A DNA stretch of 55,463 nt, taken from assembly GCA_016190485.1 (NCBI GenBank), contig JACPQN010000093.1:1-55463 (forward strand), given 5' to 3'. Shown here in pieces: positions 1 to 55,463 of the stretch. The notes under the pieces were generated by a model. It searched no databases and was not told the origin of the DNA. It was given only the letters and a program-made list of their open reading frames with translations. Made by a program: the position numbers and the translations under genes. Every line of letters starts with the position of its first letter. Positions within the stretch are counted from its first letter, which is position 1. This DNA comes from Chloroflexota bacterium (GTDB taxonomy: Bacteria; Chloroflexota; Dehalococcoidia; SHYD01).

Positions 1-1237
1 GCGCAAAGCCCATCACCAGGCTGGCGCCAAAACTATTGCCAAACCAGAAGAGTATCGCGCAGGAGATGAAGGTCGAGACGTTGCTGTCCCGAATGGAGGG
101 CCAGGCCCGATCGAAGCCCGCCTCGATGGCCGAGGCCACTGTACGCCCTGTACGCACCTCCTCCTTCATCCGCTCGAAAATCAGGATATTAGCGTCCACG
201 GCCATGCCCACGGAAAGAATAAAGGCAGCGATGCCGGCGAGGGTCAGGGTCACCGGGATGAGCTTGAAGATGGCCAGCACATACATCGCGTAGTTGAGGA
301 GGGCCACCCCAGCCAGCAGCCCCGGCAGGCGGTAGTGGAGGAGCATAAAGAGAAACACCACCGCCAGCCCGATCTCCCCCGCCACGATGCTCTTGCGCAC
401 CGAGTCGGCGCCCAGGGTGGCGTCCACGTCCTGCTCCTTGATGATCTTCACCGGCACCGGCAGCGCGCCGGCGTTGAGCTGGATGGCCAGGGTCTGGGCC
501 TCCCGCAGCTCCAGCCCAGTGATGACGCCGTTGTTGCGCAGCACCGCCTGCACCGTGGGGGCGGAGATGAGCTGGTCGTCCAGGAAGATGCCCAGGGGCT
601 TTTGTAGTATCCGGGTGGTGATCTTTTCGAAGAGCTCGGCCCCCTCGTCAGTCAGGGAGAAGGCCACCTCCGGGCGGTTGGTGCTGGGCGCAAAGATCAC
701 CGAGGCGTTGGGCTGGAAGTAGGCGCCCGTCAGTTCCTTCTCCACGCCCTCCTTGTTCGGGGCGGTGGATTTTTTCCAGGTGGCCTGGCCGCTGGCGTCC
801 ACCGCCTGTTCCCGGAAGTCCAGTTGCGCTGTCTTCCCAATCAGGGCCTTAGCTTCCTGCACGTCCTTGACGCCGGGGAGCTGGATGGAGACGCGATTGT
901 TGCCCTGAAGCTGGATCAACGGCTCGGTGACACCGAAGGCGTTGATGCGGCGCTCGATGATCTGGCGCACCCCCTCCAGGGCCCGGGCCTCTTCGCCCAC
1001 GGCCACCTTGGAGAGGTCGGCCTCCAGCACGATGTCGGTGCCGCCTTGCAGGTCCAGCCCCAGGGTCATCCCCTTGCGCACGAAGACGACGTCGCCGATG
1101 CGCAGGTCGATCCATCCCCGCTCCGGCAGGGGAATGATGCTGGGCAGATAGCTGGCGGGCTGCTGCGGCCACACCACCCAGAGGGAGAAGACGCTCAGGA
1201 CAATGATAGCCAGCGCGGTCCAGTAGTTCCTACTCAA
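1..1237 (-). CDS. secD: Protein translocase subunit SecD (partial, C-terminus off the window)
   Basis: SecD is the inner-membrane subunit that works with SecF to drive late steps of Sec-dependent protein export using the proton gradient. About 412 residues are visible. The protein starts with one membrane segment after SRNYWTALA, followed by the P1-head motif LGLDLQGGT. Near the left edge is the conserved GMAVDANILIFER stretch of the SecD/SecF membrane core, then FGASLVMGFA. I chose a TTG start at 1237 because GGAG lies at good spacing upstream and no ATG fits. It is the last visible gene of a minus-strand run def-cca-secD; secF would be expected further left, outside the window. Confidence 0.93.
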   Translation of the reverse strand, partial: MSRNYWTALAIIVLSVFSLWVVWPQQPASYLPSIIPLPERGWIDLRIGDVVFVRKGMTLGLDLQGGTDIVLEADLSKVAVGEEARALEGVRQIIERRINAFGVTEPLIQLQGNNRVSIQLPGVKDVQEAKALIGKTAQLDFREQAVDASGQATWKKSTAPNKEGVEKELTGAYFQPNASVIFAPSTNRPEVAFSLTDEGAELFEKITTRILQKPLGIFLDDQLISAPTVQAVLRNNGVITGLELREAQTLAIQLNAGALPVPVKIIKEQDVDATLGADSVRKSIVAGEIGLAVVFLFMLLHYRLPGLLAGVALLNYAMYVLAIFKLIPVTLTLAGIAAFILSVGMAVDANILIFERMKEEVRTGRTVASAIEAGFDRAWPSIRDSNVSTFISCAILFWFGNSFGASLVMGFA

Positions 1238-1330
1238 GATGCTTCACTCCAGGGCGATCTCATTGTCGGCTCCACCCGATGGCCGCTCTGAGGATGAGCG
1301 GCTGCGGATAATGCGCACCCGGCCAAGCCC

Positions 1331-2830
1331 TCACGCGGCCGAGCCGGCGGCCGCACCCTCCCGAGCCAGGGACCGCTCCGCCAGGGCCAGCGCCTCCTCG
1401 GTGGTCGCCACCGCGCCGGCCGCTCTGGCCTCTTCGACTTCCGCCAGCAGCCGTCCGATGATAGGCCCCGCCGGCAGCCCGAAGGCCTCCATGAGGGCAC
1501 GGCCCGTCAAGAGCCGCTGGCCGCGCTCTGTCCGCTGCTGCTGCTCAAAGTGCTGGGCCAGCACCGCGTTGGCCGCCTCCACATGCAGGCGCCAGGCCGC
1601 AGGCTCCAGCGAGGGCCCCCGGGCTGCCAAGTGGTCCGCCAGGCTGAGGAAGATAGTGTCGCTGGCCATCGCGCCCAGGTCCCGAAAGTACCGGAAGACC
1701 GCACGTGGCGTAGGCGGCGTCCCGTCGCTCCACTGCCCGGGCCGCAGGTGGTTGCCCACCATGGTAGCCGCGGCGTGCATCTGCTGGCTGCTGAAGCGCA
1801 GGCGCGCCAGCATGGCCGACACCATCTGGGCGCCCTTCTCCTCGTGGCCGAAGAAGCGCATCCGTCCGCTGGCCTCGAAGGTCTTGGTGGCGGGCTTGGC
1901 CACGTCGTGGAGCAGGGCCGTGAGCTTTAGCAGCGTCCTGCGAGACAGATCACCCACCTGCTGGTCGAAGTAGCCCTTTAGCGCGGGGTGCCACGGGCCC
2001 GAGCCGGCCACGCCGCGGAGATAGGCCCGCTGGCTCCCGTTGGAGGTCGCTGGGCGCGCCAGCAGGGCCTCCGCCGCGGCCACGGTCTCCACCTGGTGCT
2101 GGAACACGTCCCAGTGGTGCTCTTTGGGTTGGGCCACCCCCTTGCCGTCCGCCAGCTCCGGCAGCAGCGCCACCAGCAACCCAAGGCGGTCCAGCAGCTC
2201 GATCCACTCGGCTGCGCCCTCCACGGCCAGGGTGCGGCACAGCTCGTCTCGCTGCCGCTCCGGCGCGCAGGTCGCCAGCAGCGCCGCCCGCTCCCGGATG
2301 GCCTGCCCGGTAGCGGCCTCGATGGTGAACCCCAGCTCTGCGGCCAGGCGCACCGCCCGCAGCAGCCGCAGGGGGTCGTCATCCAGCACCGCCGGCGAGG
2401 TCATCCGGAGCACCCGGGCGTCCAGGTCGGCCCGCCCGGCGAAGGGGTCCAGCACTGCAGCCCGCCGCCAGTCTCCGTCGAACTCCGCCAGAACCACGGC
2501 CAGGGCATTCACCGTGAAATCCCGCCGCGCCAGGTCCTGGGCGATGTCCCCCTGAAGGGCAGAGCAGTCCACCTGCCGCACCTCGCCATCAGGGCCCGGC
2601 AGCGCCACCCTGGCGGTGCCGAAGCGCTCTCCCAGAGGCACGTAGGCGCCGCCAGCGAGGTCGGCCAGGCAGCGGGCGTAGGCCAGCGCGTCGCCGGAGA
2701 CCGCGATGTCCACGTCAGCAAGAGGACGGCCCAGGAGGCCGTCCCGCACACTTCCGCCCACCAGGAAGACCGGGTGGGGCTGGCCTTCAGCCGCCTCTCG
2801 CAGGCGGGCCAGCAGCTCCTGAAAGGTCAT
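1331..2830 (-). CDS. cca: CCA-adding enzyme / poly(A) polymerase family tRNA nucleotidyltransferase with HD domain
   Basis: Class II nucleotidyltransferase that builds or repairs the CCA end of tRNA. The N-terminus (residues ~20-60) has VGGSVRDGLLG and the metal-binding DVDIA pair, then the RRDFTVNAL motif near residue 105. A central helical tRNA-binding part follows, and from about residue 300 an HD-type domain (LLHDVAKP, then FFGHEEKGA). At 499 residues it has the long, HD-bearing architecture. Whether it adds CCA, only A or only CC cannot be told from sequence alone. It begins 36 bp after def and precedes secD, probably in one transcript. Confidence 0.93.
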   Translation of the reverse strand: MTFQELLARLREAAEGQPHPVFLVGGSVRDGLLGRPLADVDIAVSGDALAYARCLADLAGGAYVPLGERFGTARVALPGPDGEVRQVDCSALQGDIAQDLARRDFTVNALAVVLAEFDGDWRRAAVLDPFAGRADLDARVLRMTSPAVLDDDPLRLLRAVRLAAELGFTIEAATGQAIRERAALLATCAPERQRDELCRTLAVEGAAEWIELLDRLGLLVALLPELADGKGVAQPKEHHWDVFQHQVETVAAAEALLARPATSNGSQRAYLRGVAGSGPWHPALKGYFDQQVGDLSRRTLLKLTALLHDVAKPATKTFEASGRMRFFGHEEKGAQMVSAMLARLRFSSQQMHAAATMVGNHLRPGQWSDGTPPTPRAVFRYFRDLGAMASDTIFLSLADHLAARGPSLEPAAWRLHVEAANAVLAQHFEQQQRTERGQRLLTGRALMEAFGLPAGPIIGRLLAEVEEARAAGAVATTEEALALAERSLAREGAAAGSAA

Positions 2831-2866
2831 AGCGTAGCGGCATACCCCTTCACAGTCAGGTCGTGT

Positions 2867-3388
2867 CTAGCCGACCAGGGCCGGCTCCGGCTCCTCCGGC
2901 GACCCCTCTTCCTCCCGAGGCGGGATCTTCCACAGCTTGTCGGGGCGGGTGAGGTGGTCAATGTAGAGCACGCCGTCCAGGTGGTCTATCTCGTGCTCCA
3001 GGGCCTGAGCCAGCAGGTCCTCGGCGGCCTTGATGCGGATCTGCTTGCCGTGGCGGTTCAGCGCCTTGACGGTCACGGTCACCGATCGGGTGACCTCGCC
3101 GCGCCAGCCGGGGATGCTGAGGCAGCCCTCCTCCACCACCCGCTGGCCCTCCCGTTTCACCACCTCCGGGTTCACTAAGGCCAGGGGCTCCTGCTCCGGC
3201 AGGTGGATGACGATGACCCGCAGGAGCTGGCCCACCTGGGGCGCGGCCAGGCCGACGCCGTGGGCGTCGTGCATGGTCTCCAGCATGTCGTCCATCAGCC
3301 GCTGGATGGACGAATCGATCTGCCGGACCTTCTTGGACTTCTGCCGCAGGATGGGGTCATCCGCCAGCAGTATCTCTAACAGCGCCAT
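2867..3388 (-). CDS. def: Peptide deformylase
   Basis: Removes the N-formyl group from nascent proteins. All three family motifs are visible in the 173-residue protein: GVGLAAPQVG (residues ~45), EEGCLSIPG (~92, the Cys is a metal ligand) and QALEHEIDHLDG (~133, the HExxH ligands and general base). Length is normal. It is the promoter-proximal gene of the def-cca-secD group. The C-terminus carries a short acidic Pro/Glu tail not needed for the fold. Confidence 0.96.
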   Translation of the reverse strand: MALLEILLADDPILRQKSKKVRQIDSSIQRLMDDMLETMHDAHGVGLAAPQVGQLLRVIVIHLPEQEPLALVNPEVVKREGQRVVEEGCLSIPGWRGEVTRSVTVTVKALNRHGKQIRIKAAEDLLAQALEHEIDHLDGVLYIDHLTRPDKLWKIPPREEEGSPEEPEPALVG

Positions 3389-3513
3389 CTAACAGACCTC
3401 CGGGGAACCGGGCCGGCCACCGAGAGTAGCTCGCCAGGCCACGTGCTAGGCTCATTATAGAGTGGGCGACGCGGCGGTGTAAAGCCGAATTGCCGTCAGA
3501 GAGCCTCGCAAAG

Positions 3514-3574
3514 CCCTCACCCAGCCCTCTCCCAGTGGGAGAGGGAGCAGGAGCACAGCGACGGCGGGTGAGGG
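3514..3574. repeat. Nested inverted repeat (CCCTCTCCC family)
   Basis: An inner hairpin has arms CCCTCTCCC (3525-3533) and GGGAGAGGG (3537-3545). It is enclosed by CCCTCACCC (3514-3522) and GGGTGAGGG (3566-3574). A second copy of the inner hairpin is at 55434-55456 and a related one near 48590-48640, so this is a dispersed repeat. The rest of the interval 3389-3810 shows no convincing gene. Confidence 0.75.
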
Positions 3575-3810
3575 TCTGTGACACTTGACCGTTTGCTAAA
3601 CCTTAGCCTGTTGGAACTACGGGTGGTGTCGAGGGTCTAGGAGTGTCACCATTTACTTTAATAGTCCCTGATGCAAGTTGCTCTCCAGCTTGGTGTACCA
3701 GCTCGTCTTTACGGCTCTTCTGCTCAGAAAATCTCACGGGGAGGGGCGGCGTCTTTCCTCCTCTAACAAAGAACCCCCGCCGATTCGGGAACAGCGCGCC
3801 CAACACGCTG

Positions 3811-4125
3811 CTAGCGGGAAGAGGCGACAAATTTCTTCGCCTCCGTGGCAAGGCCAAGCCATTCGCTTTCCCGGCTGGCTTCAATTGCAACCCACTCCTT
3901 CGCCGGTCTGCCGGTTCCGGAGTCGAAGTGCTCGGCGCCACCTAAGGCCACCAACACCTCGACCCGCTCCCTGCGAAGCTTCAAGACTAACTTTCCTTTA
4001 TAAAAGCAGACGAACACTTTATTGCTCACCTTGAGCGCAGACCCGCCGAACATCTTTGCTGTCGTCACGCTGGGGTCACTGCGAAAGGTTTCAATGATTG
4101 AATCGAATACCCTAGCAGTATCCAT
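3811..4125 (-). CDS. TfoX/Sxy N-terminal domain protein
   Basis: A 104-residue protein consisting only of the TfoX N-terminal domain. It has the characteristic KMFGGSALKVSNKVFVCF stretch, then KLVLKLRRERVEVL and the GTGRPAKEWV region that ends the domain. In gamma-proteobacteria TfoX controls competence, but stand-alone N-terminal domains occur widely and have no fixed role. The start at 4125 is preferred over an upstream ATG at 4191 because GGAAGG lies about 9 nt before it. Codon use is visibly less GC-rich than the housekeeping genes, as in the next two genes, which suggests transfer. Confidence 0.75.
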   Translation of the reverse strand: MDTARVFDSIIETFRSDPSVTTAKMFGGSALKVSNKVFVCFYKGKLVLKLRRERVEVLVALGGAEHFDSGTGRPAKEWVAIEASRESEWLGLATEAKKFVASSR

Positions 4126-4229
4126 TGTTCTGCGTCCTTCCAACATTTCTCTGCATGTGCGAAGCAGCCTGCATAGCCGCGGCACCGTCACTTACGCTGC
4201 TTCGTGGCAATAGCTTCCTTACTGCTACG

Positions 4230-4640
4230 TCACCCCTCTGTCTCAATCCGTTGTTTAAGAGACGCAAGAACTTGATCCATAGCGCCTTCCCACATATCGC
4301 TTACTGGCCCTTCCTGGGAAGGATCCAAGGTCTCGAACTCTGCCTCCCACACAATGGAAGAGTGGAGGCCGGCGGCTTTAACGGTGAATCGTCCTCGATT
4401 GTTTTTCACTGGTAGTGGGCTGCCTTCAATTGCATAATTGTATGAACGCCGATCTTCAGAGTAATCGCTAATCTCTTCGTGCTGGACGATTCCATTCGGG
4501 AATCTACAAATCCGGGTCATACCCTCCATCCTGACCTCGGTGGCTCCTGCCAGCCCACCCATGGCCACCAGGTTGCCAATCAACTCCCAAGTCTTTGCGG
4601 CAGGGGCATTGACCTGAATTGTTTTCTGAAACTTTGGCAT
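4230..4640 (-). CDS. SRPBCC (polyketide cyclase/START-like) family protein
   Basis: A 136-residue single-domain protein with the SRPBCC pattern: an N-terminal strand and APAAKTWELIGN helix start, central strands around GMTRICRFPNG, and a long C-terminal helix (MWEGAMDQVLASLKQRIE). The family binds hydrophobic ligands; no catalytic residue can be assigned. It lies 15 bp downstream of a TetR gene on the same strand, so it is probably co-transcribed and controlled by it. Substrate unknown. Confidence 0.7.
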   Translation of the reverse strand: MPKFQKTIQVNAPAAKTWELIGNLVAMGGLAGATEVRMEGMTRICRFPNGIVQHEEISDYSEDRRSYNYAIEGSPLPVKNNRGRFTVKAAGLHSSIVWEAEFETLDPSQEGPVSDMWEGAMDQVLASLKQRIETEG

Positions 4641-4655
4641 CGCGTTCCCACCCTC

Positions 4656-5279
4656 CTAATTACTCCCATTCCGGTTGCTCTCTGCTTCGAAGAGGCAGTG
4701 GACATAACGCTTGAAATGCTCTAACTGCTCCACTGCTATCTCGGTGCGTTTGAACGCTCGAGCGAGGATCATCCCACCTTCAAAAACAGCAACGAAGTGG
4801 TATGCGAGGCTTCGCGCATCGAAAGCGGCTCGCGTCGCATAAAGCGCTTTAGCCTCCTGAAGCAGCCCCGCAAATCCTTCGGCCCAGCCAGTAAAGGCAT
4901 CCTCACAGTCAATGCGAAGTTCCGGATGTGACTGCCAGAGCTCCTGCGAGTAGATGCCCACCATGCAGCCACACGGGCCGACCTTGGTAAGTTCAATAGT
5001 GAAATCAATGTATCCATAGACGCGTTCCAACGGGTCATCAATCTCCCAAAAAGACGCAGCATCGAATGCGGCTGCACCGTTTGTGATCCAACCTTCAAGC
5101 AAGGCCTTCCCCAGGCTCTCCTTGCTTCTAAAGTAATGAAAGAAGGCTCCTTTGGTCAGACCAGCCGTATTACATACCTCTTCTACGGTCATGTCCGCAA
5201 AGCCCCGTTCCAACGACAGGTTAGTCCCGGCTTCTAAGAGCTTCTTGCGCGTTTCTGGATCTGCTCGTCGAGGGCTCAT
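4656..5279 (-). CDS. TetR/AcrR family transcriptional regulator
   Basis: A 207-residue repressor. The N-terminal helix-turn-helix (residues ~10-55) has GFADMTVEEVCNTAGLTKGAFFHYFRSKESL, quoted here only to mark it: TVEEVCNTAGLTKG is the DNA-reading part. The C-terminal ligand domain resembles regulators with a conserved CGCMVG segment near residue 100. A palindrome begins 4 bp upstream of the start codon (5283-5300), so autorepression together with the downstream SRPBCC gene is likely. Ligand unknown. Confidence 0.88.
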   Translation of the reverse strand: MSPRRADPETRKKLLEAGTNLSLERGFADMTVEEVCNTAGLTKGAFFHYFRSKESLGKALLEGWITNGAAAFDAASFWEIDDPLERVYGYIDFTIELTKVGPCGCMVGIYSQELWQSHPELRIDCEDAFTGWAEGFAGLLQEAKALYATRAAFDARSLAYHFVAVFEGGMILARAFKRTEIAVEQLEHFKRYVHCLFEAESNRNGSN

Positions 5280-5282
5280 TCA

Positions 5283-5300
5283 ATACCATCCAGTTGGTAT
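5283..5300. promoter_or_regulatory. Putative TetR operator
   Basis: A perfect inverted repeat with arms ATACCA and TGGTAT and a 6-bp spacer, just upstream of the TetR start codon. Size and position fit an autoregulatory TetR operator; binding is inferred. Confidence 0.6.
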
Positions 5301-5407
5301 CTTATCAAAGCAACCTTAAATGTCAAGTGGCCGCAGTATTCTCGTAAATATCACATAGGGCCTGCGTCCTCTCACCGTGGCGCGAGAACGCGGGCTACGA
5401 AGAAGGC

Positions 5408-7927
5408 TTACAGCACGTGGGCCGGGTCCACGTCCACGGCCCAGCCGCGGGGCGGCGGGCAGCGCCCCAGCAGCGCTGCCGCCTCTCTCCCCTTGAGCAG
5501 CACCTGCCAGCGGTAGCGCCCCCGCACCTTGCGGTGGAAGGCGGGCGCGGGGCCCAGCACCGCCACCTCCGCCATGCCGGCTCGGGCGCGCTCCTGGGCC
5601 AGGGCTCGCCCGTAGAGGGCCGCCGCCCGCTGCGCCTGCTGGGGCTGCACATCCGAGAAGAGGAGCCGCACCAGGGGCTGCGCCGGCGGGTAGCCGTGCT
5701 GCCGCCGGAAGGCCATCTCCTGCCCGAAGAACTGGCCGTAGTCCTGCCGGGCCGCGGCGGCGATGGCGTAGTGCTCCGGCGTGTAGGTCTGGATGATCAC
5801 CTGGCCGGCCCAGGGGCCCCGGCCGGCCCGGCCCGCCACCTGAGTAAGGAGCTGGAAGGTGCGCTCCGCCGCCCGGAAGTCGGGCAGGTAGAGGTTCACA
5901 TCGGCGTTCACCACCCCCACCAGGGTGACCCGGGGCAGGTCCAGCCCCTTGGCCACCATCTGGGTGCCCACCAGCACGTCGGCCTCGTGGGCGGAGAAGC
6001 GGTCCAGCAGCTCCTGATGCGCACGCCGGGCCCGGGTCACGTCCCGGTCCCAACGCAGCACCCGGGCCGCGGGGAGCAGGGACTCCACCTCCTGCTGCAC
6101 CCGCTGGGTGCCCACCCCCAGAAACCGGATGCGGGCGCTGCCGCAGTCCCGGCACCGGGTCGGTACCCGGCGCTGCCCGTTGCACTGGTGGCAGATCAGA
6201 CGCTCCTGGGCGCTGTGGTAGGTGAGGGGCGTGTCGCAGCGGCGGCAGCGCACCACCGCGCCGCAGTCCCGACACTGCACGAAGGTGGCGGCGCCCCGCC
6301 GGTTAAGAAAGAGGATGGCCTGCTGGCCCCGCCGGAGGGTTTCGGCAAGGCCCACCTGGAGCACCCGGCTGAAGATGCTGCGGTTGCCCGCCCGCAGCTC
6401 CTCTCGCAGGTCCACCACCTCCACCGGGGGCAGGCCGCTGGCCGAGGCGCCCGCCGCCTGGCTCTGGAGCCCTTCGGCAGACCCTTCGACGTTGCTCAGG
6501 GCAAGCTCAGGACGGGGCCCGGCGGCGGGCGCGCGCACCGCCAGCTCCAGGAGCCGATAGGCGCCCTCACGGCCGAGCTGGTAGCTCTCGATGTCGGGCG
6601 TGGCGCTGCCCAGCAGCACCACGGCGCCGGCCCGCCGGCCCAGCTCAAGGGCCACCCGGCGGGCGTGGTAGCGGGGCGCGGGGTCCTGCTGCTTGTAGGT
6701 AGACTCGTGCTCTTCGTCGATGACGATGAGGCCCAGGTCCGGCTGGGGCGCGTAGACCGCGCTGCGGGAGCCGATGACCACGTCGAACTCGCCGGCCCGA
6801 ATGCGCCACCACTCGTCGTAGGCCTCGCCGGGGGAGAGGCCGCTGTGGAGCACCGCGACCCGTCCCGGAAAGCGGGCGGAGAAGCGGGCCACGGTCTGGG
6901 GCTCCAGCGCGATCTCCGGCACCAGCACGATGGCCCGCTTCCCCTGGGCCACGCAGACCTCCAGCGCCCGCAGGTAGAGTTCCGTTTTGCCGCTGCCCGT
7001 CACACCGTGGAGCAGGAACGCCGGAGCCGGCTCCAGCGGAGTGTGGGGGAGGGCCAGCAAGGCATCCTGGAGGGGCTGCCATGCCGCCTCCTGGGCGGGG
7101 GTGAGGGTGTGGGGGAAGGCGGTCTGCACCGTCCGCTCCGCCAGGGGGTCCCGGATCACCTGCGCCTCGGCGATCTCCGCCAGCCCCTGGCGGGCCAGGG
7201 CCGCCACCGCCGCCGGCGCGCCGTCCAGCTCCGCGCTCAGCTCCGCTAGGGGGACGGGGGTGAGCGCCTGGGCCAAATGCTGGAGGGCAGCCCGCTGCCG
7301 GGGACGGCGCTGCCATTGGAGCTCGGCCAGGTCCGCCGCCCGACCCGCCTCGGTGAGCGCGACCACCCGCTGGAGCTTGGGGCCGACCCGGGGCCGCTCG
7401 AAGCGGGAGTCCTTGTCGGCCAGGCCCCGGCGCGCCAGAGCCTCCACCAGCGCGTCGGCGTTGAGGCCGAAGCGCCGTCGCAGCATGCCCAGCTCCACCG
7501 GGTGCTCCTGAGTCTCAAGAAGGGCCAGCACCCGTGCGGCCCGGGCGGAGAGCCCGGTTGCCTCTCCAACCGGGGTGAGGGTGCGCCGGACCGTGGTGCG
7601 CACCCGCTGGCGGAAGCCCGGCGGCATCATGAGGGCCGCGCACTCGAAGAGCGGAGTGAAGTAGTAGTCCGAGAGCCAGAGAGCCAGATCGCACTGGACC
7701 TGGCTCAGAAGGGGCTGCGCTTCGATGCGGGCGCTCAGGGCCTTGATCTGGGGCACCGGCGGCGGCTCGTCGGTGAAGCCGAAGACAAAGCCCTGGGTGA
7801 GGCGAGATTCCCGCCCGAAGGGCACCCAGACCGCCTGCCCCTTGGAGACGGGCATCCCCTGGGGCACGGCGTAGGTATAGGTCTTTTCCGGCGCGGAGGA
7901 GTCTACTGCGACCTGGGCGTACGCCAC
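5408..7927 (-). CDS. priA: Primosomal helicase PriA
   Basis: Restarts stalled replication forks by unwinding DNA and loading the replicative helicase. The 839-residue protein has an N-terminal DNA-binding domain, Walker A GVTGSGKTE (~residue 309), the DEEH box VIDEEHEST, the GSATPD motif, and a zinc-binding insert with eight cysteines (CRDCG, CRRCD, CHQCN, CRDCG). It uses a GTG start at 7927 with GGAGG at good spacing. Residues ~471-486 are not PriA-like: they are the in-frame translation of a dispersed repeat. A MITE-like element separates priA from rplS upstream. Confidence 0.95.
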   Translation of the reverse strand: MAYAQVAVDSSAPEKTYTYAVPQGMPVSKGQAVWVPFGRESRLTQGFVFGFTDEPPPVPQIKALSARIEAQPLLSQVQCDLALWLSDYYFTPLFECAALMMPPGFRQRVRTTVRRTLTPVGEATGLSARAARVLALLETQEHPVELGMLRRRFGLNADALVEALARRGLADKDSRFERPRVGPKLQRVVALTEAGRAADLAELQWQRRPRQRAALQHLAQALTPVPLAELSAELDGAPAAVAALARQGLAEIAEAQVIRDPLAERTVQTAFPHTLTPAQEAAWQPLQDALLALPHTPLEPAPAFLLHGVTGSGKTELYLRALEVCVAQGKRAIVLVPEIALEPQTVARFSARFPGRVAVLHSGLSPGEAYDEWWRIRAGEFDVVIGSRSAVYAPQPDLGLIVIDEEHESTYKQQDPAPRYHARRVALELGRRAGAVVLLGSATPDIESYQLGREGAYRLLELAVRAPAAGPRPELALSNVEGSAEGLQSQAAGASASGLPPVEVVDLREELRAGNRSIFSRVLQVGLAETLRRGQQAILFLNRRGAATFVQCRDCGAVVRCRRCDTPLTYHSAQERLICHQCNGQRRVPTRCRDCGSARIRFLGVGTQRVQQEVESLLPAARVLRWDRDVTRARRAHQELLDRFSAHEADVLVGTQMVAKGLDLPRVTLVGVVNADVNLYLPDFRAAERTFQLLTQVAGRAGRGPWAGQVIIQTYTPEHYAIAAAARQDYGQFFGQEMAFRRQHGYPPAQPLVRLLFSDVQPQQAQRAAALYGRALAQERARAGMAEVAVLGPAPAFHRKVRGRYRWQVLLKGREAAALLGRCPPPRGWAVDVDPAHVL
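6470..6516. repeat. Dispersed CCTTCGAC/CTCAGG repeat inside priA
   Basis: About 47 bp nearly identical to a segment at 8007-8055. It reads in frame through priA, encoding PELALSNVEGSAEG between the helicase lobes, in a loop before PPVEVVDLREEL. Length and frame do not break the gene. Confidence 0.85.
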
Positions 7928-7949
7928 TGGCCTCCTCCGGAGGGGGCGC

Positions 7950-8180
7950 TAGTGTGGTGTTTCTGAAGAACGCCGCGAATTTGTCATTGCGAGGAGGCGA
8001 AGCCGACCCTTCGGCAGGCCCTTCGACGGTGCTCAGGGCAAGCTCAGGGCAGGCGTGGCAATCCGGGGGAGGGAAGCCGTCCTCCTCGCAGGGGATCGTT
8101 ATCCCCTCCCAGATTGCCACGGCCCTCGTTCCTCGGGCCTCGCAATGACATCTGTACCGAACTTCGGAAACGGGACGCTA
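7950..8180. mobile_element. MITE-like non-autonomous element, copy 1
   Basis: About 230 bp with imperfect terminal inverted repeats of ~45 bp. The left end begins TAGTGTGGTGTTTCTGAAG. The right end read on the minus strand begins TAGCGTCCCGTTTCCGAAG, and both run into TGTCATTGCGAGG. It contains no gene but carries an internal CCTTCGAC/CTCAGG repeat. TA at both ends would fit a TA-target insertion. The right terminus overlaps the rplS stop codon (8178-8180), and the left one stops about 22 bp before priA, just upstream of its ribosome-binding site. Confidence 0.7.
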
Positions 8181-8573
8181 GCGGGCCTCCACCGTCTCCG
8201 CGGGCGGTTCGCCCCGGCGAGGCTGCCGGTTGGGCACCCGCTCCTTGAGGCGGGCGGCCTTGCCGGTCAGTCCGCGCAGGTAGTAGAGCTTGGCCCGGCG
8301 CACCTGGCCGTGGCGCATCACCTCCACCTTATCCACCCGGGGGGAGAGGAGGAAGAAGGTGCGCTCCACGCCCACGCCGTGGGAGATCCGCCGGACGGTG
8401 AAGTTCCCGTCGGCCTTGCCCCGACGGACGCGGATCACCACGCCCTCAAAGACCTGAATGCGCTCTCGGTTGCCCTCCACCACCTTGGTGCTCACCCGGA
8501 CCGTGTCGCCGGGGAGCAGCTCTGGGATGTTGGGATTGACCTCGATGGGTGTGAGGGTGTCTACGTCTACCAT
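8178..8573 (-). CDS. rplS: 50S ribosomal protein L19
   Basis: L19 lies at the 30S-50S interface. The 131-residue protein has the family core: PGDTVRV near residue 22, [14 protein letters not shown], the [10 protein letters not shown] motif, and [21 protein letters not shown]. The C-terminal tail after residue ~117 is a divergent Pro/Glu-rich extension, and its stop codon coincides with the end of the adjacent MITE. It lies downstream of trmD, as in the common trmD-rplS arrangement, with a DUF385 gene in between. Confidence 0.97.
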
Positions 8574-8594
8574 GTTCCTGTCCTATCGTGTAGT

Positions 8595-8966
8595 TTAGTC
8601 TGTAACGGGCTTCTCCAGCGCCACGCGCACGGGGAAGCGAGTGACGCCCCGGTACCAGCGCCGCACCGTAACCTCGCCATACTTGCGGTGAAAGAGGGCC
8701 AGCAGCCGCTCCGTTTCTCCCTCCCCCAGCGGTTCAAAGGCGCCCTGCCAGCGGCCTCCGCCAATCTCCACCTCCACCCGTGGGTCCGCCAGGCCGTTGC
8801 GGTACCAGTTGCTGCCACCTCCGTGCTCCCTGGCGCCCGCCAGCAGGTAGACCTGGCCCTGCTCCAGCGCGTACCACAGCTCCACCCGGCGCCTCAGGCC
8901 CGTAGCCCGGCCTGTAGTGGTCAGGTAGAGGTACTCCGTCTCCTGGAGGGTCGCGAGCTCGCTCAT
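8595..8966 (-). CDS. Nitroreductase / deazaflavin-dependent (DUF385-type) family protein
   Basis: A 123-residue protein with the pattern of the F420/flavin-binding split-barrel family: [19 protein letters not shown] at residues ~14-33, a glycine-rich [17 protein letters not shown] centre and a C-terminal helix. The family binds F420, FMN or haem; the cofactor cannot be chosen from sequence. I start it at 8966, where ATGA overlaps the trmD stop, rather than at an upstream ATG inside trmD. It probably depends on translational coupling with trmD. Confidence 0.75.
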
Positions 8967-9718
8967 GGCTCCTCGCGCGCAAGCTGGGCGGCCACCCAGA
9001 CCCGCTCTTCCAGGCTGACGTGGGCCATGGCATAGAGGTCGGGGCGCCGCCGGGCCGTCCGCAGCAGCGCCTGCTGCCGGCGCCAGCGGCGCACCTCCTG
9101 GTGGTTGCCCGACAAGAGCACCTCGGGCGCCTGCCACTCCCGGAAGGCCGCCGGGCGGGTGTACTGGGGATATTCTAGCAGACCATCACCGAAAGATTCC
9201 TCCTCCCCCGACTCCGGCGATCCCATGACGCCGGGCACCAGCCGGGCCACCGCCTCCACCACCACCATCGCGGGGAGCTCGCCCCCTGCCAGCACATAGT
9301 CCCCGATGCTCACCTCACGGGTAGCCATGTGCTCTCGGATCCGCTCGTCCACTCCCTCGTAGTGGCCGCAGAGGAGGATGAGCCAGGGCTGCTGCGCCAG
9401 CTCCCGGGCCATACTCTGGCAGAAGGGCTCGCCCTGGGGCGTCAGCAACAGCGCCGGCGCGACGCCCGCCAGGCCGGCCGCGGCGCCACGGGCCTTCACA
9501 GCTTCGAGGGCGGCGTACACCGGCTCCGGCTTCATGACCATGCCCGCGCCGCCACCGTAGGGGTAGTCGTCCACCACGTGGTGCTTGTCCGTAGCATACT
9601 CCCGGATGTTGTAGATGTTCACCTCCACCAGGCCGCGCTCCCGGGCCCGCTTGAGGATGCTCTCCTCGAAAGGCCCCCGGAACATGCCAGGGAAGAGGGT
9701 CAGGATGTCAAACCGCAT
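8963..9718 (-). CDS. trmD: tRNA (guanine-37-N1)-methyltransferase TrmD
   Basis: Methylates G37 of tRNAs reading CNN codons and prevents frameshifting. The 251-residue protein starts with [13 protein letters not shown] and has the [15 protein letters not shown] motif, the trefoil-knot SAM site ([13 protein letters not shown] and [11 protein letters not shown]) and the tRNA-binding [10 protein letters not shown] segment. Length is normal. It is preceded by mogA and overlaps the DUF385 gene by 4 bp. Confidence 0.97.
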
Positions 9719-9746
9719 GGCACCATGATGTTCATGACAATTCCGC

Positions 9747-10244
9747 TCATCCTGCCGCTGGATGCGCTTCGACTGGCTCCCGTAGCGTCTCCACGGCGTG
9801 GGGCAGCACCGGCAGCAGCGCCTCCATAGACTCCGCCACGGCCCTGGGGCTGCCTGGCAGGTTGACGATGAGGGTACGCCCTCGTACTCCCGCCACGCCC
9901 CGGCTCAGCATGGCCATGGGGGTGTGCTTCAAGCCCTCCACCCGCAGGGCCTCCGCTATGCCCGGTATCTCCCGCTGCGCCACCTGGCGGGTGGCCTCGG
10001 GCGTGACGTCCCGAGGCGAGAGGCCGGTGCCGCCGGTGGTGATGATGACGTCCAGGTCGCCGGCGTCGGCCCAGGCGGCCAGGGTCTGGGCGATGAGCTC
10101 CAGGTCGTCGGGCAGCACCAGAAAGCGGGCCACCCGGCCGCCGGCACCCTCCACCCGCTGCCGGATGGCGGGTCCGCTCAGGTCCTCCCGCTGGCCCTGG
10201 TAGCCCTTGTCACTGGCCGTCAGCACCCCGACGGTGTACGACAT
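9747..10244 (-). CDS. mog: Molybdopterin adenylyltransferase, MogA/MoaB family
   Basis: Adenylylates molybdopterin before molybdenum insertion. The 165-residue protein has [15 protein letters not shown] at the N-terminus, the [16 protein letters not shown] motif (residues ~75-92) and the [10 protein letters not shown] motif near the C-terminus, all diagnostic. I prefer the start at 10244 because the sequence upstream to 10289 is not family-like. It leads the run into trmD. No other molybdenum cofactor gene is in the window. Confidence 0.9.
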
Positions 10245-10289
10245 ACCCTCTCTATACCCTCTCTTGCCCGCGCGATGACTGGAAAACAC

Positions 10290-10302
10290 TGCTATGATAG
10301 CA
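10290..10302. promoter_or_regulatory. Short palindrome upstream of mogA
   Basis: TGCTAT-G-ATAGCA lies about 46 bp upstream of the mogA start, in the divergent interval with the Mrr-like gene. On the minus strand it contains TATCAT, a possible -10. Weak support; it may be an operator. Confidence 0.3.
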
Positions 10303-10468
10303 CAACTGGGCGCAGCCGGAGGTCGCGGGGTCGCCGCGGCCCTTGACAGCTAGGGCAAATGTGCTAATACTAGGCTAAACTGACACCTTCATCGTAGTGC
10401 ACGCAATTTTAGTGGTAAGCTTACGAGATAGTGGAAGGGCACCTAGCCATCCGGTTTGAGACTCAAGG

Positions 10469-11479
10469 ATGATGGAAAGCATTGCTGAATTCCATATAGG
10501 AGAACACTACACTAATGACCAGATCAGGTTCTCTCTTGGCTTGGGGAACTTGGGAGGGATCCGTCCGTCAATTGACTCAAATAAGCGTCTTCGTCACCTT
10601 ACAATAATAACGTCTGCTCCGGGAACTAAACTACGCGCGGAGAACCCATATCATGACCGCATTGAAGGCGATGTCCTTATCTTTACTGCCCAGGGGAGAG
10701 AAGGAGATCAAGCGCTAAGCGGCACAAACAAGAGGCTCCTAGAGCAATATAGTGATCCTGTTCCCTTCTATGGTTTCATTAACGAAGGACGTCAATATTA
10801 TCGATTCTTAGGGCTTCTTGAGCTTCTTCGGCACTATCAGGAAGTTCAGGCTGACAGACGAAAGAAGTTGCGTAAGGTGTGGTTATTTGAACTTCGAATA
10901 CACACGCAACCCGATATTGTCCCTATCAACTCAGCAACTGTTATTACAGCCAGCATCTTAGGTGATTCTCGCCGTGCTAATCCTTTGTATTTGATGGAAC
11001 GGGAAGTAAGTTATCTACCCGACACTTTGGGGCAGGACATGATAGAGGCTTTCCCTTCAACCGAAGCGGAATCGGTACGAAGTAGTATGCTAAGGCTCCC
11101 TCCATTCAAGTTCGAGTATCTGATTAAGGATCTAATGGAACATAACGGCTTTTCGACAGTTAGAGTAACTTCGGCCACAGGCGACGGTGGAATAGATATT
11201 AACGCTTATGTGGATGAGGCAAACGATTTCTTTGCAGGAACTCACGTGCAAGCCCAAGTGAAAAGATGGCGTCATGCCGTCGGTAGTGCGGAGATAAACA
11301 AGTTCAGAGGCGCGCTGAGTTCAACTGCTAAAGGCGTCTTTGTTACAACCAGCCATTACACTAAGGCAGCAATTCTTGAAGCACGCCATGAATCTAAACC
11401 CTGCGTGACTCTCATCGATGGTATAAGACTCGCCTCGATGGTGCTTAAGAGTAATTTGGACGTAGAATCTGTGAATTAG
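10469..11479 (+). CDS. Mrr-type restriction endonuclease with N-terminal PUA/SRA-like domain
   Basis: Probable modification-dependent or companion restriction nuclease, 336 residues. The C-terminal half (residues ~210-325) fits the Mrr catalytic domain: FEYLIKDLMEHNGF with Glu216, GDGGID ending at Asp243, and QVK (Gln263, Lys265), the PD-(D/E)xK-type core. The N-terminal part (~30-165), with NPYHDRIEGDVLIFTAQGRE, looks like an SRA/PUA-type recognition domain; that assignment is tentative. Codon use is AT-rich, sharply unlike mogA and mutS on either side, so it was acquired. The next gene follows after 11 bp and is similar in composition. Confidence 0.75.
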   Translation: MMESIAEFHIGEHYTNDQIRFSLGLGNLGGIRPSIDSNKRLRHLTIITSAPGTKLRAENPYHDRIEGDVLIFTAQGREGDQALSGTNKRLLEQYSDPVPFYGFINEGRQYYRFLGLLELLRHYQEVQADRRKKLRKVWLFELRIHTQPDIVPINSATVITASILGDSRRANPLYLMEREVSYLPDTLGQDMIEAFPSTEAESVRSSMLRLPPFKFEYLIKDLMEHNGFSTVRVTSATGDGGIDINAYVDEANDFFAGTHVQAQVKRWRHAVGSAEINKFRGALSSTAKGVFVTTSHYTKAAILEARHESKPCVTLIDGIRLASMVLKSNLDVESVN

Positions 11480-11490
11480 CAGTCGCGATT

Positions 11491-12057
11491 ATGAGCTGCA
11501 CCGATAACTCGTCACAATCAATACGCTTTGTCTACAATCCCGCTTGCTCAACTTACCAGTTGATTCATGAACTACTTAACCGTACTTGTTGGAGTAACAA
11601 GGGTGATATGTTCGTCTCCAATCTAATTGGAGCTAGCTTACAGCTATCCTTTCCAGATTCGATTATCCCAGTATATGCTTATTCCAGAGCTGATTTACCT
11701 GGTGATCAACCAGGAAGCCTAGTAGTCGGCAGTACAGTATTTCATGTGACTGAAGCTCCCACTCTAGAAACCATAAGTTTTTTGAAGAGAGATGTCGGTC
11801 TAGATTATCGAGTTTATGTGCTAGTTCCTGAAAGAATACTTTCAGAAACGCTTCGCCTAGTTAATCGATTAATTTCTGAGAGCATTACTTGCCAGTCAAT
11901 AGAGTCTTTTGTAGGTTCGAGCATAGACATACTCTCAGGCTTCGAGACGGAAGCCTTGCCTAAAACACTAAAGAGGTTATTAGAAACATATAACAACCGC
12001 GTGGACTCGGCTGAGCTCGACCCATCGCTGCTGATCGACATCCCAAAGAACCTCTAA
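11491..12057 (+). CDS. Restriction-associated protein of unknown function (DUF4928-like)
   Basis: A 188-residue protein with no catalytic motif I can name. Its features are an N-terminal NRTCWSNKGDMFVSNLIGA segment, a VGSTVFHVTEAP strand, and a C-terminal helix followed by DPSLLIDIPKNL. The overall pattern recalls DUF4928 proteins found beside restriction genes; this is from memory and unverified. It shares the AT-rich composition of the Mrr-type gene 11 bp upstream, and the two probably form one defence module. No methyltransferase is present. Confidence 0.5.
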   Translation: MSCTDNSSQSIRFVYNPACSTYQLIHELLNRTCWSNKGDMFVSNLIGASLQLSFPDSIIPVYAYSRADLPGDQPGSLVVGSTVFHVTEAPTLETISFLKRDVGLDYRVYVLVPERILSETLRLVNRLISESITCQSIESFVGSSIDILSGFETEALPKTLKRLLETYNNRVDSAELDPSLLIDIPKNL

Positions 12058-12063
12058 CTTACC

Positions 12064-14697
12064 ATGTCCTCCGACACCTCCCTCACCCCCATCCGGCGCC
12101 AGTACCTGGAGCTGAAGGCCCGCTACCCGGGGGCTATCCTCTTCTTCCGCCTGGGCGACTTCTACGAGACCTTCGACCAGGACGCCGAGCTGGTGGCCCG
12201 GGAGCTGGAGATCACCCTCACCTCCCGCCCCCTGGGCAAGCAGGGGCGGGTGCCCCTGGCGGGGGTGCCCTACCACGCGGTGGAGGGCTACCTCTCCAAG
12301 CTCATCGCCAAGGGCTACCGGGTGGCCATCTGCGAGCAGCTGGCCGACCCAGCCAAGACCAGGGGCATCGTGCCCAGGGGCGTGGTGCGGGTGGTGACCC
12401 CCGGCACCGTGGTGGAGCCGCAGCTCCTGGCCAGCAAGCAGAACAACTATCTGGTGGCCTTCGCGCCGGCCCGGCCCACCCAGGCGGGCAGGCCCACCCT
12501 CAGGGCCGGGCGGCTTGACCTCGGCCAGGCCGGCATCGCCTACATCGACATCACCACCAGCGCGTTCGGGGTGACCCAGCTCCCCCTGGAGCAGGCCCTG
12601 GCGGAGCTGGAGCGCCTGGGGCCCGCGGAGGTGCTGGCGCCCGCCGGGGCTGAGGAGCTGCCGGTCCTCCCCGGCGTGGTGACCCCGGTGGCCGACGCCT
12701 GGTTCGACCCGGAGCGGGCCCAGGCGCGGCTGAAGCAGCACTTCGGGGTGGCGACCCTGGAGGGCTACGGCTGCCAGGGACTGCCCTGGGCCACGGCCGC
12801 GGCCGGGGCGGTGCTGGCCTACCTGGAGGAGACCCAGCCGGCCGCCCTGTCCCTGGTGACCCGCCTTCACACCTACTCCACGGACCAGTGGATGTACCTG
12901 GACCCCCAGACCAGGCGCAACCTGGAGCTGTTTCAGCGCTCGCGGTCCTCGACGCCGGAGGGATCGCTGCTGGCGGTGCTGGACCTTACCAGGACGGCCA
13001 TGGGTGGGCGAATGCTGCGCCGCTGGCTGGAGCGTCCGCTGCTGGAGATGGAGCCGCTGCTCCGGCGGCAGGATGCGGTGGAGGCCCTTTACCGGACGGC
13101 CATGGCCCGGAGTGAGGTCCTCCACCTGCTGGGGCGCATGCCCGACCTGGAGCGGCTGATCAACCGGGTCCGCGCCGGCTACGCCACGCCCAGGGAGCTG
13201 GTGGCCCTGCGGGAGGGTCTGGAGCTGGCGCCGCGCCTGCGGGAGGCTCTGGAGCGAGGGGAGGGCAGCCGTCCCCTGGCGTCCCTCGTCCCCAGCGGGG
13301 GGACCTGCGCCGACCTCGCGGCCCTGATCGGCGCCGCCATCCGGCCAGATCCGCCCGCGGCCCGGGACCAGAGCGAGGTCATCCGGCGGGGCTTCTCGCC
13401 GGAGCTGGACGGGCTGCGGGACGCCGCCGCCGGCGCCCAGGAGCGCCTGGCGGGCCTGGAGCGGCGGGAGCGGGAGCGCACCGGCATCCGGTCGCTGAAG
13501 GTGGGGTACAACAAGGTCTTCGGCTACTACCTGGAAATCAGCAACACCCACCGTCGGCTCGTCCCGCCGGACTATCTGCGCAAGCAGACCCTGGTGGGCG
13601 CCGAGCGCTTCTATACCCCGGAGCTGAAGGAGCTGGAGATAGCTATTCTGCACGCTCAGGAGCGGGCCCTGGAGCTGGAGCAGGAGCTTTTTCGCCAGGT
13701 CTGCGCCCAGGTGGCTGCGGCGGGCGAGCAGGTGCTGGACCTGGCCAGCGCGCTGGCGGAGCTGGACTGCTACGGCGCCCTGGCGGAGGCAGCAGAGCGT
13801 TACGGCTACGTGCGGCCGACCCTGAACGGGGGCGACGCCATCCGCATCGTGGACGGGCGTCACCCCGTGGTGGAGCGCTTTCTGGAGGACGGCGCCTTTG
13901 TGCCCAACGATGCCCTGCTGCAGAACGAGGACTGCCAGATCGCCATCATCACCGGCCCCAACATGGCGGGCAAGTCCACCTACCTGCGCCAGGTGGCCCT
14001 CATCGTCCTCATGGCCCAGATCGGCTCCTACGTGCCGGCGGCCGCGGCCACCATCGGGTTGGTGGACCGGATCTTCACCCGGGTGGGCGCCCAGGACGAC
14101 CTGGCCCGGGGCGAGTCCACCTTCATGGTGGAGATGGCCGAGACGGCCAACATCCTGCGCCACGCCACCCGCCGCTCCCTGGTGGTGCTGGACGAGATCG
14201 GCCGGGGGACCAGCACCTACGACGGCATCTCCATCGCCCGGGCCGTGGTGGAGCTGCTGCACAACAGCCCGCCGCTGGCGGCCAAGACCCTCTTTGCCAC
14301 CCACTACCACGAGCTGACGGCCCTCAGCGGCTACCTGCCCAGGGTGCGCAACTTCACCTTCGCGGTGGCCGAGGAGGGGGGATCGGTGGTCTTCCTCCGC
14401 CGCATCCTGCCGGGCGGCGGCGACAAGAGCTACGGCATCCACGTGGCCCGGCTGGCCGGGCTGCCGGAGAGCGTGGTCCGCCGCGCGGAGGAGGTGCTCC
14501 AGGAGCTGGAGGGCCAGCGCAGCGGAGACGGGAGACCGCTCCGGGAACACCGCAAGCCGGAGGGTCGCCAACTCCCCCTGCTGGACAGCGTCGGCGCCCT
14601 GCGAGAGGAACTGCTGAGCGTGGACCTCAACGGGCTGACCCCCCTGGAGGCCCTGAACCTCCTGTACCAGCTCCAGCAGAAGGCCAGGGACGGCTAG
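12064..14697 (+). CDS. mutS: DNA mismatch repair protein MutS
   Basis: Recognises mismatches and starts repair. The 877-residue protein has the mismatch-reading GDFYETF motif (~residue 35), connector and lever domains, and the ATPase: GPNMAGKSTYLRQ (~631), the TRVGAQDDLARGESTFMVEM signature, the Walker B VVLDEIGRGTSTYDG, and ATHYHEL. Length is typical. It begins 6 bp after the AT-rich island, with immediate return to high-GC codon use. Its TAG stop shares a CTAG tetramer with the convergent DUF5317 gene. mutL is not in the window. Confidence 0.97.
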   Translation: MSSDTSLTPIRRQYLELKARYPGAILFFRLGDFYETFDQDAELVARELEITLTSRPLGKQGRVPLAGVPYHAVEGYLSKLIAKGYRVAICEQLADPAKTRGIVPRGVVRVVTPGTVVEPQLLASKQNNYLVAFAPARPTQAGRPTLRAGRLDLGQAGIAYIDITTSAFGVTQLPLEQALAELERLGPAEVLAPAGAEELPVLPGVVTPVADAWFDPERAQARLKQHFGVATLEGYGCQGLPWATAAAGAVLAYLEETQPAALSLVTRLHTYSTDQWMYLDPQTRRNLELFQRSRSSTPEGSLLAVLDLTRTAMGGRMLRRWLERPLLEMEPLLRRQDAVEALYRTAMARSEVLHLLGRMPDLERLINRVRAGYATPRELVALREGLELAPRLREALERGEGSRPLASLVPSGGTCADLAALIGAAIRPDPPAARDQSEVIRRGFSPELDGLRDAAAGAQERLAGLERRERERTGIRSLKVGYNKVFGYYLEISNTHRRLVPPDYLRKQTLVGAERFYTPELKELEIAILHAQERALELEQELFRQVCAQVAAAGEQVLDLASALAELDCYGALAEAAERYGYVRPTLNGGDAIRIVDGRHPVVERFLEDGAFVPNDALLQNEDCQIAIITGPNMAGKSTYLRQVALIVLMAQIGSYVPAAAATIGLVDRIFTRVGAQDDLARGESTFMVEMAETANILRHATRRSLVVLDEIGRGTSTYDGISIARAVVELLHNSPPLAAKTLFATHYHELTALSGYLPRVRNFTFAVAEEGGSVVFLRRILPGGGDKSYGIHVARLAGLPESVVRRAEEVLQELEGQRSGDGRPLREHRKPEGRQLPLLDSVGALREELLSVDLNGLTPLEALNLLYQLQQKARDG

Positions 14698-15260
14698 CCA
14701 CCCGCGGCCGGCGCAGGACTCTGAACCGGCTGGGTGACCGTGTTGATCAGCAGGACCACGCCCAGAGCCAGCGCCACGTCGCCGGGGCTGACCACCGCGG
14801 AGACCGGCAGGGGCACGGGGATCCAGTCCCCCAGCCAGGCGAGGGGTGTGGCGTCGGAGGCCAGGGTGTGGATGACGTCGGCGCCCGCCCGGAGCTGCTC
14901 CAGGCTCCGAGTCTTACCCAGCAGCGCCAGCGCCTCGGCCACCACGGGCATACGCCCGCCGTTGGCGGCCACGGCCACGCAGTTCAGCGCCGTGCCCGCG
15001 ATGAGGAGGCCCATCCAGGGCAGGCGCCGATTGGCGGCCAGGGGCGCCAGCAGCAGCCCGTAGACCAGCAGGTGCAACCCGGGGGCGTAGGCGCTCAGTC
15101 CCCACAACCCCTCGCCACCGAAGCGCGCCAGGGCCAGCTTGAGGGCGAACGCCCCTACCAGAAGCCACCAGAACCGGAAGCGCACCTGCGCCAGGAGCCG
15201 CAGATCGCCTCGGCGGAGCAGGGCCACGGCCAGCCCCAGCAGCACGCTACTCGTGAGCAT
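14694..15260 (-). CDS. DUF5317 family membrane protein
   Basis: A 188-residue integral membrane protein with about five hydrophobic segments. It has the family-like NGGRMPV motif near residue 100 and a VSPGDVALALG segment before the last helix. Function unknown. It overlaps the end of the HD-GYP gene by 14 bp, so it is translated in the same operon. Its stop is formed by the same CTAG as the mutS stop on the other strand. Confidence 0.7.
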   Translation of the reverse strand: MLTSSVLLGLAVALLRRGDLRLLAQVRFRFWWLLVGAFALKLALARFGGEGLWGLSAYAPGLHLLVYGLLLAPLAANRRLPWMGLLIAGTALNCVAVAANGGRMPVVAEALALLGKTRSLEQLRAGADVIHTLASDATPLAWLGDWIPVPLPVSAVVSPGDVALALGVVLLINTVTQPVQSPAPAAGG

Positions 15261-16539
15261 CGTGCTCTCCCTGAGCCCGCAGCAGCTCCACCTCGCCGGG
15301 CCAGTGGATGGTGAGGAAGGCGCTCACTACTGCGGGGTCGAACTGGCTGCCGCTGTTACGCTCGATCTCGTCCCTGGCCTCCTCCCAGGAGTAGGGTCTC
15401 CGGTAGGGCCGCCCGAAGTACATGGCGTCGAAGGCATCCACCACCGAGATGATGCGAGACCCCAGGGGGATCGCATCGCCCGCCAGCCCATCGGGGTAGC
15501 CGGAGCCGTCGAAGCGCTCGTGGTGGTGGCGCACGATCCCCGCGACCTCCCGGAGGTGCTCGTAGGGCTCCAGGAGCTGGGCGCCATCGGCAGGATGCCG
15601 GCGCGCCACCTCCCATTCCTCCGCCGTCAGCGACCCCGGTTTCAGGAGTACCCGATCCGGCATGCCCAGCTTCCCCACATCATGGAGCAGCCCCGCGACG
15701 TACAGCGACTCCAGGCTCCCCCCTCGCATCCCACACACCGCGCCCAGGCGCTGCGCGAAGACCGCGATACGCTGGGTGTGGCCCGCGGTCTCGTGCTCCC
15801 GCAGGTCCAGGCTGTCCGCCAGGGACTGCACTACCTGGGTGTAGAACTGCCGCACCAGGGCGGAGTTCCGCAGGCCGTAGTAGCTGGCCACCAGGGGAAG
15901 GCCCAGGAGCACCACCGCCAAGGGGCTGACCCTGGTGTAGGTGAGGCTCAGGGTGGCGCCGTAGGCCCCCAGGGTGAGGTAGCTCACGTGGGTAAGGGTG
16001 GAGCTCGCGGAGCGCCAGACGGCGTAAACCGAGCGCCCGGAGGAGAACGCCACCGCGATGGCCACCAGCAGGGTGTTGAGGGTCCCGTAGCAGACGGCGG
16101 CCACAAGGCTCGCGACAATGAACCACCACACCTCCTGGCCCGGGTTCAGCCCGTTGACGTACTGAAACACCACCGCGCCGGCGCCACCGCACAGGGCGAA
16201 CATGGAGCGGTTAAAGAGCAGCTTGCTAAGGTCAGTCTTGCCCGTCAGGTCCCGAGCGGAGAGGCTAGCCACGGAGATAATGAGCGCGGCCAGGGGCGGG
16301 CTGAACAGGGTGAGGTTCGCGGTGGTGACGGCCAGCCCCACCGAGACCCGCATGCGCTGGGTCTCGAAGTGGGCGATGTCGAACTGCACGGCATGGGCGG
16401 CAAGGCCCGCCCCGATCCAGAAGAGGATGTCCGACCACGCGAAAGAGACCGGGCCGTAGACGCTAAACAGCAGCAAAAGAACGGCGATTGTGCACGTGTG
16501 CACAATCGCCAGATAGACGACCGTCCGACGGTTGGTCAC
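15247..16539 (-). CDS. Membrane HD-GYP domain phosphodiesterase (putative sensor)
   Basis: Likely degrades cyclic di-GMP. The N-terminal ~230 residues contain about seven hydrophobic segments (for example ALIISVASLSA and VAAVCYGTLNTLLVAIAV), a membrane sensor module. The C-terminal ~190 residues form an HD-GYP domain: GHTQRIA, LLHDVGKLGMPD, HPADGAQLL, HHHERFDGSGYP and SVVDAFDAM. The GTG start at 16539 overlaps the TGA of a 7-codon leader ORF. A 13-bp-arm inverted repeat lies within the first 20 codons. The two small secreted-peptide genes lie directly upstream on the same strand, making it a candidate receptor. Confidence 0.9.
   Translation of the reverse strand: MTNRRTVVYLAIVHTCTIAVLLLLFSVYGPVSFAWSDILFWIGAGLAAHAVQFDIAHFETQRMRVSVGLAVTTANLTLFSPPLAALIISVASLSARDLTGKTDLSKLLFNRSMFALCGGAGAVVFQYVNGLNPGQEVWWFIVASLVAAVCYGTLNTLLVAIAVAFSSGRSVYAVWRSASSTLTHVSYLTLGAYGATLSLTYTRVSPLAVVLLGLPLVASYYGLRNSALVRQFYTQVVQSLADSLDLREHETAGHTQRIAVFAQRLGAVCGMRGGSLESLYVAGLLHDVGKLGMPDRVLLKPGSLTAEEWEVARRHPADGAQLLEPYEHLREVAGIVRHHHERFDGSGYPDGLAGDAIPLGSRIISVVDAFDAMYFGRPYRRPYSWEEARDEIERNSGSQFDPAVVSAFLTIHWPGEVELLRAQGEHDAHE
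16483..16510. promoter_or_regulatory. Inverted repeat inside the start of the HD-GYP gene
   Basis: Arms GGCGATTGTGCAC and GTGCACAATCGCC with a 2-bp spacer, a perfect 13-bp match, about 30 bp inside the coding region. It could be a protein-binding site, or fold in RNA as a 12-bp stem with a 4-nt loop near the start codon. Confidence 0.6.
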
Positions 16540-16559
16540 TTACGCCCCGGCTGCTCCAT
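16536..16559 (-). CDS. Seven-codon leader ORF coupled to the HD-GYP gene
   Basis: ATG at 16559 encodes MEQPGRK and ends in TGA, which overlaps the GTG start of the HD-GYP gene as GTGA. GAGGAG lies 6 nt upstream of this ATG, a much better ribosome-binding site than the HD-GYP start itself has. It therefore probably feeds ribosomes to the downstream start. Its peptide is unlikely to have a function of its own. Confidence 0.55.
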   Translation of the reverse strand: MEQPGRK

Positions 16560-16573
16560 ACTCTTCTCCTCGT

Positions 16574-16579
16574 ATTATA
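16574..16579 (-). promoter_or_regulatory. Candidate -10 element for the HD-GYP gene
   Basis: A perfect TATAAT on the minus strand just upstream of the leader ORF. No good -35 hexamer is seen at 16-18 bp, so an internal, activator-dependent promoter is possible. Confidence 0.4.
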
Positions 16580-16600
16580 GAGGGACGGGTGACAGTATTT

Positions 16601-16705
16601 CTATCCCCAATCCACGTCGCCGCCGGCGGCCAGCGCCAGGGAGGTGAGGACCAGAACGGCCTGCAAGACCAGGGGCCACAGGACGGCCTTCATCCACCGC
16701 TGCAT
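16601..16705 (-). CDS. Small secreted-peptide gene, copy 1 (34 aa)
   Basis: A 34-codon ORF starting MQRWMKAVLW, with a basic N-region, a ~20-residue hydrophobic core and a C-terminal AGGDVDWG. GAAGGAG lies 7 nt before the ATG. The profile is a signal peptide with an Ala-Leu-Ala cleavage site (residues 24-26), leaving the octapeptide AGGDVDWG. It could alternatively stay as a one-helix membrane peptide. A near-identical copy lies 180 bp upstream. The two differ by one conservative residue plus silent changes, which suggests selection for the protein. It lies 61 bp before the HD-GYP gene, same strand. No known family recognised. Confidence 0.7.
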   Translation of the reverse strand: MQRWMKAVLWPLVLQAVLVLTSLALAAGGDVDWG

Positions 16706-16780
16706 GATTGTGCTCCTTCTTTGATGTGTCGCTTGGGGGTATGAACGCTTATTCAGTTGTAACGCTGGGGCTCTGAGCGG

Positions 16781-16885
16781 CTATCCCCAGTCCACGTCGC
16801 CGCCGGCAGCCAGCACCAGGGAGGTGAGGACCAGAACGGCCTGCAAGACCAGGGGCCACAGGACGGCCTTCATCCACCGCTGCAT
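16781..16885 (-). CDS. Small secreted-peptide gene, copy 2 (34 aa)
   Basis: A tandem paralogue of the gene at 16601-16705, with the same length, ribosome-binding site (AGAAGGAG) and C-terminus. The only residue change is Ala24 to Val, at the -3 position of the predicted signal-peptidase site, where both residues are accepted. Other differences (GCC/GCT, GAT/GAC) are silent. The predicted mature octapeptide is identical. It is the promoter-proximal gene of the minus-strand cluster. Confidence 0.7.
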   Translation of the reverse strand: MQRWMKAVLWPLVLQAVLVLTSLVLAAGGDVDWG

Positions 16886-16997
16886 GATCGTGCTCCTTCT
16901 GGGGTGAAAGTTGTGGTTTTCCCGCACCGGTTATTAAGTTGTGATCCTCATCACCTCCTTTGTTTGTGGTTAAGGTTGGTCTAGGGAAAACCAGGAT

Positions 16998-17037
16998 ATT
17001 GTACTCCTTTCTCCAGCGATAGGACAGGTCTACCTGT
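16998..17037 (-). promoter_or_regulatory. Candidate promoter and operator of the peptide genes
   Basis: TACAAT (minus strand, 16998-17003) fits a -10. At the -35 position lies a palindrome, ACAGGT-CT-ACCTGT (17024-17037), instead of a consensus hexamer. This arrangement suggests an activator-dependent promoter, which is inference. Confidence 0.4.
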
Positions 17038-17113
17038 GGAAAAAAACCTTTAGATCGTTCTTAGCGCCTGAACCCAGCACGCCCGGGCAGAGCACACTAC
17101 CATCTCCATTGAA

Positions 17114-17210
17114 GAGAGTGTTTATCAACCTGCCACCCCAGGCTCAAGCCTGAGGCATTCTGAGCGGCTATGCTGCAGGCTTCAGCCTGCAGTGCGGAGT
17201 TATTAAACAC
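17114..17210. mobile_element. 97-bp hairpin element, copy 1
   Basis: It starts GAGAGTGTTTATCAACC and ends TTATTAAACAC, so the ends form short inverted repeats (GTGTTTA). Inside are two hairpins, CAGGCT/AGCCTG and GCAGGCT/AGCCTGC. An inverted, nearly identical copy lies at 35670-35767. No coding content; the rest of 17040-17290 holds only the promoter of the next gene. Confidence 0.7.
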
Positions 17211-17227
17211 CGTCTCGTTGAACCGCC

Positions 17228-17255
17228 TTGACTTCGGCCCAGCATTTGCTAGTAT
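17228..17255 (+). promoter_or_regulatory. Promoter for the peptide-binding lipoprotein gene
   Basis: TTGACT and TAGTAT separated by 16 bp, about 40 bp upstream of the start codon, which itself has AAAGGAG at good spacing. Confidence 0.45.
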
Positions 17256-17293
17256 CCCCATAAGGGCCCGGTTCGGCACGAAAGGAGTGCGCA

Positions 17294-19009
17294 GTGGCAC
17301 GAAAGTTTTCTCTTCACATATGGGTCTCCCTCCTCTTGGCGTTCGGCCTGGCCGCAGGCGGCTGTGCCCAGCAGTCCGGGCCCGCCGCGCCGCCAGGAGG
17401 AGCGCCACCGGCCCAGGGGTCCGCGCCCAAGGGTGGCGAGTTCCGTATCAACATGTCCACGGAGCCCGACACCATTGACCCCAACCGGGCCAACTTCACC
17501 ACCTCTATCCTGGTGGCCTCCCAGGTCTTCGAGGGGCTGCTGACCTACGACAAAGACCTCAAGCTGGTGCCCGGGGTCACCCGGGAGGTGCCCTCGGTGG
17601 CCAACGGTGGCATCTCCAGTGACGGCAAAACCTACACCTTCAAGCTCCGCAGCGGCCTCAAGTGGAGCGACGGCAAGCCCCTCACCGCCAAGGACTTCGT
17701 CTTCACCATCAAACGCAGCCTGGACCCCAAACTGGCGGCGCCCTACGCCAACACCCTGTATGACATCCAGGGAGCCGAGGCCTACAACACCGCCCTGGGC
17801 ACCAAGGACGCCCGCAAGGAGGCCTCCGACGCGCAGCTTGCCGCCCTGCGGGAGGCCGTAGCCGTCACCGCGCCGGACGACGGGACCCTGATGGTAAAGC
17901 TCGCCAACCCCCGGCCCTCCTTCCTCCAGCTCATGGCCCTCTGGGTGGCTTGGCCGGTTCGGGAGGATATCGTGACCCAGTTTGGAGAGAAGTGGACGGA
18001 GCCGCCCAACTACATCGGCAATGGCGCCTTTGTCCTTGCTAGATGGGCCCACAACGAGCGGCTGGAGTTCACGCCGAACCCCAACTACCACGGCCAGAAG
18101 CCCAACCTGGACAAGCTGGTCTTCCTGATGATCAGCGACGCCAACCAGGCCTATCTGGCCTATGTGAACGGGGAGCTGGAAGCCACCGCGGTGCCCGACG
18201 CCAACACCAAGCTGGTCATGGCCGACACCAGCCTCGCCAACCAGACGGTACGCTATAACGAACTGGTGATCTTCGGGTTCGAGTTCAACGCCAAGTCACC
18301 CCCCTTCGATAGCGCGAAGGTGCGCCACGCCTTCGCCATGGGGGTGGACCGCAACGCCCTCATTGAGAAGGTGGCCCAGGGCGTCGGGAAGGTTGCCTAT
18401 AGCCCCGTGCCGCCGGGCATGCCCGGCCACGACGCCAGTGTGGGGAAGGAGTTCGACTTCAACCCCGCCAAAGCCAAGCAACTCCTGGCCGAGGCCGGCT
18501 ATTCCGACCCCACCAAACTGCCTAAGATCACCTTCTCCTTCACCGATACCTCCTCCAACCGGATCCGGGCCGAGTTCTTCCAGGGCCAGATGAAGCAGAA
18601 CCTGGGGGTGGAGGTGACCCTGGATCCCCTGGATTCCAGGACCTACCAGCAGCGGTTCAACGCCGGCCAGTTCCAGATGGTCTACGGCGGCTGGGGCGCC
18701 GACTATCCCGACCCCGACAACTTCGTGCCCGAGCTGTTCAAGACCGGCTCCGGCAACAACCATACGAACTACAGTAATCCCCAGGTGGATGTCCAAGCGA
18801 AGGCCTGCCAGAGCGAGACCGACGAAGCCAAGCGCTTGGCCGCCTGCGCTCAGGCTCAGAAGCTGGTGGTGGGGGACCAGCCCTGGGTCTTTCTCTTCTA
18901 CCGAGAGCGCTTCTGGCTGCTGAAGCCCTCCATCAAAGGCTTCCAGGTGACGGCCAAGGACCAGTTGCCGGGCAACCGCTTCTACAACCAGCTCTACGTC
19001 CAGAAGTAG
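17294..19009 (+). CDS. ABC transporter peptide/nickel-type substrate-binding lipoprotein (SBP family 5)
   Basis: Captures a peptide or similar ligand outside the membrane and hands it to the two permeases downstream. The 571-residue protein has a lipoprotein signal with lipobox AGGC (Cys24), a Pro/Gly linker, and the family 5 domain. Landmarks are STEPDTIDPN, the YTFKLRSGLKWSDGKPLTAKDFVFT signature (key part GLKWSDGKPLTA) and SPVPPGMPGHD. GTG start with AAAGGAG. Substrate cannot be predicted. No ATPase gene follows in the cluster. Confidence 0.92.
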   Translation: MARKFSLHIWVSLLLAFGLAAGGCAQQSGPAAPPGGAPPAQGSAPKGGEFRINMSTEPDTIDPNRANFTTSILVASQVFEGLLTYDKDLKLVPGVTREVPSVANGGISSDGKTYTFKLRSGLKWSDGKPLTAKDFVFTIKRSLDPKLAAPYANTLYDIQGAEAYNTALGTKDARKEASDAQLAALREAVAVTAPDDGTLMVKLANPRPSFLQLMALWVAWPVREDIVTQFGEKWTEPPNYIGNGAFVLARWAHNERLEFTPNPNYHGQKPNLDKLVFLMISDANQAYLAYVNGELEATAVPDANTKLVMADTSLANQTVRYNELVIFGFEFNAKSPPFDSAKVRHAFAMGVDRNALIEKVAQGVGKVAYSPVPPGMPGHDASVGKEFDFNPAKAKQLLAEAGYSDPTKLPKITFSFTDTSSNRIRAEFFQGQMKQNLGVEVTLDPLDSRTYQQRFNAGQFQMVYGGWGADYPDPDNFVPELFKTGSGNNHTNYSNPQVDVQAKACQSETDEAKRLAACAQAQKLVVGDQPWVFLFYRERFWLLKPSIKGFQVTAKDQLPGNRFYNQLYVQK

Positions 19010-19094
19010 CACTCGGTGCCTTTGGACAGCGCACGGGACCAGCGCCCGCGCAGCAGCCCATGCTGATCCCACTATTTATGCGGAGCTGAGCGGC

Positions 19095-20003
19095 ATGTTC
19101 GTGCTGCGGCGGGTCCTCTGGCTGGGGCCTGTCCTCCTCTCCGTCTCCTTCATCACCTTTGTGCTGATGCACCTGGTGCCCGGCGGCCCTTGGGATTCGG
19201 ACAAGACCCTGCCGCCAGCGGTGATCGAAAACCTGAACCGGCGCTACGGCCTGGATCAGCCTTACTGGCAGCAGTACTTGAGCTTCCTGGCGCGCGCGCT
19301 CCAGGGTGACCTGGGCCTCTCCTTCATCCGGCAGAATCAGACGGTGTCGGAGATCCTGCTGCAGGGGCTGCCGGTCACCGCCAGCCTGGCGGTCCTGGCG
19401 CTGGTCCTGGCGCTGGTCACGGGGCTCACCCTGGGTGTCGTGGCGGCCTTCCGGCAGAACACCTGGGTGGACTATCTGTGCGTCGCCTTCGCGACCCTGG
19501 GGGCCAGTACCCCCAGCTTCGTCCTTGGCATCCTGCTGGTGCTGACGCTGGCCCTGGGGCTGAAGGTGGTGCCCACCAGCGGATGGGGCCAGCCGCAGCA
19601 CCTGGTGCTGCCGGCCCTCACGCTGACCGCGCTACCGGCGGCCTACATCGCCCGCATCACCCGCTCCTCCATGCTGGATGTAATCCACCAGGACTACGTG
19701 CGCACGGCCCGGGCCAAGGGGCTGGCGGAGCAGGTGGTCATCCTGCGCCACGTGCTGCGCAATGCGCTCATCCCCGTCCTCACGGTGGCCGGACCTATCG
19801 GCGCGCACCTGGCGGCGGGGTCCTTTGTCATCGAGACCCTCTTTGCCGTGCCCGGCGTGGGGCGCCTCTTCGTGCAGTCGGTCCTGGCCCGGGACTACGG
19901 CCTCATCATGGGGGCCACCCTCTTCTACACAGTGATCATCTCCCTGGCCAACCTGGCGGTGGACATCCTCTACGCCGTGGTTGACCCCCGGATCCGATAC
20001 TAG
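19095..20003 (+). CDS. ABC transporter permease, DppB/OppB type
   Basis: Membrane channel subunit of a peptide-type importer, 302 residues. The N-terminal helix starts FVLRRVLWLGPVLLSV, followed by a periplasmic loop and five more helices. The cytoplasmic EAA loop reads DYVRTARAKGLAEQVVILRH. The C-terminus is the typical VDILYAVVDPRIRY. It lies 85 bp after the binding protein and 9 bp before the second permease, so the three form one operon. Confidence 0.93.
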   Translation: MFVLRRVLWLGPVLLSVSFITFVLMHLVPGGPWDSDKTLPPAVIENLNRRYGLDQPYWQQYLSFLARALQGDLGLSFIRQNQTVSEILLQGLPVTASLAVLALVLALVTGLTLGVVAAFRQNTWVDYLCVAFATLGASTPSFVLGILLVLTLALGLKVVPTSGWGQPQHLVLPALTLTALPAAYIARITRSSMLDVIHQDYVRTARAKGLAEQVVILRHVLRNALIPVLTVAGPIGAHLAAGSFVIETLFAVPGVGRLFVQSVLARDYGLIMGATLFYTVIISLANLAVDILYAVVDPRIRY

Positions 20004-20012
20004 GAGCTGCCG

Positions 20013-20921
20013 GTGCTGCCCTTGTCCCGAGGAACCGGAACGGTGGCCCTGGAGCTTCCCGGCGCAAGGGGGCGCCTCCGCCGGGGCCTCTGGAGCGACG
20101 CCCTGCGCCGGTTGCTGGCCAACCGGCTGGCGGTGTTTGGGCTGGCAGTCATTGCGCTCATGAGCTTCATCGCGGTCTTTGCCGGCCTGCTGGCGCCCCA
20201 TGATCCCACCTTCCAGGACTACGGAGCCGTCTTTGAGGCGCCGGGGCAGAACCACCCCCTGGGCACGGACAACCTGGGGCGAGACACCTTCTCCCGCCTG
20301 CTGTTCGGAGCACGCACCTCTCTTACCGTGGGGATCTTCGCCCAGGTCATCCTGGTGAGCATCGGGCTGCCCCTGGGGGCGGTGGCGGGGTTCTTCGGCG
20401 GCAAGGTGGACAACAGCCTGATGCGCTTTGTGGACATCATCTACGCGTTCCCCGATCTGCTCCTGATCATCCTGCTGCGTTCCATCTTTGGCGGCAGCAT
20501 CTTCATGATCTTCGTGGCCATCGGCCTGGTGGAATGGACCGGCCTGGCGCGGCTGACCCGGGGCCAGGTGCTGAACCTGAAAGGGCAGGACTACGTGCTG
20601 GCCGCCCGAGCCATGGGCGCCCGCTGGCACGAGATGCTGGCGCGACATCTGGTGCCTAACGGCATCAGCCCCATCATCGTGGCCATGGTCTTCGGCATCC
20701 CTCGGGCCATCTTCGCAGAGGCTGCTCTTAGCTACATCGGCATCGGCGTCCAACCGCCCACGCCGAGCGGGGGCACCATGGGGCCGGAGGGCTACCAGGC
20801 CATCCTGGCCTTCCCCCACCTGATCCTGTCGCCGGCCCTGGCCATCGGGGTTACCACCCTGGCCTTCACCTTCCTGGGCGACGGCCTCAGGGATGCTCTG
20901 GACCCGCGCGGCTACCGCTAA
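20013..20921 (+). CDS. ABC transporter permease, DppC/OppC type
   Basis: Second channel subunit, 302 residues. It has an N-terminal soluble stretch, one helix, the conserved LAPHDP and HPLGTDNLGRD motifs after it, then the membrane core with EAA loop DYVLAARAMGARWHEMLARH, and the C-terminal GDGLRDALDPR. GTG start at 20013. The usual ATPases (DppD/DppF) do not follow; the transporter would need ATPases encoded elsewhere. Confidence 0.92.
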   Translation: MLPLSRGTGTVALELPGARGRLRRGLWSDALRRLLANRLAVFGLAVIALMSFIAVFAGLLAPHDPTFQDYGAVFEAPGQNHPLGTDNLGRDTFSRLLFGARTSLTVGIFAQVILVSIGLPLGAVAGFFGGKVDNSLMRFVDIIYAFPDLLLIILLRSIFGGSIFMIFVAIGLVEWTGLARLTRGQVLNLKGQDYVLAARAMGARWHEMLARHLVPNGISPIIVAMVFGIPRAIFAEAALSYIGIGVQPPTPSGGTMGPEGYQAILAFPHLILSPALAIGVTTLAFTFLGDGLRDALDPRGYR

Positions 20922-21010
20922 GTGGGCCCGACGGAGGCTGCTACCGATGGAGATCGGTCCTAGGCGGGCTCCATCACCGTGCCACCGGCTGGATCGAGAA
21001 AGGAGGAGAC

Positions 21011-21301
21011 GTGCCGGTCATCAGCTATCTCAAGCTACGGCTTCCCACGGAGGGTCGCGAGGCCTTCCAGCGCGACTTCGAAGCCATGCTGCGGCTTGCC
21101 CGCCGGCAGCCCGGCTTCCTCAGGGCGGAGGTGCTCCGACCCGCGGAAGGCCCCGATGCCTACGTGGTCATCAGCGAGTGGGAGACGGTGGAGCATATCC
21201 GCGCCTGGGAGCGGGTGCCGGAGCACAAGACGGTGATAGACGGGTACCGAGAGGAGCTGGTGCACCGGCGCTTTGTGCCCTGGCAGTGGACAGCGCCATA
21301 G
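21011..21301 (+). CDS. Antibiotic biosynthesis monooxygenase (ABM) domain protein
   Basis: A small dimeric ferredoxin-like barrel protein of 96 residues. It has the ABM pattern RQPGFLRAEVLRPAEGPDAYVV (core QPGFLRAEVLR) followed by SEWETVEHIRAWERVPEH. Members include cofactor-free quinone monooxygenases and haem-degrading enzymes, and many have no known role. GTG start at 21011 with AGGAGGAG upstream. It is close to the peptide transporter but has its own ribosome-binding site; a functional link is not evident. Confidence 0.75.
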   Translation: MPVISYLKLRLPTEGREAFQRDFEAMLRLARRQPGFLRAEVLRPAEGPDAYVVISEWETVEHIRAWERVPEHKTVIDGYREELVHRRFVPWQWTAP

Positions 21302-21432
21302 CCACATGGCCTGTTACCCCAGTCGTCGGTCTAATCTGTTACCTATGTGCCCGGTTGCGCAAAGCTCAGGGCTTGTGAAGAATCAGGAGCTTTATAGGGC
21401 GGGCCGCTGTGGCCCGCACGGGGGTGGGGGAC

Positions 21433-21528
21433 AAGCCCTTCGACGTTGCTCAGGACAAGCCCTTCGACGTTGCTCAGGACAAGCCCTTCGACGTTGCTCA
21501 GGACAAGCCCTTCGACGTTGCTCAGGAC
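21433..21528. repeat. Four perfect tandem copies of a 24-bp repeat
   Basis: The unit is AAGCCCTTCGAC followed by GTTGCTCAGGAC, repeated exactly four times. Each unit is the core of the dispersed CCTTCGAC/CTCAGG family. Being 24 bp, the array reads KPFDVAQD in one frame, but no credible gene uses it. It lies in the interval 21302-21598, which otherwise holds nothing. Confidence 0.95.
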
Positions 21529-21598
21529 AGGCCCCCACCCTACACGAGCGCCTCACAAGCTCTCACCATGAGCGGCTCAGGTCGGTCCGGTCCCTGCC

Positions 21599-22459
21599 GT
21601 GACCCTCTTTGCGTTGGCGCTGGTGCTCTGCGCCGCCTTCATCCACGCCACCTGGAACCTCCTGGCCAAACGGTCGGGCGGAGGAGCGCCCTTCGTCTGG
21701 CTGGCCGGCAGCCTCTCGGCGGCGCTCTATGCGCCCCTGGCCCTGGGCGTGGTGCTCCTCCAACAGCCAGAGCTGGGGGCCGTGCAGTTCCTCTTCATGA
21801 GCGGCAGCGCCCTGCTGCACACCGCCTACTTTCTCATGCTCCAGCAGGGGTACCGGGTGGGCGACCTCTCCCTGGTCTACCCTCTGGCCCGCGGCACCGG
21901 GCCGATGCTCTCCACCACGGTGGCTGTGCTGGTCCTGGGGGAGCGGCCGACGCCCCTCGCGCTGGCGGGGGCGGCGCTGGTGGTGGGCAGCGTGTTCGTG
22001 CTAACCAGCGGGCCCCAGGGACTCCGGGGCGGCGCCTCCCGCTGGCCGGCGATCTTCGGCGTGGCCACGGGCAGCATCATCGCCTGCTACACGCTGTGGG
22101 ACAAGCACGCGGTGAGCGCGCTCTTGGTCCCACCCATCCTCCAGGACTGGGCGGCGAACCTGGGACGGGCCCTCCTGCTCACGCCCAGCGCCCTCCGGAG
22201 CTGGGAGGAAGTGAAGCTGGAGTGGCGACTGCACCGCCTGGAGACGGTGGGGGTGGCGCTGCTCATCCCCCTGTCCTACATCCTGGTGCTCACGGCCCTG
22301 GTGTTCACGCCGGTGAGCTACGTGGCGCCGGCCCGAGAGATCAGCATCCTGGTGGGGGCCGTCCTGGGCGCCCGCTTCCTGGCGGAGGGCCAGGTCAAGC
22401 GACGGCTCTCCGCCGCCAGCGCCATGGTGCTGGGCGTCATCGCCCTGGCCCTGGGGTGA
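21599..22459 (+). CDS. EamA/DMT-superfamily transporter
   Basis: Inner-membrane transporter of 286 residues with about ten hydrophobic segments in two EamA repeats. It begins TLFALALVLCAAFIHATWNL, has the YRVGDLSLVYPLARGTGPM motif after the third helix (residues ~85-103), and FTPVSYVAPAREISILVGA in the second repeat. Substrates in this superfamily range from amino acids to metabolites and cannot be assigned. I use the GTG at 21599; longer ORFs reading upstream through the 24-bp repeats are not credible. Confidence 0.85.
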   Translation: MTLFALALVLCAAFIHATWNLLAKRSGGGAPFVWLAGSLSAALYAPLALGVVLLQQPELGAVQFLFMSGSALLHTAYFLMLQQGYRVGDLSLVYPLARGTGPMLSTTVAVLVLGERPTPLALAGAALVVGSVFVLTSGPQGLRGGASRWPAIFGVATGSIIACYTLWDKHAVSALLVPPILQDWAANLGRALLLTPSALRSWEEVKLEWRLHRLETVGVALLIPLSYILVLTALVFTPVSYVAPAREISILVGAVLGARFLAEGQVKRRLSAASAMVLGVIALALG

Positions 22460-22505
22460 GACGGCTGGGGGATGGCCGCGGCGGGCATGCTATAATGGCC
22501 CAGTC

Positions 22506-23759
22506 ATGACCAACGAGGCCACACAGCCGCGCATCGCCGACAGAGCCGCGACTCAAGAGACGGTCCCTCCCCCCGGCCCGTTGCTCTCCATGGTGGTGCT
22601 GGTGGCCGGCCATGCCGTCAAGCATCTGTACACCTCCGGCTTCTTTGTGGTGCTGCCGGAGATCCGGACGGGCCTGGGGCTCTCCAACACCGCCCTGGGC
22701 GCCATCTCCACGGCCCGGAACGTCTCCGGCAGCATCGCCAACTTCCCGGCCGGGTTCGTGGCCGACCGCTACAGCCGGGAGTGGGCCACTATCCTGGCGG
22801 CCGCCATGATGGTAGTGGGCCTTGCCACGCTGTTCATGGGGAGCGTGGCATCGTACCTGCCTGTGGTGCTGGGGGCCATCGTGTTCGGGAGTGGCACGGC
22901 CTTCTGGCACCCACCGGCCATCGCCGCCCTCTCTCAGCGCTTTCCCCAGCGGCGGGGCTTTGTGGTGGCGCTCCACGGCTCCGGCGGCAGCATCGGCGAG
23001 GCCCTGGGCCCCCTCATCGTGGGGAGCCTCCTGGCCATCCTGGCGTGGCAGAGCATCCTTCAGACTGCCGCGCTGCCCTCCCTGCTCACGGGCCTCGCAG
23101 TCTGGATATTGATGCGGAACCTCCGGGGACAGACCGCGGGCAGCCTCTCTATGAGGAGCTACCTCCAGTCGGTGGGCAGGCTGGGCCAGAACCGCGTGCT
23201 CCTGGTCATCCTGAGCATCAACGGGCTGTACAGCATGATCCAGGGCGCAGTCGGCACCTTCCTGCCGGTCTATCTGCGGATAGACCTGGGCCACTCCACG
23301 GTGGAGATGGGCGCGTTCCTCTTCGGGGCGCAGGTTGCTGGCATTGCCTCGCAGCCGGCGCTGGGCCTGCTCTCGGACCGCTTCGGGCGGAGAGCCGTGC
23401 TGCTGCCCAGCATGCTCTGCCTGGGCCTGGGCGTGGCGGCCGTAGGGCTGGTGCCCGACGGCTGGCCCCTGGCCGTGGCGGTGATCTGGATGGGCGCTTT
23501 CCAGTTCCCGCTGGTTGCCCTGTTCCTGGCCACCGCCATGGACCTGGTGGAAAGCCAGGTGCAGGCCACCACCGTGTCTCTGGTCTTCGGTGTGGGGACT
23601 ATCTTCGGCAGCGTCTCGCCGGCCCTCTCCGGCTTTCTGGCGGACACCTTCGGCGTGCGGGTGGTCTTCTACTACGCCGCGACGGTGGCGGTCCTGGCGG
23701 CGCTCCTCCTGGTGGCAGGCGTGCGCAGCGGCCGGACGACGACGGGCGCGCCACGCTAG
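22506..23759 (+). CDS. Major facilitator superfamily transporter
   Basis: A 417-residue MFS protein with 12 predicted membrane segments. The loop 2-3 motif appears as GFVADRYSREW (residues ~80-90) and the second-half equivalent as GLLSDRFGRRAVLLPS. A GSGGSIGEALGPL stretch lies in helix 5, as in drug/proton exporters. Substrate unknown. It follows the EamA gene by 46 bp. Confidence 0.88.
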   Translation: MTNEATQPRIADRAATQETVPPPGPLLSMVVLVAGHAVKHLYTSGFFVVLPEIRTGLGLSNTALGAISTARNVSGSIANFPAGFVADRYSREWATILAAAMMVVGLATLFMGSVASYLPVVLGAIVFGSGTAFWHPPAIAALSQRFPQRRGFVVALHGSGGSIGEALGPLIVGSLLAILAWQSILQTAALPSLLTGLAVWILMRNLRGQTAGSLSMRSYLQSVGRLGQNRVLLVILSINGLYSMIQGAVGTFLPVYLRIDLGHSTVEMGAFLFGAQVAGIASQPALGLLSDRFGRRAVLLPSMLCLGLGVAAVGLVPDGWPLAVAVIWMGAFQFPLVALFLATAMDLVESQVQATTVSLVFGVGTIFGSVSPALSGFLADTFGVRVVFYYAATVAVLAALLLVAGVRSGRTTTGAPR

Positions 23760-23796
23760 GGCCACGGACAGCCTTTACCATGGCCCTGAAAAGGGA

Positions 23797-24591
23797 CTAC
23801 TCCCGCTCTCCTAGCACGTGCCGCCGGAGCCAGGCGTCGAGGCGCTCCGCAGCCTGGCCCACCAGCCTGGCGCTCATCACCAGGCCCAGGTGGCTGGCCT
23901 CCGGCACCTCCAGCAGCGTCCCGCGGTAGTAGTCCGCCACCTGCTGGCAGACGGGTAGGGGAAACTGGCGGTCCCGTTCCCCGGCCACCACCAGCAGGGG
24001 GCTCTGCACCTTCTCTCTGGGGATGGAAACCCCCGCTTTGCGGTCTCGCCGGGCCAGGCCAGACTCCTGGCCGAAGAGGGCGACGACCTTCCGGCTCTCC
24101 TCCTCCGTCAGCTCCGGAAAGGTCCGCATGGTGAGCGCCAGGTCATCACGGATGCCATAGTAGTCCGGGCCGAAGGTGTCCGGTATCTCCGCTAGGGCCT
24201 CGGGCGTAGCAGGCTCCTGGGTCTCTGCCGTCGTGCTGGGGCCCAGCGCGATAACGCCCCGGCACCGGGGGCCAGCCAGGGCGGCGAACATGAAGGCTAG
24301 CAGGCCGCCCATGCTCCATCCCATGACCACCGTGGGCTCCGCGAGGTAGCGGGCCAAGGCCACCACGTCCTCCAGGTAGTCGCTCATGCCCGTCGTGGAC
24401 AGGTCGGCGAGCGGGCCACCGCGATGGCCGCGCAGGGCCGGAGCGTAGCAGCGCCAGCTCCGCCCCACCAGGGCCTCTTGCCAGGCCTGCCACACCCAGG
24501 GGCCATTGCAGGCGCCGTGGACCATGAGGATGGGCGGCCTGGCCGACGCGGTGACCGGCAGGCGAGATTCGACATACAGCCAGGATGGCAT
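23797..24591 (-). CDS. Alpha/beta hydrolase
   Basis: A soluble 264-residue hydrolase. It has the oxyanion-hole segment ILMVHGACNGPWVW, the nucleophile elbow GWSMGG (Ser ~92), the acid in GERDRQFP (~213) and the catalytic His in ASHLGLV. The lid region is short. Its esterase or lactonase substrate cannot be predicted. It converges with the MFS gene and lies just downstream of the acylase gene on the same strand. Confidence 0.87.
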   Translation of the reverse strand: MPSWLYVESRLPVTASARPPILMVHGACNGPWVWQAWQEALVGRSWRCYAPALRGHRGGPLADLSTTGMSDYLEDVVALARYLAEPTVVMGWSMGGLLAFMFAALAGPRCRGVIALGPSTTAETQEPATPEALAEIPDTFGPDYYGIRDDLALTMRTFPELTEEESRKVVALFGQESGLARRDRKAGVSIPREKVQSPLLVVAGERDRQFPLPVCQQVADYYRGTLLEVPEASHLGLVMSARLVGQAAERLDAWLRRHVLGERE

Positions 24592-24662
24592 GGCTCACTT
24601 CCTCCTGTGGCCTGGTGGTGAGAGAACTTGTTGGGCAAAGACGGCGACATAGTTCCTGTCTA

Positions 24663-27059
24663 CTAGCCAGGCAGGTACTCCTGCCGGGTCTGGGCCACGG
24701 CCTCCACCGCCGGGCGGCTGAAGGGCATGGGGTGATACTCGCCCCGCCGCCACAGGGAGACCAGGTTGTCGTAGTGGGGACTTCCCGGCTGGCCCGACTG
24801 CCCCGGCGCGTGGATGCTCTGGCACCGGTCCCAGTCGCTGGTGTCAGCGATGAAGCGAAAGGAGGGGAGCCAGCGCGTCGCTCCGTAGGGCTCCCGCAGG
24901 CTGTAGGAGGCCTGATGCACGGTGTCGGTGTCGCCCGGCACCGGGTAGGGCCCCCGGTTCAGCAGCCAGCCCAGCATCGGAACCTCGCCCAGGGCGTGGC
25001 TAAAGGTCACCTGGTGCAGACGGCCCCAGTCCCAGCGGGTCGGGTCTGGCCCCAGGCGCTGCCGCAGCTCCGCCAGCGTCTCCTCCAGGGAGCGGCTCAT
25101 CGCCTCCTCCAACGTCAGACTCCCCGTGAGGGGAGACAGGCCGGGCTGCCCCATGCCCCGGACCAGCTCCAGCAGAAAGGACGCGCCCCGGAACTGGTAC
25201 GCGCTGGAGACCGAGAGGGGATGCAGCCGCAGGCCGAAGTAGCTCTCGATATGGGGCCCCAGAGCCGGCGCGAGAAGGTTGCGCAGCAGCCGTCGCCGGA
25301 AAACCTCGTACAGGGCGGCGGCCTGGCTCTCCGCCTCGACTCGACCATCCCAGGCCCGGAGAGTCGCCAGCGCGGCCCGGGCCGGCGCGGAGGTGGGACG
25401 AAGGCCCTCCAGCAGGCGCAGCAGCTCCAGGGCGGGGAGGGACAGTGCGTCCATATGCATCGTCCTGAAGTCCGCAGGCCCCAGCGTGTCCCTGGTCTGC
25501 AGCAGGTCCTGGATCCGCTGGGCGCGGAAGCCGTCAATCCACTCGCCCGCGATATAGGCCGCGTGGTTGCGGCCCGCCACCTTGTTGTTGCCGTTGACGA
25601 CGAACCCCTCCGGCGGATCGAAGGCGTGGGGAAGCTCCTCCGGCGCCAGGAAGCCCTGCCACTCCTGGTCGCCGGTCCAGCCGGGCAGCGGCGTCAGCCC
25701 CGACTCCGGCGGCCGCCGGGGCGTCAGCCCGGCCAGGCGGTAGCCGATGTGACCCTGCGCGTCCGCGTAGACGAAGTTGAGGCACGGCGCCGACCAGTGC
25801 CCCAGGGCGGCGCTAAAGCCGTCCCAGGCGCTCGCCTTGGCGAGCTCCAGGCCCGCCCTGAGGAGGTTGCCCGGGTCCAGCGCCGTGCTCCGCAGCGCCA
25901 GCCCCCGCTGGCCCGGCGCTCGGGGCGTTGCAATGAGGGGGCCGTGGCGGGTGAGCCACACCTCCTCCACCACAGGACGCTGAGCGCCCTTGACCCGGAT
26001 CTCTTCCCGCACCCGCGAGACCTCCTCCCATCCGTCCTGGAGCCGGTAGCGGCCCGGCGCGTCGGGGGAGAACTCCTCGACATAGACGTCCTGGGTGTCC
26101 ACCATGCTGGCGGTGATGCCCCAGGCGATGTGCTGGTTGTGGCCGATGACCACGCCGGGCACGCCCGGCACCGAGGCCCCGCTCACCCGAAGCGTGGGGC
26201 ACTCCAGATGCATCTCGTACCAGACGGAGGGAAGCTGCGGCACCAGGTGGGGGTCGTTGGCTAGCAGCGGCTTGCCCGTCTGGGAGCGGCGTCCGCTCAC
26301 CGCCCACGCGTTGCTGAAGCCGCCCCGCAGGATGGCAGGCAGGCTCTCCCAGCCCTCTATTGGCGGTGGCGTCCCCAGGGGCTCCGTGGCGCCAGGGGGC
26401 GTGGTGAGCGGGTGGCCCTCTGGGTAAGGCTGCTCCAGGCGGGCGGCCAGCTCCGGCCCCAGCTCCTGGATCATGCGGGCCCGGTACAGCTCCGTATCCC
26501 AGTTGAGGGAGAGGCTCCAACCCAGGGTCTTGGCCCAGACCAGGGTGTCCTCGGGGCGCCAGGGCTCCGGGCGAAAGCGGAGGAGGCTGAACTCCAGGGG
26601 CAGCCGGTCTCGCCGGCCCCGGATGAAGGTGGATACGCCCCGGCAGTAGGAGGAGAGCACGGCCGCACTCTCATCGTCCAGGCGCTCCGCCTCGGCGCGG
26701 GCGGCGCGGTGCAGCCCCACCCGCCGCAGGAAGCGGTCGGTCTCAAGCGTACGCCGTCCGAAGATCTCCGAGAGGCGCCCTGAGCCGGCGCGCCGGCTCA
26801 GCTCCATCTGCCACAGGCGGTCCTGAGCGTGCAGATAACCCTGGAGGAAGAAGAGGTCATCCTGGCCCTGGGCGTACACGTGGGGCACGCCCCACTGGTC
26901 CCAGAGCACCTCAGCCGGGGCATCCAGTCCCCGCAGGAAGACCCGGCCCTCGCGGCGCGGGAGAGGCCGCAGCGCCAGGTGGTAGTAGAGCGCGGCGGCC
27001 ACGCCAGTCGCCAGGCCCAGACCAAGCCCCAGGGCCTTCATCCACGATAGGTTACTCAT
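24663..27059 (-). CDS. Penicillin acylase family protein (N-terminal-nucleophile hydrolase)
   Basis: Cleaves amide bonds of acylated substrates such as acyl-homoserine lactones or beta-lactams after self-processing. The 798-residue precursor has an N-terminal hydrophobic anchor (LGLGLGLATGVAAALYYH), the alpha-chain DQWGVPHVYAQGQDDLFFLQGY motif (key part WGVPHVYA), and the processing site GFSNAWAVSGRRS near residue 265, whose Ser becomes the new N-terminal nucleophile. Further on are PLLANDPHL and the HGPL motif. I chose the start at 27059 rather than 27140 because the extra residues are not family-like. Specificity cannot be inferred. Confidence 0.9.
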   Translation of the reverse strand: MSNLSWMKALGLGLGLATGVAAALYYHLALRPLPRREGRVFLRGLDAPAEVLWDQWGVPHVYAQGQDDLFFLQGYLHAQDRLWQMELSRRAGSGRLSEIFGRRTLETDRFLRRVGLHRAARAEAERLDDESAAVLSSYCRGVSTFIRGRRDRLPLEFSLLRFRPEPWRPEDTLVWAKTLGWSLSLNWDTELYRARMIQELGPELAARLEQPYPEGHPLTTPPGATEPLGTPPPIEGWESLPAILRGGFSNAWAVSGRRSQTGKPLLANDPHLVPQLPSVWYEMHLECPTLRVSGASVPGVPGVVIGHNQHIAWGITASMVDTQDVYVEEFSPDAPGRYRLQDGWEEVSRVREEIRVKGAQRPVVEEVWLTRHGPLIATPRAPGQRGLALRSTALDPGNLLRAGLELAKASAWDGFSAALGHWSAPCLNFVYADAQGHIGYRLAGLTPRRPPESGLTPLPGWTGDQEWQGFLAPEELPHAFDPPEGFVVNGNNKVAGRNHAAYIAGEWIDGFRAQRIQDLLQTRDTLGPADFRTMHMDALSLPALELLRLLEGLRPTSAPARAALATLRAWDGRVEAESQAAALYEVFRRRLLRNLLAPALGPHIESYFGLRLHPLSVSSAYQFRGASFLLELVRGMGQPGLSPLTGSLTLEEAMSRSLEETLAELRQRLGPDPTRWDWGRLHQVTFSHALGEVPMLGWLLNRGPYPVPGDTDTVHQASYSLREPYGATRWLPSFRFIADTSDWDRCQSIHAPGQSGQPGSPHYDNLVSLWRRGEYHPMPFSRPAVEAVAQTRQEYLPG

Positions 27060-27148
27060 CTCTTGCTCGGTAGTGTCACGGGTTGGCGGGGGACTGTCAA
27101 TGTGTCCGCCTTGCGAGGCGGGAGTGGCCGGTGCTACCATCCCTTCGC

Positions 27149-27165
27149 GCCCGCCTCCGGCGGGC
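27149..27165. repeat. GC-rich hairpin upstream of the SDR gene
   Basis: Arms GCCCGCC and GGCGGGC with a 3-bp loop, 50 bp before the SDR start in the divergent interval. It is probably part of the short-repeat load; no regulatory role is evident. Confidence 0.4.
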
Positions 27166-27214
27166 AGACCCGCCTACTGTGGGCAGCAGCTTGAGCAGAT
27201 GGGAGAACATCGCA

Positions 27215-28069
27215 ATGGGCTTCGATCCGAGCACGTTGGAAGGCCAGGTGGCTATCGTCACCGGCGGCGGCACCGGCATCGGCCGGGGCATCGCGCTGGA
27301 GATGGCCAGGGTAGGGGCCAAGATCGTCATCGCCAGCCGCAGTGTGGAGCACCTGGAACCGGCCGCCAAGGAGATCCGCCAGACAGGCGCCCCCTGTAAG
27401 GTCGTCCAGATGGACGTGCGGGACTGGGACGCCTGCCACCGCATGGCGCAGGAGGCCGTGAACGCTTTTGGTCGGGTGGACATCCTGGTGAACAACGCCG
27501 CGGGCAACTTCCGGGTGCCGGCGGAGGAGCTGACCCAGAACGGCTGGCAGTCTGTCATCGGCATTGACCTCAACGGCACCTGGAACTGCTCCCGAGCCGT
27601 CTTCCCCGTGATGAAGCAGCAGCAGCACGGCAACATCGTCAACATCCTGGCCTTCACCGACCGGGGAGCGCCCAGCATGGTGCACGCGGCCTCAGCCAAG
27701 GGGGGCATCCTCACCATGACCATGACCCTGGCCGCAGAGTGGGGCCCGTACGGCATCCGGGTCAACGCCATCACGCCCGGGCGAGTGCCCACGCTGGGCA
27801 CGCAGCGCAACCTGCGCCTGGGCCTGCGTCGGGGCGAGGAGGACGACCTGGGTGGCGAGGAGGGGGTGGCCCAGATGCAGGGCACGGCCGACGACTCGCC
27901 CGTGGGGCGCACCGGTTCCCCTGCCGATATCGGCAACGCAGCGGTCTTCCTCTGCTCCGACCTGGCCAGTTGGATCACGGGAGTACACCTGCACGTGGAC
28001 GGTGGCCGCCGCCTGGGCACGGGCGGCCTGCCGGCGGACACGCCGCTGCGCCGGCCCGCGGGGAGCTAG
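27215..28069 (+). CDS. SDR family oxidoreductase, 2,4-dienoyl-CoA reductase-like
   Basis: NAD(P)-dependent reductase of 284 residues. The Rossmann motif is GGGTGIGRG (~residues 16-24), with NNAAGNF (~91) and the VNAITPG motif. The usual YxxxK catalytic pair is not present: the segment reads HAASAKGG, with Lys but no Tyr. This matches the 2,4-dienoyl-CoA reductase branch, in which that Tyr is replaced and an AAGNF motif is present. Such enzymes help oxidise unsaturated fatty acids; this is inference from motif. Start at 27215 is supported by GGGAG upstream. Confidence 0.85.
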   Translation: MGFDPSTLEGQVAIVTGGGTGIGRGIALEMARVGAKIVIASRSVEHLEPAAKEIRQTGAPCKVVQMDVRDWDACHRMAQEAVNAFGRVDILVNNAAGNFRVPAEELTQNGWQSVIGIDLNGTWNCSRAVFPVMKQQQHGNIVNILAFTDRGAPSMVHAASAKGGILTMTMTLAAEWGPYGIRVNAITPGRVPTLGTQRNLRLGLRRGEEDDLGGEEGVAQMQGTADDSPVGRTGSPADIGNAAVFLCSDLASWITGVHLHVDGGRRLGTGGLPADTPLRRPAGS

Positions 28070-28077
28070 CCCCCATC

Positions 28078-28253
28078 TCCTGTCCTGTCTTCGAAGTTCG
28101 TTGACAAAGCCTGGCCGGACTGTCGTTGCGAGCCCGACGAAGAAGGGCCTGGCAATCTGGGGATGGGAAGCCGGCCATGCCCCCGCCCGGATTGCTTCGT
28201 CGCCTCTGGCTTCTCGCAATGACATTCGGGTCGTTCTTCGGGAACACCACACT
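28078..28253. mobile_element. MITE-like element, copy 2
   Basis: The same family as 7950-8180. The right end, read on the minus strand, gives AGTGTGGTGTTCCCGAAG, then TGTCATTGCGAG. The left end is more decayed (GTCCTGTCTTCGAAGTTCG, then TGTCGTTGCGAG). The interior contains inverted GGCAATC/GGATTGCTTCG-type sequence. It starts 9 bp after the SDR stop codon. Confidence 0.65.
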
Positions 28254-28260
28254 CTGTTGC

Positions 28261-28326
28261 CTAGCACAATATCTAGCAGAAAATCTAGCACAAAATCTTG
28301 ACGGCTCACCCCACCCCTGCTACTCT
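28261..28326 (+). promoter_or_regulatory. Promoter with three 12-bp direct repeats, upstream of hppA
   Basis: CTAGCACAATAT, CTAGCAGAAAAT and CTAGCACAAAAT lie end to end (28261-28296). They are followed after one base by TTGACG (28298-28303) and, 17 bp later, TACTCT (28321-28326). Contiguous direct repeats abutting a -35 element are typical of activator sites. The regulator is unknown. Confidence 0.55.
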
Positions 28327-28329
28327 AAC

Positions 28330-28460
28330 TCCGGTCATTTCCCCGCAATAGCGCGGGATTTCACAAGCAGTGAGGATAGGCAGGGCTTCGCCCCTGCCCT
28401 TTCCGCGCCTTCTCCCCATGTGAACTCCGGCGAGAAGGCGTCAACACCGTGAGGAAGAGA
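28330..28460 (+). ncRNA. Structured 5' leader of hppA (unidentified)
   Basis: Three consecutive hairpins lie between the promoter and hppA. They are CCCGC/GCGGG (28342-28357), GGCAGGG/CCCTGCC with a CTTCG-type loop (28379-28398), and CGCCTTCTC/GAGAAGGCG (28406-28440). It does not match any riboswitch class I can recall. A copy of the CCTTCGAC/CTCAGG repeat follows at 28507-28580 before the ribosome-binding site. Confidence 0.35.
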
Positions 28461-28506
28461 CCGCTGAGCATCATTACTAAGACCAAGGGAAACTACGCCG
28501 CTCATG

Positions 28507-28580
28507 GTGAGCCCTTCGGCAGGCTCAGGACAGGCTTGTCGAACCAGAGCGGCGCTCACCCTTCGACAAGCTCAGGGTGA
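28507..28580. repeat. CCTTCGAC/CTCAGG repeat copy upstream of hppA
   Basis: Contains CCCTTCGGCAGGCTCAGGAC and, inverted around it, CACCCTTCGACAAGCTCAGG. Two members of the dispersed family lie side by side. Confidence 0.75.
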
Positions 28581-28621
28581 GCGGACTCATTCAGCACTCT
28601 CTGAGGAAAGGCGGGTAGTCC

Positions 28622-30751
28622 ATGGATCTAACCTTCATCATCCCTGTGGCGGGCATCGTGGCGGTAGCGTTCGCCTTCTATCTCGCCCAGAATGTGCTCT
28701 CCCGGGACCGGGGCACACCAGCCATGCAGGAGATCGCCGACATGATCTTCGAGGGCGCCATGGCCTTCCTGTCCCGACAGTACCAGACCATCGCCATCCT
28801 GGCCGTGGTCACGGCCGTCATCATCACGGTTATCGTCGGCATCTTCGACAATAGCACCACCATTGGCATCCTGACGGGCATCGCCTTCCTGGTGGGCGCG
28901 GCCTGCTCCGCGGTGTCGGGGTATGTGGGCATGTACATCTCCGTGCGCTCGAACATCCGCACTGCGTCGGCAGCGCAGCGCAGCCTCAAGGAGGCCATCA
29001 CCGTCTCCCTCAACGGCGGCGCAGTCTCGGGCTTCCTGGTGGTGGCCATGAGCCTCCTGGGCGTCTGGGGCATCTTCACCGTGTACAACACCGTCCTGGC
29101 CAACCCCATCGACCAGACACCCTTCCTCATCGTGGGCTTCGGCTTCGGCGCCAGCTTTGTCGCGCTGTTCGCCCAACTGGGCGGCGGCATCTACACCAAG
29201 GCCGCCGACGTGGGGGCCGACCTGGTGGGCAAGGTGGAGGCAGGCATCCCGGAGGACGATCCCCGCAACGCCGCAGTGGTGGCGGACCTGGTGGGCGACA
29301 ACGTGGGCGACTGCGCCGGCCGTGGCGCCGACCTCTTTGAGTCCATGTCCGCCGAGAACATCGGCGCGATGATCCTGGGTGTGGCCATCTACCGCGCCAC
29401 CAAAGACCCAGCCTGGATCTTCTTCCCCCTGGTGCTGCGCTCCTTCGGCATCATCGCGACCATCATCGGGCTGCTCTCCGTGCCCTGGTTCGCCAGCGAG
29501 GAACGGGACCCCATGGCGGCCCTGAGCGGCGGTTACTGGGTGACCTCGCTGCTCTCGGTGCTGGGCCTCGCCTTCGTGACCAGCCAGATGATGGGGCCGG
29601 TGTGGCACTGGTTCTTCTTCTGCGGGCTGGTGGGCATCGCCACCGGCATCGCCTTCGTCTACATCACCCAGTACTACACCGCAGGGAGCTGGCGTCCCGT
29701 GCAGGAGATCGCCCAGGCCTCTCGGACAGGCCCCGCCACCAACATCATCATCGGCACCGCAGTGGGCTTCGAGACGACCGCGGTCACCGCCATCGTGGTT
29801 GGCCTGGCCCTGGTGGCCTCCTTCTCCCTGGGTAACGAGTCACAGCTCCCCAACGGTGGTGTCTTCGGGACGGCCGTGGCTACCATGGGGATGCTGATGT
29901 CGGCCGCTTTCGTGCTGGCCATGGACACCTTTGGTCCCATCACCGACAACGCCGGCGGCATCACCGAGATGGCACACGCCTCCGAGGGCGCTCGCCACAT
30001 CACCGATTCCCTGGACGCCGTGGGCAACACCACCAAGGCCCTCACCAAGGGCTACGCGGTGGGATCTGCGGCCCTGGCGGCCTTCCTTCTCTTCAGCGCC
30101 TACCTGGACAAAGTCAAGGAGTCGAAGCACCTGGAGCTGACGGCCAGTCTCCCCATCGACCTCTCCAAAGTTGAGGTCTTTGTTGGCGCGTTGCTGGGCG
30201 TCATGCTGGTGTTCCTCTTCAGCTCCCTGGCCATTCGCGCCGTGGGCCGGACCGCCGGCTCCATCATCGAGGAGGTGCGCCGCCAGTTCCGGGAGAACCC
30301 GGGGATCATGCTGGGCACGGTGCGCCCCGATTACGGCCGGGCGGTGTCCATCACCACCGGCGCCGCGCTGCGAGAGATGGTAGCGCCCGGCCTGCTGGCC
30401 GTGGGCATGCCGGTACTGGTGGGCGTCATCTTCCGCGTCACCCGTGGCGGTGACGCCGGCTGGGAGTCCGTGGCCGGTCTGCTAATGGTGGGAACCATCG
30501 GCGGCATCATCCTGGCCACCTTCCTGAACAATAGCGGCGGCGCCTGGGACAACGCCAAGAAGTTCATCGAGGCGGGCAACCTCAGGGACGCGGACGGCGT
30601 GGTGCAGGGCAAGGGGACACCCACCCATGCCGCGGCCGTGGTGGGCGACACCGTGGGCGACCCCTTCAAGGACACCGCCGGGCCATCGCTCCACGTGCTG
30701 GTCAAGCTGCTGAGCACCATCACCCTGGTGCTGGCGCCCCTCTTCATCTAG
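28622..30751 (+). CDS. hppA: Membrane-bound proton-translocating pyrophosphatase
   Basis: Couples pyrophosphate hydrolysis to ion pumping across the cytoplasmic membrane. The 709-residue protein has about 16 membrane helices. The substrate site shows TKAADVGADLVGKVEAGIPE (residues ~195-215), then DNVGDCAGRGADLFES. The C-terminal motif is GDTVGDPFKDTAGPS. Lys472 in GNTTKALTKG takes the position that is Ala in K+-dependent enzymes, so this one should be K+-independent and proton-pumping. Its upstream region has an elaborate promoter and leader. Confidence 0.96.
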   Translation: MDLTFIIPVAGIVAVAFAFYLAQNVLSRDRGTPAMQEIADMIFEGAMAFLSRQYQTIAILAVVTAVIITVIVGIFDNSTTIGILTGIAFLVGAACSAVSGYVGMYISVRSNIRTASAAQRSLKEAITVSLNGGAVSGFLVVAMSLLGVWGIFTVYNTVLANPIDQTPFLIVGFGFGASFVALFAQLGGGIYTKAADVGADLVGKVEAGIPEDDPRNAAVVADLVGDNVGDCAGRGADLFESMSAENIGAMILGVAIYRATKDPAWIFFPLVLRSFGIIATIIGLLSVPWFASEERDPMAALSGGYWVTSLLSVLGLAFVTSQMMGPVWHWFFFCGLVGIATGIAFVYITQYYTAGSWRPVQEIAQASRTGPATNIIIGTAVGFETTAVTAIVVGLALVASFSLGNESQLPNGGVFGTAVATMGMLMSAAFVLAMDTFGPITDNAGGITEMAHASEGARHITDSLDAVGNTTKALTKGYAVGSAALAAFLLFSAYLDKVKESKHLELTASLPIDLSKVEVFVGALLGVMLVFLFSSLAIRAVGRTAGSIIEEVRRQFRENPGIMLGTVRPDYGRAVSITTGAALREMVAPGLLAVGMPVLVGVIFRVTRGGDAGWESVAGLLMVGTIGGIILATFLNNSGGAWDNAKKFIEAGNLRDADGVVQGKGTPTHAAAVVGDTVGDPFKDTAGPSLHVLVKLLSTITLVLAPLFI

Positions 30752-30788
30752 CTCGCACCATCACACCCCATAGCAAGCCGCTCGTCCT

Positions 30789-30860
30789 GAGCCGCGTCCT
30801 GAGGCTCCCGAAGGGCATGCCTGCCCTGAGCTTTGTCGAAGGGTCGAAGGACGGGCGGCC
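30789..30860. repeat. CCTTCGAC/CTCAGG repeat copy after hppA
   Basis: CGTCCTGAGCCGCGTCCTGAG is paired with CTTTGTCGAAGGGTCGAAGGACG-type sequence, forming a long imperfect hairpin 38 bp after the hppA stop. It could act as a terminator. The rest of 30752-30966 shows nothing else. Confidence 0.65.
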
Positions 30861-30966
30861 TGCTGTAGTTTAGGAGCATCGCTGTGACCAGCCCCGCTAT
30901 CCGGAGAGTCCGGAAGGCTGCTGTTGGCGTGAGAGGTTTCCTTCCCCTTTCAAGGAGCGCGCGCCC

Positions 30967-32238
30967 GTGTCCCAGGTGACCCCAGGGAGGATCGGCACCT
31001 TCACTTCCCTCCGGCTCCGGGACTTCCGCCTGCTGCTCATCGGGACGACCCTGTCCAACGCCGCGCAGTGGGTGCAGCAGGTGACCCTGGGCTGGCTGGT
31101 CTACGACCTGACGGGCTCGGGCACTATGCTGGGCACCATGAACCTCCTGCGCTCAGTGCCAACCCTGGGGCTGGCGCCGGCCGCCGGTGTGGCCATCGAC
31201 CACGTGGCCCGGCGTACCCTCATGCTGGCCACCAAGGCATGGCTCTTCGTCATCAGCCTGGCGCTGGGATTGGCGTTGGTAGCAGGCCAGCGAGAGCTGT
31301 GGCATCTCTTCGTCTTCACCTTCCTGGGGGGCGTGGCGCAGGCGGTGGACATGCCCCTGCGCCAGACGGTGACTTTTGACCTGGTGCCACGCTCCCTCGC
31401 GCCCAACGCGGTGGCGCTGGTGCAGACCGGGTGGGGGCTCATGCGCTCCGTGGGCCCGGGGGTTGGGGGCTTTCTCATCCTCTGGTTCGGCCCCGGTGGG
31501 AACTTTTTAGTGCAGGCTGGGGCCTATGCCCTCATCGCCGTGACCGTCCTGAGGATGCGCTTCCCGCCCCAGGCTTCGCCCGGGCCACGGCGCGCCGCGT
31601 TGCAGAACCTTGGGGAGGGCATCCGCTTCGTGGTGCGGGAGCGGGTGACTAGGACCTTCGTGCTGATGGGGTGGGTCCTGCCCCTCTTCATCGTCCCCAA
31701 CTACACGGCCCTGCCACCCATCTACGCCAAGGACGTGTTTCACGGCGGGCCCGAGGTCTTGGGCTTCCTGCTCTCCTCCGTGGGCGTGGGCGGGATCCTG
31801 GGCGGGCTGGTGGCCGCCTCCCTGGACCGCCTGGAGCGCCGGGGACTCTTGCAGCTTGGGGCGCTCCTGCTGCTGAGCCTGTCCCTCATCGGCTTCGCCT
31901 TCAGCTCCAGCCTGTGGGCGGCGCTGCTGCTGCTGGCGCTCTCGGGCTTCTTTGAGATGATCTACCTGACCACCAACCAGACGCTGCTCCAGCTCTCGAT
32001 CCCGGACGAGCTGCGGGGCCGGGTGACCAGCATTGTCAGCCTGAACGCGGGCCTGTCGCCCCTGGGCGCCATGTTCGCGGGCGTCGGCTCCGACCTGTGG
32101 GGGCCGCAAGCTGCCACGGTGGTCCTGAGCAGTGCTGCGGCGGTCACCACCGTCTGGGTGTTTCTGGCGTCTCCGACGGTGCGGGAGTACCGCCTGAGCC
32201 AGGCCATGGCCGACTCCGACGTGCGACCACGGGGGTAG
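30967..32238 (+). CDS. MFS transporter (enterobactin-exporter-like, MFS_3)
   Basis: A 423-residue MFS exporter. The N-terminus SLRLRDFRLLLIGTTLSNAAQWVQQVTLGWLVYDLTGS (key part TLSNAAQWVQQVTLGW) is typical of the MFS_3 branch, as are DMPLRQTV after helix 4 and DELRGRVTSI near the C-terminus. GTG start. Substrate unknown. Twelve hydrophobic segments are visible. Confidence 0.88.
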   Translation: MSQVTPGRIGTFTSLRLRDFRLLLIGTTLSNAAQWVQQVTLGWLVYDLTGSGTMLGTMNLLRSVPTLGLAPAAGVAIDHVARRTLMLATKAWLFVISLALGLALVAGQRELWHLFVFTFLGGVAQAVDMPLRQTVTFDLVPRSLAPNAVALVQTGWGLMRSVGPGVGGFLILWFGPGGNFLVQAGAYALIAVTVLRMRFPPQASPGPRRAALQNLGEGIRFVVRERVTRTFVLMGWVLPLFIVPNYTALPPIYAKDVFHGGPEVLGFLLSSVGVGGILGGLVAASLDRLERRGLLQLGALLLLSLSLIGFAFSSSLWAALLLLALSGFFEMIYLTTNQTLLQLSIPDELRGRVTSIVSLNAGLSPLGAMFAGVGSDLWGPQAATVVLSSAAAVTTVWVFLASPTVREYRLSQAMADSDVRPRG

Positions 32239-32271
32239 CCCTGTGGGGAGGGCACAGGGGCAGCCGGTCAC

Positions 32272-32640
32272 CTAATCAGCGCCGCTGGCCTTCTCCAATG
32301 CCAGAGAGATGAGCTCTTCTTGCCGGGCCATCTCTCCGGCCAACGCAACGATGGCGTCGCGGCGATAGCGGTGAAAGGTGCTCTCGCTCACGCTATGCCG
32401 CACCATGATGTGCCTGGTAGACATCCCCAGCACGTACTCTTCCCGGAGAATGTGGTATTGGAGGGCCTCCAGCTCGCCCCTGCCTGCGCAGCTCCTCCTT
32501 TTGTCTTTGCTGCCCCCAACCTTAGAGGCCACCGACTGCCACGGACTGATCGCCGACTGCCAAAAGCTCCCAACTTTTCGCCGTGTTCTGGCAGCCGTGG
32601 AATGACGGGCAGCGCCCACGGCGGATGGAAGTGCGCGCAC
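32272..32640 (-). pseudogene. Remnant of a helix-turn-helix protein
   Basis: Only the C-terminal ~65 residues look like protein: LQYHILREEYVLGMSTRH, then SVSESTFHRYRRDAIVALAGE. This resembles the C-terminal sigma-4-like helix-turn-helix found in some large Chloroflexi ATPases and regulators. The N-terminal half is low-complexity and overlaps the putative T-box leader of glyS on the other strand. I take it as a truncated relic. A short intact regulator is possible. Confidence 0.4.
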
Positions 32641-32715
32641 TCTCGCGAGTCCCGGTGCCAGAGTAGGGTGGCGCCATCAGCGGGTGATGATGAGAGGATG
32701 AGAACCCGCGGCGCG
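32585..32715 (+). promoter_or_regulatory. Possible T-box leader of glyS
   Basis: AGGGTGGCGCC (32665-32675) resembles the T-box sequence AGGGUGGNACCGCG. It is preceded by GGATGGAAGTGCGCGCACTC and CGCGAGTCCCGGTGCC, like the conserved part before a T-box, and by a GCCGTGG/CCACGGC stem. It is followed by a GCGGGT/ACCCGC hairpin (32680-32709) with no U-tract, so control could be translational. Position upstream of a tRNA synthetase supports the idea, but stem I is not demonstrated. Confidence 0.4.
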
Positions 32716-32824
32716 CCTAGCCATTCCCCCTCAAATGCGGGACAATGGGTGCGGAAGCCCCGCCCAGATGCAGCGAGAGTGCCGGGCTTCTTCCCCCCAT
32801 CCTTCTCCGGAGGCACAGGCAAGC

Positions 32825-34537
32825 GTGGCGGACGTGACCATGGACAAGCTAGTCTCGCTGTGCAAACGGCGGGGCTTTATCTTTCAGAGCAGCGAGATCT
32901 ACGGTGGCCAGGGCGGCGCCTGGGACTACGGCCCTCTGGGGGTGGAGCTGAAGAACAACATCAAGCGGGCCTGGTGGCGGGCTAACGTGCTGGAGCGCCC
33001 GGATATGGTGGGCCTGGACGCCGCCATCCTGATGCACCCCCGGGTGTGGGAGGCCAGCGGCCACGTGGGCCACTTTGCCGACCCGATGGTGGACTGCCGG
33101 GCGTGCAAGCAACGGTTTAGAGCTGATGACCTAACCGTAGGACAACTGAGGGGAGCCAGCGGGCCAGTTGAAATTGATATTGAAAACGCTCTCGCTGTTA
33201 TCTCTGATGACGGCTTTGTTCTCGACAATGTCAAAATAACGGGTCACTGGCCTGGAGGAAATGTAGGAAACGAAGCGACGAGACATATTCAGTTTCTAGT
33301 AAACAATCCTAATTGGACTACATCCGTCTTGATCATCTCCACTGATGATGATCACAAGTACTACCAAATTTCCGGCCCTATCCCACATTATGTGGAGCGA
33401 TTAAATCTCATCGTTAGACCTTACCCAGATGTTCCCGCATATGCAGAAAGCATTTCCCTTGAACTAAATTCTAAGACAAATGCCATTGCACTGACTGGAC
33501 GGAACGTTTGTCCAAATTGTGGGTCTTATGATCTTACCGAACCCCGCATGTTCAACCTCATGTTCAAGACCTTCGTCGGCCCGGTGGAGGACACCGCCTC
33601 TCAGGTCTACCTGCGCCCGGAGACGGCCCAGGGCATCTTCGCCAACTTCGGCAACGTCCTCACGGCTACCCGCCGCAAGCTGCCCTTCGGCATCGCCCAG
33701 ATCGGCAAAGCCTTCCGCAACGAGATCACCCCCGGCAACTTCGTCTTCCGCAGCCGGGAGTTCGAGCAGATGGAGATCGAGTTCTTTGTCCGCCCCGGCG
33801 CCGACGAGGAGTGGCACCGGCGCTGGATCCAGGACCGCCTGGCCTGGTACACCGGACTGGGCATGGACCCAGCTCATCTTAGGCTGCGGGTGCACCAGGC
33901 TGCGGAGCTGGCCCACTACTCCAAGGGCACCACCGACGTGGATTACCTCTTTCCCATGGGCTGGTCGGAGCTGGAGGGCATCGCCAACCGCACCGACTAC
34001 GACCTGCGCCAGCACAGCGAGTTCAGCGGCGAGCGGCTCACCTACTTTGACGAGGAGGCCAACGAGCACATCGTGCCCTACGTCATCGAGCCCTCCGCCG
34101 GGGTGGACCGCTCGGCCCTGGCCTTCCTGCTGGACGCCTACCGGGAGGAGGAGGTTCCTTCGACCGGCCCTTCGACAAGCTCAGGACAAGGCCGGGGGGA
34201 GACCCGCGTCCTGCTGCGGCTTCACCAGGATCTGGCCCCGGTGAAGGTGGCGGTGCTGCCCCTGAGCCGCAACGAGAAGCTGCTGCCCACGGCCCAAGAG
34301 GTCGACGCCCTGCTCCGCAAGGGGCTTCGGGACACCATGGTGCAGTACGACGACGCCCAGAGCATCGGGCGACGCTACCGCCGGCAGGACGAGATCGGCA
34401 CGCCCTACTGCGTCACCGTGGACTTCGAGTCCCTGGAGGACCGGGCCGTGACCATCCGGGAGCGGGACGAGATGACCCAGGAGCGGGTGCCCATCGCGGA
34501 GCTGGCGGCGGCGTTGCGGGAGCGGCTGGAGAGCTAG
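32825..34537 (+). CDS. glyS: Glycine--tRNA ligase, single-chain type, with AT-rich mosaic tract
   Basis: Charges tRNA-Gly. The GTG start gives 570 residues, about 60-110 longer than usual. The class II core is normal: MDKLVSLCKRRGFIFQSSE, YGPLGVELKNNI, RPETAQGIF, FRNEITPGNFVFRSREFEQM, and the anticodon-binding domain with APVKVAVLPL. Zinc Cys pairs 91/94 and 229/232 flank a 134-residue linker. Residues ~96-239 are encoded by AT-rich DNA unlike the rest of the gene, including conserved family residues at both ends. A CCTTCGAC/CTCAGG repeat adds ~12 residues near 445-456. GGAGG lies 11 nt before the GTG. Confidence 0.93.
   Translation: MADVTMDKLVSLCKRRGFIFQSSEIYGGQGGAWDYGPLGVELKNNIKRAWWRANVLERPDMVGLDAAILMHPRVWEASGHVGHFADPMVDCRACKQRFRADDLTVGQLRGASGPVEIDIENALAVISDDGFVLDNVKITGHWPGGNVGNEATRHIQFLVNNPNWTTSVLIISTDDDHKYYQISGPIPHYVERLNLIVRPYPDVPAYAESISLELNSKTNAIALTGRNVCPNCGSYDLTEPRMFNLMFKTFVGPVEDTASQVYLRPETAQGIFANFGNVLTATRRKLPFGIAQIGKAFRNEITPGNFVFRSREFEQMEIEFFVRPGADEEWHRRWIQDRLAWYTGLGMDPAHLRLRVHQAAELAHYSKGTTDVDYLFPMGWSELEGIANRTDYDLRQHSEFSGERLTYFDEEANEHIVPYVIEPSAGVDRSALAFLLDAYREEEVPSTGPSTSSGQGRGETRVLLRLHQDLAPVKVAVLPLSRNEKLLPTAQEVDALLRKGLRDTMVQYDDAQSIGRRYRRQDEIGTPYCVTVDFESLEDRAVTIRERDEMTQERVPIAELAAALRERLES
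33111..33540 (+). other. AT-rich tract within glyS (recombinant segment)
   Basis: From about CAACGGTTTAGAGC to GATCTTACCGAA the codon choice switches to A/T-ending codons (GAA ATT GAT ATT; AAT CCT AAT), then returns abruptly to GC-ending codons. The reading frame is kept for 143 codons. The middle ~110 residues look beta-rich (VEIDIEN, VLDNVKITGHW, SVLIISTDDDHKYYQI, LNLIVRPYPDVP) and match no domain I recognise. Confidence 0.85.
34156..34193. repeat. CCTTCGAC/CTCAGG repeat inside glyS
   Basis: CCTTCGACCGG followed by CCCTTCGACAAGCTCAGGAC, read in frame as STGPSTSSGQGRG between the catalytic and anticodon-binding domains. The second in-gene copy in an essential gene, after priA. Confidence 0.85.
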
Positions 34538-34549
34538 AGGGAGGAAATC

Positions 34550-34789
34550 GTGGTCGCGAAACCTCAATACATTACCGATGCCAAGGGGCGTAAGAAAGCC
34601 GTTATCTTGCCCATCAGAGCGTACCTGCGGTTGCTGGAAGACATCCACGATCTCGCTGTGGTTGCGCGGCGCCGTGACGAAGCCACCATAAGCCTAGAGG
34701 AAGTAGAGCGGCGTTCAAGGCCGATGGCCTCCTACACGGTTTGTAGGGCACTTCTGGCCGTCGCCCTGCAGGAGAAGCTTAAAGCGTAG
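34550..34789 (+). pseudogene. Decayed RelBE/Phd-type toxin-antitoxin pair (antitoxin fused to toxin relic)
   Basis: Residues 1-55 are a typical small antitoxin (QYITDAKGRKKAVILPIRAY, then RRRDEATISLEEVERR). One base forward in frame, the DNA would continue KADGLLHGL-stop, the usual ending, so a single-base deletion has occurred at about 34713-34716. The current frame enters MASYTV at 34724, the expected start of a RelE/ParE-like toxin overlapping the antitoxin end, and finishes with LQEKLKA after only 21 codons. The toxin is thus deleted internally. GAGGAAAT precedes the GTG start. It is 12 bp after glyS. Confidence 0.6.
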
Positions 34790-34820
34790 CGAGGGGGATC
34801 TGCGCTAGGAGATGCTGCCT

Positions 34821-35624
34821 ATGCCCTATGTGTCGGTGAACGGCACGAGCCTTCATTACCTGGTGGACGACTACACCGACCCCTGGACGCAGCCCGAGAC
34901 GGTGCTGCTCCACCACGCCGCCGGCGGTAGCGCCCGCCACTGGTACGCCTGGGTGCCCCACCTGGCCCGGCGCTACCGGGTGATCCGGCTGGACTGCCGG
35001 GGCCACGGCGAGTCCGCGGTGCCGCCGGCGAACTACCGCTGGGACATCAAGGTGCTGGCGGGCGACGTCTATGCGCTGCTGCGGGCGCTGGAGGCGCCAC
35101 GGGCGCACATTGTGGGCGCCTCTGCGGGCGGCATCATCGGGCTCCAGTTCGCCCACGACTACCCGGAGCAGACGGCCAGCCTCAGCCTCGTTGCGGCCAC
35201 GCCCCGTCTCAGCCAGACCCGGGTCGACTTCGGCGTGTGGGTGGATGCCATCCGGACACGGGGCGTGCGGGCCTGGGCGCTGACGGACATTGAGAAGCGC
35301 TTCAACGTGGATCGCGTGCCTGGTGGCCTCATCGACTGGTTCGCCGACGAGGTGGCCAAGACGCCCCAGTCGGTGGTCTCGACCTTCGTGCCCTACATGG
35401 CCTCCATCGATCTGCGGGGGCTCCTCCCCCACATCGTGGCGCCCACACTGGTCCTGGCCGCCGGCGCCGACGACATCACCCCCATGGAGGTGCAGGAGGA
35501 GATGCGGGACAGGATGCCCAACGCTCGCCTGGTGGTGCTGGAGGGCATGGCCCACAACGTGGCTGTGCAGGAGCCGGACCGCTGCGCCGCCGAGCTGCTG
35601 CGGTTTTTGGAGGGGCTGCGGTAA
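34821..35624 (+). CDS. Alpha/beta hydrolase
   Basis: A 267-residue soluble hydrolase. It has the oxyanion-hole region LLHHAAGGSARHW, the RLDCRGHGES motif, the nucleophile GASAGG (Ser ~100), the acid in GADDITP, and the His in GMAHNV. It resembles the enol-lactonase/haloperoxidase-like group. I prefer the ATG at 34821 over 34812 because AGGAG is 10 nt before it but only 1 nt before the other. Substrate unknown. Confidence 0.87.
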   Translation: MPYVSVNGTSLHYLVDDYTDPWTQPETVLLHHAAGGSARHWYAWVPHLARRYRVIRLDCRGHGESAVPPANYRWDIKVLAGDVYALLRALEAPRAHIVGASAGGIIGLQFAHDYPEQTASLSLVAATPRLSQTRVDFGVWVDAIRTRGVRAWALTDIEKRFNVDRVPGGLIDWFADEVAKTPQSVVSTFVPYMASIDLRGLLPHIVAPTLVLAAGADDITPMEVQEEMRDRMPNARLVVLEGMAHNVAVQEPDRCAAELLRFLEGLR

Positions 35625-35669
35625 CGCTACCGCTTGCGGGACGCTGTTCAGGGGCCCTCCTGTCCGAGC

Positions 35670-35767
35670 GTGTTTAATAACTCCGCACTGCAAGGCTGAA
35701 GCCTGCAGCATAGCCGCTCAGAATGCCTCAGGCTTGAGCCTGAGGTGACAGGTTGATAAACACTCTC
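35670..35767. mobile_element. 98-bp hairpin element, copy 2 (inverted)
   Basis: Reverse complement of the element at 17114-17210, nearly identical along its whole length. Here it starts GTGTTTAATAACTCCGCAC and ends GGTTGATAAACACTCTC. It lies immediately upstream of the promoter at 35779. Confidence 0.75.
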
Positions 35768-35778
35768 CCGTTCAGACC

Positions 35779-35807
35779 TTGACATCCGGTGGCAGGCGTC
35801 GTACACT
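35779..35807 (+). promoter_or_regulatory. Sigma-70-type promoter for the winged-helix/MazF pair
   Basis: TTGACA and TACACT with a 17-bp spacer, among the best promoter matches in the window. Transcription would start near 35814, just after an ATG at 35811, which argues for the downstream ATG at 35844 as the start. Confidence 0.7.
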
Positions 35808-35843
35808 GCAATGGAGTTGGTTAGGTATTGGATTGACAGACCA

Positions 35844-36278
35844 ATGGAATCCAACGTGCAAGACAAGCAGGAAGAGATTCAGCGCTCCTTCCAGATGATC
35901 CGGGTGGGGCTGGAGCGCCTGGAGCGCCTGCTAGGCCAGGGAGAGGCGGCAGTGCCCGATCCTTACGCCCGGCGGCAGCAGCTCCTGGAGTATGTCTATG
36001 CCCAGGAAGGTGTGGGACGGCCAGAGCTGATGCGGGCCCTGAGGGAAGCGGGCGCCGCCTACCAGTGGATCGGCCAACAAGTGAAGAAAGGATACCTGGC
36101 GGTGGTGCCGCTGCCCAGTGGCAAAGTGCGGTACGCCGTCACACCCAAGGCCGTGAGAGAGCTCGAGCTGAACCAACGCGCCATAGCAGAAGAGGCGGTG
36201 GCCTACGCTGCCGCGTCCGAGGAGGCCTTCGCAGAGGACTGGGATAGCCCCGAGGATGCGGCCTATGACCGCCTCTAG
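35844..36278 (+). CDS. Winged-helix-like protein, putative antitoxin of a MazF pair
   Basis: A 144-residue protein with no family I can name. An N-terminal coiled segment (QDKQEEIQRSFQMIRVGLER) is followed by a winged-helix-like region: LLEYVYAQEGVGRPELMRAL as helices 1-2, YQWIGQQVKKGYLAVV as helix 3 and wing, and KVRYAVTPKAVREL. The acidic C-terminus ends AEDWDSPEDAAYDRL. Its end overlaps the start of the MazF-like gene by 14 bp, the usual layout of an antitoxin before its toxin. It has its own strong promoter. Role as antitoxin is inferred. Confidence 0.6.
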   Translation: MESNVQDKQEEIQRSFQMIRVGLERLERLLGQGEAAVPDPYARRQQLLEYVYAQEGVGRPELMRALREAGAAYQWIGQQVKKGYLAVVPLPSGKVRYAVTPKAVRELELNQRAIAEEAVAYAAASEEAFAEDWDSPEDAAYDRL

Positions 36279-36660
36279 GTCGCCCGGCGTCCCCCGCTGG
36301 GAGGGGGCCGGCCCTCGCTATCGCCGTGGTGACGTGGTGCTGGTCCCCTTTCCTTTTGCCGACCGGCTGGCCGAAAAACAGCGACCGGCGGTGGTGGTGA
36401 GCACCCCGGCCTACCAGGCCGCGGGTGGCGACCTCATCATCGTCCAGCTCACCAGCCGCACCGACGCGCCGCCGCGCCCGGGCGACCACCGCCTGGCCTC
36501 CTGGCAGGAGGCGGGACTGCCTCTGCCCACCCTGGCCCGTGCCCGGCTGGCCACGCTCCACCGCGGCCGCATCCGCCGGCGTCTGGGTACACTGGCCTCC
36601 GCCGACCTGGCCGCGGTGGAGCGTGGTCTCCGGGTCGTCCTGGGGCTTGACAGCGCGTAG
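36265..36660 (+). CDS. MazF/PemK-like toxin (endoribonuclease family)
   Basis: A 131-residue protein with the PemK-like fold pattern: YRRGDVVLVPFPFADR, then KQRPAVVVSTPAYQ and LIIVQLTSR. These match the beta-barrel of MazF RNases, including the basic residue in the loop and the LTS strand. The C-terminal helix (SADLAAVERGLRVVLGL) is also typical. Start at 36265 is chosen over 36256 because GAGG sits 9 nt upstream. It overlaps the winged-helix gene, so the two are translationally coupled. Confidence 0.8.
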   Translation: MTASRSPGVPRWEGAGPRYRRGDVVLVPFPFADRLAEKQRPAVVVSTPAYQAAGGDLIIVQLTSRTDAPPRPGDHRLASWQEAGLPLPTLARARLATLHRGRIRRRLGTLASADLAAVERGLRVVLGLDSA

Positions 36661-36701
36661 ACCACGGCCATCCCTACACAAGATCCGTAGGAGCGAGAGC
36701 T

Positions 36702-37790
36702 ATGGCATCAAACAAGATCCGGGTGGGCGTTGTCGGCACCGGGTTCGGTACTATCGTGCACATCCCGGCCTTCCAGAGCTGCCCGGATAGCGAAGTCGTG
36801 GCGGTGTGCAGCGCCCACCAGGAGCGGGCGGAGGCCGCGGCCCAGAAGTTCGGCGTCCCCAGGGCCTTCACGGACTACCGGGAGATGGTGCGTCAGCCCG
36901 AGATCGATCTGGTCAGCGTCTCCGCGCCCCCCTTTGAGCACTACCCCATGGTTATGGCGGCCCTGGAGGCCGGCAAGCACGTGTTGTGCGAGAAACCCAT
37001 GGCCCTGAACCTGGACGAATGCCGGGCGATGCTGAGCAAGGCAGAGGCGACGGGCCGCGTGCACATGATCGCCCACGAGTTCCGCTGGGCGCCGCCGCGG
37101 GCCTACATCGCTCGGCTACTGGCTGAGGGGTACATCGGCCAGCCTCGCCACGTCAACGCCACCCTCTTCCTGGGAGCAAGGGGGGGTTCCCTGGCCAATC
37201 CCGCCTACACCTGGGCGGCTCAGCGGGCTAAGGGCGGGGGCATGCTCATGGCCCTGGGTTCTCACTTTATCGACGCGCTGCGCGACTGGTTCGGCGACTT
37301 CGCCGGCGTCTACGGGCAGGTCGCGACCCACGTGCCGGGGCGCCGGCACCCCGATTCAGGAGCAACGGTAATGGCCGATGCCGACGACGCCTTTTCCATG
37401 CTCCTGCGCTTCAAGAATGGCGCGTGGGGCACCATCAGCGCGAGCATGGCGGCGCCCTTCGGGTCGGGCGGGCGCATCGAGATCTACGGCTCAGAAGGGA
37501 CGCTGGTATCGCCCCAGGCCAGCTTCAATCCGACTCCGGACGGCAAGGTCTTCGGCGCGCGGCTGGGGGACAAGGAGCTTCAGGAGCTGCCCGTACCGCC
37601 GGAGTACGTCCCCTTCGAGGACCCCCGAGACCATCGGCTGCTGCCCTTCCGCCTGATGGTGGACCGGCTGGTGGCCGCCATCCGGCAGGGAAAGCCGGCA
37701 AGCCCTACTTTCTACGACGGCCTCAAGGTGCAGGAGGTCATCAACGGCATCTACCAGTCGCAGGAGACAGGCCGATGGGTAGAGCTGTAG
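36702..37790 (+). CDS. Gfo/Idh/MocA family oxidoreductase
   Basis: NAD(P)-dependent dehydrogenase or isomerase of 362 residues, usually acting on sugars or cyclitols. It has the Rossmann motif VGTGFGTIVHIPAF at the N-terminus, the CEKPMALN motif (EKP, Lys ~105) that holds the nicotinamide, and the C-terminal substrate domain with GGGMLMALGSHFIDALRDWFG (key GSHFIDALRD). Substrate cannot be told. A strong terminator follows. Confidence 0.9.
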   Translation: MASNKIRVGVVGTGFGTIVHIPAFQSCPDSEVVAVCSAHQERAEAAAQKFGVPRAFTDYREMVRQPEIDLVSVSAPPFEHYPMVMAALEAGKHVLCEKPMALNLDECRAMLSKAEATGRVHMIAHEFRWAPPRAYIARLLAEGYIGQPRHVNATLFLGARGGSLANPAYTWAAQRAKGGGMLMALGSHFIDALRDWFGDFAGVYGQVATHVPGRRHPDSGATVMADADDAFSMLLRFKNGAWGTISASMAAPFGSGGRIEIYGSEGTLVSPQASFNPTPDGKVFGARLGDKELQELPVPPEYVPFEDPRDHRLLPFRLMVDRLVAAIRQGKPASPTFYDGLKVQEVINGIYQSQETGRWVEL

Positions 37791-37803
37791 CTTGAGTCAG
37801 GGG

Positions 37804-37842
37804 ATCAGAGCGGGGGTGGCCAATGGCCACCCCCGCTCTGAT
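37804..37842. terminator. Bidirectional intrinsic terminator
   Basis: Perfect inverted repeat with 19-bp arms (ATCAGAGCGGGGGTGGCCA and its complement) separated by one base, lying between two convergent genes. No U-tract is obvious, but stem strength and place fit a shared terminator. Confidence 0.75.
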
Positions 37843-37909
37843 GAGGTTGGAAAGTCCAAGGGGCGTCCAGCTCAGAGGTGTGCGCTCAGTGAAGGCGCAT
37901 GCTCGACGC

Positions 37910-39610
37910 TTAGTCTTCAGCTCGGAGCTGGATGGCCAGACGGACGACGTCCTCGTGGAGCTTTCGCTCGTGGCCATGGCCCCGGCCACGATGCCCGTCA
38001 TCGTCATCATCGTCATCCTCGTCGTCGTGTCGCACCTTGGGTCGCTCCTGGGCCACAGGAGCGAGGGCTAGCTGCGCGGTCGTCGTCTGTCCTGCTGTGA
38101 CCCGCACGTCTGAGAGCTTGCCGGACTTGTATCCCCGGGCCATGGCATGTACCTGGTAGGTACCTACCCGCACCTGTTCCAGCATGTACTCGCCCCTGTC
38201 ATCAGTGCGGGCTAACCGCCGGTCGTGGCCATCTCTGTCTTGGCCACGGCTGGGGGTAAAGAAGACCACGGCGCCTTCGATGGATTCACCCGTCCTTGCG
38301 TCTGTGATGGTTCCGGCGATGGCCCCCCGGCCGTCGTCTCTGTCCCTTCGCTCCTCCCTGGGCCGCAGGGCGACGTTCAGGTCTGTGTTATCGCCGGCCA
38401 GGATCGCGATGCCCGCTACCTTGGCGTTGTGAAAGGCCTCGGCAGTGACCTTCAGGCTATAGATCCCGGGCTCTACGTGGGAAAAGCTGAAGACGCCCTG
38501 CGCGTTGGTGATGGTCGCAAGAGTAGCCTCGTCATCGTCATGCGACAGCATGGGAATGGCGACCTCTTCTTTGAGCAGGACCTTCGCGCCCGCGATGGCC
38601 TTGCCATCGGCAGTGCTGACCACCGCGCCAGTCAGCGACCCGCCCTGAGGGGTGGGAGATGGAGTCGGGGTAGGGCTGGGCGTCGGGTTTGGGGTAGGGG
38701 TGGGCGCACTGACCAGCAGCACCACGTTGAGAACCGTGTCCGCCCCAGCCGTCACCTGCACATCGTTCACGGTGGCATCCTGGAATCCACTGGCCGTCAC
38801 CAGCAGCTTGTAGCTGCCTGGGGCCAGGTCTGCCAGGCGATAGTCTCCCTGGGCATCGCTGGTGGCGCTGGCAATAGTGCTGGCGCCCTGCCTGGCCACG
38901 ATCTGCGCTCCCGCGACGGCGGAGCCGCTAGCCACGCTGGTGATCCTGCCCTTGATCGCACCCGTCGCGGGAGCGGGCAGCGGGTTCAGGACAAAGTCCA
39001 GCGTCGTGCTGGCGCCCGCGGCGATGGCGATGCTCACGGCGGTGCTCTGCTCAAAGCCCGGGACAAAGGCTGTGACCTGGTACGCGCCGGCCATCACTCG
39101 GGCAAGGGCGTACTGGCCGCTAGCGTCCGTGGTGGCGCCCTGGGCTATCAGCGCGTTCTGCAGCAAGAGCACCGTGGCCCCGCTTAGCGCCTGTCCGTTG
39201 CTGAAGGCGCGCACCTGGCCCGATAGCGTGCCCGGATTCTGGACGGCAGGGGCTGCAAGAAGGGAGAAGTCGGCGACAGTAGTGGCGCCTGCGCCGACGG
39301 CGACGTTTGCCCTGGAGAGGGCGACGAAGCCGCTAGCCTGGGCCGTTACTTCATAGGCGCCTGCAGGCAGGCCTGACAGGGTGTAGGCGCCGGTTACATC
39401 GCTGGTGGTGGCCGCCCCTATGTCCAGCCCCGACCGGGCTACGACCACTGCGCTGGCGATGCCGCTACCGTCGGCGGCCTTCACGTGTCCCGCGACAGTC
39501 CCGGCGGTGTTGCCCGACGCTACGCTCACGCTTGCCAGCGTCAGAGTCAGCGTGAACACCAGGCCAAGGAAACGTAAGAACCCCCTGCGGGGTAGTGGGA
39601 ACGGACTCAT
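37910..39610 (-). CDS. Exported protein with repeated carboxypeptidase-regulatory-like (Cna-B-type) domains
   Basis: A 566-residue extracellular protein. It has a signal peptide (RRGFLRFLGLVFTLTLTLAS), then about five beta-sandwich repeats, each with the pattern G(x)V..A(x)G....A.V...........T(D/N)..G.Y....L..G.Y.V...A.GF. A Pro-Thr linker (PTPTPNPTPSPTP) lies after the third repeat. The C-terminus has an Asp-run and His-rich stretch (DDEDDDDDDDGHRGRGHGHE), possibly metal-binding. GGAGG precedes the start. It lies downstream of an ECF sigma/anti-sigma pair and may be its target. Confidence 0.8.
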   Translation of the reverse strand: MSPFPLPRRGFLRFLGLVFTLTLTLASVSVASGNTAGTVAGHVKAADGSGIASAVVVARSGLDIGAATTSDVTGAYTLSGLPAGAYEVTAQASGFVALSRANVAVGAGATTVADFSLLAAPAVQNPGTLSGQVRAFSNGQALSGATVLLLQNALIAQGATTDASGQYALARVMAGAYQVTAFVPGFEQSTAVSIAIAAGASTTLDFVLNPLPAPATGAIKGRITSVASGSAVAGAQIVARQGASTIASATSDAQGDYRLADLAPGSYKLLVTASGFQDATVNDVQVTAGADTVLNVVLLVSAPTPTPNPTPSPTPTPSPTPQGGSLTGAVVSTADGKAIAGAKVLLKEEVAIPMLSHDDDEATLATITNAQGVFSFSHVEPGIYSLKVTAEAFHNAKVAGIAILAGDNTDLNVALRPREERRDRDDGRGAIAGTITDARTGESIEGAVVFFTPSRGQDRDGHDRRLARTDDRGEYMLEQVRVGTYQVHAMARGYKSGKLSDVRVTAGQTTTAQLALAPVAQERPKVRHDDEDDDDDDDGHRGRGHGHERKLHEDVVRLAIQLRAED

Positions 39611-39818
39611 GGTATCCTCCTACATTGGTTAGCCACTCATGGGACGACGTGTTGGGCCGCGGCCTCCCACTCAGGGCTCACGGGCGCGAGTGCTGGCCCT
39701 TTGCGTCGAACTAGGGGATAATGGACGCGAAAGGGGGGTGTGCAGAACCACTGCCTCTTCCTTTCTACGGGCCGACAGGTTGCCAGCCGGGGCGGCCCGT
39801 ACTCTTTGTGGAACCCGG

Positions 39819-41066
39819 TCAGTCGCTGCTGCGGCGCTCTCTCTCAGGCCCTCTCCGCTTTTCCTCGTCGTCTGATCGCCGGCCGCGTTGCTCGTCTCTT
39901 CTGTTCTCCTCCCCGGCAGGGGCACTACGCTCTCGCCGGCCGATCTGCGGAGTGGTCGTCGGGCCGGGCGTCGGCGAGGGTGACCTACGGCCCTGGGTTA
40001 TGCCGGCGCTGTCCCGCTGTCCCTCTCGTCCGTTGTCATCGCCGCTTCTTGGCACACCCTCTTCCCGGCTGCGCCGGTTCTCGTTTGCCTCGTTCCCATC
40101 CGTGCCGCGGCGGTCCTGGGAGCGATCGTCACGGTCCGCCACCCGTCCCCGCTGCCCGCCCGCGTCGTCATCGCTGGGGCCACGGCGCTCCTGCTGTCGC
40201 GCTTCGCCCCTTCCCTCGGCGCCGCCGGGCCGCCGCTCCCTCTGCCTGGGAGGCTCCGTCGCGGTGGCCGCAGGCTGTGCTCTCGGCGTTCCCCTGCCTT
40301 GATCCCTGCCGCGCGGGCGGTCTTCTTTGGCCTTCTCCAGCGCTTCACGGGCCTGTTGGTGCCCGCGGCGCGACACATCAATCGCGTGCTCGAGGGCCGG
40401 CTTTGCCGCTTCGGGAGCTTTTGCGGCAACGGAGCCGAGCACCGCCTGTTGCTGCTCCGTGAGTTCCAGGAGCTTCTCAGCCAGGGGGCGCGTGAGGCTT
40501 TCTTTGTCCACGGAAGCTGCGGCTGCGGCCGTCTGCTCCGCTAGCGTCTCTACCACCTGGGAAGGCACCTGCCGCCCCTGGACGCTCAGGGTGGCGATCT
40601 CCGCCGTGCGCTGAGCTGCCTGCTCCAGCCGTGCTCGCGCCTTGCTCTCCTCATCAAAAGCGAGGGCAAGCTGCACCTGCTCCCAGCCCGTCTTCACCGG
40701 ATAGAGAGGGTCACCAGGCAGCGCGCCGGCGGCGGCCACCACAGCGGAGGTAGAGCTAGCTAGGAGGAGAAGCAGTGCGGTGGTTGCAACCGCGGCCGGG
40801 CGCTGCAAGGCCAGCAGCGGCAGGAGCCAGGGCCACCGGCCTGTCGGCCGCTCTGTGGCGTGGGCGAGGATCCGGTGGAGAGCGGCCACCCTGGCTTCGC
40901 TTTGGGGCGCCTGAGCAAGAACCGTGCTCAGCTCCCCGGCGATGCGTAGCAACGGTTCCAGCTCATACGCCTGCGTGGGGTGGTCGGCCAGGAAGGTCTC
41001 TTGCGACGACCCTTTGCCCTGGGCTTCCAGCGCGTCATTGAGGAGGTCTGCCAGCGAGAGGCTCAT
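39819..41066 (-). CDS. DUF5667 protein, putative membrane anti-sigma factor
   Basis: A 415-residue protein. The cytoplasmic N-terminus (~95 residues, LADLLNDALEAQGKG) could bind the sigma factor. One membrane helix (VATTALLLLLASSTSAVVAA) follows, then the DUF5667 motif ALPGDPLYPVKTGWEQVQLA and an extracellular helical region. The last ~190 residues are a low-complexity Arg/Glu/Asp-rich tail of unusual length. I prefer ATG 41066 (AGGAG 10 nt upstream) over TTG 41075. It directly follows the sigma gene, so they act as a pair. Confidence 0.75.
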   Translation of the reverse strand: MSLSLADLLNDALEAQGKGSSQETFLADHPTQAYELEPLLRIAGELSTVLAQAPQSEARVAALHRILAHATERPTGRWPWLLPLLALQRPAAVATTALLLLLASSTSAVVAAAGALPGDPLYPVKTGWEQVQLALAFDEESKARARLEQAAQRTAEIATLSVQGRQVPSQVVETLAEQTAAAAASVDKESLTRPLAEKLLELTEQQQAVLGSVAAKAPEAAKPALEHAIDVSRRGHQQAREALEKAKEDRPRGRDQGRGTPRAQPAATATEPPRQRERRPGGAEGRGEARQQERRGPSDDDAGGQRGRVADRDDRSQDRRGTDGNEANENRRSREEGVPRSGDDNGREGQRDSAGITQGRRSPSPTPGPTTTPQIGRRERSAPAGEENRRDEQRGRRSDDEEKRRGPERERRSSD

Positions 41067-41071
41067 TGCAG

Positions 41072-41794
41072 TCAAGCTCCTTGCCGCTCTGGCGGCGGCT
41101 CCAACATCGCTCGGAGCGCTTGCAGCGCCTGGAACTGGGTGGCTTTGATGGTCCCTTCGGCTTTGCCCAGGACTTTCGCCGCTTCGGCCACCGAGAGCCC
41201 TGCGCCGAACCGCAGCGAGAGCACCTCCTGCTGGGCCGGGGTCAAGCGCCTCATGGCGTGCACCACTGTTTGTACCGCCAGCGAGCGCTCCACCTCCTGC
41301 TCAGGGTCGTCCTGGGCCGGTAGCGAAATGGTATCTAGCGGTACGGCCTGCCCGCGGCGTGCCCGCCGTCTCAGGGCGTCGACCACGCAGTTATGCGCGA
41401 TGCGAAAGAGCCACGCAGCGAAGGGGACCCCCTGCCAGCGAAACGTCTCCAGCTTGTCCACCATTTTCAGAAAGGTCTCCTGACACAGGTCTTCAGCATC
41501 CGCCCGATTGCCGATCCGAGCCAGGGCAAAACGATACACCCGGTCGTAGTAGCGCTCGTAGAGGAGCGCAAGACTCTGCCGGTCCCGCCGCTGGGCCTGC
41601 GCCGCGCATTCTTCGTCGGTGAGAGTAGCCGGCTCTGGGCTGCTCACAGGTTCCGCCGCATCTATGGCCCTCTGGAGAAAGCCACCGGTCTTGCGTGGGT
41701 GTTCAGTGCCTTCAATACCTAGTAACGCAGCATTCGCCAGAAGGTTTAGGCTTCCGCCTGATTTGAGGGAAGTCGGCCGGGGCCTCACACGCAT
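41072..41794 (-). CDS. ECF-type RNA polymerase sigma factor
   Basis: Extracytoplasmic-function sigma factor. Region 2 reads LYERYYDRVYRFALARIGNR, ADAEDLCQETFLKM and WLFRIAHNCVVDALRRR. Region 4 reads LTPAQQEVLSLRFGAGLSVAEAA, then GKAEGTIKATQFQALQAL (key GKAEGTIKA). The start is uncertain: ATG 41794 gives 240 residues, while a GTG at 41647 would give about 190, closer to the family norm. It is followed within 5 bp by its putative anti-sigma factor. Confidence 0.88.
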   Translation of the reverse strand: MRVRPRPTSLKSGGSLNLLANAALLGIEGTEHPRKTGGFLQRAIDAAEPVSSPEPATLTDEECAAQAQRRDRQSLALLYERYYDRVYRFALARIGNRADAEDLCQETFLKMVDKLETFRWQGVPFAAWLFRIAHNCVVDALRRRARRGQAVPLDTISLPAQDDPEQEVERSLAVQTVVHAMRRLTPAQQEVLSLRFGAGLSVAEAAKVLGKAEGTIKATQFQALQALRAMLEPPPERQGA

Positions 41795-41879
41795 GTGGGC
41801 GCCGCCCGGCAATAGAATGACGCAGCGGGCACGAATGCTCGCTGCGTCAAGACGAAAGCGGAGCGCTACGTCGTACGGC

Positions 41880-42818
41880 TCAGCTCTTGAGGTGTCGCTC
41901 GAACCAGGCCAGGGTCTTGGCCCAGGCATCCCGCGCCGCCTCCGGGTTATAGGCCTGTCCGGTGTCGTTGTGGAAGGCATGGGCGGCGTTGGGGTAGATG
42001 ATCTTCTCGAAGGTCTTGTTGCTCTCCTTCATGGCCTTCTCCATAGCTTCGCTCCCCTGGGTGATGCGCGTATCCCGTTCCCCATAGATGCCCAGCACCG
42101 CGGCCCGGATGTTGGGCACGTCCTCCAGCGGTGGGTTGGGGCCGTAGAAAGGTACGGCCGCCCGAAGCTCCGGCATCTGGGTGGCCACCCGCCAGGTCAC
42201 GCCACCACCAAAGCAGAACCCCACCATCCCCAGCCGGTCACGGCGCACGTAGGGCAGCGTCTGCAGGTGCGTGGCGCCACTCTTGAAGTCCTGGATGAAG
42301 CGGTCGGGCGGCGTGTTGCCCAGGATCCCCGGCACCTGCGCCGGGTCCGTGATCTTCTCGGTGCCCCCTTCTCGGGACAGCAGGTCCACCGCGAGACCCA
42401 CGTAGCCCGCTTTGGCCAGACGACGGGTCACGTCTCTGATGTGCTCGTTCACCCCCCGGTTCTCGTGACACACCAGCGCTGCCGGAAAGGGACCGTTGCC
42501 TCTGGGACGCGCCAAATAACCCAGGAGCGTCGCGCTCTGCCCAGGGAACTGCACCGCCTCGGCCACGATGTCGGGATCGGTGGCGCTGACACCGGGGCCG
42601 GCCGGCGTGGGCGCTGGCGCGGCGGTGGCCGTAGGGGCGGCAGTAGCCGCGGCTTGCGGTGGCGCTGGAGGCGTGCCGCAGGCCACCAGGATGGCGCTGG
42701 CGGAGGTCATGCTGCCAGTCAGCGCCGCCAGGCGGCGCAGGGCGTCCCGGCGGGTCATGCGACTCTCCAGGTACTCCTCCACAAACTCGTCGACGAGATA
42801 CTGCTTGAGCGTGTACAC
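41880..42818 (-). CDS. Dienelactone hydrolase family lipoprotein
   Basis: A 312-residue exported hydrolase. The N-terminus has a twin-arginine-like MTRRDALRRLAALTG (~residues 21-35), a hydrophobic stretch and lipobox LVAC, then an Ala/Pro/Thr linker. The catalytic domain shows CHENRGVNEHIRDV, the nucleophile elbow GFCFGGG (Cys), Asp in GERDTRI and His in HAFHND, the full Cys-Asp-His triad of dienelactone hydrolases. The physiological substrate is unknown. It is upstream of the sigma gene on the same strand. Confidence 0.88.
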   Translation of the reverse strand: MYTLKQYLVDEFVEEYLESRMTRRDALRRLAALTGSMTSASAILVACGTPPAPPQAAATAAPTATAAPAPTPAGPGVSATDPDIVAEAVQFPGQSATLLGYLARPRGNGPFPAALVCHENRGVNEHIRDVTRRLAKAGYVGLAVDLLSREGGTEKITDPAQVPGILGNTPPDRFIQDFKSGATHLQTLPYVRRDRLGMVGFCFGGGVTWRVATQMPELRAAVPFYGPNPPLEDVPNIRAAVLGIYGERDTRITQGSEAMEKAMKESNKTFEKIIYPNAAHAFHNDTGQAYNPEAARDAWAKTLAWFERHLKS

Positions 42819-42945
42819 GTTGCCACCTTTCTGATGAGTCTACACTCCAACGCGCGGGCCGCGTTGCGTTTTATACGGAGGGTGTTACATGCCGCCGCTG
42901 GTGCGTGGAAACCGCCAGACATTGATACGTAACTGGTCAACTAGA

Positions 42946-42974
42946 TTGACAATAGCGTTGTCAAGTCCTATACT
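42946..42974 (+). promoter_or_regulatory. Heat-shock promoter with HspR-like inverted repeats
   Basis: TTGACA and TATACT are separated by 17 bp. The -35 lies inside TTGACAA-N5-TTGTCAA (42946-42964), a perfect inverted repeat. Upstream, GTCAA-N5-TTGAC overlaps it, giving alternating half-sites. Transcription would start near 42981, 20 bp before dnaJ. Repression by the hspR product encoded in the same operon is the natural reading. Confidence 0.65.
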
Positions 42975-43001
42975 GGTACCCAGGTGGGAGCTGAGGAAAA
43001 C

Positions 43002-43979
43002 ATGCCTGGCAAAGACTATTACGCGATCCTGGGAGTCTCGCGCACTGCCTCCGAAAAGGAGATCAAGCAGGCGTACCGCCGTCTCGCGCGCAAACACCAC
43101 CCCGATGTGAATCCTGGGGACAAGCAGGCCGAAGCTCACTTCAAAGAGATCAATAACGCCTACGAGGTGCTCGCCGATCCGGAGAAGCGCAAGAAGTACG
43201 ACCTCTACGGGGAGCACTGGCAGCAGGCAGACCAGTTCTCGCAGCAGTGGCCGGGCGCCGGCGGGCGAAGAGGCGCCGGCGCCCCTGGGGGCGCCACGGG
43301 CTTCGGCGGGATAGACTTCGATCTCCAGGACATCTTTGGCGGCATCTTTGGCGAACGCAGCGGGCGCGCCCGGAGCCACCGGGGCCAGGACCTGGAGCAC
43401 CACACCGAGATCACGCTGGAGGAGGCCTACCATGGGAGCACCAGGGTGCTCCAGCTCCAGAGCGAGCAGGTCTGTTCCACCTGCCGAGGCACCGGCGCCG
43501 TAAGGGGGGTGACCTGCGGCGGGTGCCAGGGGATGGGCGTCCAGTTCCGGCCCAAGCGCTTGGAGATCAAAGTTCCCCCCGGCGCCAAAGACGGCGCCCG
43601 CATCCGGGTGGCGGGAGAGGGCCAGGCGGGCCTCGGTGGCGGGCCCAAGGGGGACCTCTATCTGGTGTGCTCCCTGCGACCTCACGATCGCTTTGAACGG
43701 AGAGGCGACGACCTCCACCTGGAGGTACAGGTGCCGCTGGTCATCGCGGTGCTGGGGGGAGAGGTGCAGATACCCACCCTCCGGGGCAGCAGCATCATGC
43801 TCAAGGTGCCGCCCGAGACTCAGAACGGCCAGGTGATCCGGCTGGCGGGACTGGGCATGCCCCTCATGGGCAACCCCAGCGCCCACGGAGACCTCTACGC
43901 CCGGGTGAAGGTGCTGCTGCCCGTCCGGCTCACGGCGGAGCAAAAGAAGCTCTTCGAGGCCCTGAGAGCGGCGCTGTAA
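43002..43979 (+). CDS. dnaJ: DnaJ-type chaperone with reduced zinc domain
   Basis: Co-chaperone stimulating DnaK. The J domain (residues ~5-70) is complete with HPD. A Gly-rich linker follows ([16 protein letters not shown]). The cysteine region holds only two CxxCxGxG motifs (CSTCRGTG and CGGCQGMG) instead of four, enough for about one zinc. The C-terminal substrate domains are intact ([22 protein letters not shown]). At 325 residues it lies between CbpA and full DnaJ. ATG 43002 has GAGGAAAAC before it. First gene of the heat-shock operon. Confidence 0.92.
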
Positions 43980-44006
43980 GTACGGAGACGGGCAAGGAAG
44001 CGAGCT

Positions 44007-44327
44007 ATGGCCCTGATGAGTGACCTGCCCGATAGCGAGCCCTGCTACGTTATCAGCGTGGCGGCCAGGCTCCTGGGCATGCACGTCCAGACCCTGCGCT
44101 ACTACGAGCGTGCCGGCCTCATCGAGCCGACCCGCTCCAGGGGCAACATCCGCCTCTACTCCCAGCGGGACCTGGCCCGGCTGCGGGAGGTCCGGCGCCT
44201 GATGGAGGACCTGGGGGTGAACCTCGCGGGCGCGGAGGTGATCCTGCGGATGCGGGACCGCATCGCTCAGCTCGAGCAGGAGCGGGACGCGCTGGCCGGA
44301 GAAGTTCAGCGGCTGCGACAGGCTTAA
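44007..44327 (+). CDS. hspR: HspR-type MerR family heat-shock repressor
   Basis: A 106-residue MerR-type regulator. The helix-turn-helix and wing read CYVISVAARLLGMHVQTLRYYERAGLIEPTRS (key MHVQTLRYYERAGLIEP), then GNIRLYSQRDLARLREVRRL, followed by a C-terminal coiled coil (RIAQLEQERDALAGEVQRL). Presence right after dnaJ and before clpC is the classical HspR layout of Actinobacteria and Chloroflexi. It probably binds the inverted repeats at 42946-42964 and represses the operon until stress. Confidence 0.87.
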   Translation: MALMSDLPDSEPCYVISVAARLLGMHVQTLRYYERAGLIEPTRSRGNIRLYSQRDLARLREVRRLMEDLGVNLAGAEVILRMRDRIAQLEQERDALAGEVQRLRQA

Positions 44328-44345
44328 GCGTAGGTAAGAAAGGAC

Positions 44346-44747
44346 GTGGCGGAGCTTTCAGCGAATCAGAGGGCACGGCTGGAGAAGGCAGCACGATTTC
44401 TTAGGACTGCCCAGATGTGCCTACGAGAAGCTGATTATGATAGTAGCATTTCCCGTGCCTTTTACGCTGTTTTCCACAGCCTGAATGCGCTCCTGGACAT
44501 TGAAGAAGAGATTAGTCATCCTGAATTGATAAGACAAGCTATTCAGTGGAATCGATCTCACACCCAACTAAGAAGGGCTGGTGCTTTGGATAGGCGACAC
44601 ACTGATCTAGGTGACTCGCTCGAGGGTATTCGGCGGTGGCGCACAGAAGCAGATTACGATTTGGAAGCAGGCACAATTGAACGAGCTCAAAATAGTGCAC
44701 GGTTCGCGGAGCAGATGCTACAGGTTGTAAAGGAGGTCCTCCTATGA
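44346..44747 (+). CDS. HEPN domain protein (putative RNase toxin)
   Basis: A 133-residue helical protein with the HEPN active-site pattern Rx6H: Arg37 and His44 in SRAFYAVFHSLNALL. The long C-terminal helix (TIERAQNSARFAEQMLQVVKE) is typical. Many such proteins are RNase toxins paired with a nucleotidyltransferase antitoxin. GTG start with GAAAGGA. The DNA is AT-rich compared with hspR and clpC, so it was inserted into the heat-shock cluster with the next gene, which it overlaps by 4 bp. Confidence 0.75.
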   Translation: MAELSANQRARLEKAARFLRTAQMCLREADYDSSISRAFYAVFHSLNALLDIEEEISHPELIRQAIQWNRSHTQLRRAGALDRRHTDLGDSLEGIRRWRTEADYDLEAGTIERAQNSARFAEQMLQVVKEVLL

Positions 44748-45196
44748 GTACAGCATCGGTAAGGCCATCTTCGCAAGAAGTTCGGAAAAGGGCTGAGCAA
44801 ATCAAACGGAGGATTGAAGCCAAGTTTCCCAATGTGAATGTGGATGTTGCCGATTGGAATGACCTAATCGGAGAAAATAGAGGACTTTGGGAACATCGCG
44901 GCTTTCCACTACCGCGTCCTTGGGTCCATGCCTACCTTCTCATTCAGGGAGACCAAGAAACAACGGAGGAAGCCGCTGCCTTGGCAGATAGTGAGGTCGC
45001 CCGTCTCCTTGAAGAAACAAACGTGGTGATAGAGATCAAAAGAACAGCTCGTGTTGTGTGCAAGAAATCTGAGGTTCCCACTTTAGGGCTGCAACCTCGG
45101 CACACCGTGATTTCGGATCACAGAGGCATTCTCTTTGTCTGCATCTCAAACGATCATGAGTTACATGACTGGGGCAGGTTAAAGCCCCAAGGCTAG
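44744..45196 (+). CDS. Unknown protein paired with HEPN gene (putative antitoxin)
   Basis: A 150-residue protein I do not recognise. An N-terminal helix (EVRKRAEQIKRRIEAKF) is followed by alternating strands and helices. There is no GS...D.D motif of MNT antitoxins, although the overall pattern (helix, DVADWND, then strand RVVC) could be a degraded nucleotidyltransferase fold. ATGA overlap with the HEPN gene implies coupled translation. Same AT-rich composition. Role as the HEPN partner is inference. Confidence 0.5.
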   Translation: MSTASVRPSSQEVRKRAEQIKRRIEAKFPNVNVDVADWNDLIGENRGLWEHRGFPLPRPWVHAYLLIQGDQETTEEAAALADSEVARLLEETNVVIEIKRTARVVCKKSEVPTLGLQPRHTVISDHRGILFVCISNDHELHDWGRLKPQG

Positions 45197-45215
45197 CGAA
45201 CAGAGGTGAATAATC

Positions 45216-47681
45216 ATGGTTATGCGACCAGATAGGTTTACAGAATCAGCCCAGGAAGTGCTGGCCATCTCCCAGGACGTGGTGCGGCGCTTCCGCCACA
45301 ACCAGTGGGACGTGGAGCACATCCTGCTGGCCTTGCTAGAGCAGCAGGACGGCTTGACCGCTCAGATTCTCCAGAAGCTAGGCGTTGATCCTGAGCTGGT
45401 GCGCCAGCGGGTGGCGTCAGCGCTGGAGGCGGCGCCAAAGATGGCCTACGAGTCCACGCAGATATTCGCCACGCCCCGCATCGCGACACTGTTCCAGAAC
45501 GCCGACGCCGAAGCTAAGCGCCTCAAGGACGAGTTCATCGGCACGGAGCACCTGCTCATCGCGGTGGCCTCAGAGCGCGGCGGCGAGTCGGCCCGCATCC
45601 TGCGGGAGTTCGGCGTCGATCAGGAGAAGGTCTATAAAGCCCTGCGGGAGATCCGCGGCTCGGCCAGAGTCGAGGACCCGAGGGCCGAGAGCAAGTATCG
45701 TGCCCTGGAGAAATACAGCACCGACCTCACCGAGCTGGCCCGCAACGGCAAGCTTGACCCCGTCATCGGGCGAGAGAACGAGGTGCGCCGGGTGATGCAG
45801 ATCCTGACCCGCCGCACCAAGAACAACCCCGTCATCGTGGGCGAGGCCGGCGTGGGTAAGACCGCCATCGCCGAGGGCCTGGCCCAGAAGATCGTGGCCG
45901 GCGACGTGCCGGAGATGCTCAAGGGCCGCCGGGTGCTGGCCCTCTCCATGGGGGCCCTGGTGGCCGGCAGCAAGTTCCGGGGCGAGTTCGAGGAGCGCCT
46001 CAAGGCCGTCATGGACGAGATCAAGCGGGCCCAGGGCGAGATCATCCTCTTTATCGACGAGCTGCACACCGTGGTAGGCGCGGGCGCAGCCGAGGGCGCG
46101 CTGGACGCCAGCAACATGCTGAAGCCAGCCCTGGCCCGGGGCGAGCTCCAGTGCGTGGGCGCCACCACGCCCGACGAGTATCGTGAGCGCATCGAGAAAG
46201 ACGCGGCCCTGGAGCGGCGCTTTCAGCCGGTGTGGGTGGAGGAGCCCGACGAGGCCACCGCTATCGAGATGCTGCGGGGCGTGCGGCCCCGCTACGAGGC
46301 CCACCACAAGATCAAGATCGACGACAGCGCGCTGGACGCCGCGGTGAAGCTCAGCGCCCGCTATATCCCCGACCGTCACCTGCCCGACAAGGCCATCGAC
46401 CTCATCGACGAGGCGGCCTCCAAGCTGCGCATCGACGCCGAGGACCTACCCCAGGAGCTGAAGCAGCAGGAGCAGCAGATCAAGCAGCTCTCCGACGAGG
46501 AGGAGGCCGCGGCCCAGCGCCAGGAGTACGAGCACGCCGCCCGCCTCAAGAGCCAGCGCCTGGCCCTGGAGCCCCAGTACCAGGCGGCCAAGGCCCAGTG
46601 GCAGCAGGAGCGGCACATAGACTACGTGGTGGATGAAGAGGACGTGGCCCAACTGGTGGCTCAGTGGACCGGCGTGCCCGTGGCCCGGATGCTGGAGGGC
46701 GAGGGTGAGAAGCTGCTCCACATGGAGGAGCGGCTGCACCAGCGGGTCATCGGCCAGGAGGAGGCCGTGGAGGCCATCGCCGACGCCATCCGCCGGGCCC
46801 GGGCGGGCCTCAAGGACCCCAAACGACCTATCGGCAGCTTCATCTTCCTGGGGCCCACGGGCGTGGGCAAGACGGAGCTGGCTCGCACTCTGGCGGCCTA
46901 CCTCTTCGACGACGAGGAGGCCATGGTGCGCATCGACATGTCGGAGTACATGGAGAAGCACACCGTCAGCCGCCTCATTGGCGCGCCGCCGGGCTACATC
47001 GGCTACGAGGAGGGCGGCCAGCTCACCGAGGCGGTGCGTCGCCGCCCCTACCGGGTCATCCTCTTCGACGAGGTGGAGAAGGCCCACCCAGACGTCTTCA
47101 ACATCCTGCTCCAGATCCTGGACGACGCCCGCCAGACCGACGGCCCCGGCCGCACCGAGGACTACCGCAACACCGAGGTGATCAAGACCAGCAACCTGGG
47201 CACCGGCGAGCTGGGCCGGGAGGCCATGGGCTTCGCCCGGGCCCGGGAGGACCGGGACGAGGAGCGGCGGCTGCGGGCCTCCATCGAGACGGCCCTGAAG
47301 CAGGCCTTCCGGCCCGAGTTCCTGAACCGGATCGACGAGATCATCATCTTCCACCCGCTGACGGAGGAGCAGATCAAGCAGATCGTGGACCTCCAGGTGT
47401 GGGCGGTGCAGCAGCGGCTGGAGGAGCACCAGATCACCATCCGCCTGACGGAGGCGGCCAAGGCCTGGGTGGCCCACGAGGGCTACGACCGCAGCTTCGG
47501 CGCCCGGCCCCTGCGCCGCACCGTCCAGCGCTACGTGGAGAACCCCATCAGCAAGGAGCTGCTGGCGGGACACTACCAGCCGGGCGACACGGTGCTGGTG
47601 GACGCGGGGGCCGAGGGCCTGGCCTTCAGCCGGGAGGCAGCGCCTGCCCCGAGCGCCGCCGAAGGGGCGGTGGCGGTGTAG
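45216..47681 (+). CDS. clpC: ClpC-type AAA+ chaperone/protease ATPase
   Basis: Unfolds proteins for ClpP or refolds aggregates. The 821-residue protein has the Clp N-domain (two repeats, residues 1-145), AAA1 with [13 protein letters not shown] (~212) and FIDELH, a short middle domain with an UVR-like [18 protein letters not shown], and AAA2 with [14 protein letters not shown] and [13 protein letters not shown]. The short middle domain favours ClpC over ClpB. AAA2 carries [20 protein letters not shown], slightly divergent. The last ~12 residues come from a dispersed repeat. It ends the heat-shock operon. Confidence 0.94.
47646..47668. repeat. Repeat-derived C-terminal tail of clpC
   Basis: GCCCCGAGCGCCGCCGAAGG matches GCCCTGAGCGGCGGCGAAGG at about 53918 except at three positions, so the end of clpC is built from a member of this repeat family. 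Confidence 0.55.
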
Positions 47682-47736
47682 TCAGGAAGAAGGAACGAGG
47701 AAAAGGGAACAATAGAGGGAACCCACAGGAAAGACG

Positions 47737-48117
47737 ATGACTGGACCCCGGCAAAACGTCAGGATGGCACTGTTTGCCCTTTCCGGAAATCAGTGCGCCT
47801 TTCCTGAGTGCTCAGAGCCCATGTTCGACGCAGGCACAGGCACAATACTTGGAGAGGTGTGCCACATCTACGCCCAAAGCCCAGGCGGGCCGCGCTACAA
47901 TGGCGGGCTGTCCGCTGAAGAACTGCACAGCATAGGGAATCTTATCCTCCTTTGTCGGGCTCACCACAAGATCGTTGATGAGCACCCCGATAAGTACAGC
48001 GCAGACCACCTTCGGCGGATCAAAGCAGAGCACGAATCTCGTGCAGCCACAACGCCACCCCAAACGATGCTTCGGTTAATACAAGCGTTAGCACCGGACG
48101 TACCCGATAACTGGTGA
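47737..48117 (+). CDS. HNH endonuclease (5' part of an interrupted gene)
   Basis: A 126-residue protein with a complete HNH motif: CAFPECSEPM as the first zinc pair, GEVCHIYAQSPGGPRYNGG with the catalytic His, IGNLILLCRAHHKIVD with Asn and His, and DHLRRIKAEHE. The reading frame stops at a TGA (48115-48117) and then stays open in the same frame for 115 more codons to 48465. It is therefore probably the first half of a ~240-residue nuclease. Mid-GC composition suggests acquisition. Confidence 0.75.
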   Translation: MTGPRQNVRMALFALSGNQCAFPECSEPMFDAGTGTILGEVCHIYAQSPGGPRYNGGLSAEELHSIGNLILLCRAHHKIVDEHPDKYSADHLRRIKAEHESRAATTPPQTMLRLIQALAPDVPDNW

Positions 48118-48465
48118 GAGCGTCCAGGCGCACCAGTCTTCCGGCTTGGGCTGGCCAGCTCTCGACGTGAAGATCGGCCGTGGATATTTGAACTTACGCT
48201 CGAACAAGTTGACGGCAGTGACCTCGGGAACTTGCGCTACCGCTGGCGCCATGCTGGGGTCGAGTATGAACTCAGGACACCACCGGTGGACAAGCGCCCC
48301 AATCAGAACCGCAAGTGGAGATTAGACAACCTTGTTCTCGAGCAGAATGGCCAGCTGCTGGAACTAAAACTGAGGTTTTGGTGGGGAGGAGCTGAACGCA
48401 CTATGATCTACAGTTGGGAAAGGGATCAAGACTACCAAAACGTTAAGCCGACCATACGATACTAA
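48118..48465 (+). pseudogene. 3' continuation of the HNH gene after an in-frame TGA
   Basis: The open frame directly after the stop encodes FELTLEQVDGSDLGNLRYRW, EYELRTPPVDKRPNQNRKW and LELKLRFWWGGAERTMIYSW. This looks like a real globular domain and not random sequence. No good independent start is present (a TTG at 48232 lacks a ribosome-binding site). Read-through of TGA or a recent nonsense mutation are the two options. Confidence 0.6.
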
Positions 48466-48584
48466 GCTTTATTGCTCAACAGCCGTTCTGAGAGACTGTA
48501 AGGGAGCCTCCACCACTATACAACTCCAGCGCCAGCATCGATTCCACGTGGGTAGACTAGGCGAGGCATCTCCCATCGCCTTTC

Positions 48585-48640
48585 GCTCCCTCACGCCAGG
48601 GAGAGAGCCACACCCCCGCCCTGGGCGGGAGGGGGCGAGG
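48585..48640. repeat. GC-rich hairpin region of the CCCTCTCCC repeat type
   Basis: Contains CTCCCTCACGCCAGGGAGAG and CCCGCCCTGGGCGGG hairpins. The interval 48466-48695 holds nothing else; it may serve as a terminator for the DUF2283 gene. Confidence 0.5.
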
Positions 48641-48695
48641 CTGTTCACATTGGGTCAGGCGCGCGCCCAGGGGCGACAGGAAAGTGGGAAATGAG

Positions 48696-48941
48696 TCACG
48701 ATGCGCTTGACGCCAGCACCTTGAAGCCGTGCTCCTCCAGCAAGCGCCCCACCTGTGCCTGGTGTGGCAGGTCGTCCACCTTGACCCCCTGGCCGGGGTA
48801 CAGGATCTCAATACCAATGAGGGAATCATCTTCAGCATAGTCCAGGTGCCGCAGGTCATCGAGGCTCCTGGTGTACGCGAAAAGGGCGCTGGAAACCCGA
48901 ATATACACCGCATCGGACTTCTTGTCGTAACTTAGCTCCAT
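48696..48941 (-). CDS. DUF2283 family protein
   Basis: An 81-residue protein with the DUF2283 pattern: SYDKKSDAVYIRVSS at the N-terminus and DYAEDDSLIGIEIL in the middle. Family members are small, of unknown function, and very often sit next to a DUF4258 gene. Here the DUF4258-like ORF ends 7 bp upstream on the same strand. A toxin-antitoxin role is suspected for such pairs but not shown. Confidence 0.8.
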   Translation of the reverse strand: MELSYDKKSDAVYIRVSSALFAYTRSLDDLRHLDYAEDDSLIGIEILYPGQGVKVDDLPHQAQVGRLLEEHGFKVLASSAS

Positions 48942-48948
48942 CAGACCT

Positions 48949-49173
48949 TCACCTTCCTCGCACCCAGATCACTGTCACCACCGGTGGACTCACCTTGTCG
49001 TCCAAGACCGCTGTAATATCCCGCCCATCACGGAGCAACGTGGAACAACGGCGATTGCCTTTGACGTCTCTGTCTTCACGCAGGATGTGGCTGAGACAAT
49101 ACTCCACGTTCTCCCTTGTTAGCCCGCGCGTCGCTATTCGATCAAGCGCATGCGCTGTATACTCTAGCTCCGT
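48949..49173 (-). CDS. DUF4258-like protein with a lost ATG (ACG) start
   Basis: The frame encodes ~74 residues with a DUF4258 pattern: ELEYTAHALDRIATRG, ENVEYCLSHIL, LRDGRDITAVLDDK and VVTVIWVRGR. A TGA lies immediately upstream, and the codon at the expected start (49171-49173) is ACG where ATG is expected. The first in-frame GTG would remove 20 residues. It is either a pseudogene with a start-codon mutation or uses the rare ACG start. It lies between nth and DUF2283. Confidence 0.6.
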   Translation of the reverse strand, partial: TELEYTAHALDRIATRGLTRENVEYCLSHILREDRDVKGNRRCSTLLRDGRDITAVLDDKVSPPVVTVIWVRGR

Positions 49174-49183
49174 TCATGCGATC

Positions 49184-49870
49184 CTACCGTCCATGATCGT
49201 ATACAGTCGCTGCCTCCGCCGCCACCGCCGTGCTCGATGGGCAGCCCTGGTTCAGCGGGCACTCCGGGCAGCGGGGGCGGGGCGCCTTGCAGATGCGCCG
49301 CCCATGCTCGATGAGGTAGACGTGGAAGCGGTAAGCGTCCTGGGGCGCAACCATGCCCTCCAGGATGCCGTGGGCCTGGTCGGCGGTGGTCTTGGGCCCG
49401 ATGAGGCCCAGCCGGCGGGCCACCCGGTGCACGTGGGTGTCCACCGGGATGCAGGGGAAGCCCAGGGCAAACAGCAGCACGCAGCGGGCGGTCTTGGGCC
49501 CCACGCCGTGGAGGCTGGTCAGCCACTGGAGCGCCTCGCCGAAGGGGAGGTCCCGCAGGAATCCCAGGGAGTAGTCGCCCCGCCGCGCGTGGATCTCCTG
49601 GAGGATGGCCTTGATGCGGGGCGCCTTCTGCTGGGCCAGCCCCCCAGTGCGGATGCTCTCGGCAATGGCCTCCACCGGCGCCGCGCCGATGGCCTTCCAG
49701 CTCCCGAAGTCCTGCCACAGCAGGCCAAAGCTCCGCTCCGCGTTGAGGTCGGAGGTGTGCTGGGCCAGCACCGTCTGGATCAGCTCCTTCAGGGGCTCGT
49801 TGCGGGCGTACCACTCGCGCGGCCCGTAAAACGCGGCCAGGCGGCGGAGGACTTCCTGGGCGTCGTACAC
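49184..49870 (-). CDS. nth: Endonuclease III-like DNA glycosylase
   Basis: Base-excision repair glycosylase/lyase of 228 residues. It has the HhH motif LHGVGPKTARCVLL with catalytic Lys, VDTHVHRVARRLGL with catalytic Asp, and a 4Fe-4S cluster CKAPRPRCPECPLNQGC (spacing 6, 2, 5). The N-terminal QTVLAQHTSDLNAE replaces the usual LSAQTTD motif. Both catalytic residues are present, so glycosylase and lyase activity are expected. Confidence 0.9.
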   Translation of the reverse strand: MYDAQEVLRRLAAFYGPREWYARNEPLKELIQTVLAQHTSDLNAERSFGLLWQDFGSWKAIGAAPVEAIAESIRTGGLAQQKAPRIKAILQEIHARRGDYSLGFLRDLPFGEALQWLTSLHGVGPKTARCVLLFALGFPCIPVDTHVHRVARRLGLIGPKTTADQAHGILEGMVAPQDAYRFHVYLIEHGRRICKAPRPRCPECPLNQGCPSSTAVAAEAATVYDHGR

Positions 49871-49966
49871 GTGCTCCTACCTGCGGCTCTATCGCCCCAC
49901 TATAGCAGGAGGGCCTGGTTCATCACCAGATGAGCGCCGTGAGGCAGGGCCGATGGCGCGATGCTC

Positions 49967-51673
49967 CTAGAGCGCGGTGTCGCCCTGGCGCAGCGACGAG
50001 ACCAGGAGCTGGATCTCCGGGCTGCTGAGGCCAAAGCGGTGCAGGGTGTGGCGCAGCATCTCCAGGCCGGCCTCGAAGCCCGGCTCCACCAACTCGATGC
50101 TGCCCAGGCTACGGAGCGCGACGCTATCGGTGCGGCGGAAGACCCGCACCACCACGTCCAGCCGCGGGTTCAGCGCCAGCGCGTTGCGCACCGCGATGTC
50201 CGTGGCCAGGGGGTCGGAGATGGCTACGATGAGCACCCGCGCTTGGGCCAGGCCGCAGCGGGCCAGCACCGAGAGGCTGCTGGCGTCGCCGTAGACACTG
50301 GGCACGCTGCGGGCGTGGGCCTGCTCGATGGCCCCGGGGTCCAAGTCCACCACCAGGAAGGGGAAGCCCCGCCGCTGGAGGATAGCAGCGATGCTGCGGC
50401 CCGTCACGCCGAAGCCGCAGATCACCGCGTGGGGCTCCGCGGGCGCGGGCGACTCCTCCTCCAGCGCCCCACCCAGTCGCAGCCGGCGCAGCCCGCGCCG
50501 GGCCAGCAGCCGGTGCAGCCCGTCAGCCGCCGCGAAGGACTGGGGAGCCAGGAAGATGGTCACCAGCGCAGTGGCCAGCGTGAGGCTCAGGAGCTGCTCG
50601 GAGGCCCGGCCATCGGCCACTGCGGCCCCCACCAGCACAAAGCTGAACTCGCCCACGGAGATCATCCCCGCGCCCACGGCCAGGGCGGGGCGCAGTGGGT
50701 AGCGCAACGCCAGGAGCGCCAGCGCGGGGACGGCGCACTTGGCCACCAGCAGCACCGCCAGCACCAGCGCCAGCAGCCCCAGGTTGCTTAGGATAAAGCG
50801 AGGGTCCGTCAGCATGCCGATGGAAACGAAGAAGAAACTGGCGAAGATATCACGTAGAGGGACCACGTCGGCCAGGGCCTGGTGGGAGTACTCGCTTTCA
50901 CTGAGGACGATGCCGGCCACGAAGGCGCCCAGCGCGATGGAGAGGCCCAGCAGCACCGAGGCCGAGGCGGTGCCCACCACCAGCGCGAAGATGGTGATGA
51001 TGAAGAGCTCTCGGGAGCGCAGCAGCGCCACGTGCCGGAGCAGCCAGGGCACCACCCGCAGCCCCAGCAGCACCATAGCAGCCACAATGCCCAGGGCCTT
51101 GGCCAGGGCCGCGCCCGCAGTCACAGCCACCTGCCCGAGCTGCAACGCCGCCAGGTCTGCGGGGAGAGAGGACAGCACAACCATGATGGGGATGAGGGTG
51201 AAGTCCTGGAGCACCATGATCCCCACCAGGATGCCGCCGTGCACCGAGTCCGCCTCGCCCCGGTCCAGCAGGAGCTTGAGGACAATGGCCGTGCTGCTCA
51301 GGGCCATGAGATAGCCGAAGAGGAGGCCGTCCAGCGAGGGCCAGCCCAGCGCGCCTGCCACGATGCTCCAGAGCACAATGGTGGCCGTGATCTGGAGGGC
51401 GCCGGTGATCAGGGGAACCGGCACGGTGCGCAGGAGAGCGCCCAGGGAGAGCTCGACCCCCAGCGCAAACATCAGAAAGGCGACGCCCATGGTGGCCAGG
51501 GCCCGCACCTGCTCCGCCTCCCGCGCCACGCCCAGGCCGTAGGGGCCTACCAGCACCCCTGCCACCAGGTAGCCCAGCAGCACGGGCTGGCGCAGCCGCT
51601 GGGCCACTAGGCCGCCCAGGAGCGCCGCGCCGGTGATCAGGGCCAGGGTCAGGAGGAGGTGGGTCTCTTGCAA
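49967..51673 (-). CDS. CPA2 family cation:proton antiporter with TrkA-N domain
   Basis: Exchanges K+ or Na+ for protons. The 568-residue protein has about 12 membrane helices in the first ~390 residues (AQRLRQPVLLGYLVAGVLVGP and FALGVELSLGAL are typical), then a RCK/TrkA-N domain with GFGVTGRS (nucleotide binding) and GDASSLSVLARCG. This is the KefB/KefC layout. The glutathione-adduct ligand sites of Kef cannot be assigned. TTG start. It diverges from pdhA. Confidence 0.87.
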   Translation of the reverse strand: MQETHLLLTLALITGAALLGGLVAQRLRQPVLLGYLVAGVLVGPYGLGVAREAEQVRALATMGVAFLMFALGVELSLGALLRTVPVPLITGALQITATIVLWSIVAGALGWPSLDGLLFGYLMALSSTAIVLKLLLDRGEADSVHGGILVGIMVLQDFTLIPIMVVLSSLPADLAALQLGQVAVTAGAALAKALGIVAAMVLLGLRVVPWLLRHVALLRSRELFIITIFALVVGTASASVLLGLSIALGAFVAGIVLSESEYSHQALADVVPLRDIFASFFFVSIGMLTDPRFILSNLGLLALVLAVLLVAKCAVPALALLALRYPLRPALAVGAGMISVGEFSFVLVGAAVADGRASEQLLSLTLATALVTIFLAPQSFAAADGLHRLLARRGLRRLRLGGALEEESPAPAEPHAVICGFGVTGRSIAAILQRRGFPFLVVDLDPGAIEQAHARSVPSVYGDASSLSVLARCGLAQARVLIVAISDPLATDIAVRNALALNPRLDVVVRVFRRTDSVALRSLGSIELVEPGFEAGLEMLRHTLHRFGLSSPEIQLLVSSLRQGDTAL

Positions 51674-51774
51674 CAGGGACAGGCTCGCAACGAGCGGTTG
51701 GGGCGTGCCAGAGTCTTACTGCCCGCGCCCTCTGGTAGAAATCGCCCTTCAATGCTATCATAAAGGTAAGACAT

Positions 51775-51819
51775 AGAGAACACTCTAATGCTACTATAGA
51801 GTCTCACTATATGTTCTCT
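51775..51819. promoter_or_regulatory. Nested inverted repeats between antiporter gene and pdhA
   Basis: Outer arms AGAGAACA (51775-51782) and TGTTCTCT (51812-51819) enclose ACTCTA (51782-51787) and TAGAGT (51797-51802). It lies in the divergent control region, about 70 bp before pdhA. It may be an operator for the pdh operon; no exact promoter is clear. Confidence 0.5.
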
Positions 51820-51887
51820 CTGAGGGCAGGGCGGCGGCGTAGGGCGACGCCCGCGCTGGTGGCCCTGGCATACTTGAAGGAGTCGCC

Positions 51888-52904
51888 ATGGTAGGCACCG
51901 CGAAATCCCTGGACCAGATCGCCACCCTGGAAGCCGTCGATGCTCGGCTCTTGGTGCAGCTCCACGACCAGATGCTCCTCATCCGTCGCTTCGAGGAGAA
52001 GGTCAACGAGATGTACACCCGGGCCAAGATCGGCGGCTACTGCCACCTGAACATCGGGGAGGAGGGCGCCATCGTCGGGTCTATGTCGGCCCTCGGGGAG
52101 GCAGACTATATCTTCGCCGGTTACCGGGAGCATGGCCACGCCCTGGCCCGGGGGCTTGACCCCAAGGGGATCATGGCGGAGCTTTTCGGGAAAGCGACGG
52201 GTGTGTCCAGGGGGCGAGGCGGCTCCATGCACCTCTTCGATGCCGGCCGGCGCTTCATGGGCGGCTACGCCATCGTGGGGGGGCACCTCCCCATCGCCGT
52301 GGGTGCGGCCATGGCCATCCGCTACCGGGAGGGATCGGAGGCCGTAGCCACCTACCTGGGAGAAGGCGCCACCAACGCCGGGGCCTTCCACGAGTCGCTG
52401 AACGTGGCCAAGCTGTGGAGGCTACCCATCATCTTCATCGTGCTGAACAACCAGTACGAGATGGGGACTCCCGTGGCCAAGACCTCGGCCGTGCCGGAGC
52501 AGTACAAGAAGGGCGCGACCTACGGGATGCACGGCGAGCAGGTGGACGGCATGGACGTCCTGGCCGTGCGAGAAGCCACCCTCGCGGCCCTGCGTCGCGC
52601 CCGGGAAGACGAGGACCCTTCCATCCTGGAGCTGGTGGCCTACCGGTTCCGGGGCCACTCCGTCATCGACCCGGCGCGCTACCGCACCGAGGAGGAGTTG
52701 CGCTCGTGGCTGGCCCGCGACCCCATCGAGAGCTTCCGCCAGAAGCTCTCCGCTGCCGGCCTCCTGACCGAAGACCACATAGAGGCCGCCGAGCAGCGGA
52801 TCGGCCAGCAGGTGGCCGAAGCCGTCGCGTTCGCCGAGGCCAGCCCCTTCCCCGACCCGTCCACCCTCTTCGACTACCTCTACGTCGGGGAAGGAGGGCG
52901 GTAG
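51888..52904 (+). CDS. pdhA: Pyruvate dehydrogenase E1 component, alpha subunit
   Basis: With PdhB it decarboxylates pyruvate using thiamine diphosphate. The 338-residue protein has RRFEEKVNEMY, the GYREHGHALARG motif, RGGSMHLFD, and the ThDP motif GEGATNAGAFHESLN...NNQYEMGT, in which the first Asp of the usual GDGA is Glu. The serine loop reads YRFRGHSVIDPARYR. GAAGGAG is 6 nt before the ATG. One base separates its stop from pdhB. Confidence 0.95.
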   Translation: MVGTAKSLDQIATLEAVDARLLVQLHDQMLLIRRFEEKVNEMYTRAKIGGYCHLNIGEEGAIVGSMSALGEADYIFAGYREHGHALARGLDPKGIMAELFGKATGVSRGRGGSMHLFDAGRRFMGGYAIVGGHLPIAVGAAMAIRYREGSEAVATYLGEGATNAGAFHESLNVAKLWRLPIIFIVLNNQYEMGTPVAKTSAVPEQYKKGATYGMHGEQVDGMDVLAVREATLAALRRAREDEDPSILELVAYRFRGHSVIDPARYRTEEELRSWLARDPIESFRQKLSAAGLLTEDHIEAAEQRIGQQVAEAVAFAEASPFPDPSTLFDYLYVGEGGR

Positions 52905-52905
52905 C

Positions 52906-53886
52906 ATGGCGATCATCACTATGCGGGAGGCGCTGAACCAGGCGCTGCGGGAGGAGATGCAGCGGGACCCCGAGGTCTTCATCATGGGTGAGGACATTGG
53001 GGTCTTTGAGGGCTCCTACAAGGTCACGGCCGGCCTGCTGCGGGAGTTCGGCGAGAAGCGGGTGATCGACACCCCCATCGTGGAGGAGTTCATCGTGGGG
53101 GCGGGTATCGGCGCGGCCATGATGGGGCTGCGCCCGGTGGTGGAGATCATGACCATCAACTTCATCCTCCTGGCCATGGACCAGGTGGTGAACCACGCGG
53201 CCAAGATCCCCTACATGTTCGGCGGCACGGTGCGGGTGCCCCTGACCATCCGGACGCCGGGTGGTGGCGGCCAGCAGCTCACTGCCCAGCACTCCCAGAA
53301 CCTGGAGGCGCTCTTCGCCCACGTGCCGGGGCTAAAGGTGGTGGCCCCCGCGCTGCCGGGAGACGCCAAGGGCATGCTCAAGGCGGCCATTCGGGACGAC
53401 AACCCGGTCTTGTTTATCGAGAACATTTCCATGTATAACACTAGGGGAGAGGTGCCGGAAGGGGAGTACCTGGTGCCCCTGGACCGGGCCGAGGTGAAAC
53501 GGGCCGGCTCCGACATCACCCTGGTGGGGCACTCCAAGGGCACCCTGCTGGCCCTGGATGCGGCCCGCCGCTTGGCCGAAGAGGACGGCATCGAGGCCGA
53601 GGTGGTGGACCTGCGGAGCCTGCGGCCCCTGGACCGGGAGACCATCATCGCGTCGGTCAAAAAAACGAGTCGGGCAGTCCTGGTGGAGGAAGGCTGGCCC
53701 ACCTACGGCGTCAGCGCCGAGGTGTCCGCCTCTATCATGGAGGGCGCCTTCGACTACCTGGACGCGCCGGTCAGGCGGGTGGGAGGCAAAGAGGTGCCCA
53801 TGCCCTACTCGAAACCCCTGGAGAACGCGGTGATCCCCAGGGTGGACGAAGTGCTGGCCACCGTTCGCAGTCTCTTCAAGCGCTAG
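52906..53886 (+). CDS. pdhB: Pyruvate dehydrogenase E1 component, beta subunit
   Basis: The 326-residue partner of PdhA, forming the E1 heterotetramer. It has the MREALNQALREEM start, GEDIGVFEGSYKVTAGL, DTPIVEEFIVGAGIGAAMMGLRPV (key EEFIVGAGIG), the PGGGGQQLTAQHSQ loop and the C-terminal domain with DLRSLRPLDRETI. Reading frame and length are normal. It ends 168 bp before the E2 gene; that gap holds a repeat. Confidence 0.96.
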   Translation: MAIITMREALNQALREEMQRDPEVFIMGEDIGVFEGSYKVTAGLLREFGEKRVIDTPIVEEFIVGAGIGAAMMGLRPVVEIMTINFILLAMDQVVNHAAKIPYMFGGTVRVPLTIRTPGGGGQQLTAQHSQNLEALFAHVPGLKVVAPALPGDAKGMLKAAIRDDNPVLFIENISMYNTRGEVPEGEYLVPLDRAEVKRAGSDITLVGHSKGTLLALDAARRLAEEDGIEAEVVDLRSLRPLDRETIIASVKKTSRAVLVEEGWPTYGVSAEVSASIMEGAFDYLDAPVRRVGGKEVPMPYSKPLENAVIPRVDEVLATVRSLFKR

Positions 53887-53913
53887 CGTGGCGGCCCCGA
53901 AAAACGTCGCCCA

Positions 53914-54005
53914 TGTCGCCCTGAGCGGCGGCGAAGGGTCTCCTGGCCCCGAAGTAGATGCTTCGGCGCAGTTTACCCTGAGGCCCTCGAAGGGCTCAGC
54001 ATGAC
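53914..54005. repeat. CCTTCGAC/CTCAGG-related repeat between pdhB and pdhC
   Basis: Contains GCCCTGAGCGGCGGCGAAGG and CCTGAGGCCCTCGAAGGGCT segments capable of forming hairpins. No gene is present between 53887 and 54054. Confidence 0.65.
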
Positions 54006-54054
54006 AGGTCAGACATAACCCGCGCCGGAAAATCCAGACACTGAAGGAAGACTC

Positions 54055-55332
54055 ATGCCCACGGAGATCGTCATGCCCCGCCTGAGCGACACCATGTCCG
54101 AAGGCACCGTCGCCAAGTGGCGCAAGCAGGTGGGGGACAGGCTGGCCAAGGGCGACACCCTGGTGGAGATCGAGACGGATAAGGCCACCATGGAGCTGGA
54201 GGTCTTCGAGCCGGGCGTCCTGGGGCGTATCCTGGTGCCCGAGGGCCAGATGGTGCCCGTGGGCGTTCCCATTGCCCTGGTGCTGGCTGCTGGTGAGGAG
54301 CTGCCCGCAGAGCAGGCCGCCCCTACGGCGCCCACCAGCGCTCCTACTGCCGCTCCCGCGGCTGCGCCGCCTCAGGCCACTGGCCTAGCCCTCGCGCCCG
54401 ATGCGCCACCGGAGGCTCAGCCTCCGCCCGCGGCGGGCCGGGTGCGGGCCTCACCCCTGGCCCGCCGGTTGGCCGAGGAGCAGGGTGTGGACCTGAGCCG
54501 GGTGGCGGGCACCGGCCCTGACGGGCGGGTGACCCGGGAGGACGTGGAGGCCTTCCTCCAGCGCCCTGCTGCGGAGCAGGCGCCGACCCCGGAAGTGGCT
54601 CCCACCCCGCTGCCGGTTGCCGCGGCGGCCTTCCCCGGCCTGGTGGAAGAGGAGGAGCTGGTGCCGCTCTCCACAATGCAGCGCACCATCGTCGCCCGGA
54701 TGCTGGAGAGCAAGGCCGCCTCACCCCACTTCTACGTCACCAGCGAGATCGACATGGCGGAGGCGGTCGCCTTCCGCCGCTCCCTCAACGAGGCCCTGGG
54801 CGAGGGGCAGGGCGCCACCGTCAACGACCTGGTGGTCAAGGCCGTGGCTCTGGCCCTGCGGCAGCACCCCGACGCCAATGCCGCCTACCGGGACGGCCAG
54901 ATGGTGCGCTTCAAGCACGTCCACGTGGGCATCGCCGTGGCCGTCCCCAACGGGCTGGTGGTGCCGGTCATCCGCCACGCCGACCAGAAGAGCCTGCGCC
55001 AGATCGCCAGCGAGGCCAGGGAGCTGGTGGAGAAGGCGCGTAACCGCCGCCTGACCATCCAGGAGATGGAGGGAAGCACCTTCTCCGTGACCAATCTGGG
55101 CATGTACGGGGTGGACCAGTTCACCGGGATCATCAACCAGCCCAACGCGGCCATCCTCGCAGTAGGGGCCATCGTGCGCAAGCCCGTGGTGAAGGAGGAG
55201 CAGATCGTGATCTCCGACCGGATGCGGGTCACCCTCTCGGTAGACCACCGGGTGTTCTACGGCGCGACGGCCGCGGAGTTCCTGCGGGACGTGAAGAGCA
55301 TCCTGGAGCACCCGCTGCGGCTGGTGCTCTAG
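54055..55332 (+). CDS. pdhC: Dihydrolipoamide acetyltransferase (E2 of pyruvate dehydrogenase)
   Basis: The E2 core that takes the acetyl group from E1 and gives it to CoA. The 425-residue protein has one lipoyl domain with lipoylated Lys43 in EIETDKATME, an Ala/Pro linker, a peripheral-subunit-binding domain (residues ~130-165, RASPLARRLAEEQGVDLSRV), a second linker and the catalytic domain. The active-site motif reads DHRVFYGA: His398 is present, but the usual Asp of HRxxDG is Tyr402. It is probably functional, with this variant. The E3 gene is not in the window. Confidence 0.93.
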   Translation: MPTEIVMPRLSDTMSEGTVAKWRKQVGDRLAKGDTLVEIETDKATMELEVFEPGVLGRILVPEGQMVPVGVPIALVLAAGEELPAEQAAPTAPTSAPTAAPAAAPPQATGLALAPDAPPEAQPPPAAGRVRASPLARRLAEEQGVDLSRVAGTGPDGRVTREDVEAFLQRPAAEQAPTPEVAPTPLPVAAAAFPGLVEEEELVPLSTMQRTIVARMLESKAASPHFYVTSEIDMAEAVAFRRSLNEALGEGQGATVNDLVVKAVALALRQHPDANAAYRDGQMVRFKHVHVGIAVAVPNGLVVPVIRHADQKSLRQIASEARELVEKARNRRLTIQEMEGSTFSVTNLGMYGVDQFTGIINQPNAAILAVGAIVRKPVVKEEQIVISDRMRVTLSVDHRVFYGATAAEFLRDVKSILEHPLRLVL

Positions 55333-55369
55333 TACTTACTTGCGAAAAAACGCGCTAAAAGAAGCCGCT

Positions 55370-55463
55370 CGTGGTTCGACAGGCTCACCATGAGCGGCTC
55401 TCCCTTCGACAAGCTCAGAGTCTGTGAATCTTTCCCTCTCCCTTGACGGGAGAGGGTTAGGGA
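55370..55463. repeat. Repeat cluster at the right edge (CCTTCGAC/CTCAGG plus CCCTCTCCC hairpin)
   Basis: GTTCGACAGGCTCACCATGAG and CCCTTCGACAAGCTCAG occur within 40 bp. They are followed by arms CCCTCTCCC (55434-55442) and GGGAGAGGG (55448-55456), the same hairpin as at 3525-3545. Nothing else follows the pdhC stop. Confidence 0.7.

Follow-up and report, generated by a model that had tools for sequence, protein, structure and literature searches.

A probable modification-dependent endonuclease in the place of a type II C5 methyltransferase, beside a worn DUF4928 remnant

The stretch of DNA analyzed here (the window, 55,463 nucleotides of a Chloroflexota contig, JACPQN010000093.1) carries a two-gene island, ORF1 (10469-11479, 336 aa) and ORF2 (11491-12057, 188 aa), which lie 11 nt apart on the same strand, as the original prediction had placed them. 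The setting described there held as well: the island is AT rich (GC content of 0.41 to 0.47 inside versus 0.66 to 0.76 in neighboring genes) and is flanked on one side by a minus-strand gene of the MoCF_biosynth type (mogA-like) and on the other by mutS. It is present in a single copy in the window's genome, and neither gene is a chance frame, because ORF1 matched Mrr_cat with an E value of 7e-24 and ORF2 matched DUF4928 with an E value of 5e-36. The features of the island are as follows.

10343..10371, plus strand: sigma-70-like promoter (TTGACA, 17 nt, AATACT) upstream of ORF1, consensus match 10/12
10469..11479, plus strand: ORF1, SRA-like domain and Mrr_cat nuclease, probable modification-dependent endonuclease (Pfam, N-domain profile, 10 other orthologous loci)
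10472..10960, plus strand: SRA-like N-terminal domain of ORF1 (stretch used for alignment, edges approximate)
11093..11443, plus strand: Mrr_cat nuclease domain of ORF1 (PF04471, E value of 7.2e-24, residues 209-325)
11183..11263, plus strand: probable catalytic motif of ORF1, from DGGID (11183-11197) to QVK (11255-11263) (sequence, ortholog conservation)
11491..12057, plus strand: ORF2, C-terminal half of a DUF4928 type II restriction enzyme (PF16280, PADLOC REase_II, alignments)

The promoter call is weak, since 5 sigma-70-like sites occur within positions 10200-12200 versus 2.6 (SD, 1.6) in shuffled sequences. A second GC dip (0.55 to 0.60) lies past mutS, at window positions 16500-17250. 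An empty site was sought via mutS in 12 relatives, and adjacency of mogA and mutS was found in 0 of the 9 loci read (approximately 1.5 kb each, L141 being without an upstream flank).

Judging from its orthologs, ORF1 probably starts at the second ATG (10472), and approximately 200 residues precede its Mrr_cat domain. The DGGID and HVQ[AF]Q[VI]K motifs are kept in 11 of 11 ORF1 orthologs. A profile of 17 ORF1-type N-terminal domains (A6) was compared with solved structures and matched the SRA domains of ScoMcrA (E value of 1.2e-6) and SUVH5 (E value of 0.002), although its inclusion of SRA-HNH relatives favors finding ScoMcrA. Up to an E value of 10, the only solved chains matched by the profile were those of ScoMcrA, SUVH, and UHRF1. 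A passage of PMC6224610 gives residues 91-260 as the sulfur-binding domain (SBD) of ScoMcrA and residues 91-442 as the SBD-SRA construct, and the residues matched by A6 therefore fall in the SRA part. Sub-threshold Pfam matches (E value up to 0.1) were obtained to AspBHI_N in 10 and to SAD_SRA in 6 of the 17 N-domain members, and the N-domain of ORF1 by itself gave a weak AspBHI_N match only. A phmmer search of ORF1 against solved chains returned no match up to an E value of 1, NCBIfam returned none, and structure prediction from three sequences yielded no usable model (mean pLDDT of 31). Pfam revealed no Mrr_N domain in front of Mrr_cat in ORF1 up to an E value of 10, and the same library does find Mrr_N in an Mrr protein of another locus, L051. 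At L051 (256-2028), an SRA-like-HNH gene adjoins this classical Mrr_N-Mrr_cat gene, a possible second pairing of these nuclease types. Plasmids encode three proteins in which the ORF1-type N-domain is fused to HNH, and the same fusion was found on one viral contig and in three genomes from the window's phylum. Hence, the proposal of an Mrr-type nuclease with an added recognition-like domain was borne out by the Mrr_cat match and, less firmly, by the SRA-like profile match (ScoMcrA, E value near 1e-6). The pair has no methyltransferase, and the most likely reading of ORF1 is a modification-dependent enzyme, as had been suggested from the window alone.

The partner fared differently. It had been taken for a possible specificity or regulatory subunit; however, ORF2 matched PF16280 (DUF4928) over profile positions 128-306 of 306, so that the first approximately 127 positions are missing, and it matched positions 175-322 of the 331 in REase_II, a PADLOC model for type II restriction enzymes, falling in the second half of that model. 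In the alignments, QHLVGAK, GDF, and HVT are present in all 13 full-length DUF4928 proteins, whereas in ORF2 the conserved QH, K, and D residues are replaced and only HVT is retained. Of the two motifs singled out in the original prediction, TVFHVTEAP is thus truly conserved in DUF4928, while NKGDMFVSNLIGA is only a degenerate QHLVGAK block. A new regulatory subunit was therefore rejected, and judging by the alignments, ORF2 is an eroded remnant of the restriction enzyme of a displaced type II system; ORF1 alone looks active in the window. A model of ORF2 (two sequences, pLDDT of 62.6) retrieved nothing from the PDB by Foldseek at an E value of ≤0.001; the top row was MspJI (E value of 0.063, probability of 0.63, TM of 0.37), from which we draw no claim about the fold. 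According to our literature search, DUF4928 is almost without literature, being named once in a single paper.

Counting the window, 10 genomes yielded ORF1 orthologs, at 11 loci in total. A scan of 84,980 species for close matches only gave two ORF1 records, titled Deltaproteobacteria and delta proteobacterium. One further ortholog was present among 99 genomes related to the first record, and 155 genomes from the class of the second record (G403) contained seven genomes with eight ORF1 loci, that of the second record included. Among the matches listed from 400 genomes of the window's phylum, there was no full-length ORF1 besides that of the window, and the matches were mainly on the nuclease domain. 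In viral contigs, strict scans with ORF1 and ORF2 detected no relative; scans with profiles gave an SRA-HNH locus and a second locus whose match was confined to residues 215-322. Phages gave 3 partial matches for ORF1 and none for ORF2. Plasmids gave 103 partial matches to ORF1, all spanning less than 80% of it, and ORF2 matched 2 Enterobacter records, one of which was inspected. A chimeric assembly as the origin of the island was ruled out by the recurrence of the layout in separate assemblies. Methyltransferases, HNH proteins, DUF4928 copies, and Vsr genes were checked with Pfam, and the loci other than the window are arranged as follows.

L064: 72 codons of the methyltransferase gene, then ORF1, then a DUF4928 C-half
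L063: truncated Vsr, then ORF1
L091: ORF1 and a DUF4928 C-half
L092: ORF1, a DUF4928 C-half, and Vsr
L095 to L099: ORF1, full-length DUF4928, and Vsr, with a 5′ methyltransferase piece in four of the five
L125: ORF1 with only a Vsr gene, approximately 0.8 kb away, where the contig ends

Some piece of a methyltransferase, DUF4928, or Vsr gene thus lies near ORF1 at 11 of 11 loci, and an intact methyltransferase lies beside it at none. A 5′ fragment of the methyltransferase gene is present at 5 of the 11 loci, and DUF4928 or its C-half is present at 9. The fragment in L099 abuts an assembly gap, no such piece was found in L097, and no DUF4928 was found in the genome of L063. One genome, G525, bears two separate ORF1-DUF4928-Vsr loci (L097 and L099), neither with an intact methyltransferase adjoining.

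Where ORF1 is absent, the operon is of a different kind. A C5 methyltransferase was present in the DUF4928 operon at all 8 ORF1-free loci inspected (five other genomes of the window's phylum, one Enterobacter plasmid, L093, and L094); it directly adjoins DUF4928 in six of them, and Vsr lies between the two in L012 and L013. L093 and L094 each hold an intact operon of methyltransferase, DUF4928, and Vsr. This operon context, together with the PADLOC model, identifies DUF4928 as the restriction enzyme of a type II system, and in relatives ORF1 occupies the place of the C5 methyltransferase of that operon. In the window itself, no methyltransferase adjoins ORF2, as had been noted, no remnant of a methyltransferase or Vsr gene was found upstream of ORF1, and no C5 methyltransferase was found in the genome, which is 84% complete. 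It had been noted that a cognate methyltransferase normally encoded between the two genes in relatives would make the pair a remnant. This largely applies: relatives do encode one in the same operon as DUF4928, but upstream of it and not between the two genes, and the description of a remnant fits ORF2 but not ORF1. A 540-aa protein upstream of DUF4928 in L009 (7129-8751) combines Vsr and the C5 methyltransferase in a single chain, and a gene order of this kind might account for the truncated Vsr that precedes ORF1 in L063.

Comparison of two near-identical loci, L098 with ORF1 and L093 with the intact operon, revealed what was exchanged. At the level of these loci, identity is 97.5% up to the MIIDA codons of the methyltransferase gene; a segment of approximately 1,081 bp in L093 (the end of the methyltransferase gene and the start of DUF4928) then corresponds to approximately 1,518 bp in L098 (ORF1 and a different DUF4928 start), past which identity resumes at 97.8%. 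Accordingly, the DUF4928 proteins of the two loci are 64.6% identical in the N-half and 98.7% identical in the C-half. Because of this swap, ORF1 can be said to replace the methyltransferase and not merely to lie near it. The same 5′ junction, at the MIID codons, is found in L095, L096, and L098, whose methyltransferase fragments are only 70 to 76% identical to one another. The junction in L064 differs, the gene being cut earlier, after the ATAS codons. The fragments are damaged further by a stop in L098 and by a deletion and a frameshift in L096. We take the MIID codons to lie just before methyltransferase motif VIII, and the part lost past the junction is presumably the target-recognition half. 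The C-half of the methyltransferase is missing and not spliced, unlike after insertion of an intron or intein that leaves the host gene whole.

The short DUF4928 forms start near one point, at profile positions 128 (window), 132 (L064), and 131 (L092), close to the end of the exchange between L098 and L093. The open frame in L091 begins later, at position 158, with matching DNA from approximately 10 residues past the window's start. In the simplest reading, the enzyme would be divided at this common break into a part for recognition and a part for catalysis. All 5 full-length DUF4928 proteins beside ORF1 (L095 to L099) have approximately 12 extra residues just before the C-half, which are absent from L093 and L094 of the same clade with an intact methyltransferase; this insert may be the mark of a change of partner.

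The genes at these loci differ in age. Between L095 and L096, dS was 1.29 for the methyltransferase fragment, 0.32 for ORF1, and 0.97 for DUF4928; between L095 and L098, the corresponding values were 2.6, 0.79, and 1.7. Third-position identity of ORF1 differed from that of its flanks in seven comparisons (P values from 1e-11 to 1.6e-4; 1e-11 and 2e-10 for L095-L096). By synonymous divergence, ORF1 is therefore younger than the genes on both sides in these three divergent alleles. For nine orthologs its GC content is 0.35 to 0.39 and for the window copy 0.46; in each of the 10 cases measured, the remainder of the locus is richer in GC. Being both younger than its flanks and AT rich, ORF1 has moved between alleles.

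Trees pointed to several histories for its neighbor. On C-half columns, a single clade of the four short DUF4928 forms was rejected (AU test, P = 4e-4); this group had been fixed beforehand, and the group of the window, L091, and L064 was named after the first tree. The C-half of L064 is sister to full-length DUF4928 from intact operons in the window's phylum (100/100), and that of L092 falls inside the clade of L093 to L099 (100/100), while a single group (100/100) unites ORF1 from the window, L063, L064, and L091. The window and L091 DUF4928 rows are long branches that meet at 87/85, and we are unsure of a common origin of these two halves. Taken as a set, and as far as the trees tell, the truncated DUF4928 halves are of separate origin.

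On balance, we consider it probable that the C5 methyltransferase of a type II system has been displaced time and again by ORF1, a mobile and probably modification-dependent endonuclease, and that a worn remnant of such a system survives in the window. The selective reason for the displacement and the way in which ORF1 moves, homing included, we infer as follows. The SRA-like domain would read modified cytosine and the Mrr-type domain would cut, and ORF1 would move as a mobile gene into the place of the C5 methyltransferase in M.C5-DUF4928-Vsr systems. A cell holding both ORF1 and an active methyltransferase that makes its target would damage its own DNA. Loss of the methyltransferase would remove the mark that ORF1 attacks, ORF1 would persist where that gene is gone, and by standing in the methyltransferase gene itself it would achieve precisely this loss. 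The neighboring DUF4928 gene could then stay whole, shrink to its C-half, or wear down.

What counts against simple displacement and decay is the state of DUF4928 at five loci lacking an intact methyltransferase, where it is full length, keeps the conserved motifs, and shows a dN/dS ratio of approximately 0.1 (ratios for distant pairs being saturated and not computable). With the dS of ORF1 as a clock (0.16 substitutions per site), neutral evolution should have left 4 to 5 stops in each lineage; none was observed, an outcome with a probability of 0.01 to 0.02 for each of three simulated genes. Where DUF4928 persists although its methyltransferase is gone, it must depend on ORF1, be protected in another way, or be harmless by itself. 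This constraint keeps viable, at the full-length loci, an alternative in which ORF1 and DUF4928 (whole or as a C-half) form a working two-part restriction system free of a methyltransferase, where ORF1 finds modified DNA, DUF4928 helps to cut or bind it, and a system once blocked by modification came to depend on it through the swap. The shared start of the C-halves in the window, L064, and L092 and a GGAGG ribosome site for the L064 C-half within the end of ORF1 speak for it as well. Yet ORF1 occurs with no DUF4928 found in L063 and L125, the DUF4928 partners come from different clades, the L091 frame starts later than the rest, and the constraint may largely predate ORF1, whose dS is lower. 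In the window, such a system is unlikely because ORF2 has lost its QH, K, and D residues, even though its frame is still open. Overall, we regard cooperation of the two proteins as somewhat unlikely. A bolder version, in which ORF1 homes into the very methyltransferase gene that makes its target, removes by gene conversion the half that sets specificity, and puts the restriction enzyme already present to new use, would make ORF1 a mobile gene of a new kind and convert a modification-blocked into a modification-dependent system in one step, the window being a late stage in which the active site of the partner is lost; we hold this to be unlikely.

The modification dependence of ORF1 could also be questioned, with the SRA-like domain reading something else and the methyltransferase having been replaced by ordinary recombination between alleles. 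Five of the seven ORF1 genomes tested in one class (that of G403; G402 and G573 lie outside this test) do encode another, apparently complete C5 methyltransferase. These enzymes, each accompanied by its own Vsr, resemble the lost one little (28% identity, a 54-residue match, or no tblastn hit at 1e-3). A genome-wide incompatibility of ORF1 with m5C hence fails, and ORF1 must be choosy or those marks harmless. Nevertheless, none of the 11 loci combines ORF1 with an intact methyltransferase from its type of operon, and modification reading is the described role of SRA-like domains in MspJI and other bacterial nucleases (PMC3874153, in the passages cited), so that we judge this alternative decidedly unlikely. 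A further alternative would make ORF1 an ordinary solitary Mrr-type gene that lies by chance beside decayed restriction genes. Defense genes do cluster in genomes, and ORF1 in L125 is accompanied only by a Vsr gene at some distance. A piece of the same operon type at every one of the 11 loci with an intact methyltransferase adjoining at none, as well as the fixed junction inside the methyltransferase gene in three alleles, renders mere coincidence highly improbable.

Taken together, the parts are ordinary and their arrangement is unusual; what deserves following is the repeated loss of a methyltransferase's place to a nuclease that is probably modification dependent. Conflict between restriction-modification systems and modification-dependent nucleases is known from killing assays and from nuclease silencing (passages of PMC2614495 and PMC8989522). 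At the loci studied here, gene structure itself seems to record this conflict, with one nuclease family repeatedly in the place of the methyltransferase and a near-identical pair of loci representing before and after. A direct test of the conversion of a type II into a modification-dependent system by one gene swap becomes possible, and the system also allows one to ask how a restriction enzyme survives without its methyltransferase. Among the matches listed in our literature search (titles and abstract openings, with most subscription papers outside its scope), no description of an ORF1-type arrangement was found.

Several known systems resemble this arrangement in part. Like a homing endonuclease gene, ORF1 stands at the same insertion point in divergent alleles of a host gene (L095, L096, and L098; the L064 junction differs, and the window retains no methyltransferase sequence to show one) and has a history different from that of its flanks (dS in L095-L096 of 0.32 versus 1.29 and 0.97). 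Unlike such a gene, it neither leaves the host methyltransferase gene whole nor sits between genes. ORF1 differs from Type IV Mrr in the lack of Mrr_N (E value up to 10). TagI is an SRA-HNH enzyme. With enzymes of this kind (TagI and ScoMcrA, the latter from a passage of PMC6224610), ORF1 appears to share a related SRA-like domain, but its nuclease domain is of the Mrr type and not HNH. The MspJI family (Type IIM; MspJI, AspBHI, and others) is described as having an SRA-like N terminus, an Mrr-cat C terminus, and a (D/E)..(D/E/Q)XK site (PMC3874153, in part); ORF1 probably has the same layout and has a QXK site and the weak AspBHI_N match, yet it lacks a phmmer match to MspJI or AspBHI chains (E value up to 1) and stands in the place of a methyltransferase. 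ORF2 is related by profile to the DUF4928 of type II systems consisting of M.C5 and DUF4928 (with or without Vsr), although the window lacks the methyltransferase, the first approximately 127 profile positions, and the conserved residues.

The closest parallels concern nucleases in conflict with methylation. Methylation of the genome leads McrBC to kill the cell, and insertions of mcrBC homologs into restriction-modification operons have been described (Fukuda et al. 2008, PMC2614495). Type I systems make up many of those linked to mcrBC there and type IIG systems some; compatibility is expected for them, and the insertion is interpreted as providing a helper. ORF1 likewise would be a modification-dependent nuclease, proposed to be mobile, in a restriction-modification operon, but unlike the mcrBC cases so described (PMC2614495), it destroys a C5 methyltransferase and does so at a fixed point in three alleles. 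In the PcaRCI/PcaRCII conflict of Pectobacterium, a methyltransferase is described as coexisting with a nuclease that cuts its mark because the promoter of the nuclease is silenced by methylation (Birkholz et al. 2022, PMC8989522, in part). If our reading of ORF1 holds, the same conflict of methyltransferase and nuclease would have been solved here in a different way, by loss of the methyltransferase gene.

Follow-up and report, generated by a model that had tools for sequence, protein, structure and literature searches.

In the window studied here (the whole stretch of 55,463 nucleotides from a Chloroflexota bacterium whose 2.9 Mb draft genome is 84% complete), two ORFs of 34 codons lie in tandem 5' of a MASE9-HD-GYP gene, which overlaps a DUF5317 gene. 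The question arises whether such short ORFs are genes at all and, if so, to which of their neighbours they belong and what their products might do. An earlier note on this DNA had described both ORFs on the minus strand with good ribosome-binding sites, and this description proved exact. Peptide gene 1 occupies positions 16781..16885 (-) and encodes MQRWMKAVLWPLVLQAVLVLTSLVLAAGGDVDWG, peptide gene 2 occupies 16601..16705 (-) and encodes MQRWMKAVLWPLVLQAVLVLTSLALAAGGDVDWG (34 aa each), and in both cases an AAGGAG read from the sequence precedes the ATG by 7 nt (16893..16898 and 16713..16718, both on the minus strand). The common sequence is MQRWMKAVLWPLVLQAVLVLTSL[V/A]LAAGGDVDWG, so that the C-terminus AGGDVDWG, reported earlier as shared, is indeed present in both products. 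Judged from the translations, the peptides appear to consist of a basic start, a hydrophobic core of about 14-17 residues and a short tail. Searches of Pfam and NCBIfam with the window peptides gave no meaningful match.

Of the 3 bases by which the two ORFs differ, one causes a replacement and two are silent. Their leaders agree far less, the 75 nt 5' of each ORF being only 60% identical in a global alignment. The earlier note took this as a sign of selection on the product; the pattern stands, but three differences between two copies are insufficient alone, as gene conversion would look alike. The single replacement, Ala24/Val, was also observed, but the argument that it is tolerated at position -3 is weaker than it was stated, since it presupposes a cleavage site. 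Within the window alone this is weak evidence, and the ORFs could equally be fortuitous or merely look conserved because they were duplicated recently.

DUF5317 loci were gathered from two sources. Profile searches covered 100 relatives and, within the phylum, 400 genomes; a scan of one genome per species (84,980 species) found the domain in Bacillota, Chloroflexota, Actinomycetota, Bipolaricaulota/Acetothermia, Spirochaetes, Aerophobetes and others. Small ORFs not more than 3.5 kb away from DUF5317 were then selected if they had a Shine-Dalgarno sequence, 20-45 codons, a hydrophobic core and a short tail. In 80 loci this simple rule gave 51 ORFs on the DUF5317 strand versus 9 on the other strand, and an additional 34 loci gave 14 versus 2. 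The cores of the peptides can be aligned gap-free, and most peptides end in L-A-G-G-A-x-x-[K/R]-W-G. A family profile was built from 31 peptides, membership being defined as a signal-peptide-like small ORF that matches the profile not more than 3.5 kb from DUF5317. The window peptides scored 30.9 (gene 1) and 30.4 (gene 2) against a threshold of 12 and thus belong to the family, while none of the 548 other small ORFs of the window reached the threshold.

The earlier note had made its case depend on peptide ORFs standing beside homologous genes in relatives, and members were found in 99 of 126 DUF5317 loci from several phyla, 94 on the same strand and 5 on the opposite one; the latter look genuine but are divergently oriented. 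In the loci outside the training set members were present in 26 of 34 (24 on the same strand, 2 on the other), all 30 seed loci were recovered in a leave-one-out test, and the background was a single weak match in 469 kb of distal flank. About one fifth of the DUF5317 loci are without a peptide, in part because contigs end there. The comparison of copies that the earlier note had asked for gave a pooled dN/dS of 0.16 (bootstrap 0.13-0.20) for 16 close pairs, indicating purifying selection on the codons, although the ratio is biased downward because the pairs were picked by protein similarity. An independently found instance lies on a finished and annotated plasmid of Natranaerobius thermophilus, where the unannotated ORF MNKVVLILVTLLGVVLAGGASFTWGGGG stands directly before annotated HD-GYP and DUF5317 genes. 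The background counts rule out chance ORFs, and with the family in 99 of 126 loci and on the finished plasmid the probability of chance or recent duplication is negligible; it is practically certain that the peptides represent a real coding family tied to DUF5317. Members are 23-48 residues long, and nearly all of them contain a hydrophobic stretch of 13-22 residues; at one locus (L078) the tandem copies carry different tails.

The earlier note had grouped peptide, HD-GYP and DUF5317 genes into one cassette. In order to see which neighbour the peptide follows, 29 further MASE9 loci were taken, 13 with DUF5317 nearby, 15 without it and one set aside at a contig end. The peptide was present in 13 of 13 loci having both MASE9 and DUF5317 and in 0 of 15 having MASE9 without DUF5317 (p 3e-8), and a second MASE9 gene, elsewhere in the genome that carries the window, likewise has no peptide beside it. 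Thus the peptide follows DUF5317 and not HD-GYP. The cassette stands as a module comprising DUF5317 and a c-di-GMP enzyme, but its constant partner is DUF5317, with HD-GYP as one of several outputs. MASE9 and DUF5317 also co-occur across the 400 genomes of the phylum Chloroflexota (about 45/56, p 2e-17, the overlap being counted by hand from genome lists).

The sensors at peptide-DUF5317 loci are MASE9-HD-GYP, GGDEF-HD-GYP, GGDEF-EAL, histidine kinase or STAND-TPR-BTAD proteins, and the gene order varies with them. The order peptide, MASE9/HD-GYP, DUF5317 occurs in the window, in many Bacillota and in others; DUF5317, peptide, GGDEF-HD-GYP in Bacillaceae and Paenibacillaceae; peptide, MASE9-like histidine kinase, DUF5317 in L139, L194 and L195; and GGDEF-EAL, DUF5317, peptide in L138. 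In many Chloroflexota a STAND-TPR-BTAD regulator takes the place of HD-GYP in the order STAND, peptide, DUF5317, the STAND protein having 1040-1090 aa and TPR repeats, to which a BTAD domain is added in those that were tested. The two module types are united in L189-L192, where peptide and HD-GYP are both preceded by the gene of a large protein with STAND-like start and size. As regards import of a mature peptide by Opp, known from RRNPP systems, a transporter operon with an SBP_bac_5 gene lies divergently at 17294 in the window; similar genes are near in only 6-7 of 80 loci.

The tail changes with the class of sensor. Tails beginning with proline were found in 14 of 16 STAND loci versus 4 of 51 MASE9-type loci (p 3e-9), and basic-aromatic tails in 0 of 16 versus 39 of 51; the true contrast is slightly stronger, since L125 was counted as MASE9-type though its STAND gene is split. 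All STAND loci belong to Chloroflexota, but phylum alone does not explain the difference, because Chloroflexota with MASE9-type sensors, the window included, lack the proline. Concerning the octapeptide AGGDVDWG proposed earlier as the signal, the tail is conserved, but the conserved part comprises 4-6 residues (A-x-x-[K/R]-W-G in most members, here DVDWG).

The constant partner is encoded at 14694..15260 (-) as a five-helix membrane protein of 188 aa (Pfam PF17248, E 1.8e-34, 119.4 bits versus a cut-off of 25). Its start overlaps the end of the HD-GYP gene by 14 bases (15247..15260, -), which is consistent with translational coupling. The AF2 model is of high quality (pLDDT 95, pTM 0.88), and no match to it was found in the PDB. 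Ten positions are invariant in 69 DUF5317 sequences (G89, N93, N100, G101, G102, P105, D145, G160, D161 and G167), and the conserved outer segment has the pattern NGGxMP ... D145 ... SxGD161. Judged by the distribution of positive charges, loops 1-2 and 3-4 as well as the C-tail would face inwards; the segment 100-158 between helices 4 and 5, which holds or adjoins most of the invariant residues, is accordingly predicted to lie outside, and this face would be the side where a Sec-type precursor would place its tail. There is no invariant Cys or His among the 69 sequences. With this and the lack of a PDB match, the readings of DUF5317 as a protein of known fold or as a protease of the Agr kind were rejected; the two invariant Asp, D145 and D161, would at most permit a hypothetical aspartyl mechanism. 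A viral origin of the module was also ruled out, no relative having been found in phages or viral contigs.

The neighbouring gene (15247..16539, -, GTG start) encodes a protein of 430 aa in which both the MASE9 domain (15931..16443, -; E 2.5e-10, 41 versus 24.3 bits) and the HD_5 domain (residues 240-404, 15328..15822, -; E 2.1e-41, 142 versus 27.2 bits) exceed the Pfam cut-offs. HD-GYP domains hydrolyse c-di-GMP, and the HD and GYP motifs are intact here (GHTQR, LLHDVGK, HHHERFDGSGYP, DAFDAM), so the protein is predicted to be a membrane sensor with a c-di-GMP phosphodiesterase domain. A promoter-like site matching the consensus (TAGAAA-18-TATAAT, 16574..16603, -) directly past peptide gene 2 is a possible separate promoter for the HD-GYP and DUF5317 genes, and the HD-GYP gene has at its start a hairpin followed by a T-rich tail. 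The MASE9 model (pLDDT 92) was matched by Foldseek to RibU, FolT, BioY and ThiT, the substrate-binding S-components of ECF vitamin transporters, with a probability of 0.94-1.0. The first 16 PDB matches were all S-components or the related cobalt/nickel proteins CbiM/NikM, with a best E of 3e-3, a TM of about 0.65 on the target and a sequence identity of 7-17%. S-components bind small ligands on their outer side, which makes MASE9 a credible candidate receptor.

A link between the peptide and c-di-GMP is provided by riboswitches. In Chloroflexota, 11 loci have a c-di-GMP-II riboswitch that exceeds the Rfam threshold and stands before the peptide on the operon strand, and in L113 a c-di-GMP-II-GAG riboswitch, barely over the threshold (40.9 versus 40 bits), lies 179 nt from the peptide start. 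The distance is 101-131 nt in nine loci; L154 and L174 were counted as having the riboswitch, with their distances left out as the peptide start is not fixed. Since the riboswitch precedes the operon (12 loci), the peptide and the HD-GYP gene appear to be controlled jointly by c-di-GMP in those lineages. A search of the window at E<=1 gave no c-di-GMP-II riboswitch. GGDEF proteins are encoded in the window's own genome.

These observations can be accommodated in the following model. The tandem genes would yield a precursor of the build described above for the translations, and the Sec pathway would place its short tail outside the membrane. Such export is credible, as two genes for signal peptidase I are present in the genome that carries the window. 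DUF5317 would act as the dedicated partner which processes, releases or presents the tail at the outer face. The functional tail may lie anywhere between DVDWG and AGGDVDWG, the family alignment favouring DVDWG. Freed or held in the membrane, it would bind the S-component-like MASE9, and binding would switch the attached HD-GYP phosphodiesterase; c-di-GMP would then be set by the amount of peptide. In other bacteria the peptide-DUF5317 pair would serve GGDEF, GGDEF-EAL, histidine kinase or STAND-TPR-BTAD outputs; the last being cytosolic, they would require import of the peptide. Export, processing, binding and the direction of the effect on c-di-GMP are what we infer, and the parts differ in strength. 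The peptide is probably sensed by the neighbouring sensor domain. Of the receptor role which the earlier note assigned to HD-GYP, the MASE9 part is indirectly supported by the S-component-like model, the exchangeable outputs and the riboswitches on the operons of relatives, but HD-GYP is only one output. That the peptide is freed as a diffusible signal seems a little better than evenly balanced, and we incline to a similar, slight degree towards a signalling module in which the peptide is exported, handled by DUF5317, sensed by MASE9 and tunes c-di-GMP. Against the signalling reading it counts that an importer for the STAND-TPR regulators is no part of the module, that the window is without a riboswitch match and that the similarity of MASE9 to S-components reaches at best E 3e-3 in Foldseek.

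It also counts that the hydrophobic run together with small residues could span the membrane uncleaved. The main rival is accordingly a micropeptide which remains as a structural or regulatory single-span subunit of 23-48 residues in a DUF5317-MASE9 complex, its tail outside and with no signal passing between cells. The 13-22 hydrophobic residues that almost every member has in a row would suit such a subunit, as would the strict linkage to another membrane protein, and any cleavage site is presumptive. However, many members have runs of 13-14 residues, short for a span, the tail varies with the sensor class, the tandem copies of L078 have unlike tails and at STAND loci the module includes no sensor in the membrane; we consider this explanation rather unlikely.

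Another possibility is that the product is a bacteriocin or resembles a type I toxin, DUF5317 serving for immunity or export and the neighbouring sensor as regulator. Such a peptide would also be small, hydrophobic, sometimes tandem and paired with a multi-span membrane protein. The short tails are, however, conserved across phyla under purifying selection, sensory proteins are always alongside, and c-di-GMP riboswitches in relatives appear to control the peptide and the phosphodiesterase together, which makes a toxin quite improbable. Still less probable is that the upstream ORFs act by translation alone, as a leader or attenuator of HD-GYP expression. The ORF does lie directly 5' of HD-GYP in many loci, and the hairpin at the HD-GYP start in the window would fit, but it is the amino acids that are conserved (dN/dS 0.16), and the peptide gene follows DUF5317 in Bacillaceae/Paenibacillaceae and precedes it in the STAND loci.

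The earlier note knew of no described system of this kind, and our literature search agrees: among open-access papers, where absence is no proof, it gave no such system, no mention of DUF5317 and one unrelated paper for MASE9. The three-part module of peptide, DUF5317 and sensor is thus apparently without a described counterpart. To our knowledge, peptide signalling outside Bacillota is poorly known, and for most c-di-GMP enzymes no input from outside the cell has been described. We put forward only tentatively, at somewhat less than an even chance, that this is a new class of secreted peptides in several phyla, handled by DUF5317 as a new fold and read by S-component-like MASE9, with riboswitch feedback in some lineages. 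If true, it would provide a ligand class for MASE9 and a functional area for DUF5317, and it would name about 100 candidate signals and the sensors belonging to them, both in cultured species such as Paenibacillus and Carboxydothermus and in uncultured ones. If the micropeptide explanation is true instead, there would still be novelty in a conserved, unannotated gene family, with about 100 members, and in the partner that constantly goes with it.

Among known systems, Agr (AgrD, AgrB, AgrC) is by analogy the closest functional counterpart, as it likewise unites a peptide, a dedicated multi-span membrane partner and a membrane sensor. However, the window peptides have no cysteine for a thiolactone ring, DUF5317, unlike an AgrB-type cysteine endopeptidase, has no invariant Cys or His, it has no fold match, the profile search of the window gave no AgrB match, and the output is c-di-GMP turnover or another one. 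With the RRNPP/RRNPPA systems (Phr, NprX, PapR, AimP) the module shares a short Sec-type precursor gene beside a receptor gene, a mature part of presumably a few C-terminal residues, and TPR repeats in its STAND partners. It differs in that the window partner, MASE9-HD-GYP, is a membrane c-di-GMP enzyme and no adjacent cytosolic TPR receptor; moreover, the module has a dedicated DUF5317, STAND-BTAD is another architecture and the distribution extends far outside Bacillota. The module would therefore work like Agr or RRNPP and yet be a member of neither, because their defining features are missing. The ECF S-components (RibU, FolT, BioY, ThiT) share the predicted fold of MASE9 and the binding of small ligands on the outer side, but MASE9 is fused to signalling domains and has no energizing module.

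Direct control of a c-di-GMP enzyme by an extracellular signal, as proposed here, has precedents in BDSF-RpfR and the AI-2-dCACHE cyclase, which the quorum-signal passages of a 2022 census of c-di-GMP inputs give as the quorum signals with receptors (PMC8846402). These act through a fatty acid and through AI-2, and those passages name no peptide signal (PMC8846402). In Thermotoga maritima a density-dependent peptide was proposed as a quorum signal affecting exopolysaccharide, according to passages that cite it (Johnson et al. 2005, in PMC4187201, PMC6022435), and a further point of comparison is that both DUF5317 and MASE9 were found in this species by profile search.

The operon carrying the peptide genes was found to be preceded by a riboswitch of the c-di-GMP-II class in a series of Chloroflexota loci (L164, L167-L169, L171, L174, L175, L179, L180, L183, L154 and L113 of the collected set). 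In the open-access literature searched, no paper was found in which the c-di-GMP-II riboswitch and the Chloroflexi appear together. Riboswitches of the c-di-GMP-I-GGC type were observed at L176:3117-3200 and L186:3140-3229, close to MASE9-HD-GYP genes that are accompanied by neither the peptide nor DUF5317.

In the window, two small elements were detected on the minus strand at the start of the HD-GYP gene. A 13-bp hairpin followed by a T-rich tail (16482-16511) lies within the first codons of the gene and might serve as an attenuator or an operator. A 7-codon ORF (MEQPGRK, 16536-16559) possesses its own ribosome-binding site, and its terminal TGA overlaps the GTG start of the HD-GYP. An ABC transporter of the peptide type, comprising SBP_bac_5 and permease genes, is encoded at 17294-20003 on the plus strand and begins divergently to the peptide genes; it may act as an importer, but genes of this type are common and their linkage is not conserved.

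In some Chloroflexota DUF5317 runs on into an ORF of 650-680 aa (L154:3039-5072, L189:6978-8936, L192:7823-9826), and in L154 the part beyond DUF5317 resembles an MFS transporter, which hints at ligand transport.

Additional genes were observed around the module. In 21 of the 80 loci (e.g. L084:3727-4377), the strand that carries the module also encodes, upstream of it, a conserved protein of 216 aa belonging to no Pfam family, and an uncharacterised 666-nt gene occupies the matching position on the Natranaerobius plasmid. In the loci with a STAND-type regulator, DUF5317 is followed downstream by a protein of 71-109 aa (L103:6600-6815, L119:6472-6747 and similar), which gave a weak match, below the cut-off, to the Franean1_4349 RiPP precursor family. 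An FtsH-like AAA-M41 protease gene directly follows DUF5317 in L096 (6336-8459), L069 and L148; in L096 and L148 a peptide-family ORF is located on the opposite strand. Finally, L023:1391-1630 contains two tandem copies of another small signal-peptide-like ORF (...ALATVAGQSAFI), which differ from the family peptide and have the family peptide and DUF5317 nearby.
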